39,512 nucleotides of DNA, taken from positions 40,312-79,823 of the forward strand of contig MGUA01000012.1 of the NCBI GenBank assembly GCA_001799735.1, read 5' to 3'. Both the position numbers and the translations under genes were made by a program. The stretch is from Elusimicrobia bacterium GWB2_63_22 (GTDB lineage: Bacteria; Elusimicrobiota; Elusimicrobia; Elusimicrobiales; UBA9959). Within the stretch, counting starts at the first letter, position 1, and each line of letters starts with the position of its first letter. This document shows, piece by piece, positions 1-39,512 of this stretch. Below the pieces are notes generated by a model. It had not been told where the DNA came from and did no database searches. It worked only from the letters and a program-made list of their open reading frames with translations.

Positions 1-107
1 AGCCCGACATCTCCCTGGCCAAGGAAAAACTGGGCTGGACCCCCAAGGTAAAGCTCAACGAAGGCCTGCAGAAGACGGTAGACTACTTCCGCCGTACCCT
101 TAAATAA
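1..107 (+). CDS. NAD-dependent sugar-nucleotide epimerase/decarboxylase, C-terminal fragment
   Basis: Only the last 34 codons are in the window; the reading frame opens at base 3 and stops with TAA at 105-107. The fragment reads [16 protein letters not shown], then [13 protein letters not shown] and a short basic end. A helix of the form D-x-x-x-A-K-x-x-L-G-W-x-P followed by L-x-x-G-L-x-x-T-x-x-Y-F closes extended short-chain dehydrogenases acting on nucleotide sugars, above all UDP-glucuronate decarboxylase and dTDP-glucose 4,6-dehydratase. The catalytic Y-x-x-x-K and the NAD-binding Rossmann motif lie upstream, so the exact substrate cannot be decided. A strong terminator follows 18 bases after the stop, so it ends its own transcript. 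Confidence 0.8.
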
Positions 108-125
108 GCCGCCAGCCATAAGGAA

Positions 126-152
126 AGCCCGGTCCAGGAGGACCGGGCTTTT
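126..152 (+). terminator. Rho-independent terminator after the epimerase gene
   Basis: A 10-bp perfect stem (126-135 with 140-149) closes an AGGA loop and runs into TTTT. It separates the epimerase transcript from the gap promoter. Confidence 0.9.
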
Positions 153-166
153 CTAATTTGCTACAA

Positions 167-195
167 TTTCTGTGCGCCCCAATGGCGCTTATAAT
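167..195 (+). promoter_or_regulatory. Probable gap promoter
   Basis: A perfect TATAAT lies at 190-195, about 50 bases before the gap start, with a weak TTTCTG at 167-172 at -35 spacing. A GCGCC/GGCGC palindrome with a CCAAT loop (174-188) fills the spacer right next to the -10 box and could be an operator. No transcription data support this. Confidence 0.5.
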
Positions 196-244
196 ATAGA
201 TAGCAATCAATTTGACGGTCCCGTAAAATAAAGGAGAAACATAC

Positions 245-1297
245 ATGGCTACTAAGATAGGTATTAACGGTTTCGGACGCATTGGCAGGCTGGTCGCCCG
301 CGCTATTCTCGCGCGCACCGACGGCCAGCTGGAACTGGTCGCCATAAACGACCTGACCGACTCCAAGACCAACGCGCATTTGCTCAAGTACGACTCCGTG
401 CACGGCCGCCTGGAAGGCGAAGTTAAAGCCACCGCCGACGACGAAATAACCGTGAACGGCAAGAAGATAAAAGTTTTCAAGGAAAAGTCCCCGGCCGCCA
501 TCCCGTGGAAGAGCCTGGGAGTTGAGATAGTGGTGGAATCCACCGGCCTGTTCACCATTAAGTCCGACGGCGTGAACAAGAAAGGCAAGACCGTGGAAGG
601 CGCCGAGAACCATATCACCAAGGGCGGCGCCAAGAAAGTCATCATCTCCGCCCCGGCCCAGGGCGAGGACATCACCATAGTGATGGGCGTCAACGACAAG
701 AATTACGACGCCAAGCTGCATAACGTGGTCTCCAACGCCTCCTGCACCACCAACTGCCTGGCGCCCTTCGCCAAGGTGCTCCAGGACAACTGGGGCATTG
801 AGAAAGGCCTGATGACCACCATTCACGCCTACACCAACGACCAGAAGATCCACGACATGGCCCACAGCGACCTGCGCCGCGCCCGCGCCGCAGCGCTCAG
901 CATGATCCCCACCTCCACCGGCGCCGCCAAGGCGATCAGCCTGGTAATGCCCGAACTGAAGGGGAAACTGGACGGCTTCGCCATCCGCGTGCCTACCCCC
1001 AACGTCTCCGTGGTTGACCTCACCGTCACGCTGGCCAAGCCGGCCACCGCCGAAGAGATCAACGCCGCCATCAAGAAGGCCGCCGAAGGCCCGATGAAAG
1101 GCATCATGGAATACGTCGAGGAACCCCTCGTCAGCATAGACTTCAACCACTGCCCGGCCAGCTCCTCCGTGGACGCGCAGAACACCCGCGTTATAGGCGG
1201 CAACATGGTGAAGGTCCTTGCCTGGTACGACAACGAGTGGGGTTACTCCAACCGCGTGGTGGACCTGGCCCTGCTGATGATAAAGAAAGGCCTGTAA
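245..1297 (+). CDS. gap: Glyceraldehyde-3-phosphate dehydrogenase, type I
   Basis: Cytosolic glycolytic enzyme that oxidises glyceraldehyde-3-phosphate to 1,3-bisphosphoglycerate with NAD and phosphate. The 350-residue protein opens with the Rossmann segment [13 protein letters not shown] (4-16). It has INDLTD near residue 35, whose Asp favours NAD over NADP. The active-site block SNASCTTNC spans 163-171, with Cys167 as nucleophile. The C-terminal [12 protein letters not shown] block is intact. The start is supported by AAGGAG at 231-236. It is about 15 residues longer than typical bacterial homologues; the extra residues sit after VVESTGLF, where a charged loop of Lys, Gly and Asp (about 105-122) replaces the usual short link. 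It heads a cluster with a cDPG-synthetase-like gene and pgk, consistent with lower glycolysis or gluconeogenesis. Confidence 0.97.
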
Positions 1298-1300
1298 TTT

Positions 1301-1350
1301 GCCTGGGTGTCGGGTCGGCGCAGCCGCGCCGACCCTAAGACGCCCGGCGT
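1301..1350 (+). other. Strong intergenic hairpin between gap and the cDPG-synthetase-like gene
   Basis: A perfect 10-bp GC-rich stem (1312-1321 with 1326-1335, loop AGCC) is extended by an imperfect outer stem (about 1301-1311 with 1337-1347). No T-run follows, so it is not a standard terminator. It may protect or tune the upstream gap message within a shared transcript. Confidence 0.6.
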
Positions 1351-1373
1351 TTGCGTTACGATAGGAGAGCTAC

Positions 1374-2687
1374 ATGGCTAAGAAAAGAGTGCTGATAATG
1401 GGAGCCGCCGGCCGCGACTTCCATAACTTCAACGTGTTCTACCGCGACAACAAGGATTACGAAGTGGTGGCCTTCACCGCCTACCAGATCCCCAACATAG
1501 CGGGCCGCAAGTACCCCAGGGAACTCGCCGGCAAGATGTACCCGAAGGGTATACCGATATACGAAGAGAAGCACCTGGTGGACCTCATAAAGAAGCTGAA
1601 GGTGGACGAAGTGGAATTCGCCTACTCCGACGTGAGCTTTAACACCATCATGTCCAAAGCCTCCATAGTGCTGGCCGCCGGCGCTAACTTTAAGATCCTC
1701 TGCGGCGAGCAGACCTACATTAAGTCCAAGAAGCCCGTGGTGGCCATCTGCGCCGTGCGCACCGGCTGCGGCAAGAGCCAGACCACCCGCGCTATCGCCG
1801 GGATGCTCAAAGAAATGGGCAAGAAAGTTGTGGCCATCCGCCACCCCATGCCTTACGGCGACCTGGTGGCCCAGACCTGGCAGCGCTACGAGACGCTGTC
1901 CGACCTGAAGAAGCACAAGTGCACCATCGAAGAGATGGAAGAGTACGAACCCCATATAGCCGCGGGCCACATAGTGTACGCGGGCGTGGACTACGGCGAG
2001 ATCCTTAAGCGCGCCGAGAAAGAGGCGGACGTTATTCTGTGGGACGGCGGCAACAACGACATGCCGTTCTACAAGCCGGACCTGATGATTACCGTCACGG
2101 ACCCGCTGCGCTCCGGCCACGAAGCCACCTATCACCCCGGCGCCGCCAATATGCGGATGGCCGACATCATCGTCATCAACAAAGTGGATACCGCCACCGC
2201 CAAGGAAGTAGCCGTGGTGCGCGAGAACATCCGCCGGATGAACCCGAAGGCGCAGATCATAGAGGCCGAGAGCCCCGTTACCGTGGACAACCCGTCCGCC
2301 GTAAAGGGCAAGCGCGTCCTGGTAGTAGAGGACGGCCCCACGCTGACCCACGGCGAGATGAACTTCGGCGCCGGCCACGTGGCCGCCCGCAAGTACAAGG
2401 CCAAGTCCATAGTGGACCCGCGCCCCTACGCCATCGGCACCATCAAGAAGGTGTACGAGAACTTCAAGCAGATCACCGACATTCTGCCCGCTATGGGCTA
2501 CGGCGACGCCCAGATGGCGGAGCTGAACAAGACCATTAACGCCGTGAAGGCCGAAGTGGTGATAGTCGGTACGCCGATAGACCTGGCCAAGCACCTGACG
2601 TTCAACAAGCCGTCCGTCCGCGTGACGTACGACCTGAAAGAGCGCCGGGCCGGCGGCCTGAAAGCCGCCCTGAAGAAAATAGTATAA
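1374..2687 (+). CDS. Cyclic 2,3-diphosphoglycerate synthetase-like P-loop protein
   Basis: This 437-residue protein matches in layout the cyclic 2,3-diphosphoglycerate synthetase / COG2403 predicted GTPase family. The archaeal founder closes 2,3-bisphosphoglycerate to its cyclic form with ATP. The N-terminal third is Rossmann-like (KRVLIMGAAGRDFHNFNVFY). A P-loop TGCGKSQTT lies near residue 130, after AICAVR. ILWDGGNNDMPF near 222 resembles the Walker B region of SIMIBI-class NTPases, and VINKVD near 266 resembles the base-recognition motif of P-loop GTPases. The start is supported by AGGAG at 1363-1367. The position between gap and pgk, enzymes flanking 1,3-bisphosphoglycerate, suggests a phosphoglycerate-related substrate. 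Whether the bacterial members make cyclic 2,3-DPG is not settled by sequence; it could be a GTPase with another role. Confidence 0.8.
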   Translation: MAKKRVLIMGAAGRDFHNFNVFYRDNKDYEVVAFTAYQIPNIAGRKYPRELAGKMYPKGIPIYEEKHLVDLIKKLKVDEVEFAYSDVSFNTIMSKASIVLAAGANFKILCGEQTYIKSKKPVVAICAVRTGCGKSQTTRAIAGMLKEMGKKVVAIRHPMPYGDLVAQTWQRYETLSDLKKHKCTIEEMEEYEPHIAAGHIVYAGVDYGEILKRAEKEADVILWDGGNNDMPFYKPDLMITVTDPLRSGHEATYHPGAANMRMADIIVINKVDTATAKEVAVVRENIRRMNPKAQIIEAESPVTVDNPSAVKGKRVLVVEDGPTLTHGEMNFGAGHVAARKYKAKSIVDPRPYAIGTIKKVYENFKQITDILPAMGYGDAQMAELNKTINAVKAEVVIVGTPIDLAKHLTFNKPSVRVTYDLKERRAGGLKAALKKIV

Positions 2688-2697
2688 GCTAAACCCT

Positions 2698-2721
2698 CCC
2701 GGGCCGGCACGCCGGCCCGGG
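2698..2721 (+). other. Strong intergenic hairpin between the cDPG-synthetase-like gene and pgk
   Basis: A perfect 10-bp all-GC stem (2698-2707 with 2712-2721) closes a CACG loop, followed by GGCGGTTAAAATTTG. There is no usable T-run. Its placement mirrors the hairpin after gap, so it may be a processing or stability element, or a weak attenuator. Confidence 0.55.
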
Positions 2722-2745
2722 GGCGGTTAAAATTTGAGAGGTTCT

Positions 2746-3963
2746 ATGACCACGGAAAACAAAACGCTGCTGCGGCTGGCCAAAGTGCAGGACGCCCACC
2801 TTAAAGACAAGAACGTGCTGGTGCGCGTGGACTACAACGTGCCCCTTAAGGACGGCGTCATAACGGACGACACCCGCATCCGCGAGACCATGAAGACCGT
2901 TAAGCTGCTGCTCGCCGGCAATAACCGGGTGGTGCTGATGGCGCACCTGGGCCGCCCCAAGGGCAAGCCCGAGCCGAAGTACAGCCTGAAACCGCTGGTG
3001 GAACGCCTGGCCGAACTGTCGGGCGCCAAAGTGCATTTTGCCCCCGATTGCGTAGGGCCCGAGGCCGATAAAGTTGTGGCCGCGGCCAAGAAGGGGGAGA
3101 TAGTGCTCCTCGAGAACCTGCGCTACCACGCCGAGGAAGAGAAGAACGACGACGCTTTTGCCGCGCAGCTGGCCAAGCACGGCGAGTTCTTTGTGCAGGA
3201 GGCCTTTGGCGCCCTGCACCGCGCGCACGGCAGCACCTCGGCTATCTGCAAGCACCTGCCCGGGGCCATAGGCTTCCTGGTGCAGAAAGAGCTGGAGTAC
3301 CTGGACAAGGCCATGGTCAGCCCGGTGCGGCCTTTCCTCGCCATCATCGGCGGGGCCAAGGTGGCCGACAAGCTCTCCGTGCTCTACAGCCTTATCGAGA
3401 AAGTAGACACCCTTATTATCGGCGGCGGCATGGCTTACACTTTCCTCGCCGCGCAGAACACCAATATCGGCAATTCGCTGCTGGAGGCCGACAAGGTGGA
3501 GGAAGCCAAGAACATCATCCTCAAGGCTCACCGCAACAATGTTGAGATGCTGCTGCCCGCGGACCACCGCGTGGTGACCGAGATAAAGCCCGACGCCAAG
3601 GTGGAGATCACCCAGGCGATGGCCGTGCCGGACGGCTGGATAGGCGTGGACATTGGGCCCCGCACGGAGCTGCTGTTCGCCGACAAGATTAAGAGCGCCA
3701 AGACCATCTTCTGGAACGGCCCCGTGGGCATCTTTGAGACGCCCGCCTTTGCCAGCGGCAGCGTGACCGTGGCCAACGCCATGGCGCAGGCTACCCGCGC
3801 GGGCAGCACCACCATCCTCGGCGGCGGGGATACCCTCTCCGTGCTGAAGACGGCCAAGGTGAAGTCCGAAAACATTTCTCACTGCTCTACCGGCGGCGGC
3901 GCCAGCCTGGAGTTCGTGGAAGGAAAGCAGCTGCCCGGTTTAGTGGCGCTGTCGCAGAAATAA
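2746..3963 (+). CDS. pgk: Phosphoglycerate kinase
   Basis: Transfers the acyl phosphate of 1,3-bisphosphoglycerate to ADP in the cytosol. The 405-residue protein has the substrate-binding block VLVRVDYNVPL near residue 27, MAHLGRPKGK near 65, the hinge/nucleotide block FWNGPVGIFETP near 325 and GGGDTLSVL near 360. The end STGGGASLEFVEGKQLPG is canonical. An in-frame TTG lies at 2734, but ATG 2746 is preferred because GAGAGG (2736-2741) sits just before it. It follows gap and the cDPG-synthetase-like gene on the same strand and is 16 bases from secG, so all four may be cotranscribed. Canonical NGPMG reads NGPVG here, a mild substitution. Confidence 0.96.
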   Translation: MTTENKTLLRLAKVQDAHLKDKNVLVRVDYNVPLKDGVITDDTRIRETMKTVKLLLAGNNRVVLMAHLGRPKGKPEPKYSLKPLVERLAELSGAKVHFAPDCVGPEADKVVAAAKKGEIVLLENLRYHAEEEKNDDAFAAQLAKHGEFFVQEAFGALHRAHGSTSAICKHLPGAIGFLVQKELEYLDKAMVSPVRPFLAIIGGAKVADKLSVLYSLIEKVDTLIIGGGMAYTFLAAQNTNIGNSLLEADKVEEAKNIILKAHRNNVEMLLPADHRVVTEIKPDAKVEITQAMAVPDGWIGVDIGPRTELLFADKIKSAKTIFWNGPVGIFETPAFASGSVTVANAMAQATRAGSTTILGGGDTLSVLKTAKVKSENISHCSTGGGASLEFVEGKQLPGLVALSQK

Positions 3964-3979
3964 ATTAGGAGAAAAAACG

Positions 3980-4324
3980 ATGTACACCCTTATAGTTACC
4001 CTGCACGTGATACTGGCTTTCGTGATCATAATCGCGATAGTGGTTTTTCAGACCAGCAAGGGCTCGGCCCTGAGCATGTTCGGCGGCGGCGGCGACGCGC
4101 TGTTTAACGCGGCCAGCGGCACTTCTTTCATAAAGAAGTTCACCGCGAGCTGCGCGGCGCTGTTTGCCGTGACTTCCATTCTGCTTACCATCATGGGCGC
4201 CAATAACCGGTTCCGCTCGGTGGTGCAGGAATACCCGCTGCAGCAGCCCCCGGCGCAGACCGCGCCCGCGCAGCCGGCCCCGGCCCAGCCCGCGGCCCCG
4301 GCGCCCGCCCCGGCCAAGAAGTAA
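3980..4324 (+). CDS. secG: Preprotein translocase subunit SecG
   Basis: Small inner-membrane subunit of the SecYEG channel that aids SecA-driven export. The 114-residue protein has two hydrophobic segments (about 4-24 and 52-71) joined by a cytoplasmic loop with the SecG signature FQTSKGSALSMFGGGG. AGGAG upstream (3967-3971) supports the ATG. After the second segment comes a low-complexity tail of Pro, Ala and Gln (about 85-114) ending in two Lys, longer than in many SecG proteins. Genes for glycolytic enzymes next to secG (pgk-tpi-secG) are common in bacteria; here tpi is absent from that position. The gene ends at a strong terminator. Confidence 0.95.
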   Translation: MYTLIVTLHVILAFVIIIAIVVFQTSKGSALSMFGGGGDALFNAASGTSFIKKFTASCAALFAVTSILLTIMGANNRFRSVVQEYPLQQPPAQTAPAQPAPAQPAAPAPAPAKK

Positions 4325-4344
4325 ACAGGACCAGGCCAAAAAGA

Positions 4345-4376
4345 AAAAGCCCCGCAACCGCGGGGCTTTTCTTTTT
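4345..4376. terminator. Bidirectional terminator between secG and the CNNM gene
   Basis: A 7-bp GC stem (4349-4355 with 4360-4366, loop AACC) is flanked by AAAA on the left and TTTTCTTTTT on the right. It can end transcripts of the convergent secG (+) and CNNM (-) genes. Confidence 0.9.
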
Positions 4377-4377
4377 G

Positions 4378-4455
4378 TCATCCCGGCGAAAGCCGGGATC
4401 CAGGGGAGGGGACTGGGCCCCGGCTTTCGCCGGGGCGACGGAGCCGGGGCGACGC
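4378..4455. repeat. Double-hairpin intergenic repeat, copy 1
   Basis: Two hairpins lie back to back. TCCCGGC-GAAA-GCCGGGA (4381-4398) is followed by TCCAG and a spacer, then CCCCGGC-TTTC-GCCGGGG (4418-4435) and GCGACG, with a partial third arm at 4444-4453. The left half is close to an inverted copy of the right half. The same design recurs at 8675-8747. Both copies sit directly 3' of a minus-strand gene. Confidence 0.8.
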
Positions 4456-4456
4456 G

Positions 4457-5968
4457 CTACTTCATGACCTTGTTTTCGAAGGTGTTGAGGATGTCCATAA
4501 GGTTGTCGGGGGTTTTGGCGGACAGCAGGCGCTTGCGCAGGGTTACGTTGGAGATAAGGCCGGAGAGCTGGGCCAGGATGCTCAGCTGCATGGTGGGCTC
4601 GTTGAAGGGGGTGAGGATGAGGAACAGCACCTTTACCGGCTGGTTGTCGGGGGAGGGGAAGTAGATGCCGTCCTTACTCTTGCCGACGGCCAGCAGGGGC
4701 TTGGCCAGCGAGGCCAGGCGGGCGTGGGGGAAGGCGGTCTGGTGGCCCAGGGCGGTGGAGAAGTTGGTCTCGCGCTTTACTATGGCCTTCAGGGCCTCGT
4801 CCTTGTTGAAGGTGGGGGAGGCCACGTGCAGCCGGGCCAGGACTTCCTCTATGGCCTCAAAGCGGCCGGCTTCCTTAAGTTCCAGCTCGCAGCCGGGCTT
4901 TACCAAAATGTCGCTGAGCAGCAGCTTGGGCGGCTGGTCGAATTCGTCCCTTATTTCGCCGGTGAGCTCCTCTACTATGTCTTCCATGGTTAGCAGGCCG
5001 GTGGGCTCGCCCTTGGCGTTCTTTACCAGGGCCAGCTGCAGGCGCTCCTCCTGGAAGTCGCGCAGGCTGCGCTCTACCGAGATCTCCTCGTGGATCTCCA
5101 CCAGGGGGCGGCGGGCGCCCTCCAGGTCGGGGCCGGCGGCGCCGTAGAGCCCGATGGCGATATCCTTTACGTGCACGTAGCCGGTGAACACGCCGGGCTT
5201 TACGGCCAGCGGGTAGCGGGAGAATTTCTTTTCCTTAATGAGCTTGAGATTCTCTTCCCAGGGGGCGGCGGGGTTAAGGGCGGCGATGGCGGCGTGGGGC
5301 GTCATGACCTCTTTAACCTTGGTCTTGCCGAAGTCGAAAAGGTGTTCGAACATCATGAGGCGGCCCAGGGACAGGCGGCCGTGCTCCTGGCTCTGGCCCA
5401 GGATCATGCGCAGTTCCTCGTCGGAGTGCACGGTCTCCTCCTGGTTGCGCTTTATGCGGAGTATGCGCAGCACCAGGTTGGCGCTCTCGTTGAGGAGCCA
5501 CATGGGGGCGAAGAAGACGGTGTGGAAGAATTTAAAGGGGGCGGCTATCCACAGGGCGGCGGTCTCCGGCATACGGATGGCCATGTTCTTGGGCACCAGT
5601 TCGCCCACTACCACGTGGAATCCGGTAATGAGGGTGAAGGCGATGGCGATGGAGGCGGTGTGCAGGGCGGCGGGCGCCAGGACTATGCCGAACAGGGCCA
5701 GGGCGGGGGCTACGAAATGCGCCACGGCCGGTTCGCCCACCCAGCCGAGGCCTATGCTGGCTATGGTGATGCCGAGCTGGGCGGTGGAGAGGTAGGCCTC
5801 CAGGTCTTTTACGGCCTCTTTGGCTATCTTGGCCCTTTTTATGCCCTTGGCGGCCAGCTCTTCCAGCCGGGTGTAGCGCACTTTTACCACGGCGAACTCC
5901 GCAAGTACGAAGAAAGCGTTGAGCAGCAGGAAAAAGAGCGCTGCGAGGAGATAGAGGATGTCCGTCAT
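4457..5968 (-). CDS. CNNM/CBS membrane protein fused to a PTS EIIA domain
   Basis: A 503-residue integral membrane protein. A CNNM (DUF21) domain with four hydrophobic segments fills residues 1-165 and includes STAQLGITIASIGLGWVGEP. A CBS pair follows (about 219-340; VMTP at 221 and GLLTMEDIVEELTGEI). Relatives with this front half act in magnesium or cobalt transport (CorC/HlyC type). The usual CorC_HlyC tail is replaced by a PTS EIIA type-2 domain (about 349-503) with LGHQTAFPHARL, whose His415 fits the phosphorylatable histidine. The long frame reaches 5995, but ATG 5968 is preferred because TAAAAT lies 7 bases upstream, a pattern shared with other genes here. Activity controlled by phosphorylation is an inference. 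Confidence 0.88.
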   Translation of the reverse strand: MTDILYLLAALFFLLLNAFFVLAEFAVVKVRYTRLEELAAKGIKRAKIAKEAVKDLEAYLSTAQLGITIASIGLGWVGEPAVAHFVAPALALFGIVLAPAALHTASIAIAFTLITGFHVVVGELVPKNMAIRMPETAALWIAAPFKFFHTVFFAPMWLLNESANLVLRILRIKRNQEETVHSDEELRMILGQSQEHGRLSLGRLMMFEHLFDFGKTKVKEVMTPHAAIAALNPAAPWEENLKLIKEKKFSRYPLAVKPGVFTGYVHVKDIAIGLYGAAGPDLEGARRPLVEIHEEISVERSLRDFQEERLQLALVKNAKGEPTGLLTMEDIVEELTGEIRDEFDQPPKLLLSDILVKPGCELELKEAGRFEAIEEVLARLHVASPTFNKDEALKAIVKRETNFSTALGHQTAFPHARLASLAKPLLAVGKSKDGIYFPSPDNQPVKVLFLILTPFNEPTMQLSILAQLSGLISNVTLRKRLLSAKTPDNLMDILNTFENKVMK

Positions 5969-5975
5969 TATTGAT

Positions 5976-5981
5976 ATTTTA
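5976..5981 (-). promoter_or_regulatory. Leaderless-type -10 box of the CNNM gene
   Basis: On the minus strand TAAAAT ends 7 bases before ATG 5968 and no Shine-Dalgarno sequence is present. Initiation about 7 bases downstream of a -10 box would start the message at the ATG. Confidence 0.5.
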
Positions 5982-6012
5982 CACAATTTAGGCATACGGC
6001 CCGAAATTTTGG

Positions 6013-6018
6013 TAAAAT
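6013..6018 (+). promoter_or_regulatory. Probable tRNA-Leu -10 box
   Basis: TAAAAT lies 23 bases upstream of the tRNA 5' end, at a fitting distance for a short-leader tRNA transcript. It is divergent from the CNNM -10 box, about 31 bases away. Confidence 0.45.
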
Positions 6019-6041
6019 ATTAGCAGTTCTTTACGATTTAA

Positions 6042-6123
6042 GCGCGGGTGGTGGAACTGGTAGACACGCACGTTTGAGGGGCGTGTGCCTAACGGCTTGC
6101 GGGTTCGATTCCCGCCCCGCGCA
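6042..6123 (+). tRNA. tRNA-Leu (anticodon GAG)
   Basis: The 82-nt sequence folds as a class II tRNA. The acceptor GCGCGGG (6042-6048) pairs with CCCGCGC (6116-6122). The anticodon stem CACGT/GCGTG holds the loop TTGAGGG with anticodon GAG, there is a long variable arm, and the T-arm is GCGGG-TTCGATT-CCCGC. The long variable arm and anticodon identify leucine, reading CUC and CUU. CCA is not encoded; the base after the acceptor is A, then AA. Confidence 0.95.
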
Positions 6124-6146
6124 AATTTTAAGACGTACCACAAAAG

Positions 6147-6174
6147 GTGGGGGACCCGGTCCCCCGCTTTTTTT
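6147..6174 (+). terminator. Terminator after tRNA-Leu
   Basis: A stem of GGGGGAC with GTCCCCC (6149-6155 with 6159-6165) is followed by GC and seven T. It ends only 14 bases before the lysA start, so lysA needs its own promoter or readthrough. Confidence 0.9.
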
Positions 6175-6175
6175 A

Positions 6176-6181
6176 TATCAT
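6176..6181 (+). promoter_or_regulatory. Candidate leaderless -10 box of lysA
   Basis: TATCAT lies exactly 6 bases before ATG 6188, overlapping the end of the terminator T-run, and no Shine-Dalgarno sequence exists. This is the weakest member of the leaderless set because the box is not consensus. Confidence 0.35.
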
Positions 6182-6187
6182 AACCCT

Positions 6188-7402
6188 ATGCTCGGAAAAT
6201 ATTTTAAACACTCGCTGCTAAAGAAGATAGCCAACAGGGCCGGGACGCCTGTCTATGTGTATTCGGCGCCGGCTTTTCTTAAACAGATCTCGACCTATAA
6301 GAAAGCTTTCAAAGGGCTGGACCCGTTGTTCTGCTACGCTATGAAGGCCAATTCCAGCGGCGCGCTGTGCGCGCTGGCCGCCAAGGCGGGCTGGGGCGCC
6401 GACGTGGTGAGCGGCGGGGAGCTGTACCGCGCGCTCAAGGCCGGGTTTAAGCCGGGCAATATAATTTTCTCGGGCGTGGGCAAAACGCCGGCGGAGCTGG
6501 AGTACGCGCTTAAGACCGGCATTATGTTCATTAACGCCGAGTCCATGGAAGAAGTCCTGGAGCTGGAGCGGGTAGCGGCCCGGCTTAAGGTGCGCGCGCC
6601 GCTGTCCCTGCGCATAAACCCCGACGTGGACCCGCATACCCATAAATTCATCAGCACGGGCCGGCTGGGCAGCAAGTTCGGCGTCTCTTTTGAGGAAGCG
6701 CTTAAGATCTATATGTACGCGGCGGAGTCCGCCCACCTTAACCCCGTGGGGGCGCAGTTCCATATCGGCTCGCAGGTGCACAAGGCCGGGCCCTACGCCC
6801 TGGCGGCCGGGCGGCTGGCGGCTTTTATTGTTAAGCTGGCCTCGCGCGGCGTTAACCTTAAATACGCCGACGTGGGCGGCGGCTGGGGCGTTAAAGAGGG
6901 GGACGAGATGCCCGACCCTGCGGCCCTGGCCAAAGCTGTGGGCAGCGTTTTTGCCGGTACCGGCCTTAAACTGGTGCTGGAGCCCGGGCGCTCGGTGGCG
7001 GCCCCGGCCGGCCTGCTGCTGACGGCCGTTATCTACCGCAAGCAAAGCGGGAAGAAGAATTTTATAGTGGCCGACGCCGCCATGAACGACCTGGTGCGCC
7101 CCGCCCTGTACGGCGCCAAACACCCCGTGGCGCTGATCGGCCCCGGCGGCGAGGAGAAAGTGTTCGACCTGGTGGGCCCGGTCTGCGAGAGCGGCGACTT
7201 TTTGGCCCAGGGCGTGCGGCTGCCGGAGCCGGCGGCAGGCCAGCTTATAGCCATCTATTCGGCGGGGGCCTACGGCTTCTCCATGAGCTCGCAGTATAAC
7301 TCGCGGCCGCGCGCGGCCGAGGTGCTGATAACCGGCCCGACTTCCTGGCGGCTGATACGCCGGCGGGAAACCTATAAAGACCTGACGGCCTGCGAAATCT
7401 AG
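6188..7402 (+). CDS. lysA: Diaminopimelate decarboxylase
   Basis: PLP enzyme converting meso-diaminopimelate to L-lysine, the last step of lysine synthesis. The 404-residue protein has the fold-type III alanine-racemase-like barrel with the PLP lysine in YAMKANSS (Lys53). HIGSQ (192-196), GGGWG (230-234) and EPGRS (265-269) bind the cofactor phosphate. Cys333 in GPVCESGDF is the catalytic cysteine donated across the dimer. SAGAYGFSMSSQYN near the end is family-typical. The open frame extends back to 6074 through the tRNA and terminator, which is clearly not coding; ATG 6188 gives the family N-terminus (GTPVYVYS at 19-26). The TG-rich end is followed by a bidirectional terminator. Confidence 0.95.
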   Translation: MLGKYFKHSLLKKIANRAGTPVYVYSAPAFLKQISTYKKAFKGLDPLFCYAMKANSSGALCALAAKAGWGADVVSGGELYRALKAGFKPGNIIFSGVGKTPAELEYALKTGIMFINAESMEEVLELERVAARLKVRAPLSLRINPDVDPHTHKFISTGRLGSKFGVSFEEALKIYMYAAESAHLNPVGAQFHIGSQVHKAGPYALAAGRLAAFIVKLASRGVNLKYADVGGGWGVKEGDEMPDPAALAKAVGSVFAGTGLKLVLEPGRSVAAPAGLLLTAVIYRKQSGKKNFIVADAAMNDLVRPALYGAKHPVALIGPGGEEKVFDLVGPVCESGDFLAQGVRLPEPAAGQLIAIYSAGAYGFSMSSQYNSRPRAAEVLITGPTSWRLIRRRETYKDLTACEI

Positions 7403-7419
7403 GCCGGCCGTCCGACGCA

Positions 7420-7451
7420 AATAAGAACGCCCCTTCCGGGGCGTTCTTATT
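7420..7451. terminator. Bidirectional terminator between lysA and the amidase gene
   Basis: A perfect 14-bp stem (7420-7433 with 7438-7451) closes a TTCC loop. A/T-rich outer arms provide a T-run on both strands for the two convergent genes. Confidence 0.92.
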
Positions 7452-7466
7452 TTATACGGGTAGAAT

Positions 7467-8597
7467 TCAGCGGGAGTTGAGAAACTGCCGCAGCTGGCGC
7501 AGGCTGTTCTCCTGGGCCGGCGTCAGCACGGGGCCCTCGGTGGGCACTCCGGGGCCGCTCTGCGGGGCGGGGTTGAAGATCAGGTCGCGCAGCTCGGCTT
7601 TGCGGGCGTACAGGTCGTCGCCGGGGCAGTCGGAGTTGCCGATGTCGCGGTGGGCGTAGAAGCTGCTGACCAGCACGTCGTAGGTGCCGGCTATATAGCC
7701 GCCCACGGCCAGGAAGGAATTCTTGGACTTGTCGGTGAAGACGTTATGGGCCGGCTTGTGATAGTTGCCCATTATTGAGATGCCGACGTTGTTGGTGTTG
7801 CGGCCGGCCACGTGGGCGCCCACTACCTTTATGGGGCGGCCCTCGTAGATATTGCCCAGCGGGTCTATGAGGAAATGGTAGCCGATGTCTATCCACTTCT
7901 TGGCGTTCTGGTGGTAATCCTGTATGAAGCCCATCTCGTTAAGGCCGGCTGCCAGGGTCTGCGGGTAATTGCCCTGGGTGTGGTGCAGCGTGATGGCTTT
8001 GGGTTCGTGCTGGGTGTAGGGTTCTTTGGGAGGGTTGGCCTGCCACTCGGCGCGGCGGATAAGGGGGAAAGGCCCGCCGGCGGGGTAGAACACTTCGTCC
8101 GGGATGACATAGGGCACGGTGGAGCCGGAGACCAGGATCTCCTGTTCTTTTTGGGCGATAAAGAGCTCGCTCTCGTAGATGGTGAGCGAGCTGGCGGCTT
8201 TGGAGCCGGAGGCGAGCACGCTTATCTTAAGCGGCTGGCGCGAGGCCGGCAGGGTGTAGCGGGCCCAGAAGCGGCCGTTGGGGAAGCGGCGGAAAGCGTC
8301 GTAAGAGTACCGGGAGGGGGCGTTGAGGAAGGTGCGGCCTTTTACCGCCAGCTCCACCTTTACGCCGGGGTCGGGCATTACGCCCTGCAGCAGCACCGTA
8401 TCGTAGTCAATTTCGGGCGCCTCGCTGTAGGAGGTTTCGAACAGCACCCCGCCGTCCTTGTCGGGGACGGGCAGCTGCAGCTCTATGGGGTAGGACAAGT
8501 CTTTAAATTCGGCCGCTATCTCGTCGGCGGCTGCGCCGGCGGGGTTAAGGGCGGACAGGAGCAAAAGCGAGATCAGTGTGGTGGTTTTAGCCGTCAT
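7467..8597 (-). CDS. Secreted N-acetylmuramoyl-L-alanine amidase / PGRP-like domain protein
   Basis: A 376-residue exported protein predicted to cleave the amide between muramic acid and the stem peptide. A signal peptide covers 1-23 (TLISLLLLSALNPAGAAA). A long N-terminal region (about 30-175) without a recognised fold precedes a type-2 amidase/PGRP domain (about 178-345). Candidate zinc ligands are His205 or His206 in TLHHTQGN, His316 in YAHRDIG and Cys324 in DCPGD. GYHFLIDPLGNIYEGR (239-254) is strongly typical. The frame runs 17 codons further upstream, but ATG 8597 begins a good signal peptide and has TATAAT 6 bases before it. The proline-rich end (about 345-376) is variable. Confidence 0.9.
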   Translation of the reverse strand: MTAKTTTLISLLLLSALNPAGAAADEIAAEFKDLSYPIELQLPVPDKDGGVLFETSYSEAPEIDYDTVLLQGVMPDPGVKVELAVKGRTFLNAPSRYSYDAFRRFPNGRFWARYTLPASRQPLKISVLASGSKAASSLTIYESELFIAQKEQEILVSGSTVPYVIPDEVFYPAGGPFPLIRRAEWQANPPKEPYTQHEPKAITLHHTQGNYPQTLAAGLNEMGFIQDYHQNAKKWIDIGYHFLIDPLGNIYEGRPIKVVGAHVAGRNTNNVGISIMGNYHKPAHNVFTDKSKNSFLAVGGYIAGTYDVLVSSFYAHRDIGNSDCPGDDLYARKAELRDLIFNPAPQSGPGVPTEGPVLTPAQENSLRQLRQFLNSR

Positions 8598-8603
8598 AGA
8601 GTA

Positions 8604-8609
8604 ATTATA
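8604..8609 (-). promoter_or_regulatory. Leaderless-type -10 box of the amidase gene
   Basis: A perfect TATAAT on the minus strand ends 6 bases before ATG 8597. No Shine-Dalgarno sequence is present. Confidence 0.6.
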
Positions 8610-8637
8610 ACGATATAGGGGAGAGATACAAAGGGTA

Positions 8638-8665
8638 TAAAGTCCCACCCGGGCCTGGGACTTTA
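8638..8665 (-). terminator. Possible terminator of the glycosyltransferase operon
   Basis: A perfect 9-bp stem TAAAGTCCC/GGGACTTTA (8638-8646 with 8657-8665) lies between the last glycosyltransferase gene and the amidase promoter. The T-run on the minus strand is short, so termination may be weak. An operator role for the amidase promoter is possible. Confidence 0.45.
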
Positions 8666-8674
8666 GGGTGCGTT

Positions 8675-8747
8675 GTCATCCCCGCGAAAGCGGGGATCCA
8701 GACTGGATTCCCGCTTTCGCGGGAATGACGGTTGGCGGGAATGACGG
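8675..8747. repeat. Double-hairpin intergenic repeat, copy 2
   Basis: GTCAT precedes TCCCCGC-GAAA-GCGGGGA (8679-8696), then TCCAGACTGGA, then TTCCCGC-TTTC-GCGGGAA (8708-8725) and TGACGG. A partial third arm GGCGGGAATGACGG follows at 8734-8747. It is the same family as 4378-4455 and again lies at the 3' end of a minus-strand gene. Repeats of this GTCATCCC...GCGAAAGC type are widespread in bacterial genomes. Confidence 0.85.
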
Positions 8748-8752
8748 TTACT

Positions 8753-9487
8753 CTAGCCGCGGTAGCGGCGGGCCGCGGACATTACGGTGCGGAAGTCCAT
8801 CAGGGCGGTTTTAAACCCCTCGGCCCCGTCCAGGAAGCCGAGCTTGACCACATAGGCCGACAGGAAGCGGGTGAAGGGGCGCAGCAGGATGAAGGCGCGG
8901 CTGCGGCCTTTGAGCGAATAGGAGCGGGCCAGGATCTCGGAGTAGAAAGCCAGTTTCTTCTCCATGTCGGCGGCGTCGGCGTAGGGGTAATGGTTAAGCG
9001 GCTCGGCCAGAGCGCCGATAGAGCCGTCTACGTCCAGCCGTTCGTGCACGGGCAGGGGGAGGAAGCGGGCGAAGCCGCGCTTGAACAGGCGCAGCTGGGT
9101 GTCGGGGTATTTGCCGCCGTGCCGCAGCCAGCGGCCGAAATAGAAATTGCGGCGCGGCATGGTGAAGGCCGAGGCGCCGCCGGGCGAGGAGATGGCGCGT
9201 TTTATCTCGGCCTGCAGCTCCGGGGTGACTTCCTCGTCGGCGTCCAGGATGAGCACCCAGTCGGACGCCGCCTGGTCCACGGCGAACTGCTTGTTGACGT
9301 AGACGGCGCGGCTGTTGGGGCGCTTGAAATACTTGATCTTGAAAGCGTGGGCGGCCTGGGGCGTGCCGTCGGTAGAGTCGCAGTCCACAAAGACGGTCTC
9401 GTCGGCCCAGGCGACGCTGGCCAGCGAGCGGGCCAGGTTCTTCTCCTCGTTGTGGGCGATCATGGCGATGGAGAGCGTGGGCGTCAT
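8753..9487 (-). CDS. Family 2 glycosyltransferase, WaaE/KdtX-like
   Basis: A 244-residue GT-A glycosyltransferase. SIAMIAHNEEKNLARSL (6-22), WADETVFVDCDSTDGT and LDADEE (the metal/sugar-nucleotide DxD-like motif near residue 86) match the WaaE/KdtX branch that adds a sugar to the inner core of lipopolysaccharide. The C-terminal half, rich in Arg and aromatic residues, probably contacts the membrane or acceptor. A longer open frame reaches 9730, but its N-terminus is low-complexity shadow. ATG 9487 forms an ATGA overlap with the preceding gene, showing translational coupling. It is the last of three glycosyltransferase genes. The exact acceptor is unknown. Confidence 0.85.
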   Translation of the reverse strand: MTPTLSIAMIAHNEEKNLARSLASVAWADETVFVDCDSTDGTPQAAHAFKIKYFKRPNSRAVYVNKQFAVDQAASDWVLILDADEEVTPELQAEIKRAISSPGGASAFTMPRRNFYFGRWLRHGGKYPDTQLRLFKRGFARFLPLPVHERLDVDGSIGALAEPLNHYPYADAADMEKKLAFYSEILARSYSLKGRSRAFILLRPFTRFLSAYVVKLGFLDGAEGFKTALMDFRTVMSAARRYRG

Positions 9488-10524
9488 ACGGCGGCCTCCT
9501 CGATGGCTGCGCAGGTGGCGGCCGCAAAGGCGGCCTGGCTGAAATCTTTTTCCGCGCGGGCGCGGTTGCGCGCGCCCAGCGCCGCGGCGGCGGCGGGGTC
9601 GGCCAGCAGCAGGCCCAGGCGGGCGGCCAGGGCCTCGTGGTCGCCGGGGGGGACCAGCCAATCGTTCTCCACAAATTCGGGCAGGGAGCCGGCGGTGGTG
9701 GAGACCAGCGGGCGGCCGGAGGCCAGCCATTCCAGCGCGGCGCGCGAGACGGCCTCGCTGCCGAGGGAGGCGATGACGCCGATGTCGCAGGAGGCCATGA
9801 ATTTATAGGGGCCGTCCACCTTGCCGTGGAAGGCGACGTGGCACTCGATGTCCAGGGCTTCGGCCTGCTGGCGCAGGTCGCCGTAGGTGAGGTTGGCCTC
9901 GTAGCCGGCTATATGGAATTCCGCCTCGGCGCCGGAGTTGAGGATGTCGGCGGCGGCCTTGAGGAACACCTCGTGGCCTTTTACCGGGTCCAGCCGGCCC
10001 AGCAGGCCGACGCGCAGGGCGCCGGCGGTGCGGGGGGGGACGAAAGCCGGCAGATCTATGCCCTGCTTTATAACGGTCACCCCGGCGTTGAGCCCTGCCT
10101 TGGTGTAGAGCTCTTTTATGTAGTCCGAGGCGGCTATGGTCCGCTTTACGGCGGAGGAGGTGAAGCCGGCGGTGGGGATGCGGACGTCGGCCTTTACGCG
10201 CAGCAGCGGCAGGCCGAGCAGGTAGCCCAGGGTCTGGCTGCGGCCGGTATGGGCGCAGACGGCGTTTATGCCTTCGGCCCGGGCGGCCGAGCGCAGGCGC
10301 AGCAAGGCCAGCGGGAGCTTGAGGTGTTCTTTGCGGCCGGGGATGGGCAGGGCTTTAAAGCCTTCGGCCGCGGCGAAGGCCATGGCCGCGCTGCCCTCCG
10401 GGCAGGCGAACACGACGGTATGCCCGGCCCCGCGCAGGGCGCGGGCCTGGTCGAAGGCGTAGGCCGCCAGCCCGCTATTCCACGGGATGTCGATTACGCT
10501 TAAAATTCTCAATGGCTGTTTCAT
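9484..10524 (-). CDS. Family 4 glycosyltransferase
   Basis: A 346-residue GT-B enzyme, probably transferring a sugar to an envelope glycan. The N-terminal acceptor domain starts LRILSVIDIPWNSGLAAYA with the glycine-containing loop of GT4 enzymes. VGLLGRLDPVKGHEVFLKAA near residue 175 marks the donor domain. SEAVSRAALEWLASGRPLVST carries the E-x7-E nucleotide-sugar motif near 265. The start overlaps the preceding glycosyltransferase gene by 50 bases in another frame; no later start fits the fold as well. The ATGA junction with the next gene places it in one operon with two other transferases. Confidence 0.85.
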   Translation of the reverse strand: MKQPLRILSVIDIPWNSGLAAYAFDQARALRGAGHTVVFACPEGSAAMAFAAAEGFKALPIPGRKEHLKLPLALLRLRSAARAEGINAVCAHTGRSQTLGYLLGLPLLRVKADVRIPTAGFTSSAVKRTIAASDYIKELYTKAGLNAGVTVIKQGIDLPAFVPPRTAGALRVGLLGRLDPVKGHEVFLKAAADILNSGAEAEFHIAGYEANLTYGDLRQQAEALDIECHVAFHGKVDGPYKFMASCDIGVIASLGSEAVSRAALEWLASGRPLVSTTAGSLPEFVENDWLVPPGDHEALAARLGLLLADPAAAAALGARNRARAEKDFSQAAFAAATCAAIEEAAV

Positions 10525-11632
10525 AGCACTTCAAAGTGAGGGCGGCCATGCGGGGGGAGGAGAAGTCTTCCCGGCGGCGGTGGGCCTCGGCGGCCAGGCG
10601 GCCGCGCAGGTCCGCGTCGTTCATCAGGCGCAGCTGGGCTTTAGCCAGGGCCTCGTGGTCGCGGGGCGGCACGGTAAGGCCGTTGGCGCCGTCCTCCACC
10701 ACGTCGGTAATGCCGCCGGCGGTGGTGGCCACTATGGGCAGGGAGGCGTTCATGGCCTCCACCAGCACGCTGCCCATGCCTTCCTCGCAGGAGGACAGCA
10801 CGAACAGGTCCAGCGCGGCCAGCACCTTGTAGGGCTCGCTGCGGTAGCCGATCATGAGGAAGCGGTCCTGGATCTTGAGCATGCGGGCGAGGTGGGCGGT
10901 CTTCTCGGCCAGGGGGCCTTCTCCGGCGAGGAGGAAATAGGCGTGCGGCTGTTCTTTAAGCACCAGGGCCGCGGCGCGCACCATGTTCTCGGGGTCCTTG
11001 TGCGGCACCAGGGCGATGAGCGACCCGGCCCAGAAGGCGTCGGCGGGGATGTTAAGTTCGGCGGCGAGCTCGCGGCGGGCGGCCTGCCGGTAGGCGGCCA
11101 GGCCGCCGGGGGGCCAGGGGGTGTCGTCGAGGTCTATGGTGCTGTTGACCACGGCCACTTTCTCTTCGGGGACGTTGGCCTTGAGGAGTATTTCTTTTAC
11201 GGCGTCCGAGATGGCGATGACGCTGTGGGCTTTTGAATACTTAAAGCGGGCGGTGAAGGCGCCGGGGATAAAGTCCACGCGGCGGTGCGCCACGCGCACG
11301 CAGTCCAGCCCCGCCGAGGCCAGCCAGGAGACGGCGGCGGTGTGGCCGGTGTGGGAATGCAGGATGGGGGGCTGGCCGCCGGCGGGCAGGGCCTTAAGGA
11401 CGCCCCGCAGGCGCAGGGCCGAGACGGGGTCCCATTCGAAATGGTAGGGCAGGTTGAGGACTTTGAAATTTTTGCGCAGGGCCGCCTTGTGCAGGGGGGA
11501 GCCGGCGCGGCAGACCACGGTATTGTCGTGGCCGAGGCGGTCCAGCTCTTTTACCAGGTACATCATCTGGCGCTGGCCGCCGCGGAGTTCTTTGCCGTCG
11601 TCGAGGTGGAATACGGTGAGGCGGTTGTCCAT
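10475..11632 (-). CDS. Family 4 glycosyltransferase
   Basis: First gene of the three-gene glycosyltransferase operon; 385 residues with a GT-B fold. The N-terminus VFHLDDGKELRGGQRQMMYLVKEL resembles enzymes that recognise lipid-linked acceptors. HSHTGHTAAVSWLA (about 89-102) is the acceptor-side histidine region. LIALVPHKDPENMVRAA begins the donor domain. EEGMGSVLVEAMNASLPIVAT (about 280-300) gives the E-x7-E motif. ATG 11632 is preferred over the frame start at 11650 because it begins the beta-strand directly and has TAGAAT 8 bases upstream. It could act in lipopolysaccharide or capsule assembly with its neighbours; the sugar is not identifiable. Confidence 0.85.
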   Translation of the reverse strand: MDNRLTVFHLDDGKELRGGQRQMMYLVKELDRLGHDNTVVCRAGSPLHKAALRKNFKVLNLPYHFEWDPVSALRLRGVLKALPAGGQPPILHSHTGHTAAVSWLASAGLDCVRVAHRRVDFIPGAFTARFKYSKAHSVIAISDAVKEILLKANVPEEKVAVVNSTIDLDDTPWPPGGLAAYRQAARRELAAELNIPADAFWAGSLIALVPHKDPENMVRAAALVLKEQPHAYFLLAGEGPLAEKTAHLARMLKIQDRFLMIGYRSEPYKVLAALDLFVLSSCEEGMGSVLVEAMNASLPIVATTAGGITDVVEDGANGLTVPPRDHEALAKAQLRLMNDADLRGRLAAEAHRRREDFSSPRMAALTLKCYETAIENFKRNRHPVE

Positions 11633-11640
11633 AAAGAAAT

Positions 11641-11646
11641 ATTCTA
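11641..11646 (-). promoter_or_regulatory. Leaderless-type -10 box of the glycosyltransferase operon
   Basis: TAGAAT on the minus strand lies 8 bases before ATG 11632, inside the A/T-rich tail of the tRNA-Ala terminator. No Shine-Dalgarno sequence is seen. Confidence 0.45.
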
Positions 11647-11676
11647 ACAAAATTAAAAGGCCCCTTACGGGGCCTT
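11646..11676 (-). terminator. Terminator of tRNA-Ala
   Basis: An 8-bp stem AAGGCCCC/GGGGCCTT (11657-11664 with 11669-11676) is followed on the minus strand by TTAATTTTG. Confidence 0.85.
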
Positions 11677-11681
11677 AAATT

Positions 11682-11757
11682 TGGTGGACGTGACAGGGAT
11701 CGAACCTGCGACCTCCTCCATGCCATGGAGGCGCTCTCCCAGCTGAGCTACACGCCC
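11682..11757 (-). tRNA. tRNA-Ala (anticodon GGC)
   Basis: A 76-nt class I tRNA on the minus strand. The acceptor GGGCGTG pairs with CACGTCC and contains the G3:U70 wobble that is the alanine identity element. The anticodon stem CCTCC/GGAGG holds loop ATGGCAT, giving anticodon GGC. CCA is encoded at the 3' end (11682-11684), unlike the tRNA-Leu gene in this window. Confidence 0.97.
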
Positions 11758-11894
11758 AAATTTGCGTTTACTGCCTGCGTTTGTTGAAAGAACTAGGAAT
11801 AGTATATAAAAAAAACCACGCGAGTTCAAACACTTAAATAAATCTTAATGGCTCCGGACCCTGCCGCGTCTTTATTCGCAAGTGAGGAATTTTA

Positions 11895-11900
11895 TAGAAT
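11895..11900 (+). promoter_or_regulatory. Leaderless-type -10 box of the phosphorylase gene
   Basis: TAGAAT, preceded by TTTA, ends 6 bases before ATG 11907. No Shine-Dalgarno sequence lies at a usable distance. Confidence 0.5.
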
Positions 11901-11906
11901 CTTATT

Positions 11907-14453
11907 ATGAAAATTAAATCGTTCAACGTGATACCCAACCTCCCGGACAGCCTGAAGGCGCTGGAAGAACTCTCCACCAACATGTGGTTCACCTGGAACT
12001 GGGACGCCATAATGATGTTCGTCAGCATCAACGAAGAGCTGTGGCACCGCTCCCACCGCAATCCCAAATGGATCCTGGGCACCCTGGCCCCCGAGCGCCT
12101 GGACGAGCTGAGCCGGGACGGCAACTTCCTCGGGAAGCTGGGCGAGATAAAGAAAAAATTCGAAGATTACATTTCCTATAAGGACACCTGGTTTGCCAAG
12201 AACTCCGACAGCCAGGACAAGGACATGCTGGTGGCCTACTTCTCCATGGAGTACGGCATCGGCGAGGGCCTGCCCATCTATTCCGGCGGCCTGGGCATGC
12301 TGTCCGGCGACCACCTTAAATCCTCCTCCGACCTGGGCATGCCGCTGGTGGGAGTGGGCCTTCTTTATAAGAGGGGCTACGTGCAGCAGGTCTTGAACCG
12401 CGACAACTGGCAGACCGAGCGCTACCCCGAGAACGACTGGTACAACATGCCGGTGCAGATAGTAAAAGACGCCGCCGGCAACCCGCTGCGCGTGTCCGTG
12501 GACCTGGCCGGCGAGCACGTTAAGATAGGCGTGTGGAAGGTGCCCGTCGGGCGCGGCTCGCTGTTCCTGCTCGACACCAACCTGTCCGAGAACTCCCCGG
12601 CGGCCCGCACCATAACCGAACAGCTTTACGGCGGCGACCGCGAGAACCGCATCCGCCAGGAGGTAGTGCTGGGCATCGGCGGCGCCCGGGCCCTGGAAGC
12701 CATGGGCCTCAAGCCCACCGTGTTCCACGTCAACGAGGGCCACAGCGCCTTCCTGCTGTTCGAGCGCATCCGCCAGTTGATGCACGGCCGCGGCCTCTCC
12801 TACGCCGAAGCCCGCGAGATAGTGTGGGGCTCCTCGGTGTTCACCACCCATACCCCGGTCATGGCCGGCAACGAGTACTTCGATTTCGAGCTGGTGCGCA
12901 AGTACTTCGAGACCTACGTGAAGGAACTGGGCCTCAGTTTCCCCGAGTTCCTGGAGATCGGCAAGGAGGAGACCTCCTCCATGGGCTTCTGCATGACCGT
13001 GATGGCCATGCGCCTGTGCGCCTTCCTTAACGGCGTCAGCCTGCTGCACCGCGACGTGTCGCGCGACATGTGGCACAAGCTGTGGCCGCAGCTGCCGCGC
13101 CACGAGGTGCCGATAGAAGGCATCACCAACGGCGTGCATACCTGCAGCTGGATCAGCCACGAGCATCACCAGCTCTACAGCAAGGCCCTGGCCGGCGGCC
13201 ATAACAACGTGCCGGATTCCTGCGACTGGCCCAGGGTGAACGAGATAGACGACAAGGAATTCTGGGACACGCACATGGTGCGCAAGCAGAAGCTGGTAAA
13301 GCTGGTGCGCGAGCGCCTGCGCAAGCAGCACACGCGCCTGGGCTCGGACCGCACCGTGCTGGCCGAGGCCGACACCGTGCTGAACCCCGACTACCTGACC
13401 ATCGGTTTCGCGCGGCGCTTCGCCACCTACAAGCGCGCCACGCTGTTCATGCGCGACCTGGAGCGCCTGCTGCAGCTGGTGACCGACGAGGAGATGCCGG
13501 TGCAGTTCGTATTCGCGGGCAAGGCCCACCAGGCCGACGCCCACGGCAAGGAGTTCATCAAGCAGGTGGCCAAGCTGTCGATGGACAAGCGCTTCAAGAA
13601 CCGCATCATCTTCGTGGAAGACTACAATATGAACGTCGCGCGCTATATGGTGCAGGGCGTGGACGTGTGGATGAACAACCCCATCCGCCCGCTGGAGGCC
13701 TCCGGCACCAGCGGCATGAAGGCCGTCATCAACGGCGTCATGAACCTTTCCGTGCTGGACGGCTGGTGGCCCGAGGGCTACTCGCCGGACGTGGGCTGGG
13801 CCATCGGCGGCACCGAGGCCTACAACTCGGACGAGGAGCGCGACTACGTGGAGGCCGAGAGCATCTACAACCATATCAAGAAGATGGTGGCGCCGCTCTA
13901 CTACGACCGCGACGCCCAGGGCCTGCCGCGCGGCTGGATAAAGATGATGAAGGCCTGCGTGCAGAAGCTGGTGCCGCATTTCAACACCAACCGCATGCTG
14001 CGCGAGTACTACGAAAAGTTCTACGTGCACGCGCACCGCTCGTCCAAGAAGTTCGGCGAGAATTCCCGCGTGGCCGAGGTGGCCAACTGGCGCCGCAAGC
14101 TGGAGGCCAACTGGCCCCGCGTGCGGGCGGTGACGGACCAATTCAAGCCCGAGATGGAAGTGCATACCGGCGCCCGCCTGCAGGTGAGCGCGGTGGTGTG
14201 GCTGGGCGACCTGAAGCCCGAGGACGTGGACGTGCAGCTCTATATCGGCACCGCCGGCGGCGAGGGCCTGTTCAAGGACGGGAGCGCCGTCTCGATGAAG
14301 CAGGAGGCCCGCATGGGCGACGCCTACGTGTACAAGGGGGAGATCCCCTGCTACAAGAGCGGCCGGCACGACTTTTCGGTGCGCGTGATGGGCAGGCACC
14401 CCGACGTGGCCAACCCGCTGATGCCGCTGCATCTCAAGTGGAGCGAGGAATAA
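11907..14453 (+). CDS. glgP: Alpha-glucan (glycogen) phosphorylase, GT35, with DUF3417 N-terminus
   Basis: Cytosolic PLP enzyme releasing glucose-1-phosphate from alpha-1,4-glucan with phosphate. The 848-residue protein belongs to the branch with an N-terminal DUF3417 segment (about 10-115, starting LPDSLKALEELSTNMWFTWN), as in AgpA-type enzymes. YFSMEYGIGEGLPIYSGGLG (about 112-131) and VFHVNEGHSAF are conserved. EASGTSGMKAVINGVMNLS carries the PLP lysine near 605. After about residue 715 a beta-rich C-terminal region follows (LQVSAVVWLGDLKPEDVDVQ), typical of this subfamily. It stands alone between tRNA-Ala and cspA, with a leaderless-type promoter. The product can feed the glycolytic genes at the left of the window. 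Confidence 0.96.
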   Translation: MKIKSFNVIPNLPDSLKALEELSTNMWFTWNWDAIMMFVSINEELWHRSHRNPKWILGTLAPERLDELSRDGNFLGKLGEIKKKFEDYISYKDTWFAKNSDSQDKDMLVAYFSMEYGIGEGLPIYSGGLGMLSGDHLKSSSDLGMPLVGVGLLYKRGYVQQVLNRDNWQTERYPENDWYNMPVQIVKDAAGNPLRVSVDLAGEHVKIGVWKVPVGRGSLFLLDTNLSENSPAARTITEQLYGGDRENRIRQEVVLGIGGARALEAMGLKPTVFHVNEGHSAFLLFERIRQLMHGRGLSYAEAREIVWGSSVFTTHTPVMAGNEYFDFELVRKYFETYVKELGLSFPEFLEIGKEETSSMGFCMTVMAMRLCAFLNGVSLLHRDVSRDMWHKLWPQLPRHEVPIEGITNGVHTCSWISHEHHQLYSKALAGGHNNVPDSCDWPRVNEIDDKEFWDTHMVRKQKLVKLVRERLRKQHTRLGSDRTVLAEADTVLNPDYLTIGFARRFATYKRATLFMRDLERLLQLVTDEEMPVQFVFAGKAHQADAHGKEFIKQVAKLSMDKRFKNRIIFVEDYNMNVARYMVQGVDVWMNNPIRPLEASGTSGMKAVINGVMNLSVLDGWWPEGYSPDVGWAIGGTEAYNSDEERDYVEAESIYNHIKKMVAPLYYDRDAQGLPRGWIKMMKACVQKLVPHFNTNRMLREYYEKFYVHAHRSSKKFGENSRVAEVANWRRKLEANWPRVRAVTDQFKPEMEVHTGARLQVSAVVWLGDLKPEDVDVQLYIGTAGGEGLFKDGSAVSMKQEARMGDAYVYKGEIPCYKSGRHDFSVRVMGRHPDVANPLMPLHLKWSEE

Positions 14454-14467
14454 AGCGCGCGCGCCTG

Positions 14468-14495
14468 TTGTGCTGCGCGCTAAAATATATATAAT
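14468..14495 (+). promoter_or_regulatory. Probable cspA promoter
   Basis: TTGTGC at 14468-14473 and perfect TATAAT at 14490-14495 are 16 bases apart. The implied 5' leader of about 50 nt contains GCCGGAGACGGC, which can form a hairpin, and GAGAGG near 14537 as ribosome-binding site. A temperature-sensitive leader is possible but not shown. Confidence 0.55.
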
Positions 14496-14553
14496 ATTCC
14501 TAACGGCCGGAGACGGCTCTGTGGTACGTAATTAAAGAGAGGTACATAAGCAA

Positions 14554-14769
14554 ATGGCAAAAGGTAAAGTAAAGTGGTTCAACGACAAGAAAGGGTTCGG
14601 CTTCATCATCCCCGAGGACGGTTCCAAGGACCTTTTCGTTCATCACTCTTCCATTCAAGGTGAAGGTTTCAAGACCCTGGCCGAAAACCAGGAAGTAGAG
14701 TTCGAGACCGAGAACACCGACAAAGGCCCCAAAGCCGTCAACGTGACGAAAACACAGGCCCCCAAGTAA
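14554..14769 (+). CDS. cspA: Cold-shock domain protein
   Basis: A 71-residue single OB-fold protein that binds single-stranded RNA and DNA and acts as an RNA chaperone. It carries RNP1 KGFGFI (14-19) and RNP2 DLFVHHSSI (about 26-34), which supply the aromatic nucleic-acid-binding face, after the opening [11 protein letters not shown]. Length and layout match CspA/CspB proteins; which paralogue it corresponds to cannot be told. It is monocistronic, with its own promoter and a strong terminator. Confidence 0.96.
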
Positions 14770-14787
14770 GCCTCAGCTTATTTGACG

Positions 14788-14826
14788 AAAACCGGCCCCG
14801 TTAACAGCGGGGCCGGTTTTATTTAT
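14788..14826 (+). terminator. Terminator of cspA
   Basis: A perfect 13-bp stem (14788-14800 with 14808-14820) closes a TTAACAG loop and ends in TTTTATTTAT. Confidence 0.95.
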
Positions 14827-14859
14827 CCCCTTCGGCGCACGCCGCGGGGGCGAATTCCG

Positions 14860-14916
14860 GAATTCCGGGGACACAATACTTAATTGCCGCAATTAAGTAT
14901 TGTGTCCCCGGAATTC
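14860..14916. repeat. Perfect 26-bp inverted repeat, GGGGAC...GTCCCC family, copy 1
   Basis: Arms 14860-14885 and 14891-14916 are perfectly complementary around a GCCGC loop. The core arm GGGGACACAATACTTAATT is identical to that at 30292-30334. The right edge overlaps the TGA stop of the minus-strand secreted-protein gene. It resembles REP-type hairpins associated with Y1 tyrosine transposases, but no transposase is present here. Confidence 0.9.
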
Positions 14917-15913
14917 AATAGTAGAGGAAGTCGCGTTTGGTGATTTCGGGGGCGTACTGGGTGTCGGCGAGGCGGTTGCCGTTGAAGACTATCACGCGCG
15001 TCCGGCGCTCCTCGGTCCAGTTGCCCTTGGGGTCGTACTTATAGGTATAGGTGTATTCGTACTTGGGCTCCGCGGCGTCCGCGTCGTAGACCAGCTCCTT
15101 CTCGGGGCGGCCCTTGGCGTCGCAGTACACCTCGGAGCGGTTCACCGGCTGCTCGCCCGAATCGTACGTGGAGCGCACCTCGCGGCGCAGCGTGCCGTCC
15201 TCGCGCAGCTCATATACAGTTTTTTTGCGCAGCTCGTTGGTCTCGCCGAACACCGAATGGGTCCGCGAGCTGGTGTTCTTGTCTGACGCGAAAGCCTCGC
15301 GCCGCAGCTGGCGGCCGTCGAAGTCGTTGAGCGCCGTGCCCGCCAGGTTGTTGCCCTTGTCGTAAGAGTACGCCGTCACCGTCTCCAGGTTCATCAGCGG
15401 GTCGAAAGCGTGCTCCTCCGTCACAAAGCCCTTGGCGTTGAAGACCCGGAAGACCTGGCGCACCGGCTTGCGGGCGCTCTCGCGGCCCTGGGAGGGGGAG
15501 GCGTCGAACACCTGCACCACGGCAAAGTCCTTCTTCTTGTACTTGCGGCAGAAATCGTCCATGGAGGACTGCGCCTCGTCGCTGAAGCTGGTGGAGAGCT
15601 TCTCCTCGGACTTGAGCGTGTCGCAGACGGCCTTTGACCCGGCCTTGTCCTTGTAGACGAAAGCGTGCTTGAGCACCAGGTTCTTGCCGTCGTATTCGGC
15701 CTCTTCCGTCTTCATGCCGTACAGGTCGCAGGAGACGGAATTTATGCTCTTGGGCGTGCCTTCCAGCCAGGCCTTGCCGCGCTTAAGCGGCTGCATCCTC
15801 ATGGTACGCACCGTGGCGGCCTTGGGCTTGAACTCCGGGCATTTAAGGTCGGCCTGGGCGCGCGCCGCCGGGGGCAGGCAGAAAAGCAGGGCTAAAAGGG
15901 GGGCGATTTTCAT
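14915..15913 (-). CDS. Hypothetical secreted protein with YD-like motifs
   Basis: A 332-residue protein I cannot assign to a function. A signal peptide spans about 1-20 (APLLALLFCLPPAARA). The mature part is hydrophilic and Lys/Glu/Asp rich, with Cys at about 25, 62, 97, 122 and 268. The second half holds several motifs of the form Y-D-x-x-G-x-x, such as YSYDKGNNLAGTALND, YDSGEQPVNR and YKYDPKGNWTEERR. These resemble YD/RHS-like beta repeats, but they are too few and irregular for a true RHS core. TATAAT near 15932 on the minus strand and GAGGA before ATG 15913 support the start. The stop codon TGA is formed at the edge of the GGGGAC inverted repeat. Confidence 0.75.
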   Translation of the reverse strand: MKIAPLLALLFCLPPAARAQADLKCPEFKPKAATVRTMRMQPLKRGKAWLEGTPKSINSVSCDLYGMKTEEAEYDGKNLVLKHAFVYKDKAGSKAVCDTLKSEEKLSTSFSDEAQSSMDDFCRKYKKKDFAVVQVFDASPSQGRESARKPVRQVFRVFNAKGFVTEEHAFDPLMNLETVTAYSYDKGNNLAGTALNDFDGRQLRREAFASDKNTSSRTHSVFGETNELRKKTVYELREDGTLRREVRSTYDSGEQPVNRSEVYCDAKGRPEKELVYDADAAEPKYEYTYTYKYDPKGNWTEERRTRVIVFNGNRLADTQYAPEITKRDFLYY

Positions 15914-15971
15914 TTTGGGGTCCTCTGATAATATATTATACTTTACTAACGAAAGAATTTAAGGAGGCAGC

Positions 15972-16274
15972 ATGCCCGACAACAAGAACGAAGCCGGTAA
16001 GCCGATGCAGCTGGAAGTGCAGATGGACGAAACCACCGCCCAGGGCACCTACGCCAACCTGGCCGGGGTCACCCACAGCGAGACCGAATTCATCTTCGAT
16101 TTTCTTTTCCTGCAGCCCAACCAGCCCAAAGCCAAGCTGCGCGCCCGCATTATCTCCAGCCCGGTGCACACCAAGCGCTTCCTGGCCGCCATGCTTGAGA
16201 ATATAAAGCGCTATGAAGAACGCTTCGGCGCCATCCCCGAGCGGGCCGTCAACCTGACCCAGGGCCACAGCTGA
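15972..16274 (+). CDS. DUF3467 family protein
   Basis: A 100-residue cytosolic protein. The pattern YANLAGVTHSETEFIFDFLFLQP followed by ARIISSPVHTKRFLAAMLENIKRYEERFG matches DUF3467, a widespread small bacterial family of unknown function. AAGGAGG (15960-15966) is placed well before the ATG. It has no signal peptide or membrane segment. It lies alone between a divergent secreted-protein gene and a shared terminator, so the neighbourhood gives no clue to its role. Confidence 0.85.
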   Translation: MPDNKNEAGKPMQLEVQMDETTAQGTYANLAGVTHSETEFIFDFLFLQPNQPKAKLRARIISSPVHTKRFLAAMLENIKRYEERFGAIPERAVNLTQGHS

Positions 16275-16296
16275 GCCCCGCCTGCCCCGCAAAGAG

Positions 16297-16325
16297 AAAA
16301 CCCCGGGCAGTTCCCGGGGTTTTTC
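16297..16325. terminator. Bidirectional terminator between the DUF3467 and REC-MBL genes
   Basis: AAAACCCCGGG (16297-16307) pairs with CCCGGGGTTTT (16313-16323) around CAGTT, with T-runs on both strands. The two flanking genes converge on it. Confidence 0.9.
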
Positions 16326-16343
16326 TTGTGCCCGCGCGGGGCG

Positions 16344-17672
16344 CTACTTGTGCCCCTGCAGCATAAAGCTCTGCCGCTCGGTGGGCATGTGGCAGTTGAG
16401 GGGCAGGCCCCTGGCCAGGCAGCGGGCCTTGGCGTCGGCCAGCATCTGGTCCAGCTGCTCGTCGGTATAGTCGGGGTGCGCGTGCCAGAGCACCAGGTCG
16501 CGCGCCTCGGCCTTCTCGGCGGCGAAATCCACCACGATGCCCAGGCCCGAGTGCCCCTGCTTCTTGTAGGTCTCGTAGTCCTTGTCGTTGTAGACCGCGT
16601 CGTGGATGAAGATGTCGGAGCCCTTGCAGAAGCCGCCGAACTTTTCGTCGTAGTCCTGGAAAGCGGTGGCGTCGCCCCAGATCTCGCTGTCGGGGGCGTA
16701 GGTGACGCGCTTGCCCAGCAGGTCCAGCACGTAGACCATGGTGCTGGTGGGGTGGTTGGCGTACATGGCGGAAAGTTTTACGCCCGGGAAAAGCTCGTAG
16801 TTGTCCTCGAGGATCTCGTAGATGTCGATCTTGGCCTTGGGGGCCTGCTTGGCGAGCGAGAAAGAACTGTAGAGCGTGGCCTGCGCCACCTCCTTCAGGC
16901 TCTTCTCCGGGTCGTTGGACCCGATAAGGTGGATGGCGAAGTTTGAGTCGAAGAGGGGGGCGAAGCGGCCCAGGCCGAGGATGTGGTCCATGTGGAAATG
17001 CGTGAGGCAGACCCAGATGTCCTTGTAATAGCGCTTCCTCTCGACGATCTCCTTGCCCAGCTCCACTATGCCGGTGCCGGCGTCGAAAATGAACAGGTGC
17101 TCCCTGGTCTCTATCGACAGGCAGGAGGTCTGGTGCCCGTAGCGCGAGACGGTGTTGGGCAGGGTGGCGGGCAGGCCGCGGGCGCCCCAGGCGGTGACGC
17201 GGATCTGGCCGGCGTCCAGGTCGCTGGCCTGCTCGTGCTCGTCCTCGCGGATGATGGAGGCCGACATGGGGGCGGCCGGCGCGGGGGCCGGGTTGGCCAC
17301 GGAGCCGTCGAGGATGGTCTTTACGGTGGCGGAGAAGGTCTCCACGTTGTAGGGCTTCTGCAGGAAGAAGTCGGCGCCCAGCTGGAAGGCGCGCTGCTTT
17401 TCCACATCGTAGGACTTGCCCGAGACCACGATGATCTTCATGTGCTTGAGAGCGGGGTCGGACTTTACGGACTTGCAGATGTCCATGCCGGTGATGCCGG
17501 GCATCATGATATCGGTGACGATCAGGCGCGGCATCTGGGCCTTGATGGTGGGGATGGCCTCCAGCGAGTCCTGCACCAGCGTCACCGTGTAGCCGGCGTC
17601 GGTAAGCAGGTCGCGGGAGAGCTCTCCCACCATGGGGTCGTCGTCAACAATCACTATATCCGGGTTTGCCAT
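16344..17672 (-). CDS. Response regulator receiver domain fused to a metallo-beta-lactamase-fold hydrolase
   Basis: A 442-residue cytosolic two-domain protein. Residues 4-122 form a receiver domain: acidic pair DDD at 10-12, phosphoacceptor Asp54 in VTDIMMPG, switch Ser84 and Lys106 in QKP. After a Pro/Ala linker (128-150) comes a metallo-beta-lactamase fold (about 157-430). It has THFHMDH (224-230), the H-x-H-x-D-H metal motif, plus HPTSTMVYVLD and later HDAVYND and LWHAHPD as further ligands. The layout recalls RNase Z and class II phosphodiesterase-like hydrolases. ATG 17672 is chosen because GGAG stands 8-11 bases upstream. Phosphorylation gating hydrolysis of a nucleotide or phosphodiester substrate is an inference; no cognate kinase is adjacent. 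Confidence 0.88.
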   Translation of the reverse strand: MANPDIVIVDDDPMVGELSRDLLTDAGYTVTLVQDSLEAIPTIKAQMPRLIVTDIMMPGITGMDICKSVKSDPALKHMKIIVVSGKSYDVEKQRAFQLGADFFLQKPYNVETFSATVKTILDGSVANPAPAPAAPMSASIIREDEHEQASDLDAGQIRVTAWGARGLPATLPNTVSRYGHQTSCLSIETREHLFIFDAGTGIVELGKEIVERKRYYKDIWVCLTHFHMDHILGLGRFAPLFDSNFAIHLIGSNDPEKSLKEVAQATLYSSFSLAKQAPKAKIDIYEILEDNYELFPGVKLSAMYANHPTSTMVYVLDLLGKRVTYAPDSEIWGDATAFQDYDEKFGGFCKGSDIFIHDAVYNDKDYETYKKQGHSGLGIVVDFAAEKAEARDLVLWHAHPDYTDEQLDQMLADAKARCLARGLPLNCHMPTERQSFMLQGHK

Positions 17673-17763
17673 TGTGTTTTCTCCGCGGTCCGAACTGCGG
17701 TATTTACTATAATACATTATATCTTTCAGGCAGTTAAGCAATTGTTACAAGGGCGTTAAATTT

Positions 17764-18351
17764 ATGATGAGAATAATAGCGGGCACCCATAAAGGCCGCA
17801 GCATTTTTTCCATTCCCAAGGACAAATTCGTAAAACCCATCTCGGGGCGCATCCGCCAGTCGCTCTTCGACATGCTGCGGCCCTACATTACGGGCGCCGT
17901 CTTCCTGGACCTGTACGCCGGCACCGGCGCGGTGGGCCTGGAGGCCCTCTCTCGCGGGGCGGCCAAGGCCGTGTTCGTGGAGAAGGACGGCCTGTGCATG
18001 AAGACCATAGAGAAGAACATAGCCCAGCTGGGCTTCGGCGAGCGGGCCAAGGCCCTTAAGGCCGACGTGCTCAGCGGCCTGAAGTGGCTGGAGCATTACT
18101 CCGACTACAAGGGCTACGACGTGGTCTTTATGGGCCCGCCGTACCGCACCGAGGAGAACCTGCCTCTTTTCTACAGCCTGGAAACGCTGACCCTGCTGGC
18201 GGACGCCGGCATAGCCAACCCCGGCTGCACCATAGTGGTGCAGCACCACAAAAAAGAGCCCGTCACCCCGTGCCCCGCCGGCCTGACGCACGTGCGGCAC
18301 GAGCGCTACGGCGACACCGACGTGGATTTCTTCCGCCCGGTCAAGCGATGA
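17764..18351 (+). CDS. rsmD: 16S rRNA (guanine966-N2)-methyltransferase, RsmD family
   Basis: A 195-residue SAM-dependent enzyme expected to methylate G966 of 16S rRNA in the 30S subunit. RIIAGTHKGRSI (3-14) and KPISGRIRQSLFDML give the RsmD-type N-terminus. FLDLYAGTGAVGLEALSRGA is motif I for SAM binding. Motif IV, normally DPP[FY], reads FMGPPY here, so the acidic residue is replaced by Gly. Start 17764 (or the adjacent ATG 17767) follows an A/T-rich stretch without a clear ribosome-binding site. The stop overlaps the next start in ATGA, so the nuclease-like gene behind it is translationally coupled. Confidence 0.88.
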   Translation: MMRIIAGTHKGRSIFSIPKDKFVKPISGRIRQSLFDMLRPYITGAVFLDLYAGTGAVGLEALSRGAAKAVFVEKDGLCMKTIEKNIAQLGFGERAKALKADVLSGLKWLEHYSDYKGYDVVFMGPPYRTEENLPLFYSLETLTLLADAGIANPGCTIVVQHHKKEPVTPCPAGLTHVRHERYGDTDVDFFRPVKR

Positions 18352-19085
18352 TCTTCGACCCCTTAGAGCTCAACTACAGCAAGCTCCGCGCCTACCTGGA
18401 CTGCCCGTTCCTGTACCGCTATATCTACGTCGAGCGCAAGTTCGCGCCGCAGTCGCCCTATTCCTCGCTGGGGCTGAGCGTGCACCGGGCCATCGGCCGC
18501 TTTCACGCCAAGCCCGGCGACCTTAACGCCCTGCTTACCCATTACGACGCCGCCTGGCTGCACCAGGGCTACGCCACCCCGCAGGAGAGCATGGAGTTCT
18601 ACAACAAGGGCGCGGCGGTGCTGGAGAAGTGGTGGGCCCATTTTCAGGCCAACCCGGCCAAGGTGCTGTACTCCGAGCGCAGCTTCGAATTTCCCTTCGA
18701 GCGGTGGACTATAAAGGGCACCATAGACCGGGTGGACCAGCTGCCCGGCGGCGACGGCCGGACCATCGACGTCGAGGTTATCGATTACAAGATGGGCTTC
18801 GAGGACCGCAACGAATGGGACGTGGCCGGCAGCCTGCAGCTGGCCATCTACGCGCTGGGCGTCTCGAGGGCGCTGCGGCACAACGTGGCCTCCATCGGCT
18901 ATTTCATCCTGAGCTCCCTGCAGAAGGCCTCCGCCCCTTACGACCCGGCAACCGAAGAGGCCACCCTGGCGCTTATCAACTCCACCGCCGAGAAGATGCT
19001 GGCGCTGGACATGTCGCGCAAAGGCGCCTGCGCGCGCTGCGCCATCCGCCGGCTCTGCCCCGAATCCGAGGCGAAGACGGATTAG
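18348..19085 (+). CDS. PD-(D/E)XK nuclease-family protein with Cas4/AddB-like Fe-S cysteines
   Basis: A 245-residue cytosolic protein with RecB-nuclease-like motifs. It has GTIDRVDQL and EVIDYKMGF (about 125-151), in which the two Asp and Lys form the PD-(D/E)XK metal site, and a following QLAIYALG motif with the conserved Gln. One Cys near residue 17 (YLDCPFLYRY) plus a C-terminal C-x2-C-x5-C (CARCAIRRLC) reproduce the four-cysteine 4Fe-4S arrangement of Cas4 and AddB nucleases. No cas or recombination genes are nearby, so it is a stand-alone member. The start ATG overlaps the rsmD stop by four bases. Confidence 0.85.
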   Translation: MIFDPLELNYSKLRAYLDCPFLYRYIYVERKFAPQSPYSSLGLSVHRAIGRFHAKPGDLNALLTHYDAAWLHQGYATPQESMEFYNKGAAVLEKWWAHFQANPAKVLYSERSFEFPFERWTIKGTIDRVDQLPGGDGRTIDVEVIDYKMGFEDRNEWDVAGSLQLAIYALGVSRALRHNVASIGYFILSSLQKASAPYDPATEEATLALINSTAEKMLALDMSRKGACARCAIRRLCPESEAKTD

Positions 19086-19097
19086 GTTAAACCCTTA

Positions 19098-19136
19098 AAA
19101 AGAAAAAGCCCGGCTCGCACCGGGCTTTTTCTTTTT
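19098..19136. terminator. Bidirectional terminator between the nuclease and permease genes
   Basis: Stem GCCCGG/CCGGGC (19108-19113 with 19120-19125), extended by A/T pairs, has A-rich and T-rich flanks. It serves two convergent genes. Confidence 0.92.
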
Positions 19137-19146
19137 CCGCCGGACG

Positions 19147-20238
19147 TTAAACGTCGCCGTTGGTGGCCGGGGGGAGGTGGGGGAGGTTCTTGGCCTCGCG
19201 GTAGATCTGCAGGAAAACTATCACGCAGGAGATCAGGAGCGGTCCAAGGAGGAGACCCAGGGCGCCGTACATCTTCATGCCGCCGATGATGCCCAGGAAC
19301 AAGAGGAAGATAGGCAGCTTGGCGCCGCGGCCTATAAGGATGGGCCGCAGAAAATTGTCGGCGAGGCCCACTACCAGGCCGCCCCACAGCGCCACGAAGA
19401 GGCCTATCTTGGCGCCGGCCAGGAAATACATGGCCACGGAGAGCGGGATCCACACCAGGCTGGTGCCGACGAAGGGCACCAGCGCGGCGAAAGAGGTGAG
19501 CAGGCCGAACAGCGCCGGGGCCTTTACCCCGGCCAGCCAGTAGCCGAAGGCGCCGATGAAGCCCTGAATGATGGCCGTCAGCAGCAGGCCGCGGACCACG
19601 GCCATGGTGGTGACGTAGAGCTGGTTGGCCACCCGGTGTTTGTATTCCTGGTCCATGGGGATCAGGTCGATGAGCCAGTTGAGGAAGCGCTCCCCGTCGC
19701 GGAACAGCGCGAAGAGGGAGAATGTCATCACGCCGAAGTTGATGATGAAGAAGAAGATGTTCTTAAGCAGGCCGGCGCCGGACCGGGTAATCTTCTCCTG
19801 GAGGCTCTTGAGGCTGCTGGTCAGGACCTCGTTGGGGTCGATGGTGATGTAGGCCTTGAAGCGCTCCGGGATGGTGATGTCCAGGTCCTTCTGGGAAATG
19901 GTGTTGAGCCACTGGTTGGTCTTGGGGTAGAGCTCGCGGGATTCGCTCAGCAGCAGCCCGCCGAAGACCAGCAGCGGCAGCGCCAGGGTCAGCACGGCCA
20001 GCAGCGTGGAGATGGCCGCGGCGGCGGAGCGGTTGGAGACCACCCGCTTCCTGATCCACAGGTGCACGGGGAAGAAGATAAGGGCGAAAGTGGCGGCCAC
20101 CACCAGTGCACCGACGAATGGCGACAGGATATGCAGCAGCTGGTAGAGCAGGAACAGCAGGATGCCGAAGAAGAAGAAGATGAAGAGCTGCGACTTGTCG
20201 AACCTGAGCAATTTGGGCGGCGGCGGGTTCTGGGGCAT
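19147..20238 (-). CDS. AI-2E (PerM) family membrane protein
   Basis: A 363-residue inner-membrane protein with about eight hydrophobic segments. It begins LFIFFFFGILLFLLYQLLHILSPF and has the long periplasmic/central region (about 95-150) and the paired C-terminal helices that mark this family. GSS-type family motifs are represented by LVPFVGTSLVWIPLSV and IGRGAKLPIFLLFLGIIGGMKMYGALGLLLGPLL. Family members have been linked to autoinducer-2 export, sodium/proton exchange or unknown substrates, so the substrate cannot be assigned. ATG 20238 has TATAAT 7 bases upstream and no ribosome-binding site. Confidence 0.9.
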   Translation of the reverse strand: MPQNPPPPKLLRFDKSQLFIFFFFGILLFLLYQLLHILSPFVGALVVAATFALIFFPVHLWIRKRVVSNRSAAAAISTLLAVLTLALPLLVFGGLLLSESRELYPKTNQWLNTISQKDLDITIPERFKAYITIDPNEVLTSSLKSLQEKITRSGAGLLKNIFFFIINFGVMTFSLFALFRDGERFLNWLIDLIPMDQEYKHRVANQLYVTTMAVVRGLLLTAIIQGFIGAFGYWLAGVKAPALFGLLTSFAALVPFVGTSLVWIPLSVAMYFLAGAKIGLFVALWGGLVVGLADNFLRPILIGRGAKLPIFLLFLGIIGGMKMYGALGLLLGPLLISCVIVFLQIYREAKNLPHLPPATNGDV

Positions 20239-20245
20239 AGGCCAG

Positions 20246-20251
20246 ATTATA
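20246..20251 (-). promoter_or_regulatory. Leaderless-type -10 box of the AI-2E family gene
   Basis: A perfect TATAAT on the minus strand ends 7 bases before ATG 20238. No Shine-Dalgarno sequence is present. Confidence 0.6.
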
Positions 20252-20309
20252 GTAAAGTTGGCCGCGGCTTGTGTTGGCCGGCCGCCCTTTGCTTTAATGG
20301 GTTAACGGC

Positions 20310-21596
20310 ATGAAAAACTACCTGAAAGCCATGGACCGGGGGGAAGTTACCAATTTCTCCCGCAATTCCTACGAGGTGATCTTCTCGGTCTTTATGATCG
20401 CCGCCGCGTATTTCTACCGCGACAGCCCGCAGGTGGTCTATCCCCGCATCCTTTACTTCTTCCTGCTGCTGCTGGGGTCCAACTTCACTTTCAACTATTT
20501 CCTCCGCCGGCGCACCGCGGTGAACCTCTGGCTGATAGACCTGATCCTGCTGGTCAACTTCTGGATCATCACCGGGGTGGTGTATTATTCGGGCGGCGGG
20601 AGTTCTTATTTCTGGGTGCTCTACCTGCTGCCGGTCTTTGCCGCGTCGCTGATGGGCAGTTTCAAGGACGCGCTGGGCGTGGTGCTGCTCTGCTCGCTGG
20701 CGATAACGGTTATGGCCTGGCCGCTGGGCGACCTGGCGACCGTGCTGGCGCTGGCGGTAAAGGGCGCGGTGCTCGCTTTCTCCGCCGGGGTGGTGTACAA
20801 CACGGCGCAGTCCCGGCGCCGGGCCGAGGCCTGGCTGGCCTTCAAGCGCGGGCAGGTGGAGTCGCTGGAGAGGAAGGTGACCGAGAGCGAAAGCAGCATC
20901 GTGCGCACCGCCTCGGCGGTGGAGATGGGGACGCTGGTGAGCGGGGTGATGCACGACCTGGGCAACGCCGTCTCGGTGATCCTGCTCAGCGCCCAGCTTT
21001 CTGCCGAGGAAGAGGCCCCGGAGAAGGCCGACATGGAGCGCATCCTGAAGGCCTCCCGTTACGCCAAGGGCCTCATCTCGGCGGCCATGAGCATAGTGCG
21101 CGGCCAGGATTATGTTTTTGAACCAGTGCACCTCAAGGAGCCGGCCGAGGGGGCCGCGCTGCTGACAAATTACTCCGCGCGCAAGAAGAACGCCGCCGTG
21201 GAGCTGGCTTTCCCGCCGGACCTGCCGCCGGTGCGCGCCAGCCGCGCGCATATAGAGCGCGTGCTGATAAACACGGTGGCAAATTCCCTCTCCTTCGTCC
21301 CCGAAAAGGGGCTGGTGCGCGTGGCGGCCCGGCCGGCCGAAGGCGGGGTGCTGCTGGAGATCTCCGACAACGGCCCCGGCTTCCCGGCGAGGATGCTGCT
21401 TAAGGACGACGTGACGGCTTTCGAGACTACCAGGCCGGAGCTGGGCGGCACCGGGCTGGGGCTGTACGTGTGCTCGCAGATAGTGCGCCGCCACGGCGGC
21501 ACCATGAAACTTTCCAACCCTCCCGGCGGCGGGTCCCTGATCAGCGTCTTTCTGCCGCTGGCGGGGCCGCGCGCCGCCGAGCCCGCGGAGCTGTAG
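20310..21596 (+). CDS. Membrane sensor histidine kinase
   Basis: A 428-residue inner-membrane kinase. Five or six hydrophobic helices fill residues 20-165 with little periplasmic sequence, suggesting it senses a membrane or intracellular signal. A short coiled linker precedes the dimerisation helix with the phosphoacceptor His in GVMHDLGNAVSV (about residue 216). The catalytic domain shows N-box LINTVANSL, G1 DNGPGFP and G2 GGTGLGLYV. It is transcribed away from the AI-2E gene; no receiver gene is adjacent. It has the same architecture as the kinase at 37556-38833. The start lacks a strong ribosome-binding site; TTTAAT lies 11 bases upstream. Confidence 0.9.
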   Translation: MKNYLKAMDRGEVTNFSRNSYEVIFSVFMIAAAYFYRDSPQVVYPRILYFFLLLLGSNFTFNYFLRRRTAVNLWLIDLILLVNFWIITGVVYYSGGGSSYFWVLYLLPVFAASLMGSFKDALGVVLLCSLAITVMAWPLGDLATVLALAVKGAVLAFSAGVVYNTAQSRRRAEAWLAFKRGQVESLERKVTESESSIVRTASAVEMGTLVSGVMHDLGNAVSVILLSAQLSAEEEAPEKADMERILKASRYAKGLISAAMSIVRGQDYVFEPVHLKEPAEGAALLTNYSARKKNAAVELAFPPDLPPVRASRAHIERVLINTVANSLSFVPEKGLVRVAARPAEGGVLLEISDNGPGFPARMLLKDDVTAFETTRPELGGTGLGLYVCSQIVRRHGGTMKLSNPPGGGSLISVFLPLAGPRAAEPAEL

Positions 21597-21611
21597 GCCC
21601 CGCGGAGGCGC

Positions 21612-21646
21612 AAAAAAAGCCCGGATCACTCCGGGCTTTTTGTTTT
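21612..21646 (+). terminator. Terminator of the histidine kinase gene
   Basis: GCCCGGA/TCCGGGC (21619-21625 with 21630-21636), extended by A-T pairs, closes a TCAC loop and runs into TTTTTGTTTT. Confidence 0.92.
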
Positions 21647-21719
21647 GGGGACGCTGATTCCTAAATTCCTAATTTTAGATGTACCGACGGCAATTAGGAA
21701 TTTAGGAATCAGCGTCCCC
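21647..21719. repeat. Perfect 28-bp inverted repeat, GGGGAC...GTCCCC family, variant
   Basis: Arms 21647-21674 and 21692-21719 match perfectly around a 17-base loop. The ends GGGGAC/GTCCCC are shared with the copies at 14860 and 30292, but the inner arm differs (GCTGATTCCTAAATTCCTA). It lies 5 bases from the stop of the minus-strand uppP gene, in the gap it shares with the kinase terminator. Confidence 0.9.
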
Positions 21720-21724
21720 TGGGA

Positions 21725-22504
21725 CTAGCGCCAGAACAGCAGGGCGATGGCGCCGCCGAGGAGCACGCGGTAGACCAGGAAGGGCGTGAGGTTGCGCCGC
21801 TTCATCCAGGCCATCAACAGCCAGATGAAGGCGAGGCCGGAGAGGAAAGAGGCCGCCAGGCCCCAGGCGAAGGCCGGGGTGAGCTGGTCCGGTGTGATCT
21901 TGCGCGCCTCCAGCAGGCCGGCGCCCAGGATGATGGGCGTGGAGAGCAGGAAGGAGAGGCGGGCGGCGGAGGAGCGCCGGTAGCCGATAAACAGGGCGGC
22001 CATGATGGTCATGCCCGAGCGTGAGGCCCCGGGCATGAGCGCTATGCACTGGGCCAGGCCGATGAGCAGGGCGTGCCGCCAGGAGAAAGCGCCCTCGTCG
22101 AGCGCCTGGGCCGGCTTCCTGTCCGCCGCGTAGATAAAGAAAGAGAAGAACACCAGGTTGAAGGCGATCCAGAGCGGGTCCCTGAAGACGGTCTCGGCGT
22201 AATCGTTGAGGGCCAGCCCGGCGATGGCGGCCGGCACGGAGGCCAGCGCCAGCAGCGGCAGCATGCGGCCCGCCGGGGAGCGGGGCGCCGTGAACGCGTC
22301 CCTGAAGATCTCCAGCCAGTCCTTCCAGAAATAAATTATGACCGCCAGCAGGGTGCCCAGGTGCAGCATCACGTCGTAGGCCAGCCCCTGGTACTCCCAG
22401 CCGAAAAGCCGGGGCGCGATGGCCAGGTGCGCGGAACTGGAGATGGGGAGGAATTCCCCGGCCCCCTGCAGTACGCCCAGTATAACCGCCTGTAGCTCAG
22501 TCAT
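21725..22504 (-). CDS. uppP: Undecaprenyl-diphosphate phosphatase
   Basis: A 259-residue polytopic inner-membrane enzyme (BacA/UppP) that recycles undecaprenyl pyrophosphate to the monophosphate carrier for peptidoglycan and surface glycans. It has the two family signatures: GAGEFLPISSSAHL (14-27), where the common TE dipeptide reads GE, and PGASRSGMT near residue 157. About eight hydrophobic segments are visible. The ATG overlaps the end of the upstream spoIID-like gene by 8 bases, so the pair is translationally coupled in the order sixA, spoIID, uppP. Three envelope-linked neighbours fit a cell-wall operon. Confidence 0.94.
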   Translation of the reverse strand: MTELQAVILGVLQGAGEFLPISSSAHLAIAPRLFGWEYQGLAYDVMLHLGTLLAVIIYFWKDWLEIFRDAFTAPRSPAGRMLPLLALASVPAAIAGLALNDYAETVFRDPLWIAFNLVFFSFFIYAADRKPAQALDEGAFSWRHALLIGLAQCIALMPGASRSGMTIMAALFIGYRRSSAARLSFLLSTPIILGAGLLEARKITPDQLTPAFAWGLAASFLSGLAFIWLLMAWMKRRNLTPFLVYRVLLGGAIALLFWR

Positions 22505-23639
22505 GCGCGATCTCCGTGCCGGGATAATAATGTCTGAGGATATCCCGGTATTTAAAACCTTTGCGCGCCATGCCTTCGGCGCCCCATTGACACAGCCCCA
22601 CGCCGTGCCCGTTGCCTACCCCGTCGAGCAGCACGTGGTCGCCGCCCTGGATGAGGCGGAAGTTGGAGCTGCGCACCGCGTTCCAGCCGGCCCGGCGCCC
22701 TATGCCGTGATAGAAATCCGTGGCCGACACTTTTATGCGGCGGCGCTGGGTGTAGATCTCCAGCTCGGCCGCGCGGCCCGGCGTGCCCCAGGCGCTGATG
22801 CGCAGCCCCCGGGCCTCCTCGTCGGAAACTATCCAGCCGGCCTGCCGGGCGATGCGCGTTAGGCCCGTGAAATAGATCTTGGTCTTCCACTTGAAGCGCG
22901 GCGCTATGGAGCAGTAAGGGCGGCCGGTGGGGCCGTCCTTCACCGAGACCAGGTAGGGCTTGTGGTCGTAGGGCCAGACGTAGGTCATGTTCTCGGTGCG
23001 GCCGCCGCAGACGGAGTGGTAGTAGGTCTCGGCCGGGGCGCCCTTGTAGACCAGGATCTCCCCGGCGGTGGCCTCGACCGCCAGGCGCGCCCGCGCGCTG
23101 ATGCCGCCCGCGCCGGTGTAGAACTGGCAGTGGGTGGAATCGCAGAGGTTGTAGCCCTCGCCCGTGTGGGAGCTGGCGTGCTTGCGGGTGTAGGTGCGGG
23201 CCGCCACCGCCTGGGCCTTGAAGGCCTCGGGCTGGGACAGGTCGGAGGCCTCGGCGGTCACCACGCCGGCGAGGTAGAGCTCCAGCGAGAGGGTATTGAT
23301 TATCTTCAGGCGGCCCTTCGCCTGGGAAAAAGCCAGCTCGCCGGTGTAGAGGCGGCGCTTGAGGCCGGGCCCGGAGAGCCAGACCCCGGCGCTGCCGGCG
23401 CGCACCTTTAGCGTCTTGGCCGGGCCGGCCTTGTGGGCGCCGTCGAGCGCCACCTTGTCCCCGCGCACCAGCACGCGCGACGGGCCCAGGCGGTGGTCGC
23501 CCAGAAAAACGTCGCTCCCGGCGGGGGTCAGCGTTATGGAAGAAAATTTATGCAGGGAATAAAGCCGTATGTCCGCCGTACGGAAGGCGCAGGCCGGCGC
23601 GGCCGCCAGCAGCAGGAGTAGGAGCAGCAGGGCTCTCAA
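22497..23639 (-). CDS. SpoIID/LytB-domain secreted protein
   Basis: A 380-residue exported protein with a SpoIID/LytB domain, the family of peptidoglycan lytic transglycosylases and amidase enhancers. A Leu-rich signal peptide covers about 1-19. VVTAEASDLSQPEAFKAQAV begins the domain near residue 117, with Glu121 at the position of the catalytic glutamate. DSTHCQFYTG and GHGVGLCQWGAEGMA are hallmark segments. The start is TTG 23639: it overlaps the sixA stop in TTGA, GAGGAAG stands 8 bases upstream, and earlier codons are Arg/Pro-rich shadow of sixA. Outside spore formers this family remodels the wall in division or growth. Confidence 0.88.
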   Translation of the reverse strand: MRALLLLLLLLAAAPACAFRTADIRLYSLHKFSSITLTPAGSDVFLGDHRLGPSRVLVRGDKVALDGAHKAGPAKTLKVRAGSAGVWLSGPGLKRRLYTGELAFSQAKGRLKIINTLSLELYLAGVVTAEASDLSQPEAFKAQAVAARTYTRKHASSHTGEGYNLCDSTHCQFYTGAGGISARARLAVEATAGEILVYKGAPAETYYHSVCGGRTENMTYVWPYDHKPYLVSVKDGPTGRPYCSIAPRFKWKTKIYFTGLTRIARQAGWIVSDEEARGLRISAWGTPGRAAELEIYTQRRRIKVSATDFYHGIGRRAGWNAVRSSNFRLIQGGDHVLLDGVGNGHGVGLCQWGAEGMARKGFKYRDILRHYYPGTEIAHD

Positions 23640-24112
23640 CGGGCGGCTTCCTCGGGGTCGTAGAATTCCACCAGGGCGCCCTTCTGGCCGCCTTCGGGTG
23701 GGAGGACGCGGGCAAAGCCCGCCGGGGAGAGGTCCAGGGGGGGCAGGCCGGCGAGCAAGCCGGCGGCCGCGCCGAGCAGCGGCATGTGCCCCACTATCAG
23801 CACGGGCGCCGAGCCGGCGGCCTTTTCGGCCAGCTCCAGCACGGCGCCGGCCGGGCCGTCGGAAAGTTCGCTGGCGGTGCGGCGGGCGGCCCCGGGGAAG
23901 ACCCCGGCGGCTATCTCGGCGGTGCGGTGCGCGCGCAGGTAAGGACTGGAAATTATCAGCGAAGGCACGAAGCCGGCGGCGCGCAGGCGCTCGGCCGCGG
24001 CCAGGGCGTCCTTCTCGCCCAGCGGGGAGAGCGGGCGCTGGGAATCGGAGGCCACGCCGGCCTCCCGGGTGCTGAGGGCGCGGCCGTGGCGCAGGAAAAC
24101 TATTTCGTTCAT
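23636..24112 (-). CDS. sixA: SixA-type phosphohistidine phosphatase, histidine phosphatase superfamily
   Basis: A 158-residue cytosolic protein of the branch-1 histidine phosphatases. It has the catalytic RHG in VFLRHGRAL (His8), Arg in SSPYLRAHRTAE, and the second His in LIVGHMPLLG near residue 106. Short length and the absence of a cap domain match SixA, which removes phosphate from the HPt domains of histidine kinases, though other phosphate esters are possible. ATG 24112 has TAAAAT 6 bases upstream. It leads the sixA-spoIID-uppP operon, a context not obviously linked to signalling. Confidence 0.85.
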   Translation of the reverse strand: MNEIVFLRHGRALSTREAGVASDSQRPLSPLGEKDALAAAERLRAAGFVPSLIISSPYLRAHRTAEIAAGVFPGAARRTASELSDGPAGAVLELAEKAAGSAPVLIVGHMPLLGAAAGLLAGLPPLDLSPAGFARVLPPEGGQKGALVEFYDPEEAAR

Positions 24113-24118
24113 GTATAT

Positions 24119-24124
24119 ATTTTA
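24119..24124 (-). promoter_or_regulatory. Leaderless-type -10 box of sixA
   Basis: TAAAAT on the minus strand ends 6 bases before ATG 24112. A GC palindrome (GGGGCGCGCGCCCC, about 24134-24147) falls where the -35 element would lie and may be an operator. Confidence 0.5.
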
Positions 24125-24170
24125 GCAATTTGGGGGGCGCGCGCCCCAGCCGCCGCGGATATTAATTCTT

Positions 24171-24221
24171 CTTATGCCCGGGGCGCGGCCTGACGGGCGG
24201 GTTTCCGGCGGTCCGCATAAG
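24171..24221. repeat. Inverted repeat upstream of the hydrogenase operon
   Basis: CTTATGC at 24171-24177 and GCATAAG at 24215-24221 are exact inverted copies. They flank a GC-rich 37-base interior about 107 bases upstream of the TATAAT of the hydrogenase operon. It could be an operator, or chance. Confidence 0.4.
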
Positions 24222-24327
24222 GGGGCGGGCTCCCCCGGCGGCGCCGGGTATTAGCGCCGCTTATACCTGTCGGGGCACAGCGTGAAAAGTTAACGGGGGG
24301 GCGCAATGGCGACCAAGGGTAAAGTAA

Positions 24328-24333
24328 TATAAT
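24328..24333 (+). promoter_or_regulatory. Probable -10 box of the hydrogenase operon
   Basis: A perfect TATAAT lies 42 bases before GTG 24376, leaving a leader that contains GGAGG. No convincing -35 element is seen, which would fit activator dependence. Confidence 0.5.
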
Positions 24334-24375
24334 ATGAGGGCAGCATGCGTTAATACAAAAACGGAGGCCACCAGG

Positions 24376-25410
24376 GTGAACTACCATATACTGATGAAAG
24401 GTGAACTTGACGGTTTCGTCAAGAAACTCGCCAAGAAAATGAAAGTCTGCGCCCCAGTAGCTAAAGGGCACAACAACTACGCTTTCGAGGAAGTGACTTC
24501 GGCCGCGGAGATATCTATGGATTATATCCCTACGATACTCCCGCCCAAGAAATACTTCATGCCGCCCCGGGAAAAGATGCTCGACTTCGACATCTCCGAG
24601 GGCAAACCGAAGGACGCCGCCAACCTTAAGGCGGAGCCCCTGGCCGTGTTCGCGGTGCATACCTGCGACCTGGCCGGCATCCAGTGCCTGAACATGGTCT
24701 TCTCCGAGAAGCCCCGCGACTACAACTACCTGCTCAGGAAAGAGAGCGTCTTTGTGATCGGCCTCGAGTGCAACAAGTACTGCGACTCTAACGCCAGCTG
24801 CGCGCTGGTGGGCAACCACTACCCGAACGGCGGCTACGACATCTTCTTTACCGACATCGGAGACAAATGGGTGATCCACGTGGGGACCCAGAAGGGCGAA
24901 GAGCTGGTGGAGAGCATGGGCCTCGCCAAGGCGTCTTCCGCCGACATGGTGGCGCTGGACAAGGTCCGCGAGGGCAAGAAGCACGCCTTCCAGAACGAGA
25001 TCGGCGTGGACCCTAAGAAGCTCCCCGAGATCTTCGCCAAAGGCACCGAGAGCAAGGTGTGGCAGGACGTGGGCAACCGGTGCGTCTCCTGCGGCAACTG
25101 CACCAACGTCTGCCCCACCTGCTACTGCTTCGACATGGCCGACACGATCAACCTGGACCTGAAGACCGGCTCGCGCAACCGCACCTGGGATTCCTGCCAG
25201 TTCGAGACGTTCGCCGCCGTGGCCGGCGGGGAGAACTTCCGCGAGGAGCGCGCCAACAGGCAGCGGCACCGCTTCTACCGCAAGTTCAAGTACCCGATAG
25301 ACAAGTTCTACCGCTCCTTCTGCACCGGCTGCGGCCGCTGCACGCGCACCTGCATGGCCAAGATCAACCTGAAGGACACCCTGAAGGCCCTGGCCGCCGA
25401 GCACAAATAA
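24376..25410 (+). CDS. hydB: Sulfhydrogenase-type [NiFe] hydrogenase, beta (iron-sulfur) subunit
   Basis: A 344-residue cytosolic electron-transfer subunit that would carry electrons between the flavin subunit and the NiFe dimer. Two 4Fe-4S binding motifs are seen: CVSCGNCTNVCPTCYC (about residues 236-251) and CTGCGRCTRTCMAK (about 316-329). The N-terminal 230 residues match the family-specific domain of HydB/HyhB (VHTCDLAGIQCLN; LECNKYCDSNASCALVG). GTG 24376 is taken as the start because GGAGG (24363-24367) lies 8 bases before it; the frame itself opens at 24334. First gene of a compact five-gene hydrogenase unit. Confidence 0.92.
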   Translation: MNYHILMKGELDGFVKKLAKKMKVCAPVAKGHNNYAFEEVTSAAEISMDYIPTILPPKKYFMPPREKMLDFDISEGKPKDAANLKAEPLAVFAVHTCDLAGIQCLNMVFSEKPRDYNYLLRKESVFVIGLECNKYCDSNASCALVGNHYPNGGYDIFFTDIGDKWVIHVGTQKGEELVESMGLAKASSADMVALDKVREGKKHAFQNEIGVDPKKLPEIFAKGTESKVWQDVGNRCVSCGNCTNVCPTCYCFDMADTINLDLKTGSRNRTWDSCQFETFAAVAGGENFREERANRQRHRFYRKFKYPIDKFYRSFCTGCGRCTRTCMAKINLKDTLKALAAEHK

Positions 25411-25419
25411 GGATATATC

Positions 25420-26262
25420 ATGACCGAGAACATCCACATAGAGAATTCCAACTGGAGGCTCCGCAAGGGGCAGATAATCGCCGCAAAGCAGATGACGGCC
25501 ACTGAAAAGTGGTTCGACATAAAGCTCGAGGACGGCGAACTGGACCACGAGCCCGGGCAGTTCGTGCAGGTTGAGCTGTTCGGCGTGGGCGAAGCGCCCA
25601 TCTCCATCTGCTCCAGCCCCACCAAGCGCGGCTCCTTCGAGCTGACCGTGCGCGCCGCCGGGCGCCTGACCAAGCACATGCAGGCCATGGGCAAGGGCGA
25701 CTGGCTGGGCATCCGCGGGCCGTTCGGCAAACCCTTCCCCGTGAAGCTGATGACCGGCAACGACCTGCTGTTTGTGGCCGGCGGCCTGGGCATAGCGCCG
25801 CTGCGCTCGCTTATTAATTACGTGATGGACAACCGCCGCGAGTTCGGCAAAGTGGACATATTGCTCGGCTGCAAGACGCCCACCGACATGCTGTTCGGCG
25901 ACGAGATCAAAGAGTGGCAGAAGCGCCTGGACGTGAACTTCTCCTGCACGGTGGACCGCACGGCCCCCGACTGGAAAGGCAACGTCGGCCTGATCACCAG
26001 CCTGATCCCCGGCGTGACCATTAACCCGGAGAAGACCTTCGGCGTGGTGGTGGGGCCCCCGATCATGTACAAATTCGTCATAGCCGAGCTGCTCAAGAAG
26101 AACCTGCCCGAGAGGCAGATCATCCTGTCGCTCGAGCGGCACATGAAATGCGGGATGGGGAAATGCGGCCACTGCCAGATAGACCACCCCAAGAACTACT
26201 ACTGCTGCAAGGACGGCCCTACCTTCACCTACGAAGAGGTGAAGGAATCGAAGAAACTTTAA
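25420..26262 (+). CDS. hydG: Sulfhydrogenase-type [NiFe] hydrogenase, gamma (FAD/NAD(P)-binding) subunit
   Basis: A 280-residue ferredoxin-reductase-like subunit that exchanges electrons with NAD(P)H. The FAD domain (about 15-105) has GEAPISICSSP, the HydG/PyrK-type version of the flavin motif, and RGPFGKPF. The nucleotide domain begins LLFVAGGLGIAPLRSL (about 111-126). A C-terminal 2Fe-2S site is formed by CGMGKCGHCQ and the later YYCCKDGP. Nine bases separate it from hydB. Group 3b enzymes of this type usually use NADPH and may also reduce sulfur or polysulfide. Confidence 0.93.
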   Translation: MTENIHIENSNWRLRKGQIIAAKQMTATEKWFDIKLEDGELDHEPGQFVQVELFGVGEAPISICSSPTKRGSFELTVRAAGRLTKHMQAMGKGDWLGIRGPFGKPFPVKLMTGNDLLFVAGGLGIAPLRSLINYVMDNRREFGKVDILLGCKTPTDMLFGDEIKEWQKRLDVNFSCTVDRTAPDWKGNVGLITSLIPGVTINPEKTFGVVVGPPIMYKFVIAELLKKNLPERQIILSLERHMKCGMGKCGHCQIDHPKNYYCCKDGPTFTYEEVKESKKL

Positions 26263-26278
26263 TACGGAGAAACAAACG

Positions 26279-27070
26279 ATGAAAACCGCTAAAAACGATA
26301 CGAAAGCTCCGGCGAAGGCCCCCAAAGCCGCCGCCAAGCCCAAGGTGGCCTTCTTCGACTTCGCCTCCTGCGAAGGCTGCCAGCTGCAGATCACCAACTT
26401 CGGCGAGCTGCTGCTCGACGTGCTCGGCGCCGTGGACGTGGTGGAGTTCCGCGAGGCCATCAGCGAGAAGTGGGACGGCGACTACGACGTGGTCTTCATA
26501 GAGGGCTCCATCGGCGACCATCACGCCGAGGAGCGCCTGAAGAAGATCCGCGCGAGGGCCAAGGTGCTCATCGCCTACGGCGCCTGCGCCTGCACCGGCG
26601 GCGTGAACGGCATGAAGAATTCCTTCGAGCTCGACGAGATCCGGGCTAGCGTGTACGGCAAGGACTACAAGCTGTTCGACAGCACGGCCACCAAGCGCGT
26701 GGACCAGGTGGTCAAGGTGGACTACTACATCAACGGCTGCCCGATCTACATTCCCGAGCTGGTAGAGGTGCTCAAGTGCGCCCTGCGCGGCCTGCCCTAC
26801 ACCGTGCCGGACAACCCCGTCTGCGCCGAGTGCAAGCTCAACGAGAACGTCTGCATGTACGAGCGCGGCCTGGCCTGCCTGGGCCCGTGGACGAAGGCCG
26901 GCTGCAACAGCTGGTGCGTCAACAACGGCAACATCTGCTACGGCTGCCGCGGCGAGGTGAGCAACCCCGCGAAGAACGCGGGCGACGTTATCAGCAAATA
27001 CAACCTGAAGCCCGAACTTATAAAAGCTAAGTTCGACATGTACAACAAGTGCAAGGAAGGTGTGAAATAA
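26279..27070 (+). CDS. hydD: Sulfhydrogenase-type [NiFe] hydrogenase, delta (small) subunit
   Basis: A 263-residue small subunit carrying the Fe-S relay. The proximal cluster ligands appear in FASCEGCQLQ (31-34), GACACTGG and NGCPIYI. Further clusters are supplied by VCAECKLNENVC, ACLGPWTKAGC and ICYGC towards the C-terminus. There is no Tat signal, so the enzyme is cytoplasmic. Instead the protein begins with a Lys/Ala/Pro-rich 22-residue extension before KVAFFDFASC, unusual for this family. The stop TAA shares its last base with the start of the large-subunit gene. Confidence 0.94.
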   Translation: MKTAKNDTKAPAKAPKAAAKPKVAFFDFASCEGCQLQITNFGELLLDVLGAVDVVEFREAISEKWDGDYDVVFIEGSIGDHHAEERLKKIRARAKVLIAYGACACTGGVNGMKNSFELDEIRASVYGKDYKLFDSTATKRVDQVVKVDYYINGCPIYIPELVEVLKCALRGLPYTVPDNPVCAECKLNENVCMYERGLACLGPWTKAGCNSWCVNNGNICYGCRGEVSNPAKNAGDVISKYNLKPELIKAKFDMYNKCKEGVK

Positions 27071-28398
27071 TGGCTAATGTAAAAGATCTCGACATTAAAG
27101 TAGAATACGTCACCCGCGTGGAAGGCCACGGCAACATTGTCGCCAACGTGAAGAACGGCAAGATAGAGAAATGCGAGTTCCACGTGGTGGAGACGCCCCG
27201 CCTGTTCGAGGGCATGCTGCGCGGCCGCAGCATCTTCGAGGCGCAGCACATCACCAGCCGCATCTGCGGCATCTGCTCCTGCGGCCACTCCCTGGCCAGC
27301 GTGAAAGCGGCCGAGGACGCGCTGGGCGTAGTCCCGACCGAGCAGGCCGTGAAGCTGCGCAAGCTCCTCCTGGACTACGAGTTCCTCGACAGCCACATCC
27401 TGCACGTGTACCTGCTGGCCGCCCCCGACGTGCTGGGCGTGCCCTCCTTCATTCCGCTCATCGCCTCGCACAACAAGGTCGTGCGCCAGGTGCTGCGCCT
27501 CAAGAAGGCCGTCAACGACTGCTGCGACATCCTGGTCGGGCGCCACATCCACCCCATCACCATGATAGCCGGCGGCTGGACCAAGCTGCCTTCCAAGAAA
27601 GAGATAGACACGCAGATAAAGCTGCTGGAAGGCATGGCCGAGGACCTGGGCGAAGTGCTCAAGCTCGCCGCGACCCTTAAGTTCCCGGACTTCCACCGCA
27701 AGACCGAGTACGTGGCGCTGGTCTCCGACGACAACGAATACCCGCTCCTCAACGGCGACATCGGTTCTACCGAAGGCAAGCGCGTGAGCTACAAGGACTA
27801 TAAGAAGTCCACCAACGAGTTCGTGGACCCGCGCTCCTCGGCCAAGTTCACCAAGTGGAGCGGCAACAGCGTGTTCGTGGGCGCCCTGGCCCGCTTTAAC
27901 CTGAACGCGCACAAGCTGCACCCTAAGGCCAAAGCGCTCGCCAAGGACCTGGGCTTCAAGCCGGTCTGCGACAACCCGTTCCTCAACACCGTGGCGCAGG
28001 TGGTAGAGATAGTGCACTGCTACTACCACGCGCTCGACATTCTGCGCGACCTCAAGAAGAACGGCCTGGACTACAGCGAGCAGCTCACCGTGGGCGTCAA
28101 CGAGAAGGGCGCAGTGCCCGTACGCGCCGGCGACGGCGTAGGCTCGGTGGAAGTGCCCCGCGGCATCCTGCACCACAACTACATAACGGACAAGGCCGGC
28201 ATGATAAAGCAGGCCAACTGCATTATCCCGACCAACCAGAACGTCAACAACATAGAGTACGACTTCGCCAAGTTCCTGCCCGAGATCCTCACCGAGTCCA
28301 AGGACAGCATACGCCTTAAGCTCGAGATGCTCGTGCGGGCTTACGATCCGTGCATCTCCTGCTCCGCTCACTTCCTCGATGTCACCTTCGTGGAATAA
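27070..28398 (+). CDS. hydA: Sulfhydrogenase-type [NiFe] hydrogenase, alpha (large) subunit
   Basis: A 442-residue catalytic subunit holding the NiFe(CN)2CO centre that splits or makes hydrogen. The L1 motif RICGICSCGH gives Cys66 and Cys69. The L2 motif DPCISCSAH gives Cys428 and Cys431. The eight residues after His434 (FLDVTFVE) are the expected C-terminal peptide removed after nickel insertion. VTRVEGHGN (15-23) and the L2 form fit group 3b. ATG 27070 overlaps the small-subunit stop; the frame opens earlier, at 27049. The codons for the cleaved tail lie inside the 20-base overlap with the protease gene. Confidence 0.95.
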   Translation: MANVKDLDIKVEYVTRVEGHGNIVANVKNGKIEKCEFHVVETPRLFEGMLRGRSIFEAQHITSRICGICSCGHSLASVKAAEDALGVVPTEQAVKLRKLLLDYEFLDSHILHVYLLAAPDVLGVPSFIPLIASHNKVVRQVLRLKKAVNDCCDILVGRHIHPITMIAGGWTKLPSKKEIDTQIKLLEGMAEDLGEVLKLAATLKFPDFHRKTEYVALVSDDNEYPLLNGDIGSTEGKRVSYKDYKKSTNEFVDPRSSAKFTKWSGNSVFVGALARFNLNAHKLHPKAKALAKDLGFKPVCDNPFLNTVAQVVEIVHCYYHALDILRDLKKNGLDYSEQLTVGVNEKGAVPVRAGDGVGSVEVPRGILHHNYITDKAGMIKQANCIIPTNQNVNNIEYDFAKFLPEILTESKDSIRLKLEMLVRAYDPCISCSAHFLDVTFVE

Positions 28399-28855
28399 GG
28401 AAGTCCTCGCCGCGCTGGCCCCCAAAGGCCGGACGCTGGTGATAACGCTGGGCAGTACGTTAAGGGCCGACGATGGCGTCGGCCCTTACGTTTGCTCTCA
28501 TGTGAAATTCAACCGTCCGGAGCTGCGGCTGCTGGACGCCGGCACCACACCGGAGAACGTGGCCCAGACCGCCATAGACTGGAAGCCGGACAAGGTGATC
28601 CTGGTGGACGCGGCCCATTTTCAGGGGACGGCGGGGGAAGTGCGCGTGATCCCGCTGGAGGCCATCAACCAGAGCACCGCCATCTCCACCCACAGCTTCC
28701 CGTTGTCGGTGACTTTTTCCATAATCAAGGAAGACACCGGCTGCGAGCTGGCGGTTATCGGCGTGCAGGCCAAATCCCTGGACTACCAGGAAGGCCTGAG
28801 CCCCGAGGTGGAAGCAACCGCCGCAAAATTAGTAGATTACTTCAACGGTTTATAA
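28379..28855 (+). CDS. Hydrogenase maturation protease
   Basis: A 158-residue HybD/HycI-type nickel-dependent endopeptidase expected to cut the large subunit after His434. It has LGSTLRADDGVGPYV (about 24-38), where the usual GN is GS and Asp31 or Asp32 would bind nickel. The second metal-binding region is VDAAHFQG near residue 76, and the third STHSFPLS near 103. The ATG lies 20 bases inside the large-subunit gene in another frame, so synthesis of the two is probably coupled. The family match is good; specificity for this hydrogenase is inferred from position. Confidence 0.9.
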   Translation: MSPSWNKEVLAALAPKGRTLVITLGSTLRADDGVGPYVCSHVKFNRPELRLLDAGTTPENVAQTAIDWKPDKVILVDAAHFQGTAGEVRVIPLEAINQSTAISTHSFPLSVTFSIIKEDTGCELAVIGVQAKSLDYQEGLSPEVEATAAKLVDYFNGL

Positions 28856-28862
28856 AGGAACG

Positions 28863-30308
28863 ATGACTTCTTCCAAAACGGGTATCGGGATCTACGCTTC
28901 GCTTTTTCCGGTGGTGGCTATTGTGGGGATGCTGGCCTACAACGTGCACGTCTACGGCGATTCGGCTGTGGGCGGCTCCAACCAATTCATCCTGCTGCTC
29001 GGCGCCGGAGTGGCGGCGCTGGTGGGCTTCTGGCATAAGGTCTCCTACGAGAGCATGATCTCCCACGTTTCCGGCAACCTGAAGTCCACCACCGGCGCGC
29101 TGCTGATCCTGCTGATGGTCGGGGCCCTCTCCGGCGCCTGGCTGATCAGCGGCATCATCCCGTCGATGATCTATTACGGGCTCACCATCCTGAACCCCGC
29201 CATCTTCCTGCCCGCGACGCTCCTCATCTGCTCGGTGGTCTCGCTGGCCACCGGCAGCAGCTGGTCCACCTCGGCCACGGTGGGCATAGCCCTGATCGGC
29301 ATCGGCAAGGCGATAGGCCTTAACGAGGCCATAGTGGCGGGCGCCGTCATCTCGGGCGCCTACTTCGGCGATAAGCTCTCGCCGCTGTCCGACACCACCA
29401 ACCTGGCCCCGGCCATGGCCGGCACCGACCTGTTCACCCACGTGCGCTACATGGTGCTCACCACGGTCCCCAGCTATATCGTCACCATGCTGGCCTTTAT
29501 CGTCATCGGTTTCGTCGTGCCGCCGAGCGGCACCACCGACGCCAGCCAGATCATGGGCGCCATAGAGGGGACTTTCCGCGTGACCCCGTGGCTGTTCGCG
29601 GTGCCGGCGCTGGTGATCTTCATGATAGTCAGGAAGACCCAGCCGCTGATCGCCCTGATGATCGGGACCCTGCTGGGCGCGGCCTTCGCGCTTATCTTTC
29701 AGCCGCAGGTGGTGGCCAAGCTCGCCGGGGTGGAGCGGCTGGGCTTCCTTTCCGCGTACAAGGGCATCATGGACGCGATGACCGTAAAGACCGCCATCGC
29801 CACCAGCAGCCCTGAGCTCAACGACCTGTTCTCGTCGAAGGGCATGAAGGGCATGCTCGATACGGTCTGGCTCATCATCTGCGCCATGGCTTTCGGCGGC
29901 ATCATGGAGGCCATCGGCGCGCTGCACAAGATCAGCTCCACGCTGCTCAGGATGGCCAGCTCGGTCTTCGGGCTGTTCGCCAGCACGGCGGCCAGCTGCG
30001 TGGCCGTAAACCTGACCGCTTCCGACCAGTACCTGGCCATAGTGGTGCCGGGCAAGATGTTCGCCGAGCCCTTCAGGGAGAAGGGCCTGGCCCCGGAGAA
30101 CCTCAGCCGCACGCTGGAGGACACGGGCACCGTGACTTCGGCCCTGGTGCCGTGGAACACCTGCGGCGCCTACCAGGCCGGCGTGCTGGGCGTAGCCACC
30201 CTGGACTACCTGCCCTACGCGGTGTTTAACTACGTCAGCCCTATAATGACCCTGATCTTCGCCGGTTTCAACATTAAGATACGCAGGCTCGGGGGACACA
30301 ATACTTAA
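28863..30308 (+). CDS. nhaC: Na+/H+ antiporter, NhaC family
   Basis: A 481-residue inner-membrane antiporter exchanging sodium for protons. It has about eleven or twelve hydrophobic segments, with GSSWSTSATVGIALIGIG (about 137-154) and GAYFGDKLSPLSDTTNLA (about 166-183), the defining NhaC motifs with charged residues in the transport path. AGGA lies 4 bases before the ATG, and only 7 bases separate it from the protease gene, so it looks like the last gene of the hydrogenase operon. The final residues (GGHNT) and the TAA stop come from the inverted repeat at 30292-30334, so the original C-terminus was probably replaced. Confidence 0.92.
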   Translation: MTSSKTGIGIYASLFPVVAIVGMLAYNVHVYGDSAVGGSNQFILLLGAGVAALVGFWHKVSYESMISHVSGNLKSTTGALLILLMVGALSGAWLISGIIPSMIYYGLTILNPAIFLPATLLICSVVSLATGSSWSTSATVGIALIGIGKAIGLNEAIVAGAVISGAYFGDKLSPLSDTTNLAPAMAGTDLFTHVRYMVLTTVPSYIVTMLAFIVIGFVVPPSGTTDASQIMGAIEGTFRVTPWLFAVPALVIFMIVRKTQPLIALMIGTLLGAAFALIFQPQVVAKLAGVERLGFLSAYKGIMDAMTVKTAIATSSPELNDLFSSKGMKGMLDTVWLIICAMAFGGIMEAIGALHKISSTLLRMASSVFGLFASTAASCVAVNLTASDQYLAIVVPGKMFAEPFREKGLAPENLSRTLEDTGTVTSALVPWNTCGAYQAGVLGVATLDYLPYAVFNYVSPIMTLIFAGFNIKIRRLGGHNT

Positions 30309-30334
30309 TTCCGGGAATTAAGTATTGTGTCCCC
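30292..30334. repeat. Inverted repeat, GGGGAC...GTCCCC family, copy 2
   Basis: Arms 30292-30312 and 30314-30334 are perfectly complementary around a single central base. In practice the innermost pairs would open to a loop. The core GGGGACACAATACTTAATT is identical to the repeat at 14860-14916. It encodes the last residues and stop of nhaC. Confidence 0.9.
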
Positions 30335-30351
30335 AGATTAAGGAGAACGAC

Positions 30352-30639
30352 ATGCTCGACAAGATGAAGCAGCTTTGGGAGATGAAGCGGAAGATGGACG
30401 AGATAAAGAAGGAGCTGGACGGCATGGAGCTGGCCAGCGAGGACAACCTGGTGAAGGTTACCATCACCGGTTCCCAGGAAGTTAAAAAGGTGGAGATAAA
30501 GGGCGAACTGGCCGCCGCCGATAAGGCCAAACTTGAGGCCTCCCTTACCGAGACGGTGAACCGCGCGGTGAAGGAGAGCCAGAAGGCCGCCGCGCAGAAG
30601 ATGAGCGCGCTGGGCGGGCTGCCCGGCCTGGGCATGTAG
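30352..30639 (+). CDS. ybaB: YbaB/EbfC family nucleoid-associated protein
   Basis: A 95-residue DNA-binding protein that forms tweezer-like dimers. It has a coiled N-terminal helix (KMKQLWEMKRKMDEIKKEL), the strand VKVTITGSQEVKKVEI and a Gly/Met-rich C-terminus (GGLPGLGM), all typical. AGGAG at 30341-30345 fixes ATG 30352; an in-frame TTG at 30325 lies in the repeat arm and is rejected. In most bacteria ybaB sits between dnaX and recR; here it stands alone after nhaC. Confidence 0.92.
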   Translation: MLDKMKQLWEMKRKMDEIKKELDGMELASEDNLVKVTITGSQEVKKVEIKGELAAADKAKLEASLTETVNRAVKESQKAAAQKMSALGGLPGLGM

Positions 30640-30661
30640 TACTCCGCCCCGCGCCGTGCAT

Positions 30662-30694
30662 AAAAAAACCCGGGCTCGCGTCCGGGTTTTTTTA
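30662..30694. terminator. Bidirectional terminator between ybaB and apbE
   Basis: AAAAACCCGG/CCGGGTTTTT (30664-30673 with 30682-30691) encloses GCTCGCGT, with seven T on the plus strand. The two genes converge on it. Confidence 0.92.
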
Positions 30695-30709
30695 TTGGGG
30701 GGAGGGGAG

Positions 30710-31738
30710 CTACCTGTTGAGCAGCCGGTCCAGCCAGCTCCTGCCGTTCTCCCACCGGGCCTTGCTGGCGTCGTTGAAGAACAGGGACGCGCGCCCCTCG
30801 CCGTCCACCCACACCGCCGCCGTGCCAGTGGTTTTGGCCAGCAGGGCGAAAGCTTTTTCCCGGCCCAGCACGGAGAGGGCCGCCGAAGCCAGCAGGTCCC
30901 CGTTGTCTATGCCGGGGTAGTAGATGGTGAGGGCGGAGAAGTCCTTTATGGGGTAGCCGGTGCGCAGGTCCAGGATATGGGAATAAAGTTTGCCCTCTAT
31001 CTCCACAAACATGTCCCGCCCCGAGGAAGAGATGACGATGCCGTCCTCGAAACCCATGAGGCCCATGACCTTGCCCCTCTCCAGGGGGTGCTGGACGCGG
31101 TACTTCCACGGCCTCCTGCCGTAGACCAGCATATTGCCGCCCAGGCGCAGCTGCACGGGGTAGGCGGGGGCCCGCTCTTTAAGGATCTGGTAGGCGCGCT
31201 CGAAGCAGTAGCCGCGCAGCAGCCCGCCCAGGTTTATCTGCACGGGGCGGGTGAACCTGACCCTTTTGCCCGCGGCGTCCACCTCGACGTATTTGGAGCC
31301 GATGCCCTGCAGGGCCTTCTTGATATCCTCGTGGGCGGGGAGCCGCTTGCTGGCGGCGGCCTCCTTCCACAGGGGCCAGAGGGGGGCGAAGGTGATGTCG
31401 AAGGCCCCGTCGGTAAGCCGCGAGTATTCCAGGGCGGACTGGAGCAGGCGCAGGAACTCGTCGGTGACGGGCACCCAGTCCTTGGCGGCCTTCTTGTTGA
31501 CGAGCGAGGTCAGGCTGTAGGCGTCGCTGTAGCTGAACTCGCCGGAGATGCGCTCCCACTCCGCGAAGATCTCGTCGGCCAGCTCTTTGGCGCCGGGCGT
31601 AGCCGGGCCGTAGCCGCGGAACTGCGCGGACACGTTGAGGATGAACGCCTTCTGGAGGAAGGTGGCGGTGCTGCCGCGCCGGGCGCAGCCGCCGCCCAGC
31701 AGCGCCACGGCCGAAAGCAACAAGATGGTTCTTTTCAT
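30710..31738 (-). CDS. apbE: FAD:protein FMN transferase (ApbE family), probable lipoprotein
   Basis: A 342-residue exported enzyme that attaches FMN to Thr or Ser of target flavoproteins such as Nqr or Rnf subunits. The family motifs are present: SYSDAYSLTSLVNK, FDITFAPLW, NLGGLLRGYCFERAY, ISSSGRDMF, HILDLRTGYP, and NGDLLASAALSVLG as the magnesium-binding region, with Ser where Thr is usual. ATG 31738 begins a hydrophobic signal ending LLGGGC, an imperfect lipobox that could place it on the membrane. The longer frame to 31810 is basic and less likely. No flavoprotein target is nearby. Confidence 0.9.
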   Translation of the reverse strand: MKRTILLLSAVALLGGGCARRGSTATFLQKAFILNVSAQFRGYGPATPGAKELADEIFAEWERISGEFSYSDAYSLTSLVNKKAAKDWVPVTDEFLRLLQSALEYSRLTDGAFDITFAPLWPLWKEAAASKRLPAHEDIKKALQGIGSKYVEVDAAGKRVRFTRPVQINLGGLLRGYCFERAYQILKERAPAYPVQLRLGGNMLVYGRRPWKYRVQHPLERGKVMGLMGFEDGIVISSSGRDMFVEIEGKLYSHILDLRTGYPIKDFSALTIYYPGIDNGDLLASAALSVLGREKAFALLAKTTGTAAVWVDGEGRASLFFNDASKARWENGRSWLDRLLNR

Positions 31739-31811
31739 GTCTGAATTCCCCTGCCTGCTATACAAATACAACTTTAGCCTCCGTCCGTTCAACCGGAATT
31801 TAGCCGGCAAT

Positions 31812-31839
31812 AAAAAACCCCGGTGAGGACCGGGGTTTT
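31812..31839 (-). terminator. Terminator of the 31857-32570 gene
   Basis: AAAACCCCGG/CCGGGGTTTT (31814-31823 with 31830-31839) encloses TGAGGA. Six T follow on the minus strand. Confidence 0.9.
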
Positions 31840-31856
31840 AGCGGCCGGGCGGCCTT

Positions 31857-32570
31857 CTATTTAAGCTGGTAGGCGGTGAGCTTTATGGTGTCCTGGCGGT
31901 CTTCCGAGATGAGCTGCTCGTAGACCAGGCCCACGCCGGGGGCGTAGTAGCGCTCGGCGGAACCGGCTTCGCCGCCGTTGAGGCGGGTGGTGATCTTGAG
32001 GCAGCCGCTGTAGACGCCGGCGGGCACGGTGACTTTGGCGTTGAGGGCCGCCACGCGGTTGCGGTCGGAGCCCTCGTGCCAGGTCTGGTTGTAGGCCAGG
32101 GGGAACGGGATCTCCAGGCGCGGGCCGTAGATGGGGGAATCGGAGGAGCGGATGCCGGTGGGGCCGGCGGCGATGACGAAGTTGGAGACCTTGGGCTTGT
32201 TCTTGTTGAAGATGATCATGTTGACGGCGGCGGACTTTTCCGCTTCCGAGTAGCCCAGGAACTCGACCCTGATCACCTTGGCGCCGAGGAACTCGCTGGA
32301 GGTGTATTCGTACTCGTAGACCACGCGCTTGTTGAGCGGCAGGTAGTCGGCGGCGGGCGTGTCGCTGGTCCTTTCGTCGTTGGGCGAAATGCTGACCGGC
32401 GCGGGCACGGTGAAGATGGGCATGCCCTCCTGGGCCTGGCGGAAAGCGTCGGAAAGCACCGGGTCGGTGACGCGCAGCACTCTGGCGATGGCACCGCCCT
32501 GCCCGGCGGACGCGGTCATAGGCGCGGCCAGGAGTATGGCAAATACAGCGGAATTCAATAAGTTTTTCAT
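31857..32570 (-). CDS. Hypothetical secreted protein
   Basis: A 237-residue protein I cannot assign to a known function. It has a signal peptide at about 1-22 (SAVFAILLAAPMTASA) and a single Cys near residue 188. The mature part is beta-rich: a region with YLPLNKRVVYEYEYTSSEF begins the core and YYAPGVGLVYEQLIS ends it. The latter is a pattern seen in several exported lipid- or polysaccharide-related beta proteins (TapB-like or DUF3108-like), but the match is only suggestive. GGAGG lies 8 bases before the ATG. Confidence 0.75.
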   Translation of the reverse strand: MKNLLNSAVFAILLAAPMTASAGQGGAIARVLRVTDPVLSDAFRQAQEGMPIFTVPAPVSISPNDERTSDTPAADYLPLNKRVVYEYEYTSSEFLGAKVIRVEFLGYSEAEKSAAVNMIIFNKNKPKVSNFVIAAGPTGIRSSDSPIYGPRLEIPFPLAYNQTWHEGSDRNRVAALNAKVTVPAGVYSGCLKITTRLNGGEAGSAERYYAPGVGLVYEQLISEDRQDTIKLTAYQLK

Positions 32571-32587
32571 AGCAAAAGCCTCCGAAA

Positions 32588-32593
32588 TATAAT
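32588..32593 (+). promoter_or_regulatory. Possible promoter at the head of the gene-free stretch
   Basis: A perfect plus-strand TATAAT is followed by 200 bases with several short hairpins and no convincing gene. It is divergent from the secreted-protein gene at 31857-32570. A non-coding transcript is possible but unproven. Confidence 0.3.
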
Positions 32594-33053
32594 GTCTGTT
32601 ATATTCCCGATACTTTGTGCCAAGTTTCGTTTTGGTGGGAGAAACTTAACGCGTCTTCCGGGTGTAAGCTGGGAAGAACATCACCGCGCCGGTAGTCTTT
32701 GGACTTTTGGGATACCCTTGCGGCTTGTAAGGTACGGTAACTACTACCCCACTATCATACCAAATCAACCCCCCAAAAGTCAAAATACTCAGGGGCCCTG
32801 CCTAAGGGGGATGGAACGCAAAAACGGCGTCACTGCGGTGTCGCTGGGCTCCACCCGCACACCGTGGCCAGCTTCGCCAAGCTAGCAAGCGTCTAGGGGC
32901 GGGGGCTGACTGGGGGGTCGGATAAGCAAAACCGTCGTTGAGCCCGCCGCTTGCATAAGCGCGGCGGGCGAATTCCGAGCGAGGGCACGGTGTGCCCGAG
33001 CGTGTTTTGCGTTCCGACCCCCCAGGCAGCCCCCTGTAGCAATGTAATACTTT
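32594..33053. other. Gene-free region with structured sequence
   Basis: No convincing protein gene lies here; the 97-residue open frame at 32592-32885 has no family resemblance and no good start context. The left part (32600-32789) has small inverted repeats: AAGTTTC/GAAACTT, CTTCC/GGAAG, and GACTTTTGGG/CCCAAAAGTC at about 32701-32710 and 32772-32781. The right part (32790-33036) is the repeat element listed separately. I found no match to a known RNA family by eye. Confidence 0.6.
32790..33036. repeat. MITE-like nested inverted-repeat element
   Basis: Three related arms are visible: left 32790-32826, internal 32901-32934 in the same orientation, and right 33001-33036 inverted. The internal and right arms match over about 34 bases, including a perfect 12-bp TGGGGGGTCGGA and its complement. 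A further pair, CACACCGTG and CACGGTGTG (32858-32866 and 32986-32994), and a GCCCGCCGC/GCGGCGGGC hairpin (32943-32951 with 32961-32969) lie between. No transposase or clear target duplication is seen. Confidence 0.7.
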
Positions 33054-33098
33054 ATGCCGGGCGCCGTATTTATTAGTATAGAGGAAATGCAGGGACCT

Positions 33099-33596
33099 AT
33101 GAACTTTACAGACCTTTATGACCGCTACTTCGGCAAGGTCTACAACTACGTCCGCTACCACGTGCGGGTCCCTGACGAAGCCGACGACGTAACCGGCAGG
33201 ATCTTTGAAGCGGCGCTGCGCAGCTACAGCGCCTATGACGGAGCCAAAGGCCCCGTGCAGGCCTGGCTCTTCACCATCGCCCGCAATGCCGTAATAGACT
33301 GGGCCAGGACCAGGAACCACAGGGCCGAAGTCCCCCTGGAAGCCGCAGGGGACCGCGACGGCGGCGAACCCCACCCGGCCGCCGCCCTGGAGCGCAAAGA
33401 AGAGGCGGGGCTCCTGCTGGCCGCCGTGGGCACCCTGGACGAGCGGTCCAGGGACATAATCGCCCTGAAGTTCAGCTCGGGCCTGAATAACCGCGAGATA
33501 GCGCAGATGACCGGCCTGGGCGAGAGCAACGTAGGCATACTGGTCTACCGCGCCGTCAAAAAAATGCAGACCTTCATAGAGGGCAGAAAGTTATGA
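33099..33596 (+). CDS. ECF-type RNA polymerase sigma factor
   Basis: A 165-residue sigma-70 family protein with only regions 2 and 4. Region 2 (about 1-75) has FTDLYDRYFGKVYNYVRYHV, DDVTGRIFEAA and AWLFTIARNAVIDWAR. Region 4 (about 100-160) has LDERSRDIIALKFSSGLNNREIAQMTGLGESNVGILVYRAVKKMQ, a helix-turn-helix for the -35 element. ATG 33099 is chosen; another in-frame ATG at 33087 has its GAGG too close. The stop overlaps the next gene in ATGA, the usual coupling of ECF sigma with its anti-sigma factor. Confidence 0.92.
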   Translation: MNFTDLYDRYFGKVYNYVRYHVRVPDEADDVTGRIFEAALRSYSAYDGAKGPVQAWLFTIARNAVIDWARTRNHRAEVPLEAAGDRDGGEPHPAAALERKEEAGLLLAAVGTLDERSRDIIALKFSSGLNNREIAQMTGLGESNVGILVYRAVKKMQTFIEGRKL

Positions 33597-34201
33597 ACGA
33601 AGCGGAACTGGCGGAAAAATTCAACCTGGAGCTCGACGCCGTAATGGCCGGCGCCGAACCCGCCTTCACCCCCGACCCCGGGGCCATGGCGCTGGCCGCC
33701 GCCTTCGCCCGCGCCGACTTCAGCGGCGACTCCCTTATTAAGGAAAGCCTGCGCGAACGCATAGACGCCCGCCCCGGCCTTTTTGAAACCCTGCGCGGCC
33801 TGCTGGCCAGCGGTTACGCCAGGGCCGCCTTCGCCGCGGCCATACTGGTTATCGCCCTGCTGCCCCTGGCCCGCCGCCCCGCCCCGGAACGTGCCCTCCC
33901 GTCCGTCCAGCCCATCCCCGCCGGGCTGGCCGCCAGGCCCATTATCCCGGAGACGCTGCCCGGCCAGGCCCGCCCCGTAGAGAGCGTCTTTGCCTCCCTG
34001 CCCATGCCGGCCCTGCGGAGCGAGCCGATAAAGGATTTCCCTATCGCCTCCGCCGGCCGCATGCGCATAGCGCTGGCCGAGGGGCGCGAAGTGGACCTTG
34101 AGGGCGGCTCCGGCATAGTCTGGGAGGTGGAGGGCGCCTCCTTCATCCTGGAAAAGCGCGCCGTGGCCCCCGGGGACCTTTTTGAAGTAAGAACGCTTTA
34201 G
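33593..34201 (+). CDS. Probable membrane-bound anti-sigma factor
   Basis: A 202-residue protein with one transmembrane helix at about 78-93 (AAFAAAILVIALLPLA). The N-terminal 77 residues are acidic then basic and lie on the cytoplasmic side if the helix is type II. The outer part carries a short beta-rich end (GRMRIALAEGREVDLEGGSG). No zinc-binding H-x3-C-x2-C anti-sigma motif is seen. The role is inferred from translational coupling (ATGA) with the ECF sigma gene and the one-helix layout; sequence resemblance alone would not give it. Confidence 0.65.
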   Translation: MNEAELAEKFNLELDAVMAGAEPAFTPDPGAMALAAAFARADFSGDSLIKESLRERIDARPGLFETLRGLLASGYARAAFAAAILVIALLPLARRPAPERALPSVQPIPAGLAARPIIPETLPGQARPVESVFASLPMPALRSEPIKDFPIASAGRMRIALAEGREVDLEGGSGIVWEVEGASFILEKRAVAPGDLFEVRTL

Positions 34202-34226
34202 TGAATTGTCGGTACAAGGAGGCCTT

Positions 34227-34691
34227 ATGAAAACCATAGCGATAGCCGTACTGCTGGCGGCGGCCCCGGCGGCCGCGGGCGAACAGAAGGAAGCGGTCTC
34301 ACAGGAGGCTCCCGCCAAGGCGCCGGCCGGCCTGGTAAAGGGCTACAGGGGCACCACCATCCCCGTCGCGGGGCATCAGCTCCTGTTCCTCAAGAAGGGC
34401 GACAGGGTGGATGTGCTCGTTACCTTCGACGCCAAGATGGTGGACAAGGATAAGAAAGAGCGCAAAGAGAAGATCACCGCGAGCATACTGCAGAACGTAG
34501 TGGTGATCAACGTCTCCAAGCCGGCCAAACTGGACGAGCCCGGCGTAGTGGAGCTGCTGCTCAACCCCAACGAGGCACAGTACGCCGCCCTCAGCACCTC
34601 CCAGGGGATAGTCAGCATAACCGTGCGGGCCCCGGGCGACACCGAGCTGCACCCGATGGAGATGGCCAGCTTCAGGAAGCTGATAAAGTAG
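34227..34691 (+). CDS. Secreted RcpC/CpaB-like domain protein, short paralogue
   Basis: A 154-residue exported protein. A signal peptide of about 18 residues ends at APAAAG. After a short Ala/Lys linker comes a domain with KGYRGTTIPVAGHQLLFLKKG, DRVDVLVTFDA, ITASILQNVVVINV, LLLNPNEAQYAALSTSQG and VSITVRAPGD. This succession is typical of the RcpC/CpaB pilus-assembly domain (SAF-like, Flp pilus). The N-terminal membrane anchor and first SAF domain of true CpaB are missing. AAGGAGG (34216-34222) supports ATG 34227. It shares its domain with the next gene, so the pair arose by duplication. Function unknown. Confidence 0.72.
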   Translation: MKTIAIAVLLAAAPAAAGEQKEAVSQEAPAKAPAGLVKGYRGTTIPVAGHQLLFLKKGDRVDVLVTFDAKMVDKDKKERKEKITASILQNVVVINVSKPAKLDEPGVVELLLNPNEAQYAALSTSQGIVSITVRAPGDTELHPMEMASFRKLIK

Positions 34692-34709
34692 GCTGTGGAG
34701 GACAAACTT

Positions 34710-35699
34710 ATGAAATATATTCTACTGGTCCTTATCTCGGCTGCTTTAGCCGCCCCGGCGGCCGCGGCCGCGGGCGCCGACTGCGCCGCCCAGGACATGC
34801 AGCTGTTCTACTACTACCTTAACGCCGACCGCGACGCCAAGGTGCATGATTACCCCACGGCCTGCCACCCCGGCAAGACGTCCATGCAGATGCCCGGCTG
34901 GCTGGACAAGGCCCTGCCGGCCATGCTGGAGCGCAAGGTCTGGAAGTCCCCGGAGGACGGGGAACTGAGCGAGGCCGCGGTCTGGCAGACCCCGGTGTCC
35001 ATTCTCTACGAGTTCAACTCCACGGCGGGCAAAGCCGAAAAGCCGCTGGCCATGGAGGCCGAATTCAGTGACCTGCGCATACGCTTCAACATGAGCGTGG
35101 ACCGCGTGGCGCGGGCCAAGCTCGAGGGCTCTTTCGAGGGTCGGGGCGGGGCCATGCTGGCCTCGCTGGACGGCATAGCCAGGACCTTCGACGAACTGAC
35201 CGGGGCCGTGGCCAAGGGCGACCAGAAGGGCTACGACGCCAAAGCGGCCGAGCTGATGAAGCGCAGCCGCGGCCTGTTCTCGCTGCTCTTTGAAGCCCCG
35301 GAGAAAGCCGCGGCTAAAAAGGCGGCGACGCGCTACACGCCGGAAGCCCGGCTGCTGCCCGGCTACAGGGGCGTCAGCCTGCCGCTGGCCGGCTCGCAGG
35401 CGCTGTTCGTGGAGAAAGGCGACAGGGTGGATATGCTGGTCACCTTCGAGGCGATCATGACCAACGACGTGAAGGAGAAGATCACGGCCACCATCCTGCA
35501 GAACGTGCTGGTGACCGCCGTGGTTAAGCCCGCCGGCAGCGAGCCCGGCGTGGTGCAGCTGCTGTGCAACCCCAACGAGGCGCAGTACGCCGCCCTCAGC
35601 CTGGCCCAGGCCAGCAACATCAACCTGACCAGGCGCGCGCCCGGCGACACGGCGCTGCGCGCCATGGAGATAGCGAGCTTCGGGAAACTGCTCAAGTAG
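34710..35699 (+). CDS. Secreted protein with C-terminal RcpC/CpaB-like domain, long paralogue
   Basis: A 329-residue exported protein. It has a signal peptide of about 20 residues (LLVLISAALAAPAAAAA). An unassigned region (about 22-205) with helices and two Cys follows. The C-terminal 120 residues closely parallel the preceding protein: PGYRGVSLPLAGSQALFVEKG, DRVDMLVTFEA, ITATILQNVLVTAV, LLCNPNEAQYAALSLAQ and RRAPGD. GGAGG (34697-34701) lies 8 bases before ATG 34710. It appears to be the shorter gene plus an acquired N-terminal region. Position behind an ECF sigma operon suggests envelope-stress control; that is inference. Confidence 0.72.
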   Translation: MKYILLVLISAALAAPAAAAAGADCAAQDMQLFYYYLNADRDAKVHDYPTACHPGKTSMQMPGWLDKALPAMLERKVWKSPEDGELSEAAVWQTPVSILYEFNSTAGKAEKPLAMEAEFSDLRIRFNMSVDRVARAKLEGSFEGRGGAMLASLDGIARTFDELTGAVAKGDQKGYDAKAAELMKRSRGLFSLLFEAPEKAAAKKAATRYTPEARLLPGYRGVSLPLAGSQALFVEKGDRVDMLVTFEAIMTNDVKEKITATILQNVLVTAVVKPAGSEPGVVQLLCNPNEAQYAALSLAQASNINLTRRAPGDTALRAMEIASFGKLLK

Positions 35700-35706
35700 G
35701 CGCCTT

Positions 35707-36381
35707 ATGAACAACCGGGCCGCCAGGAACATCTTGCCCGCGCTTTTAACGGCGCTGGCGGCCCTTTGCCCGGCGTACGGCGAGACGGTCAAGCCGGACT
35801 TCGGCCTGGATAAAGTAAAAGTCTCCGGCCTGCCCCGGCTCCCCGACTGCAGGATCCCGGAGGTGCCTCCCCCGACCGACACCGGCTACTACTCGGCGGC
35901 CGGGCTGCGGCTGTACAGCGCCATCTCCGTGGTGGTGGACGGCGAGGCTGGCCGCGTGGAGATAGACCTGCCGGGCGCCGGGCCCGGCGAGGCCCCCGGG
36001 CCGTACCGGTCCTCGCTGTTCATAAAGCTGGCCGAGCGGGACTCCGCCCCGGAGCTGTCCTGGGCCGCCGTGGTCTGCGTGGGCGGGCAGTACATGGGCT
36101 ACAAGGGCGCCAGTCTGGCGCTGCCGGGCAAGTCGGGGGAGTTCTCCGTGCGGGACGATAATTACGCGCTGGGGCCGGTGAAAGGCCTGCTGGGCCGCAC
36201 CCATCCCTGGCTGGCCAGCGGCACTGGCGGCGACCTGAACCGGCTCTGCTCGCCCGACTTCGCCGGCCGGCTGAAGGGCTATAGCGTAAGCGCCCTGCCG
36301 GGCGCCGCGGGCGGGTTTAGCATCAAGGTCAATCCTTCCCGCAAAAAGCTCACCGTCACCTGGGATAACAGCCCCCGCTAA
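35707..36381 (+). CDS. Hypothetical secreted protein of the ECF operon
   Basis: A 224-residue protein I do not recognise. It has a signal peptide at about 1-25 (ILPALLTALAALCPAYG). The mature region is Gly/Pro rich with beta-strand-like stretches (LRLYSAISVVVDGEAGRVEIDL; WAAVVCVGGQYMGYKG) and three Cys near 48, 122 and 181. It starts 7 bases behind the paralogue, probably last in the operon of sigma, anti-sigma and two RcpC-like proteins, so it may act with them in the envelope. Confidence 0.68.
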   Translation: MNNRAARNILPALLTALAALCPAYGETVKPDFGLDKVKVSGLPRLPDCRIPEVPPPTDTGYYSAAGLRLYSAISVVVDGEAGRVEIDLPGAGPGEAPGPYRSSLFIKLAERDSAPELSWAAVVCVGGQYMGYKGASLALPGKSGEFSVRDDNYALGPVKGLLGRTHPWLASGTGGDLNRLCSPDFAGRLKGYSVSALPGAAGGFSIKVNPSRKKLTVTWDNSPR

Positions 36382-36425
36382 AGCCCCGGCCGGGGGCGGG
36401 GATTACCCTGCCGCGGCCTAAGTTG

Positions 36426-36431
36426 TATAAT
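36426..36431 (+). promoter_or_regulatory. -10 box of hypA, leaderless type
   Basis: A perfect TATAAT ends 9 bases before ATG 36441. No Shine-Dalgarno sequence precedes the ATG. A start at or 2-3 bases before the ATG is likely. Confidence 0.55.
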
Positions 36432-36440
36432 CCTTATACT

Positions 36441-36845
36441 ATGCACGAATGGGCCCTGGCTGAATCCGTCATCAAGACCGCCGTGGAACACGCGGCCTCC
36501 GAAAAATTCAAAAAGCTAAAAGAGACCGGTGTGGTCTTCGGCGAGCTGCAGGCGATAGATAAAGAGATCTTCGCCTTCGCGCTGGAGGAGCTGCGCAAGC
36601 AATTTCCGGCGGCCAGGGACTGCAAATTCAAGATCTCGGTGGAGCCGGCGGCCTTCCGCTGCAAGGCCTGCGCCCACGAGTTCCCGCTCAAGGGCCTGCG
36701 CAAGACCAAGGACGAGGCCGAGTTCATCCACTTCGTGCCCGAGATGGCGCACACCTTCCTCAAATGCCCCAAGTGCAAAAGCCCGGACTTCGAGATAGCC
36801 GCGGGCCGCGGCGTGGGCATAAGCTATTTAAAGGGCGGGCGATGA
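36441..36845 (+). CDS. hypA: Hydrogenase nickel chaperone HypA, long archaeal-like form
   Basis: A 134-residue cytosolic metallochaperone that delivers nickel to the large subunit of [NiFe] hydrogenase. MHEWALAES carries the nickel-binding N-terminal Met-His-Glu. The zinc loop has Cys74/Cys77 and Cys109/Cys112, with 31 residues between the pairs, more than in the roughly 116-residue enterobacterial form. The insert with FIHFVPEMAHTFLKCPKCKSPDFEI and the end GRGVGISYL resemble HypA of Thermococcales. The protein starts at the ATG following TATAAT. It overlaps the next gene by ATGA, and that gene encodes an Mrp/MinD-like ATPase, not the classic HypB GTPase. Confidence 0.93.
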   Translation: MHEWALAESVIKTAVEHAASEKFKKLKETGVVFGELQAIDKEIFAFALEELRKQFPAARDCKFKISVEPAAFRCKACAHEFPLKGLRKTKDEAEFIHFVPEMAHTFLKCPKCKSPDFEIAAGRGVGISYLKGGR

Positions 36846-37546
36846 ACATCGACCCCCGGCCCTCGGTAATAGAAGAGCGCCTCAAAGGCGTCAAGCGCGT
36901 GATCGCCGTGACCGGCTGGAAAGGCGGCATAGGCAAGAGCGTCACCGCCGCCACGCTGGCCCTGCTGCTGGCGAAGAAGGGCTATAAGACCGGCCTGTTC
37001 GACCTGGATTTCGCCGGGGCCTCCGGCCACCTGGTGCTCGGCGCCAAAGGGCTCTTCCCTAAAGAAGAGAAGGGCCTGGAACCGCCGGTCTATGAAGGCG
37101 TCAAGTTCATGTCGGTGGTGTTCTTCTCCGACAACAAGGCCGTGCCGCTGCGCGGCGCCAACGTGTCCGACGCCATCATAGAGCTGTTGGCCATTACGCA
37201 GTGGGGGGAACTGGATTTCCTGGTGCTGGACATGCCGCCCGGCATAAACGACGCCGCGCTGGACGTGATGCGCTTCGCGCGCAGCGCCGAGGTGCTGGCC
37301 GTCACCGTGCCGTCCGTGCTGGCCCACGACGTGCTGGCGCGCTCGCTGGAGCTTTACAAAAAACTGAAGGTGCCCGTGCTCGGCGTGATAGAGAATATGT
37401 CCGCCGGCGGCAAACCGAAGGGCGCCAACGCCGTGATCCGGCGGGACCCGGGCCTGGAGCGGGCGCTCGGGCACCCGGGGGCGCTGCTGAAAACGGCTTT
37501 CGCCCGGGACCTGGCGAAGGCCGCCGCCCGGCTGGGGATAGCGTAA
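36842..37546 (+). CDS. Mrp/MinD-family ATPase, candidate HypB partner of HypA
   Basis: A 234-residue cytosolic ATPase. It shows the deviant Walker A KGGIGKS (27-33, signature Lys27), FDLDFAGASGH (53-63), switch II LDMPPGIND (129-137) and EVLAVTVPSVLAHDVLARSLELYKKL. That layout fits Mrp/NBP35 iron-sulfur scaffold ATPases and the Mrp/MinD-type HypB known from Thermococcus kodakarensis. The CPYC-type Cys pair of Mrp scaffolds is absent; there is no Cys in the whole chain as read. ATGA overlap with hypA supports HypA-HypB partnership. A general Mrp function is the alternative. Confidence 0.82.
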   Translation: MNIDPRPSVIEERLKGVKRVIAVTGWKGGIGKSVTAATLALLLAKKGYKTGLFDLDFAGASGHLVLGAKGLFPKEEKGLEPPVYEGVKFMSVVFFSDNKAVPLRGANVSDAIIELLAITQWGELDFLVLDMPPGINDAALDVMRFARSAEVLAVTVPSVLAHDVLARSLELYKKLKVPVLGVIENMSAGGKPKGANAVIRRDPGLERALGHPGALLKTAFARDLAKAAARLGIA

Positions 37547-37555
37547 GGGGGGAAC

Positions 37556-38833
37556 ATGCGGGGGGTAGAAACTAACGAAGAGAAGACGAGAAAGCTGATC
37601 AGGCTGCACGCGCTGGCTTCCAGCGTGATGTCGCTGATAGCCTCTCTGGTGTATTTCGCGCCGAATTTCCCGTTCCCGAGGGTGATCGGCCTGCTCGCCC
37701 TGGCCGCCTCCGTCCTGTATTTCCTGTATTTCCTGGGCTTCGACCTGGTCTCCAGGACCGGGATCAAGTCTTCCGCCGTCATCCTCAGCCAGATAGGGGT
37801 CTGCCTCTTCTCCGCCTCCATCTATTTTACCGGGGGCATAGTTTCTCCTTTCATCTTCCTCTATTTCGCCGTACTTGTTTCCGAGGCGATGTACGGCCTG
37901 GACAACCGCGTCACCCTGCCCGTCAGCCTGGCCTGCTACCTGTCTATCGCGGGGATACAGTTCTTCGGCCTGCTGCCGAACCCGGTGCCGTGGTCGGTAG
38001 AGGTTTACCGCAGCCCGTTGGCGGTCTTTCTTATCGTGGCGATCACCGCCGCCTACCTAATCCTGACGCAGGGCATGAGCCGGCGCATCATCTACAACCT
38101 GCGCGAGGGGATAAAGGACGAGGAGGCCGAGAAGGACGCCCTGCTGAAAAAATTCTCGGAGCTCAACTCCACCTCCCAACTGGGCGTGCTGGCGCACCGC
38201 ATAGCGCATGACCTGCGCGGGCCGATCGCCTCAATCTCCGGCTACCTGCAGGTGGAGATGCTCAAGCAAAAAAAACCGGAAGACCAGGAGACGCTGCGGG
38301 AGCTGGAAGAAGTGGTGGAGAATATGTCCGAAGCCCTGCGCGGGATAACCCGGTTCGGCCGGCCCGGAGGCGGCAGGACGGAGAGCATCCGCCTTTCCGA
38401 GTTCGTAGATACGCTGCTGGCCATAGTGGCTTTCTCCCCGCAGTCCGCCGGGGTGCGCTTTGCCAAATCCACCTCCTGCGACGGGCAGACCATCTGCGGT
38501 TCGCGGGCCGACCTGCAGCAGGCTTATTTCAATATCATGAAGAACGCCATAGAGGCGGTGCGCGACAACCCGGGGGAGAAGACCGTGGAGCTTTCGGCCG
38601 CGGTGCAGGGCGGGGAAGCCGTGATAACGGTGGCGGACAACGGCCCCGGCATCACCCCGGAGATCATGGCCTCCCTCTTCAAGAAGTCGGTGACCACCAA
38701 GAAGGACGGCACCGGCGTGGGCATGCTTATAACCCGGGACCTGCTGGCCCGCAACGACGCTTCCATAGAGCTGCGCAACCGCGAGAGCGGGGGCCTGAGC
38801 GTGGTGACGCGCCTGCCGCTGTCTGTGTCTTAA
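37556..38833 (+). CDS. Membrane sensor histidine kinase
   Basis: A 425-residue inner-membrane kinase with five or six hydrophobic helices in residues 20-170. A DHp helix follows with the phosphoacceptor His in HRIAHDLRGPIASISGYL (about residue 220). The catalytic domain has N-box FNIMKNAIEAV, G1 DNGPGIT and G2 GTGVGMLI. GGGGAAC precedes the ATG. The membrane half resembles the kinase at 20310-21596, so both belong to one local family. It follows the Mrp-like ATPase by 9 bases, but a functional link is unclear; no receiver protein is beside it. Confidence 0.9.
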   Translation: MRGVETNEEKTRKLIRLHALASSVMSLIASLVYFAPNFPFPRVIGLLALAASVLYFLYFLGFDLVSRTGIKSSAVILSQIGVCLFSASIYFTGGIVSPFIFLYFAVLVSEAMYGLDNRVTLPVSLACYLSIAGIQFFGLLPNPVPWSVEVYRSPLAVFLIVAITAAYLILTQGMSRRIIYNLREGIKDEEAEKDALLKKFSELNSTSQLGVLAHRIAHDLRGPIASISGYLQVEMLKQKKPEDQETLRELEEVVENMSEALRGITRFGRPGGGRTESIRLSEFVDTLLAIVAFSPQSAGVRFAKSTSCDGQTICGSRADLQQAYFNIMKNAIEAVRDNPGEKTVELSAAVQGGEAVITVADNGPGITPEIMASLFKKSVTTKKDGTGVGMLITRDLLARNDASIELRNRESGGLSVVTRLPLSVS

Positions 38834-38864
38834 GTCACTTTCCACTCCCTCAAAAAACTTGCTA

Positions 38865-38899
38865 GCATTGTTGCCGGGGAATATTTCAGGCAACAATGC
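38865..38899 (+). promoter_or_regulatory. Palindrome covering the lycopene-cyclase-domain start codon
   Basis: GCATTGTTGCC (38865-38875) and GGCAACAATGC (38889-38899) are perfect 11-bp inverted copies around a 13-base loop. The right arm contains the ATG at 38896-38898. It could be an RNA hairpin hiding the start, or an operator for a dimeric regulator. Confidence 0.7.
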
Positions 38900-39216
38900 C
38901 AGTCTACTTAATACTGTATTTAACATTGTTCTGGGTGCCGGCCGCCCTGTTCGTCCTTTTGGGGCTGGGCGCTTGCGCCCCGGCCACCCGCAGGGCCTTC
39001 TGGGCCGCCTCCGCCGCCATGGCGGTGGTCTCGGTGGTGATGGAGTACCTTTTTCTCAAATTCGACGTGTGGTTCTTCTCGGAGAAGATAGACCGCCTGC
39101 TCGGCCTCTGGATCGGAAGCGCGCCGGTGGAGGAGTTCGTGTTCTGGTTCGGCGCCACGCCGTTCTGCCTGGCCGTGTACCTAAGCTACCGCCGCCTCTT
39201 TAAAAAAAATGCCTGA
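38896..39216 (+). CDS. Lycopene cyclase domain protein, first half (CrtYc-like)
   Basis: A 106-residue membrane protein with three hydrophobic helices and APVEEFVFWFGATPFCLAVYL near residue 76. The P-V-E-E-F-x-F motif is typical of the small subunits of heterodimeric lycopene beta-cyclases (CrtYc/CrtYd, CarR type), which cyclise lycopene ends. FDVWFFSEKIDRLLGLWIGSAPVEE parallels W-x-F-x-x-x-x-L-G-x-W-x-G/P-x-E-E blocks of the family. The start is embedded in a palindrome and lacks a ribosome-binding site. It overlaps the next gene, whose domain is similar, by 8 bases. Which end group is made cannot be told. Confidence 0.85.
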   Translation: MPVYLILYLTLFWVPAALFVLLGLGACAPATRRAFWAASAAMAVVSVVMEYLFLKFDVWFFSEKIDRLLGLWIGSAPVEEFVFWFGATPFCLAVYLSYRRLFKKNA

Positions 39217-39512
39217 CATAGACGAACTATTGAGCGAGGAAGACAGGAAGAAAAAGGACGCCACGGCGCAGAAGCGCTGGCCGGCCACCGTGGTGCTGGC
39301 CGCGCCGTTCTTCCTGCTGGTCATTCCGCTCTACCGGGCCGCCCGCGAGCGTGTTAACTGGAAGGCCGCCCTGGCGATGATAGCCACGTTCGAGGGGCTG
39401 ATGCTCTGCGCCGAGCTCTTTTCCGTGTCGCGCGGCCACTGGATCTGGAACCCCAACCGCATCCTGGGCCCGTCCTTCTTCGGCGTGCCGATAGAGGAGC
39501 CGCTGCTGTATT
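39209..39512 (+). CDS. Lycopene cyclase domain protein, second half (CrtYd-like), truncated by window end
   Basis: 101 codons are visible and the gene continues beyond the window. A charged N-terminus (MPDIDELLSEEDRKKK) precedes hydrophobic helices. WIWNPNRILGPSFFGVPIEEPLLY has the P-I-E-E motif equivalent to P-V-E-E in the gene before it. Heterodimeric cyclases are encoded by two adjacent genes in this order, so the pair likely forms one enzyme. ATG 39209 overlaps the end of the first gene, indicating coupled translation. Other carotenoid genes would be expected just outside the window. Confidence 0.85.
   Translation, partial: MPDIDELLSEEDRKKKDATAQKRWPATVVLAAPFFLLVIPLYRAARERVNWKAALAMIATFEGLMLCAELFSVSRGHWIWNPNRILGPSFFGVPIEEPLLY

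Follow-up and report, generated by a model that had tools for sequence, protein, structure and literature searches.

A Thermococcus-type HypA coupled to an ATPase-type HypB in Elusimicrobiota and other bacteria, a predicted nickel-loading pair in place of the GTPase HypB

The hypA and hypB genes of Thermococcus kodakarensis are adjacent, as Sasaki reportedly described in 2013. For their products, the solved structure of a HypA2HypB2 complex, the part of His98 and the regulation by ATP have been described, and T. kodakarensis is the only organism for which this complex is known to depend on ATP and to bind nickel with nanomolar affinity (PMC7055735). The ATPase-type HypB has been given from archaea only (PMC12134894, PMC7055735, PMC9164220), and a 2025 review of [NiFe] cofactor assembly still terms the ATP-hydrolysing HypB archaeal (PMC12134894). 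No paper on a bacterial ATPase-type HypB was found in the searchable open literature, most subscription journals lying outside the search. The machine itself is known, and its wide bacterial use seems not to have been described before.

The stretch of DNA analyzed here (the window) comprises 39,512 nucleotides and belongs to a genome (G000) of 3.06 Mb, 95% complete, whose named relatives are Elusimicrobia. In this window, hypA and the ATPase gene downstream of it very probably form a two-gene operon for a HypA-mmHypB nickel-loading machine, which would replace the GTPase HypB. The features considered are the following.

24334..28398, + strand: group-3b-like (sulfhydrogenase-type) [NiFe] hydrogenase, subunits beta, gamma, delta and alpha (HydB/ShyB, ShyC, ShyD and ShyA of NCBIfam, below the equivalog cut-offs; PF00374)
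28379..28855, + strand: hydrogenase maturation protease (HycI/TIGR00072 superfamily; TIGR00072 109.5 bits, cut-off 47)
36426..36431, + strand: TATAAT, a -10-like hexamer, with 9 nt between it and the hypA ATG
36441..36845, + strand: hypA, nickel metallochaperone of the long-loop (Thermococcus) class, 134 aa, with the MHE nickel motif, His97 and two CxxC
36842..37546, + strand: mmHypB, Mrp/MinD-type ATPase HypB, 234 aa, zero Cys

The ATG of hypA is located at 36441 and its TGA stop ends at 36845. A preliminary description of this DNA had given the pair as 36426-37546; the first of these positions is not the start of hypA but the first base of the upstream TATAAT. The other particulars of that description agreed with the sequence and its translation, namely the N-terminus MHEWALAES, the 31 residues separating CKAC from CPKC and the segment FIHFVPE in HypA, the ATGA overlap of the two genes (ATPase ATG at 36842, hypA TGA at 36845), and a Cys-free ATPase with KGGIGKS and DMPPGIND. 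HypA matched PF01155 far above chance in a Pfam profile search (5.9e-23) and, with 146.5 bits (4.4e-43; cut-off 125), is a member of the Thermococcus-type HypA family NF003008 of NCBIfam; the cut-off of the general HypA model TIGR00100 was not reached. Its sole strong match among solved structures was T. kodakarensis HypA (3a43/5aun; 2.3e-29), to which it is 42% identical, and the two residues that ligate nickel in the T. kodakarensis complex structure are kept, as His2 and as His97, which aligns with T. kodakarensis His98. M1, H2, E3 and the equivalent of this His98 were invariant across 62/62 paired HypAs examined, and in all 62 of them the CxxC pairs were spaced by 31 or 33 residues. In the short-loop HypAs that occur in other families of this phylum, the CxxC pairs are only 11-17 residues apart, and IHFxPE is missing.

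The ATPase matched PF10609 far above chance (Pfam, 4.9e-49), and its Walker A is deviant (GWKGGIGKS). Its best solved match was T. kodakarensis HypB (3vx3/5aun; 3.5e-61, 210 bits), the next one being Mrp with 112 bits, and the identity was 52% to T. kodakarensis HypB over 184 residues as against 35% to the same genome's own Mrp. The residues that the ATPase shares with T. kodakarensis HypB include an N-terminal DPR, Leu103, where Mrp has Trp, and Glu114, where Mrp mostly has Gln. The proposal that this is a T. kodakarensis-type HypA/mmHypB pair is borne out by the structure matches together with the trees.

Besides these identities, the window pair shares with T. kodakarensis mmHypB/HypA (3vx3, 5aun-5auq, 3a43) the gene order and adjacency, the deviant Walker A without CxxC, the long zinc loop, the MHE and His98 nickel ligands and the lack of a GTPase HypB, but it differs in its bacterial hosts (Elusimicrobiota, WOR-3 and a few Verrucomicrobia) and, in the window's genus, in a bacterial -10 box just ahead of the ATG. 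Like the GTPase HypB (G3E family, TIGR00073), the ATPase presumably uses a nucleotide to assist HypA in inserting nickel, but it is of another P-loop class and its genome gave no GTPase HypB match over the cut-off. It belongs, like the Mrp/ApbC/NBP35 Fe-S carriers, to the Mrp/MinD ATPase family PF10609, and unlike them it falls in a clade of its own, has no Fe-S cysteines and is coupled to hypA.

A GTPase-type hypB elsewhere in the genome had been named beforehand as something to look for and as evidence that would count against the preliminary description. With TIGR00073, which gave matches in control genomes known to have HypB, none was found over the cut-off in the window's own genome, in 341 Elusimicrobiota genomes or in 23 mmHypB-bearing genomes of several phyla, and the window ATPase itself gave no match. 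This absence is a search result and not a proof; the host genomes are MAGs, and the absence is weak for a single genome but not as a pattern over hundreds. A cobW/HypB-like match at 1374-2687 of the window was rejected as HypB, covering a short stretch only with 22.7 bits versus a cut-off of 121; its product presumably resembles a cyclic-diphosphoglycerate-synthetase-like GTPase. The best TIGR00073 match of the phylum (G210) is probably UreG, which adjoins an ORF judged by eye to be UreF-like. In other families of the Elusimicrobiota (L156-L160), a short-loop HypA is encoded near or among hypF, hypC, hypD and hypE, and HypB of either kind was not found in these genomes. Because such members of the phylum have a short HypA and no HypB was found in them, HypB may not be strictly needed. 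Both HypA classes occur in one Elusimicrobiota genome (G339), the short-loop one at L162 (7566-7979) and the long-loop one, WOR-3-like and accompanied by mmHypB, at another place (L163).

By analogy with T. kodakarensis, the function of the pair is most likely the ATP-dependent nickel loading of HypA. Behind this reading stand the families to which the two proteins belong, the coupling of their genes, the conservation of the nickel ligands, the lack of a detected GTPase HypB, and the presence of all of HypCDEF along with one [NiFe] hydrogenase. That the two proteins form a complex, that the process depends on ATP, that nickel is loaded and that the steps make up a cycle is carried over from the T. 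kodakarensis work. By homology, an mmHypB dimer would bind ATP and two HypA would dock onto it, setting HypA His97 beside Met1-His2-Glu3 and thereby creating a four-coordinate site that binds nickel tightly. Hydrolysis of the ATP would free the Ni-loaded HypA, which would hand its nickel to the large subunit already bearing Fe(CN)2CO from HypCDEF, and the C-terminus of the large subunit would then be cut by the protease. The pair would in this way take the place of the GTPase HypB.

The likely client of HypA-mmHypB is the hydrogenase at 24334..28398, the large subunit of which is encoded at 27049-28398. Its subunits are nearest to the archaeal sulfhydrogenases, yet they score under those equivalog cut-offs, and therefore "group-3b-like" is the safe name. 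A PF00374 search found it to be the single [NiFe] hydrogenase of the genome; a second match, on contig C10, is probably NuoD, lying among ORFs judged by eye to be complex I-like. The genes hypC, hypD, hypE and hypF are located on another contig (C23), and each of them passes its model. At 33054-33596 and 34206-35699, between the hydrogenase and hypA, an ECF sigma factor gene followed by ORFs weakly similar to the Flp pilus protein CpaB can be observed.

A long-loop hypA was located directly upstream of every mmHypB locus in the collection scan (L043-L100), from Elusimicrobia to Bathyarchaeota and Thermoplasmatota, and of none of the Mrp loci in the same scan (L101-L117). A few WOR-3 mmHypB genes (L214, L215) have no hypA within 1.5 kb. 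The HypA and HypB distances were correlated with a rho of 0.85 over 59 pairs, a value uncorrected for shared species history. One Verrucomicrobia MAG (JACRJX01) contains two hypA-mmHypB copies on different contigs (L073 and L081).

It is hardly credible that we are dealing with a regular Fe-S carrier of the Mrp/ApbC kind that lies beside hypA by chance. The ATPase does match Pfam PF10609 and the MrpORP/ApbC models, but the latter far below the cut-off (140.5 bits versus 450 for MrpORP), which leaves it outside Mrp/ApbC membership. In maximum-likelihood trees the mmHypB and Mrp proteins were split with 100/100 support, in every bootstrap, and the ATPase thus falls outside the Mrp Fe-S carriers, a grouping among which would have spoken against the preliminary description. 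Moreover, CxxC is absent from mmHypB, the window ATPase has no Cys at all, a canonical Mrp is already encoded separately on contig C42 (299.6 bits), and in two domains the ATPase gene is consistently linked to hypA. It is somewhat less improbable, though still very unlikely, that the pair loads nickel for a nickel enzyme other than the window's hydrogenase. The hypA-mmHypB pair does lie outside the hydrogenase operon, 7.6 kb downstream of it and with several unrelated genes in between, and HypA is known to help urease in Helicobacter (PMC7055735); against this, the genome has a full hypCDEF set and one [NiFe] hydrogenase, and hypD is also found in 54 of the 58 or so Elusimicrobiota genomes with mmHypB. 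Loading of the window's hydrogenase is accordingly the reading that we retain.

The preliminary description had assigned the archaeal pair to a single bacterial lineage, but mmHypB extends over at least three bacterial phyla. With matches of 1e-50 or better counted, some 58 genomes of the Elusimicrobiota have it (hypD occurs in 117 genomes of this phylum and HypA in 113), and it was also detected in 22/147 genomes of the WOR-3 phylum; in Verrucomicrobiota it is rare (one of 289 sampled, with two copies, and three MAGs in another search), and the HypA-mmHypB pair is also present in archaea. The known range of an ATPase HypB coupled to a matching HypA is widened accordingly, and bacterial homologues are now on hand for biochemistry. 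Annotation is at some risk, as mmHypB genes match Mrp-type carrier models in family libraries.

In the mmHypB tree, solid clades were formed by Elusimicrobiota plus Verrucomicrobia, by WOR-3, by the Bathyarchaeota type and by Thermoplasmatota, and these clades, T. kodakarensis HypB and G186 all hang from one basal polytomy. The branching gives no order of bacterial versus archaeal lines, and an archaeal origin is neither supported nor refuted by it. Since the WOR-3 clade includes mmHypB of G339 (98/89), and since the Verrucomicrobia proteins nest inside the Elusimicrobiota clade, a passage of mmHypB between bacterial phyla is suggested. It had also been supposed that the pair moved together with the sulfhydrogenase. 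Several Bathyarchaeota genomes and one Thermoplasmatota genome with mmHypB do encode a 3b-like large subunit, 48-50% identical, but where the pair occurs in Verrucomicrobia, in WOR-3 and in many of the archaeal genomes, the hydrogenases are of other types, a gut relative (the L087 genome) gave only a weak, group-4-like hydrogenase match, and the polytomy leaves the bacterial and archaeal lines side by side. With the pair also standing outside the hydrogenase operon here, its arrival in Elusimicrobiota from archaea along with a group-3b hydrogenase appears doubtful. Because the genomes with the pair have several [NiFe] hydrogenase types, as judged by sequence, it looks like a module that serves hydrogenase maturation in general, not one reserved for the sulfhydrogenase. 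We lean slightly towards a nickel-insertion system that is either ancient or has been exchanged repeatedly, bacterial as much as archaeal, with the Elusimicrobiota wholly lacking the GTPase HypB, some of their families using the pair and others managing on HypCDEF and a short HypA, without any HypB-type NTPase that is known.

Ahead of hypA, no Shine-Dalgarno sequence was found in the window. In 31/39 Elusimicrobia loci (the window and L043-L064, L067, L071, L075, L077, L078, L082-L084), the hypA ATG lies 11-15 nt (most often 12) downstream of the start of a TAT[ATC]AT hexamer, and a Shine-Dalgarno sequence is lacking; the same hexamer precedes only 2/1126 ATG ORFs of >=150 aa in loci L043-L071. 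Since the hexamer is conserved before hypA and rare before other ORFs, it suggests that the hypA-hypB mRNA is leaderless or nearly so, as a prediction from the DNA. Instead of this hexamer, the Bathyarchaeota copies have a TATA-like box rich in A/T, some 27 nt upstream of the hypA ATG.
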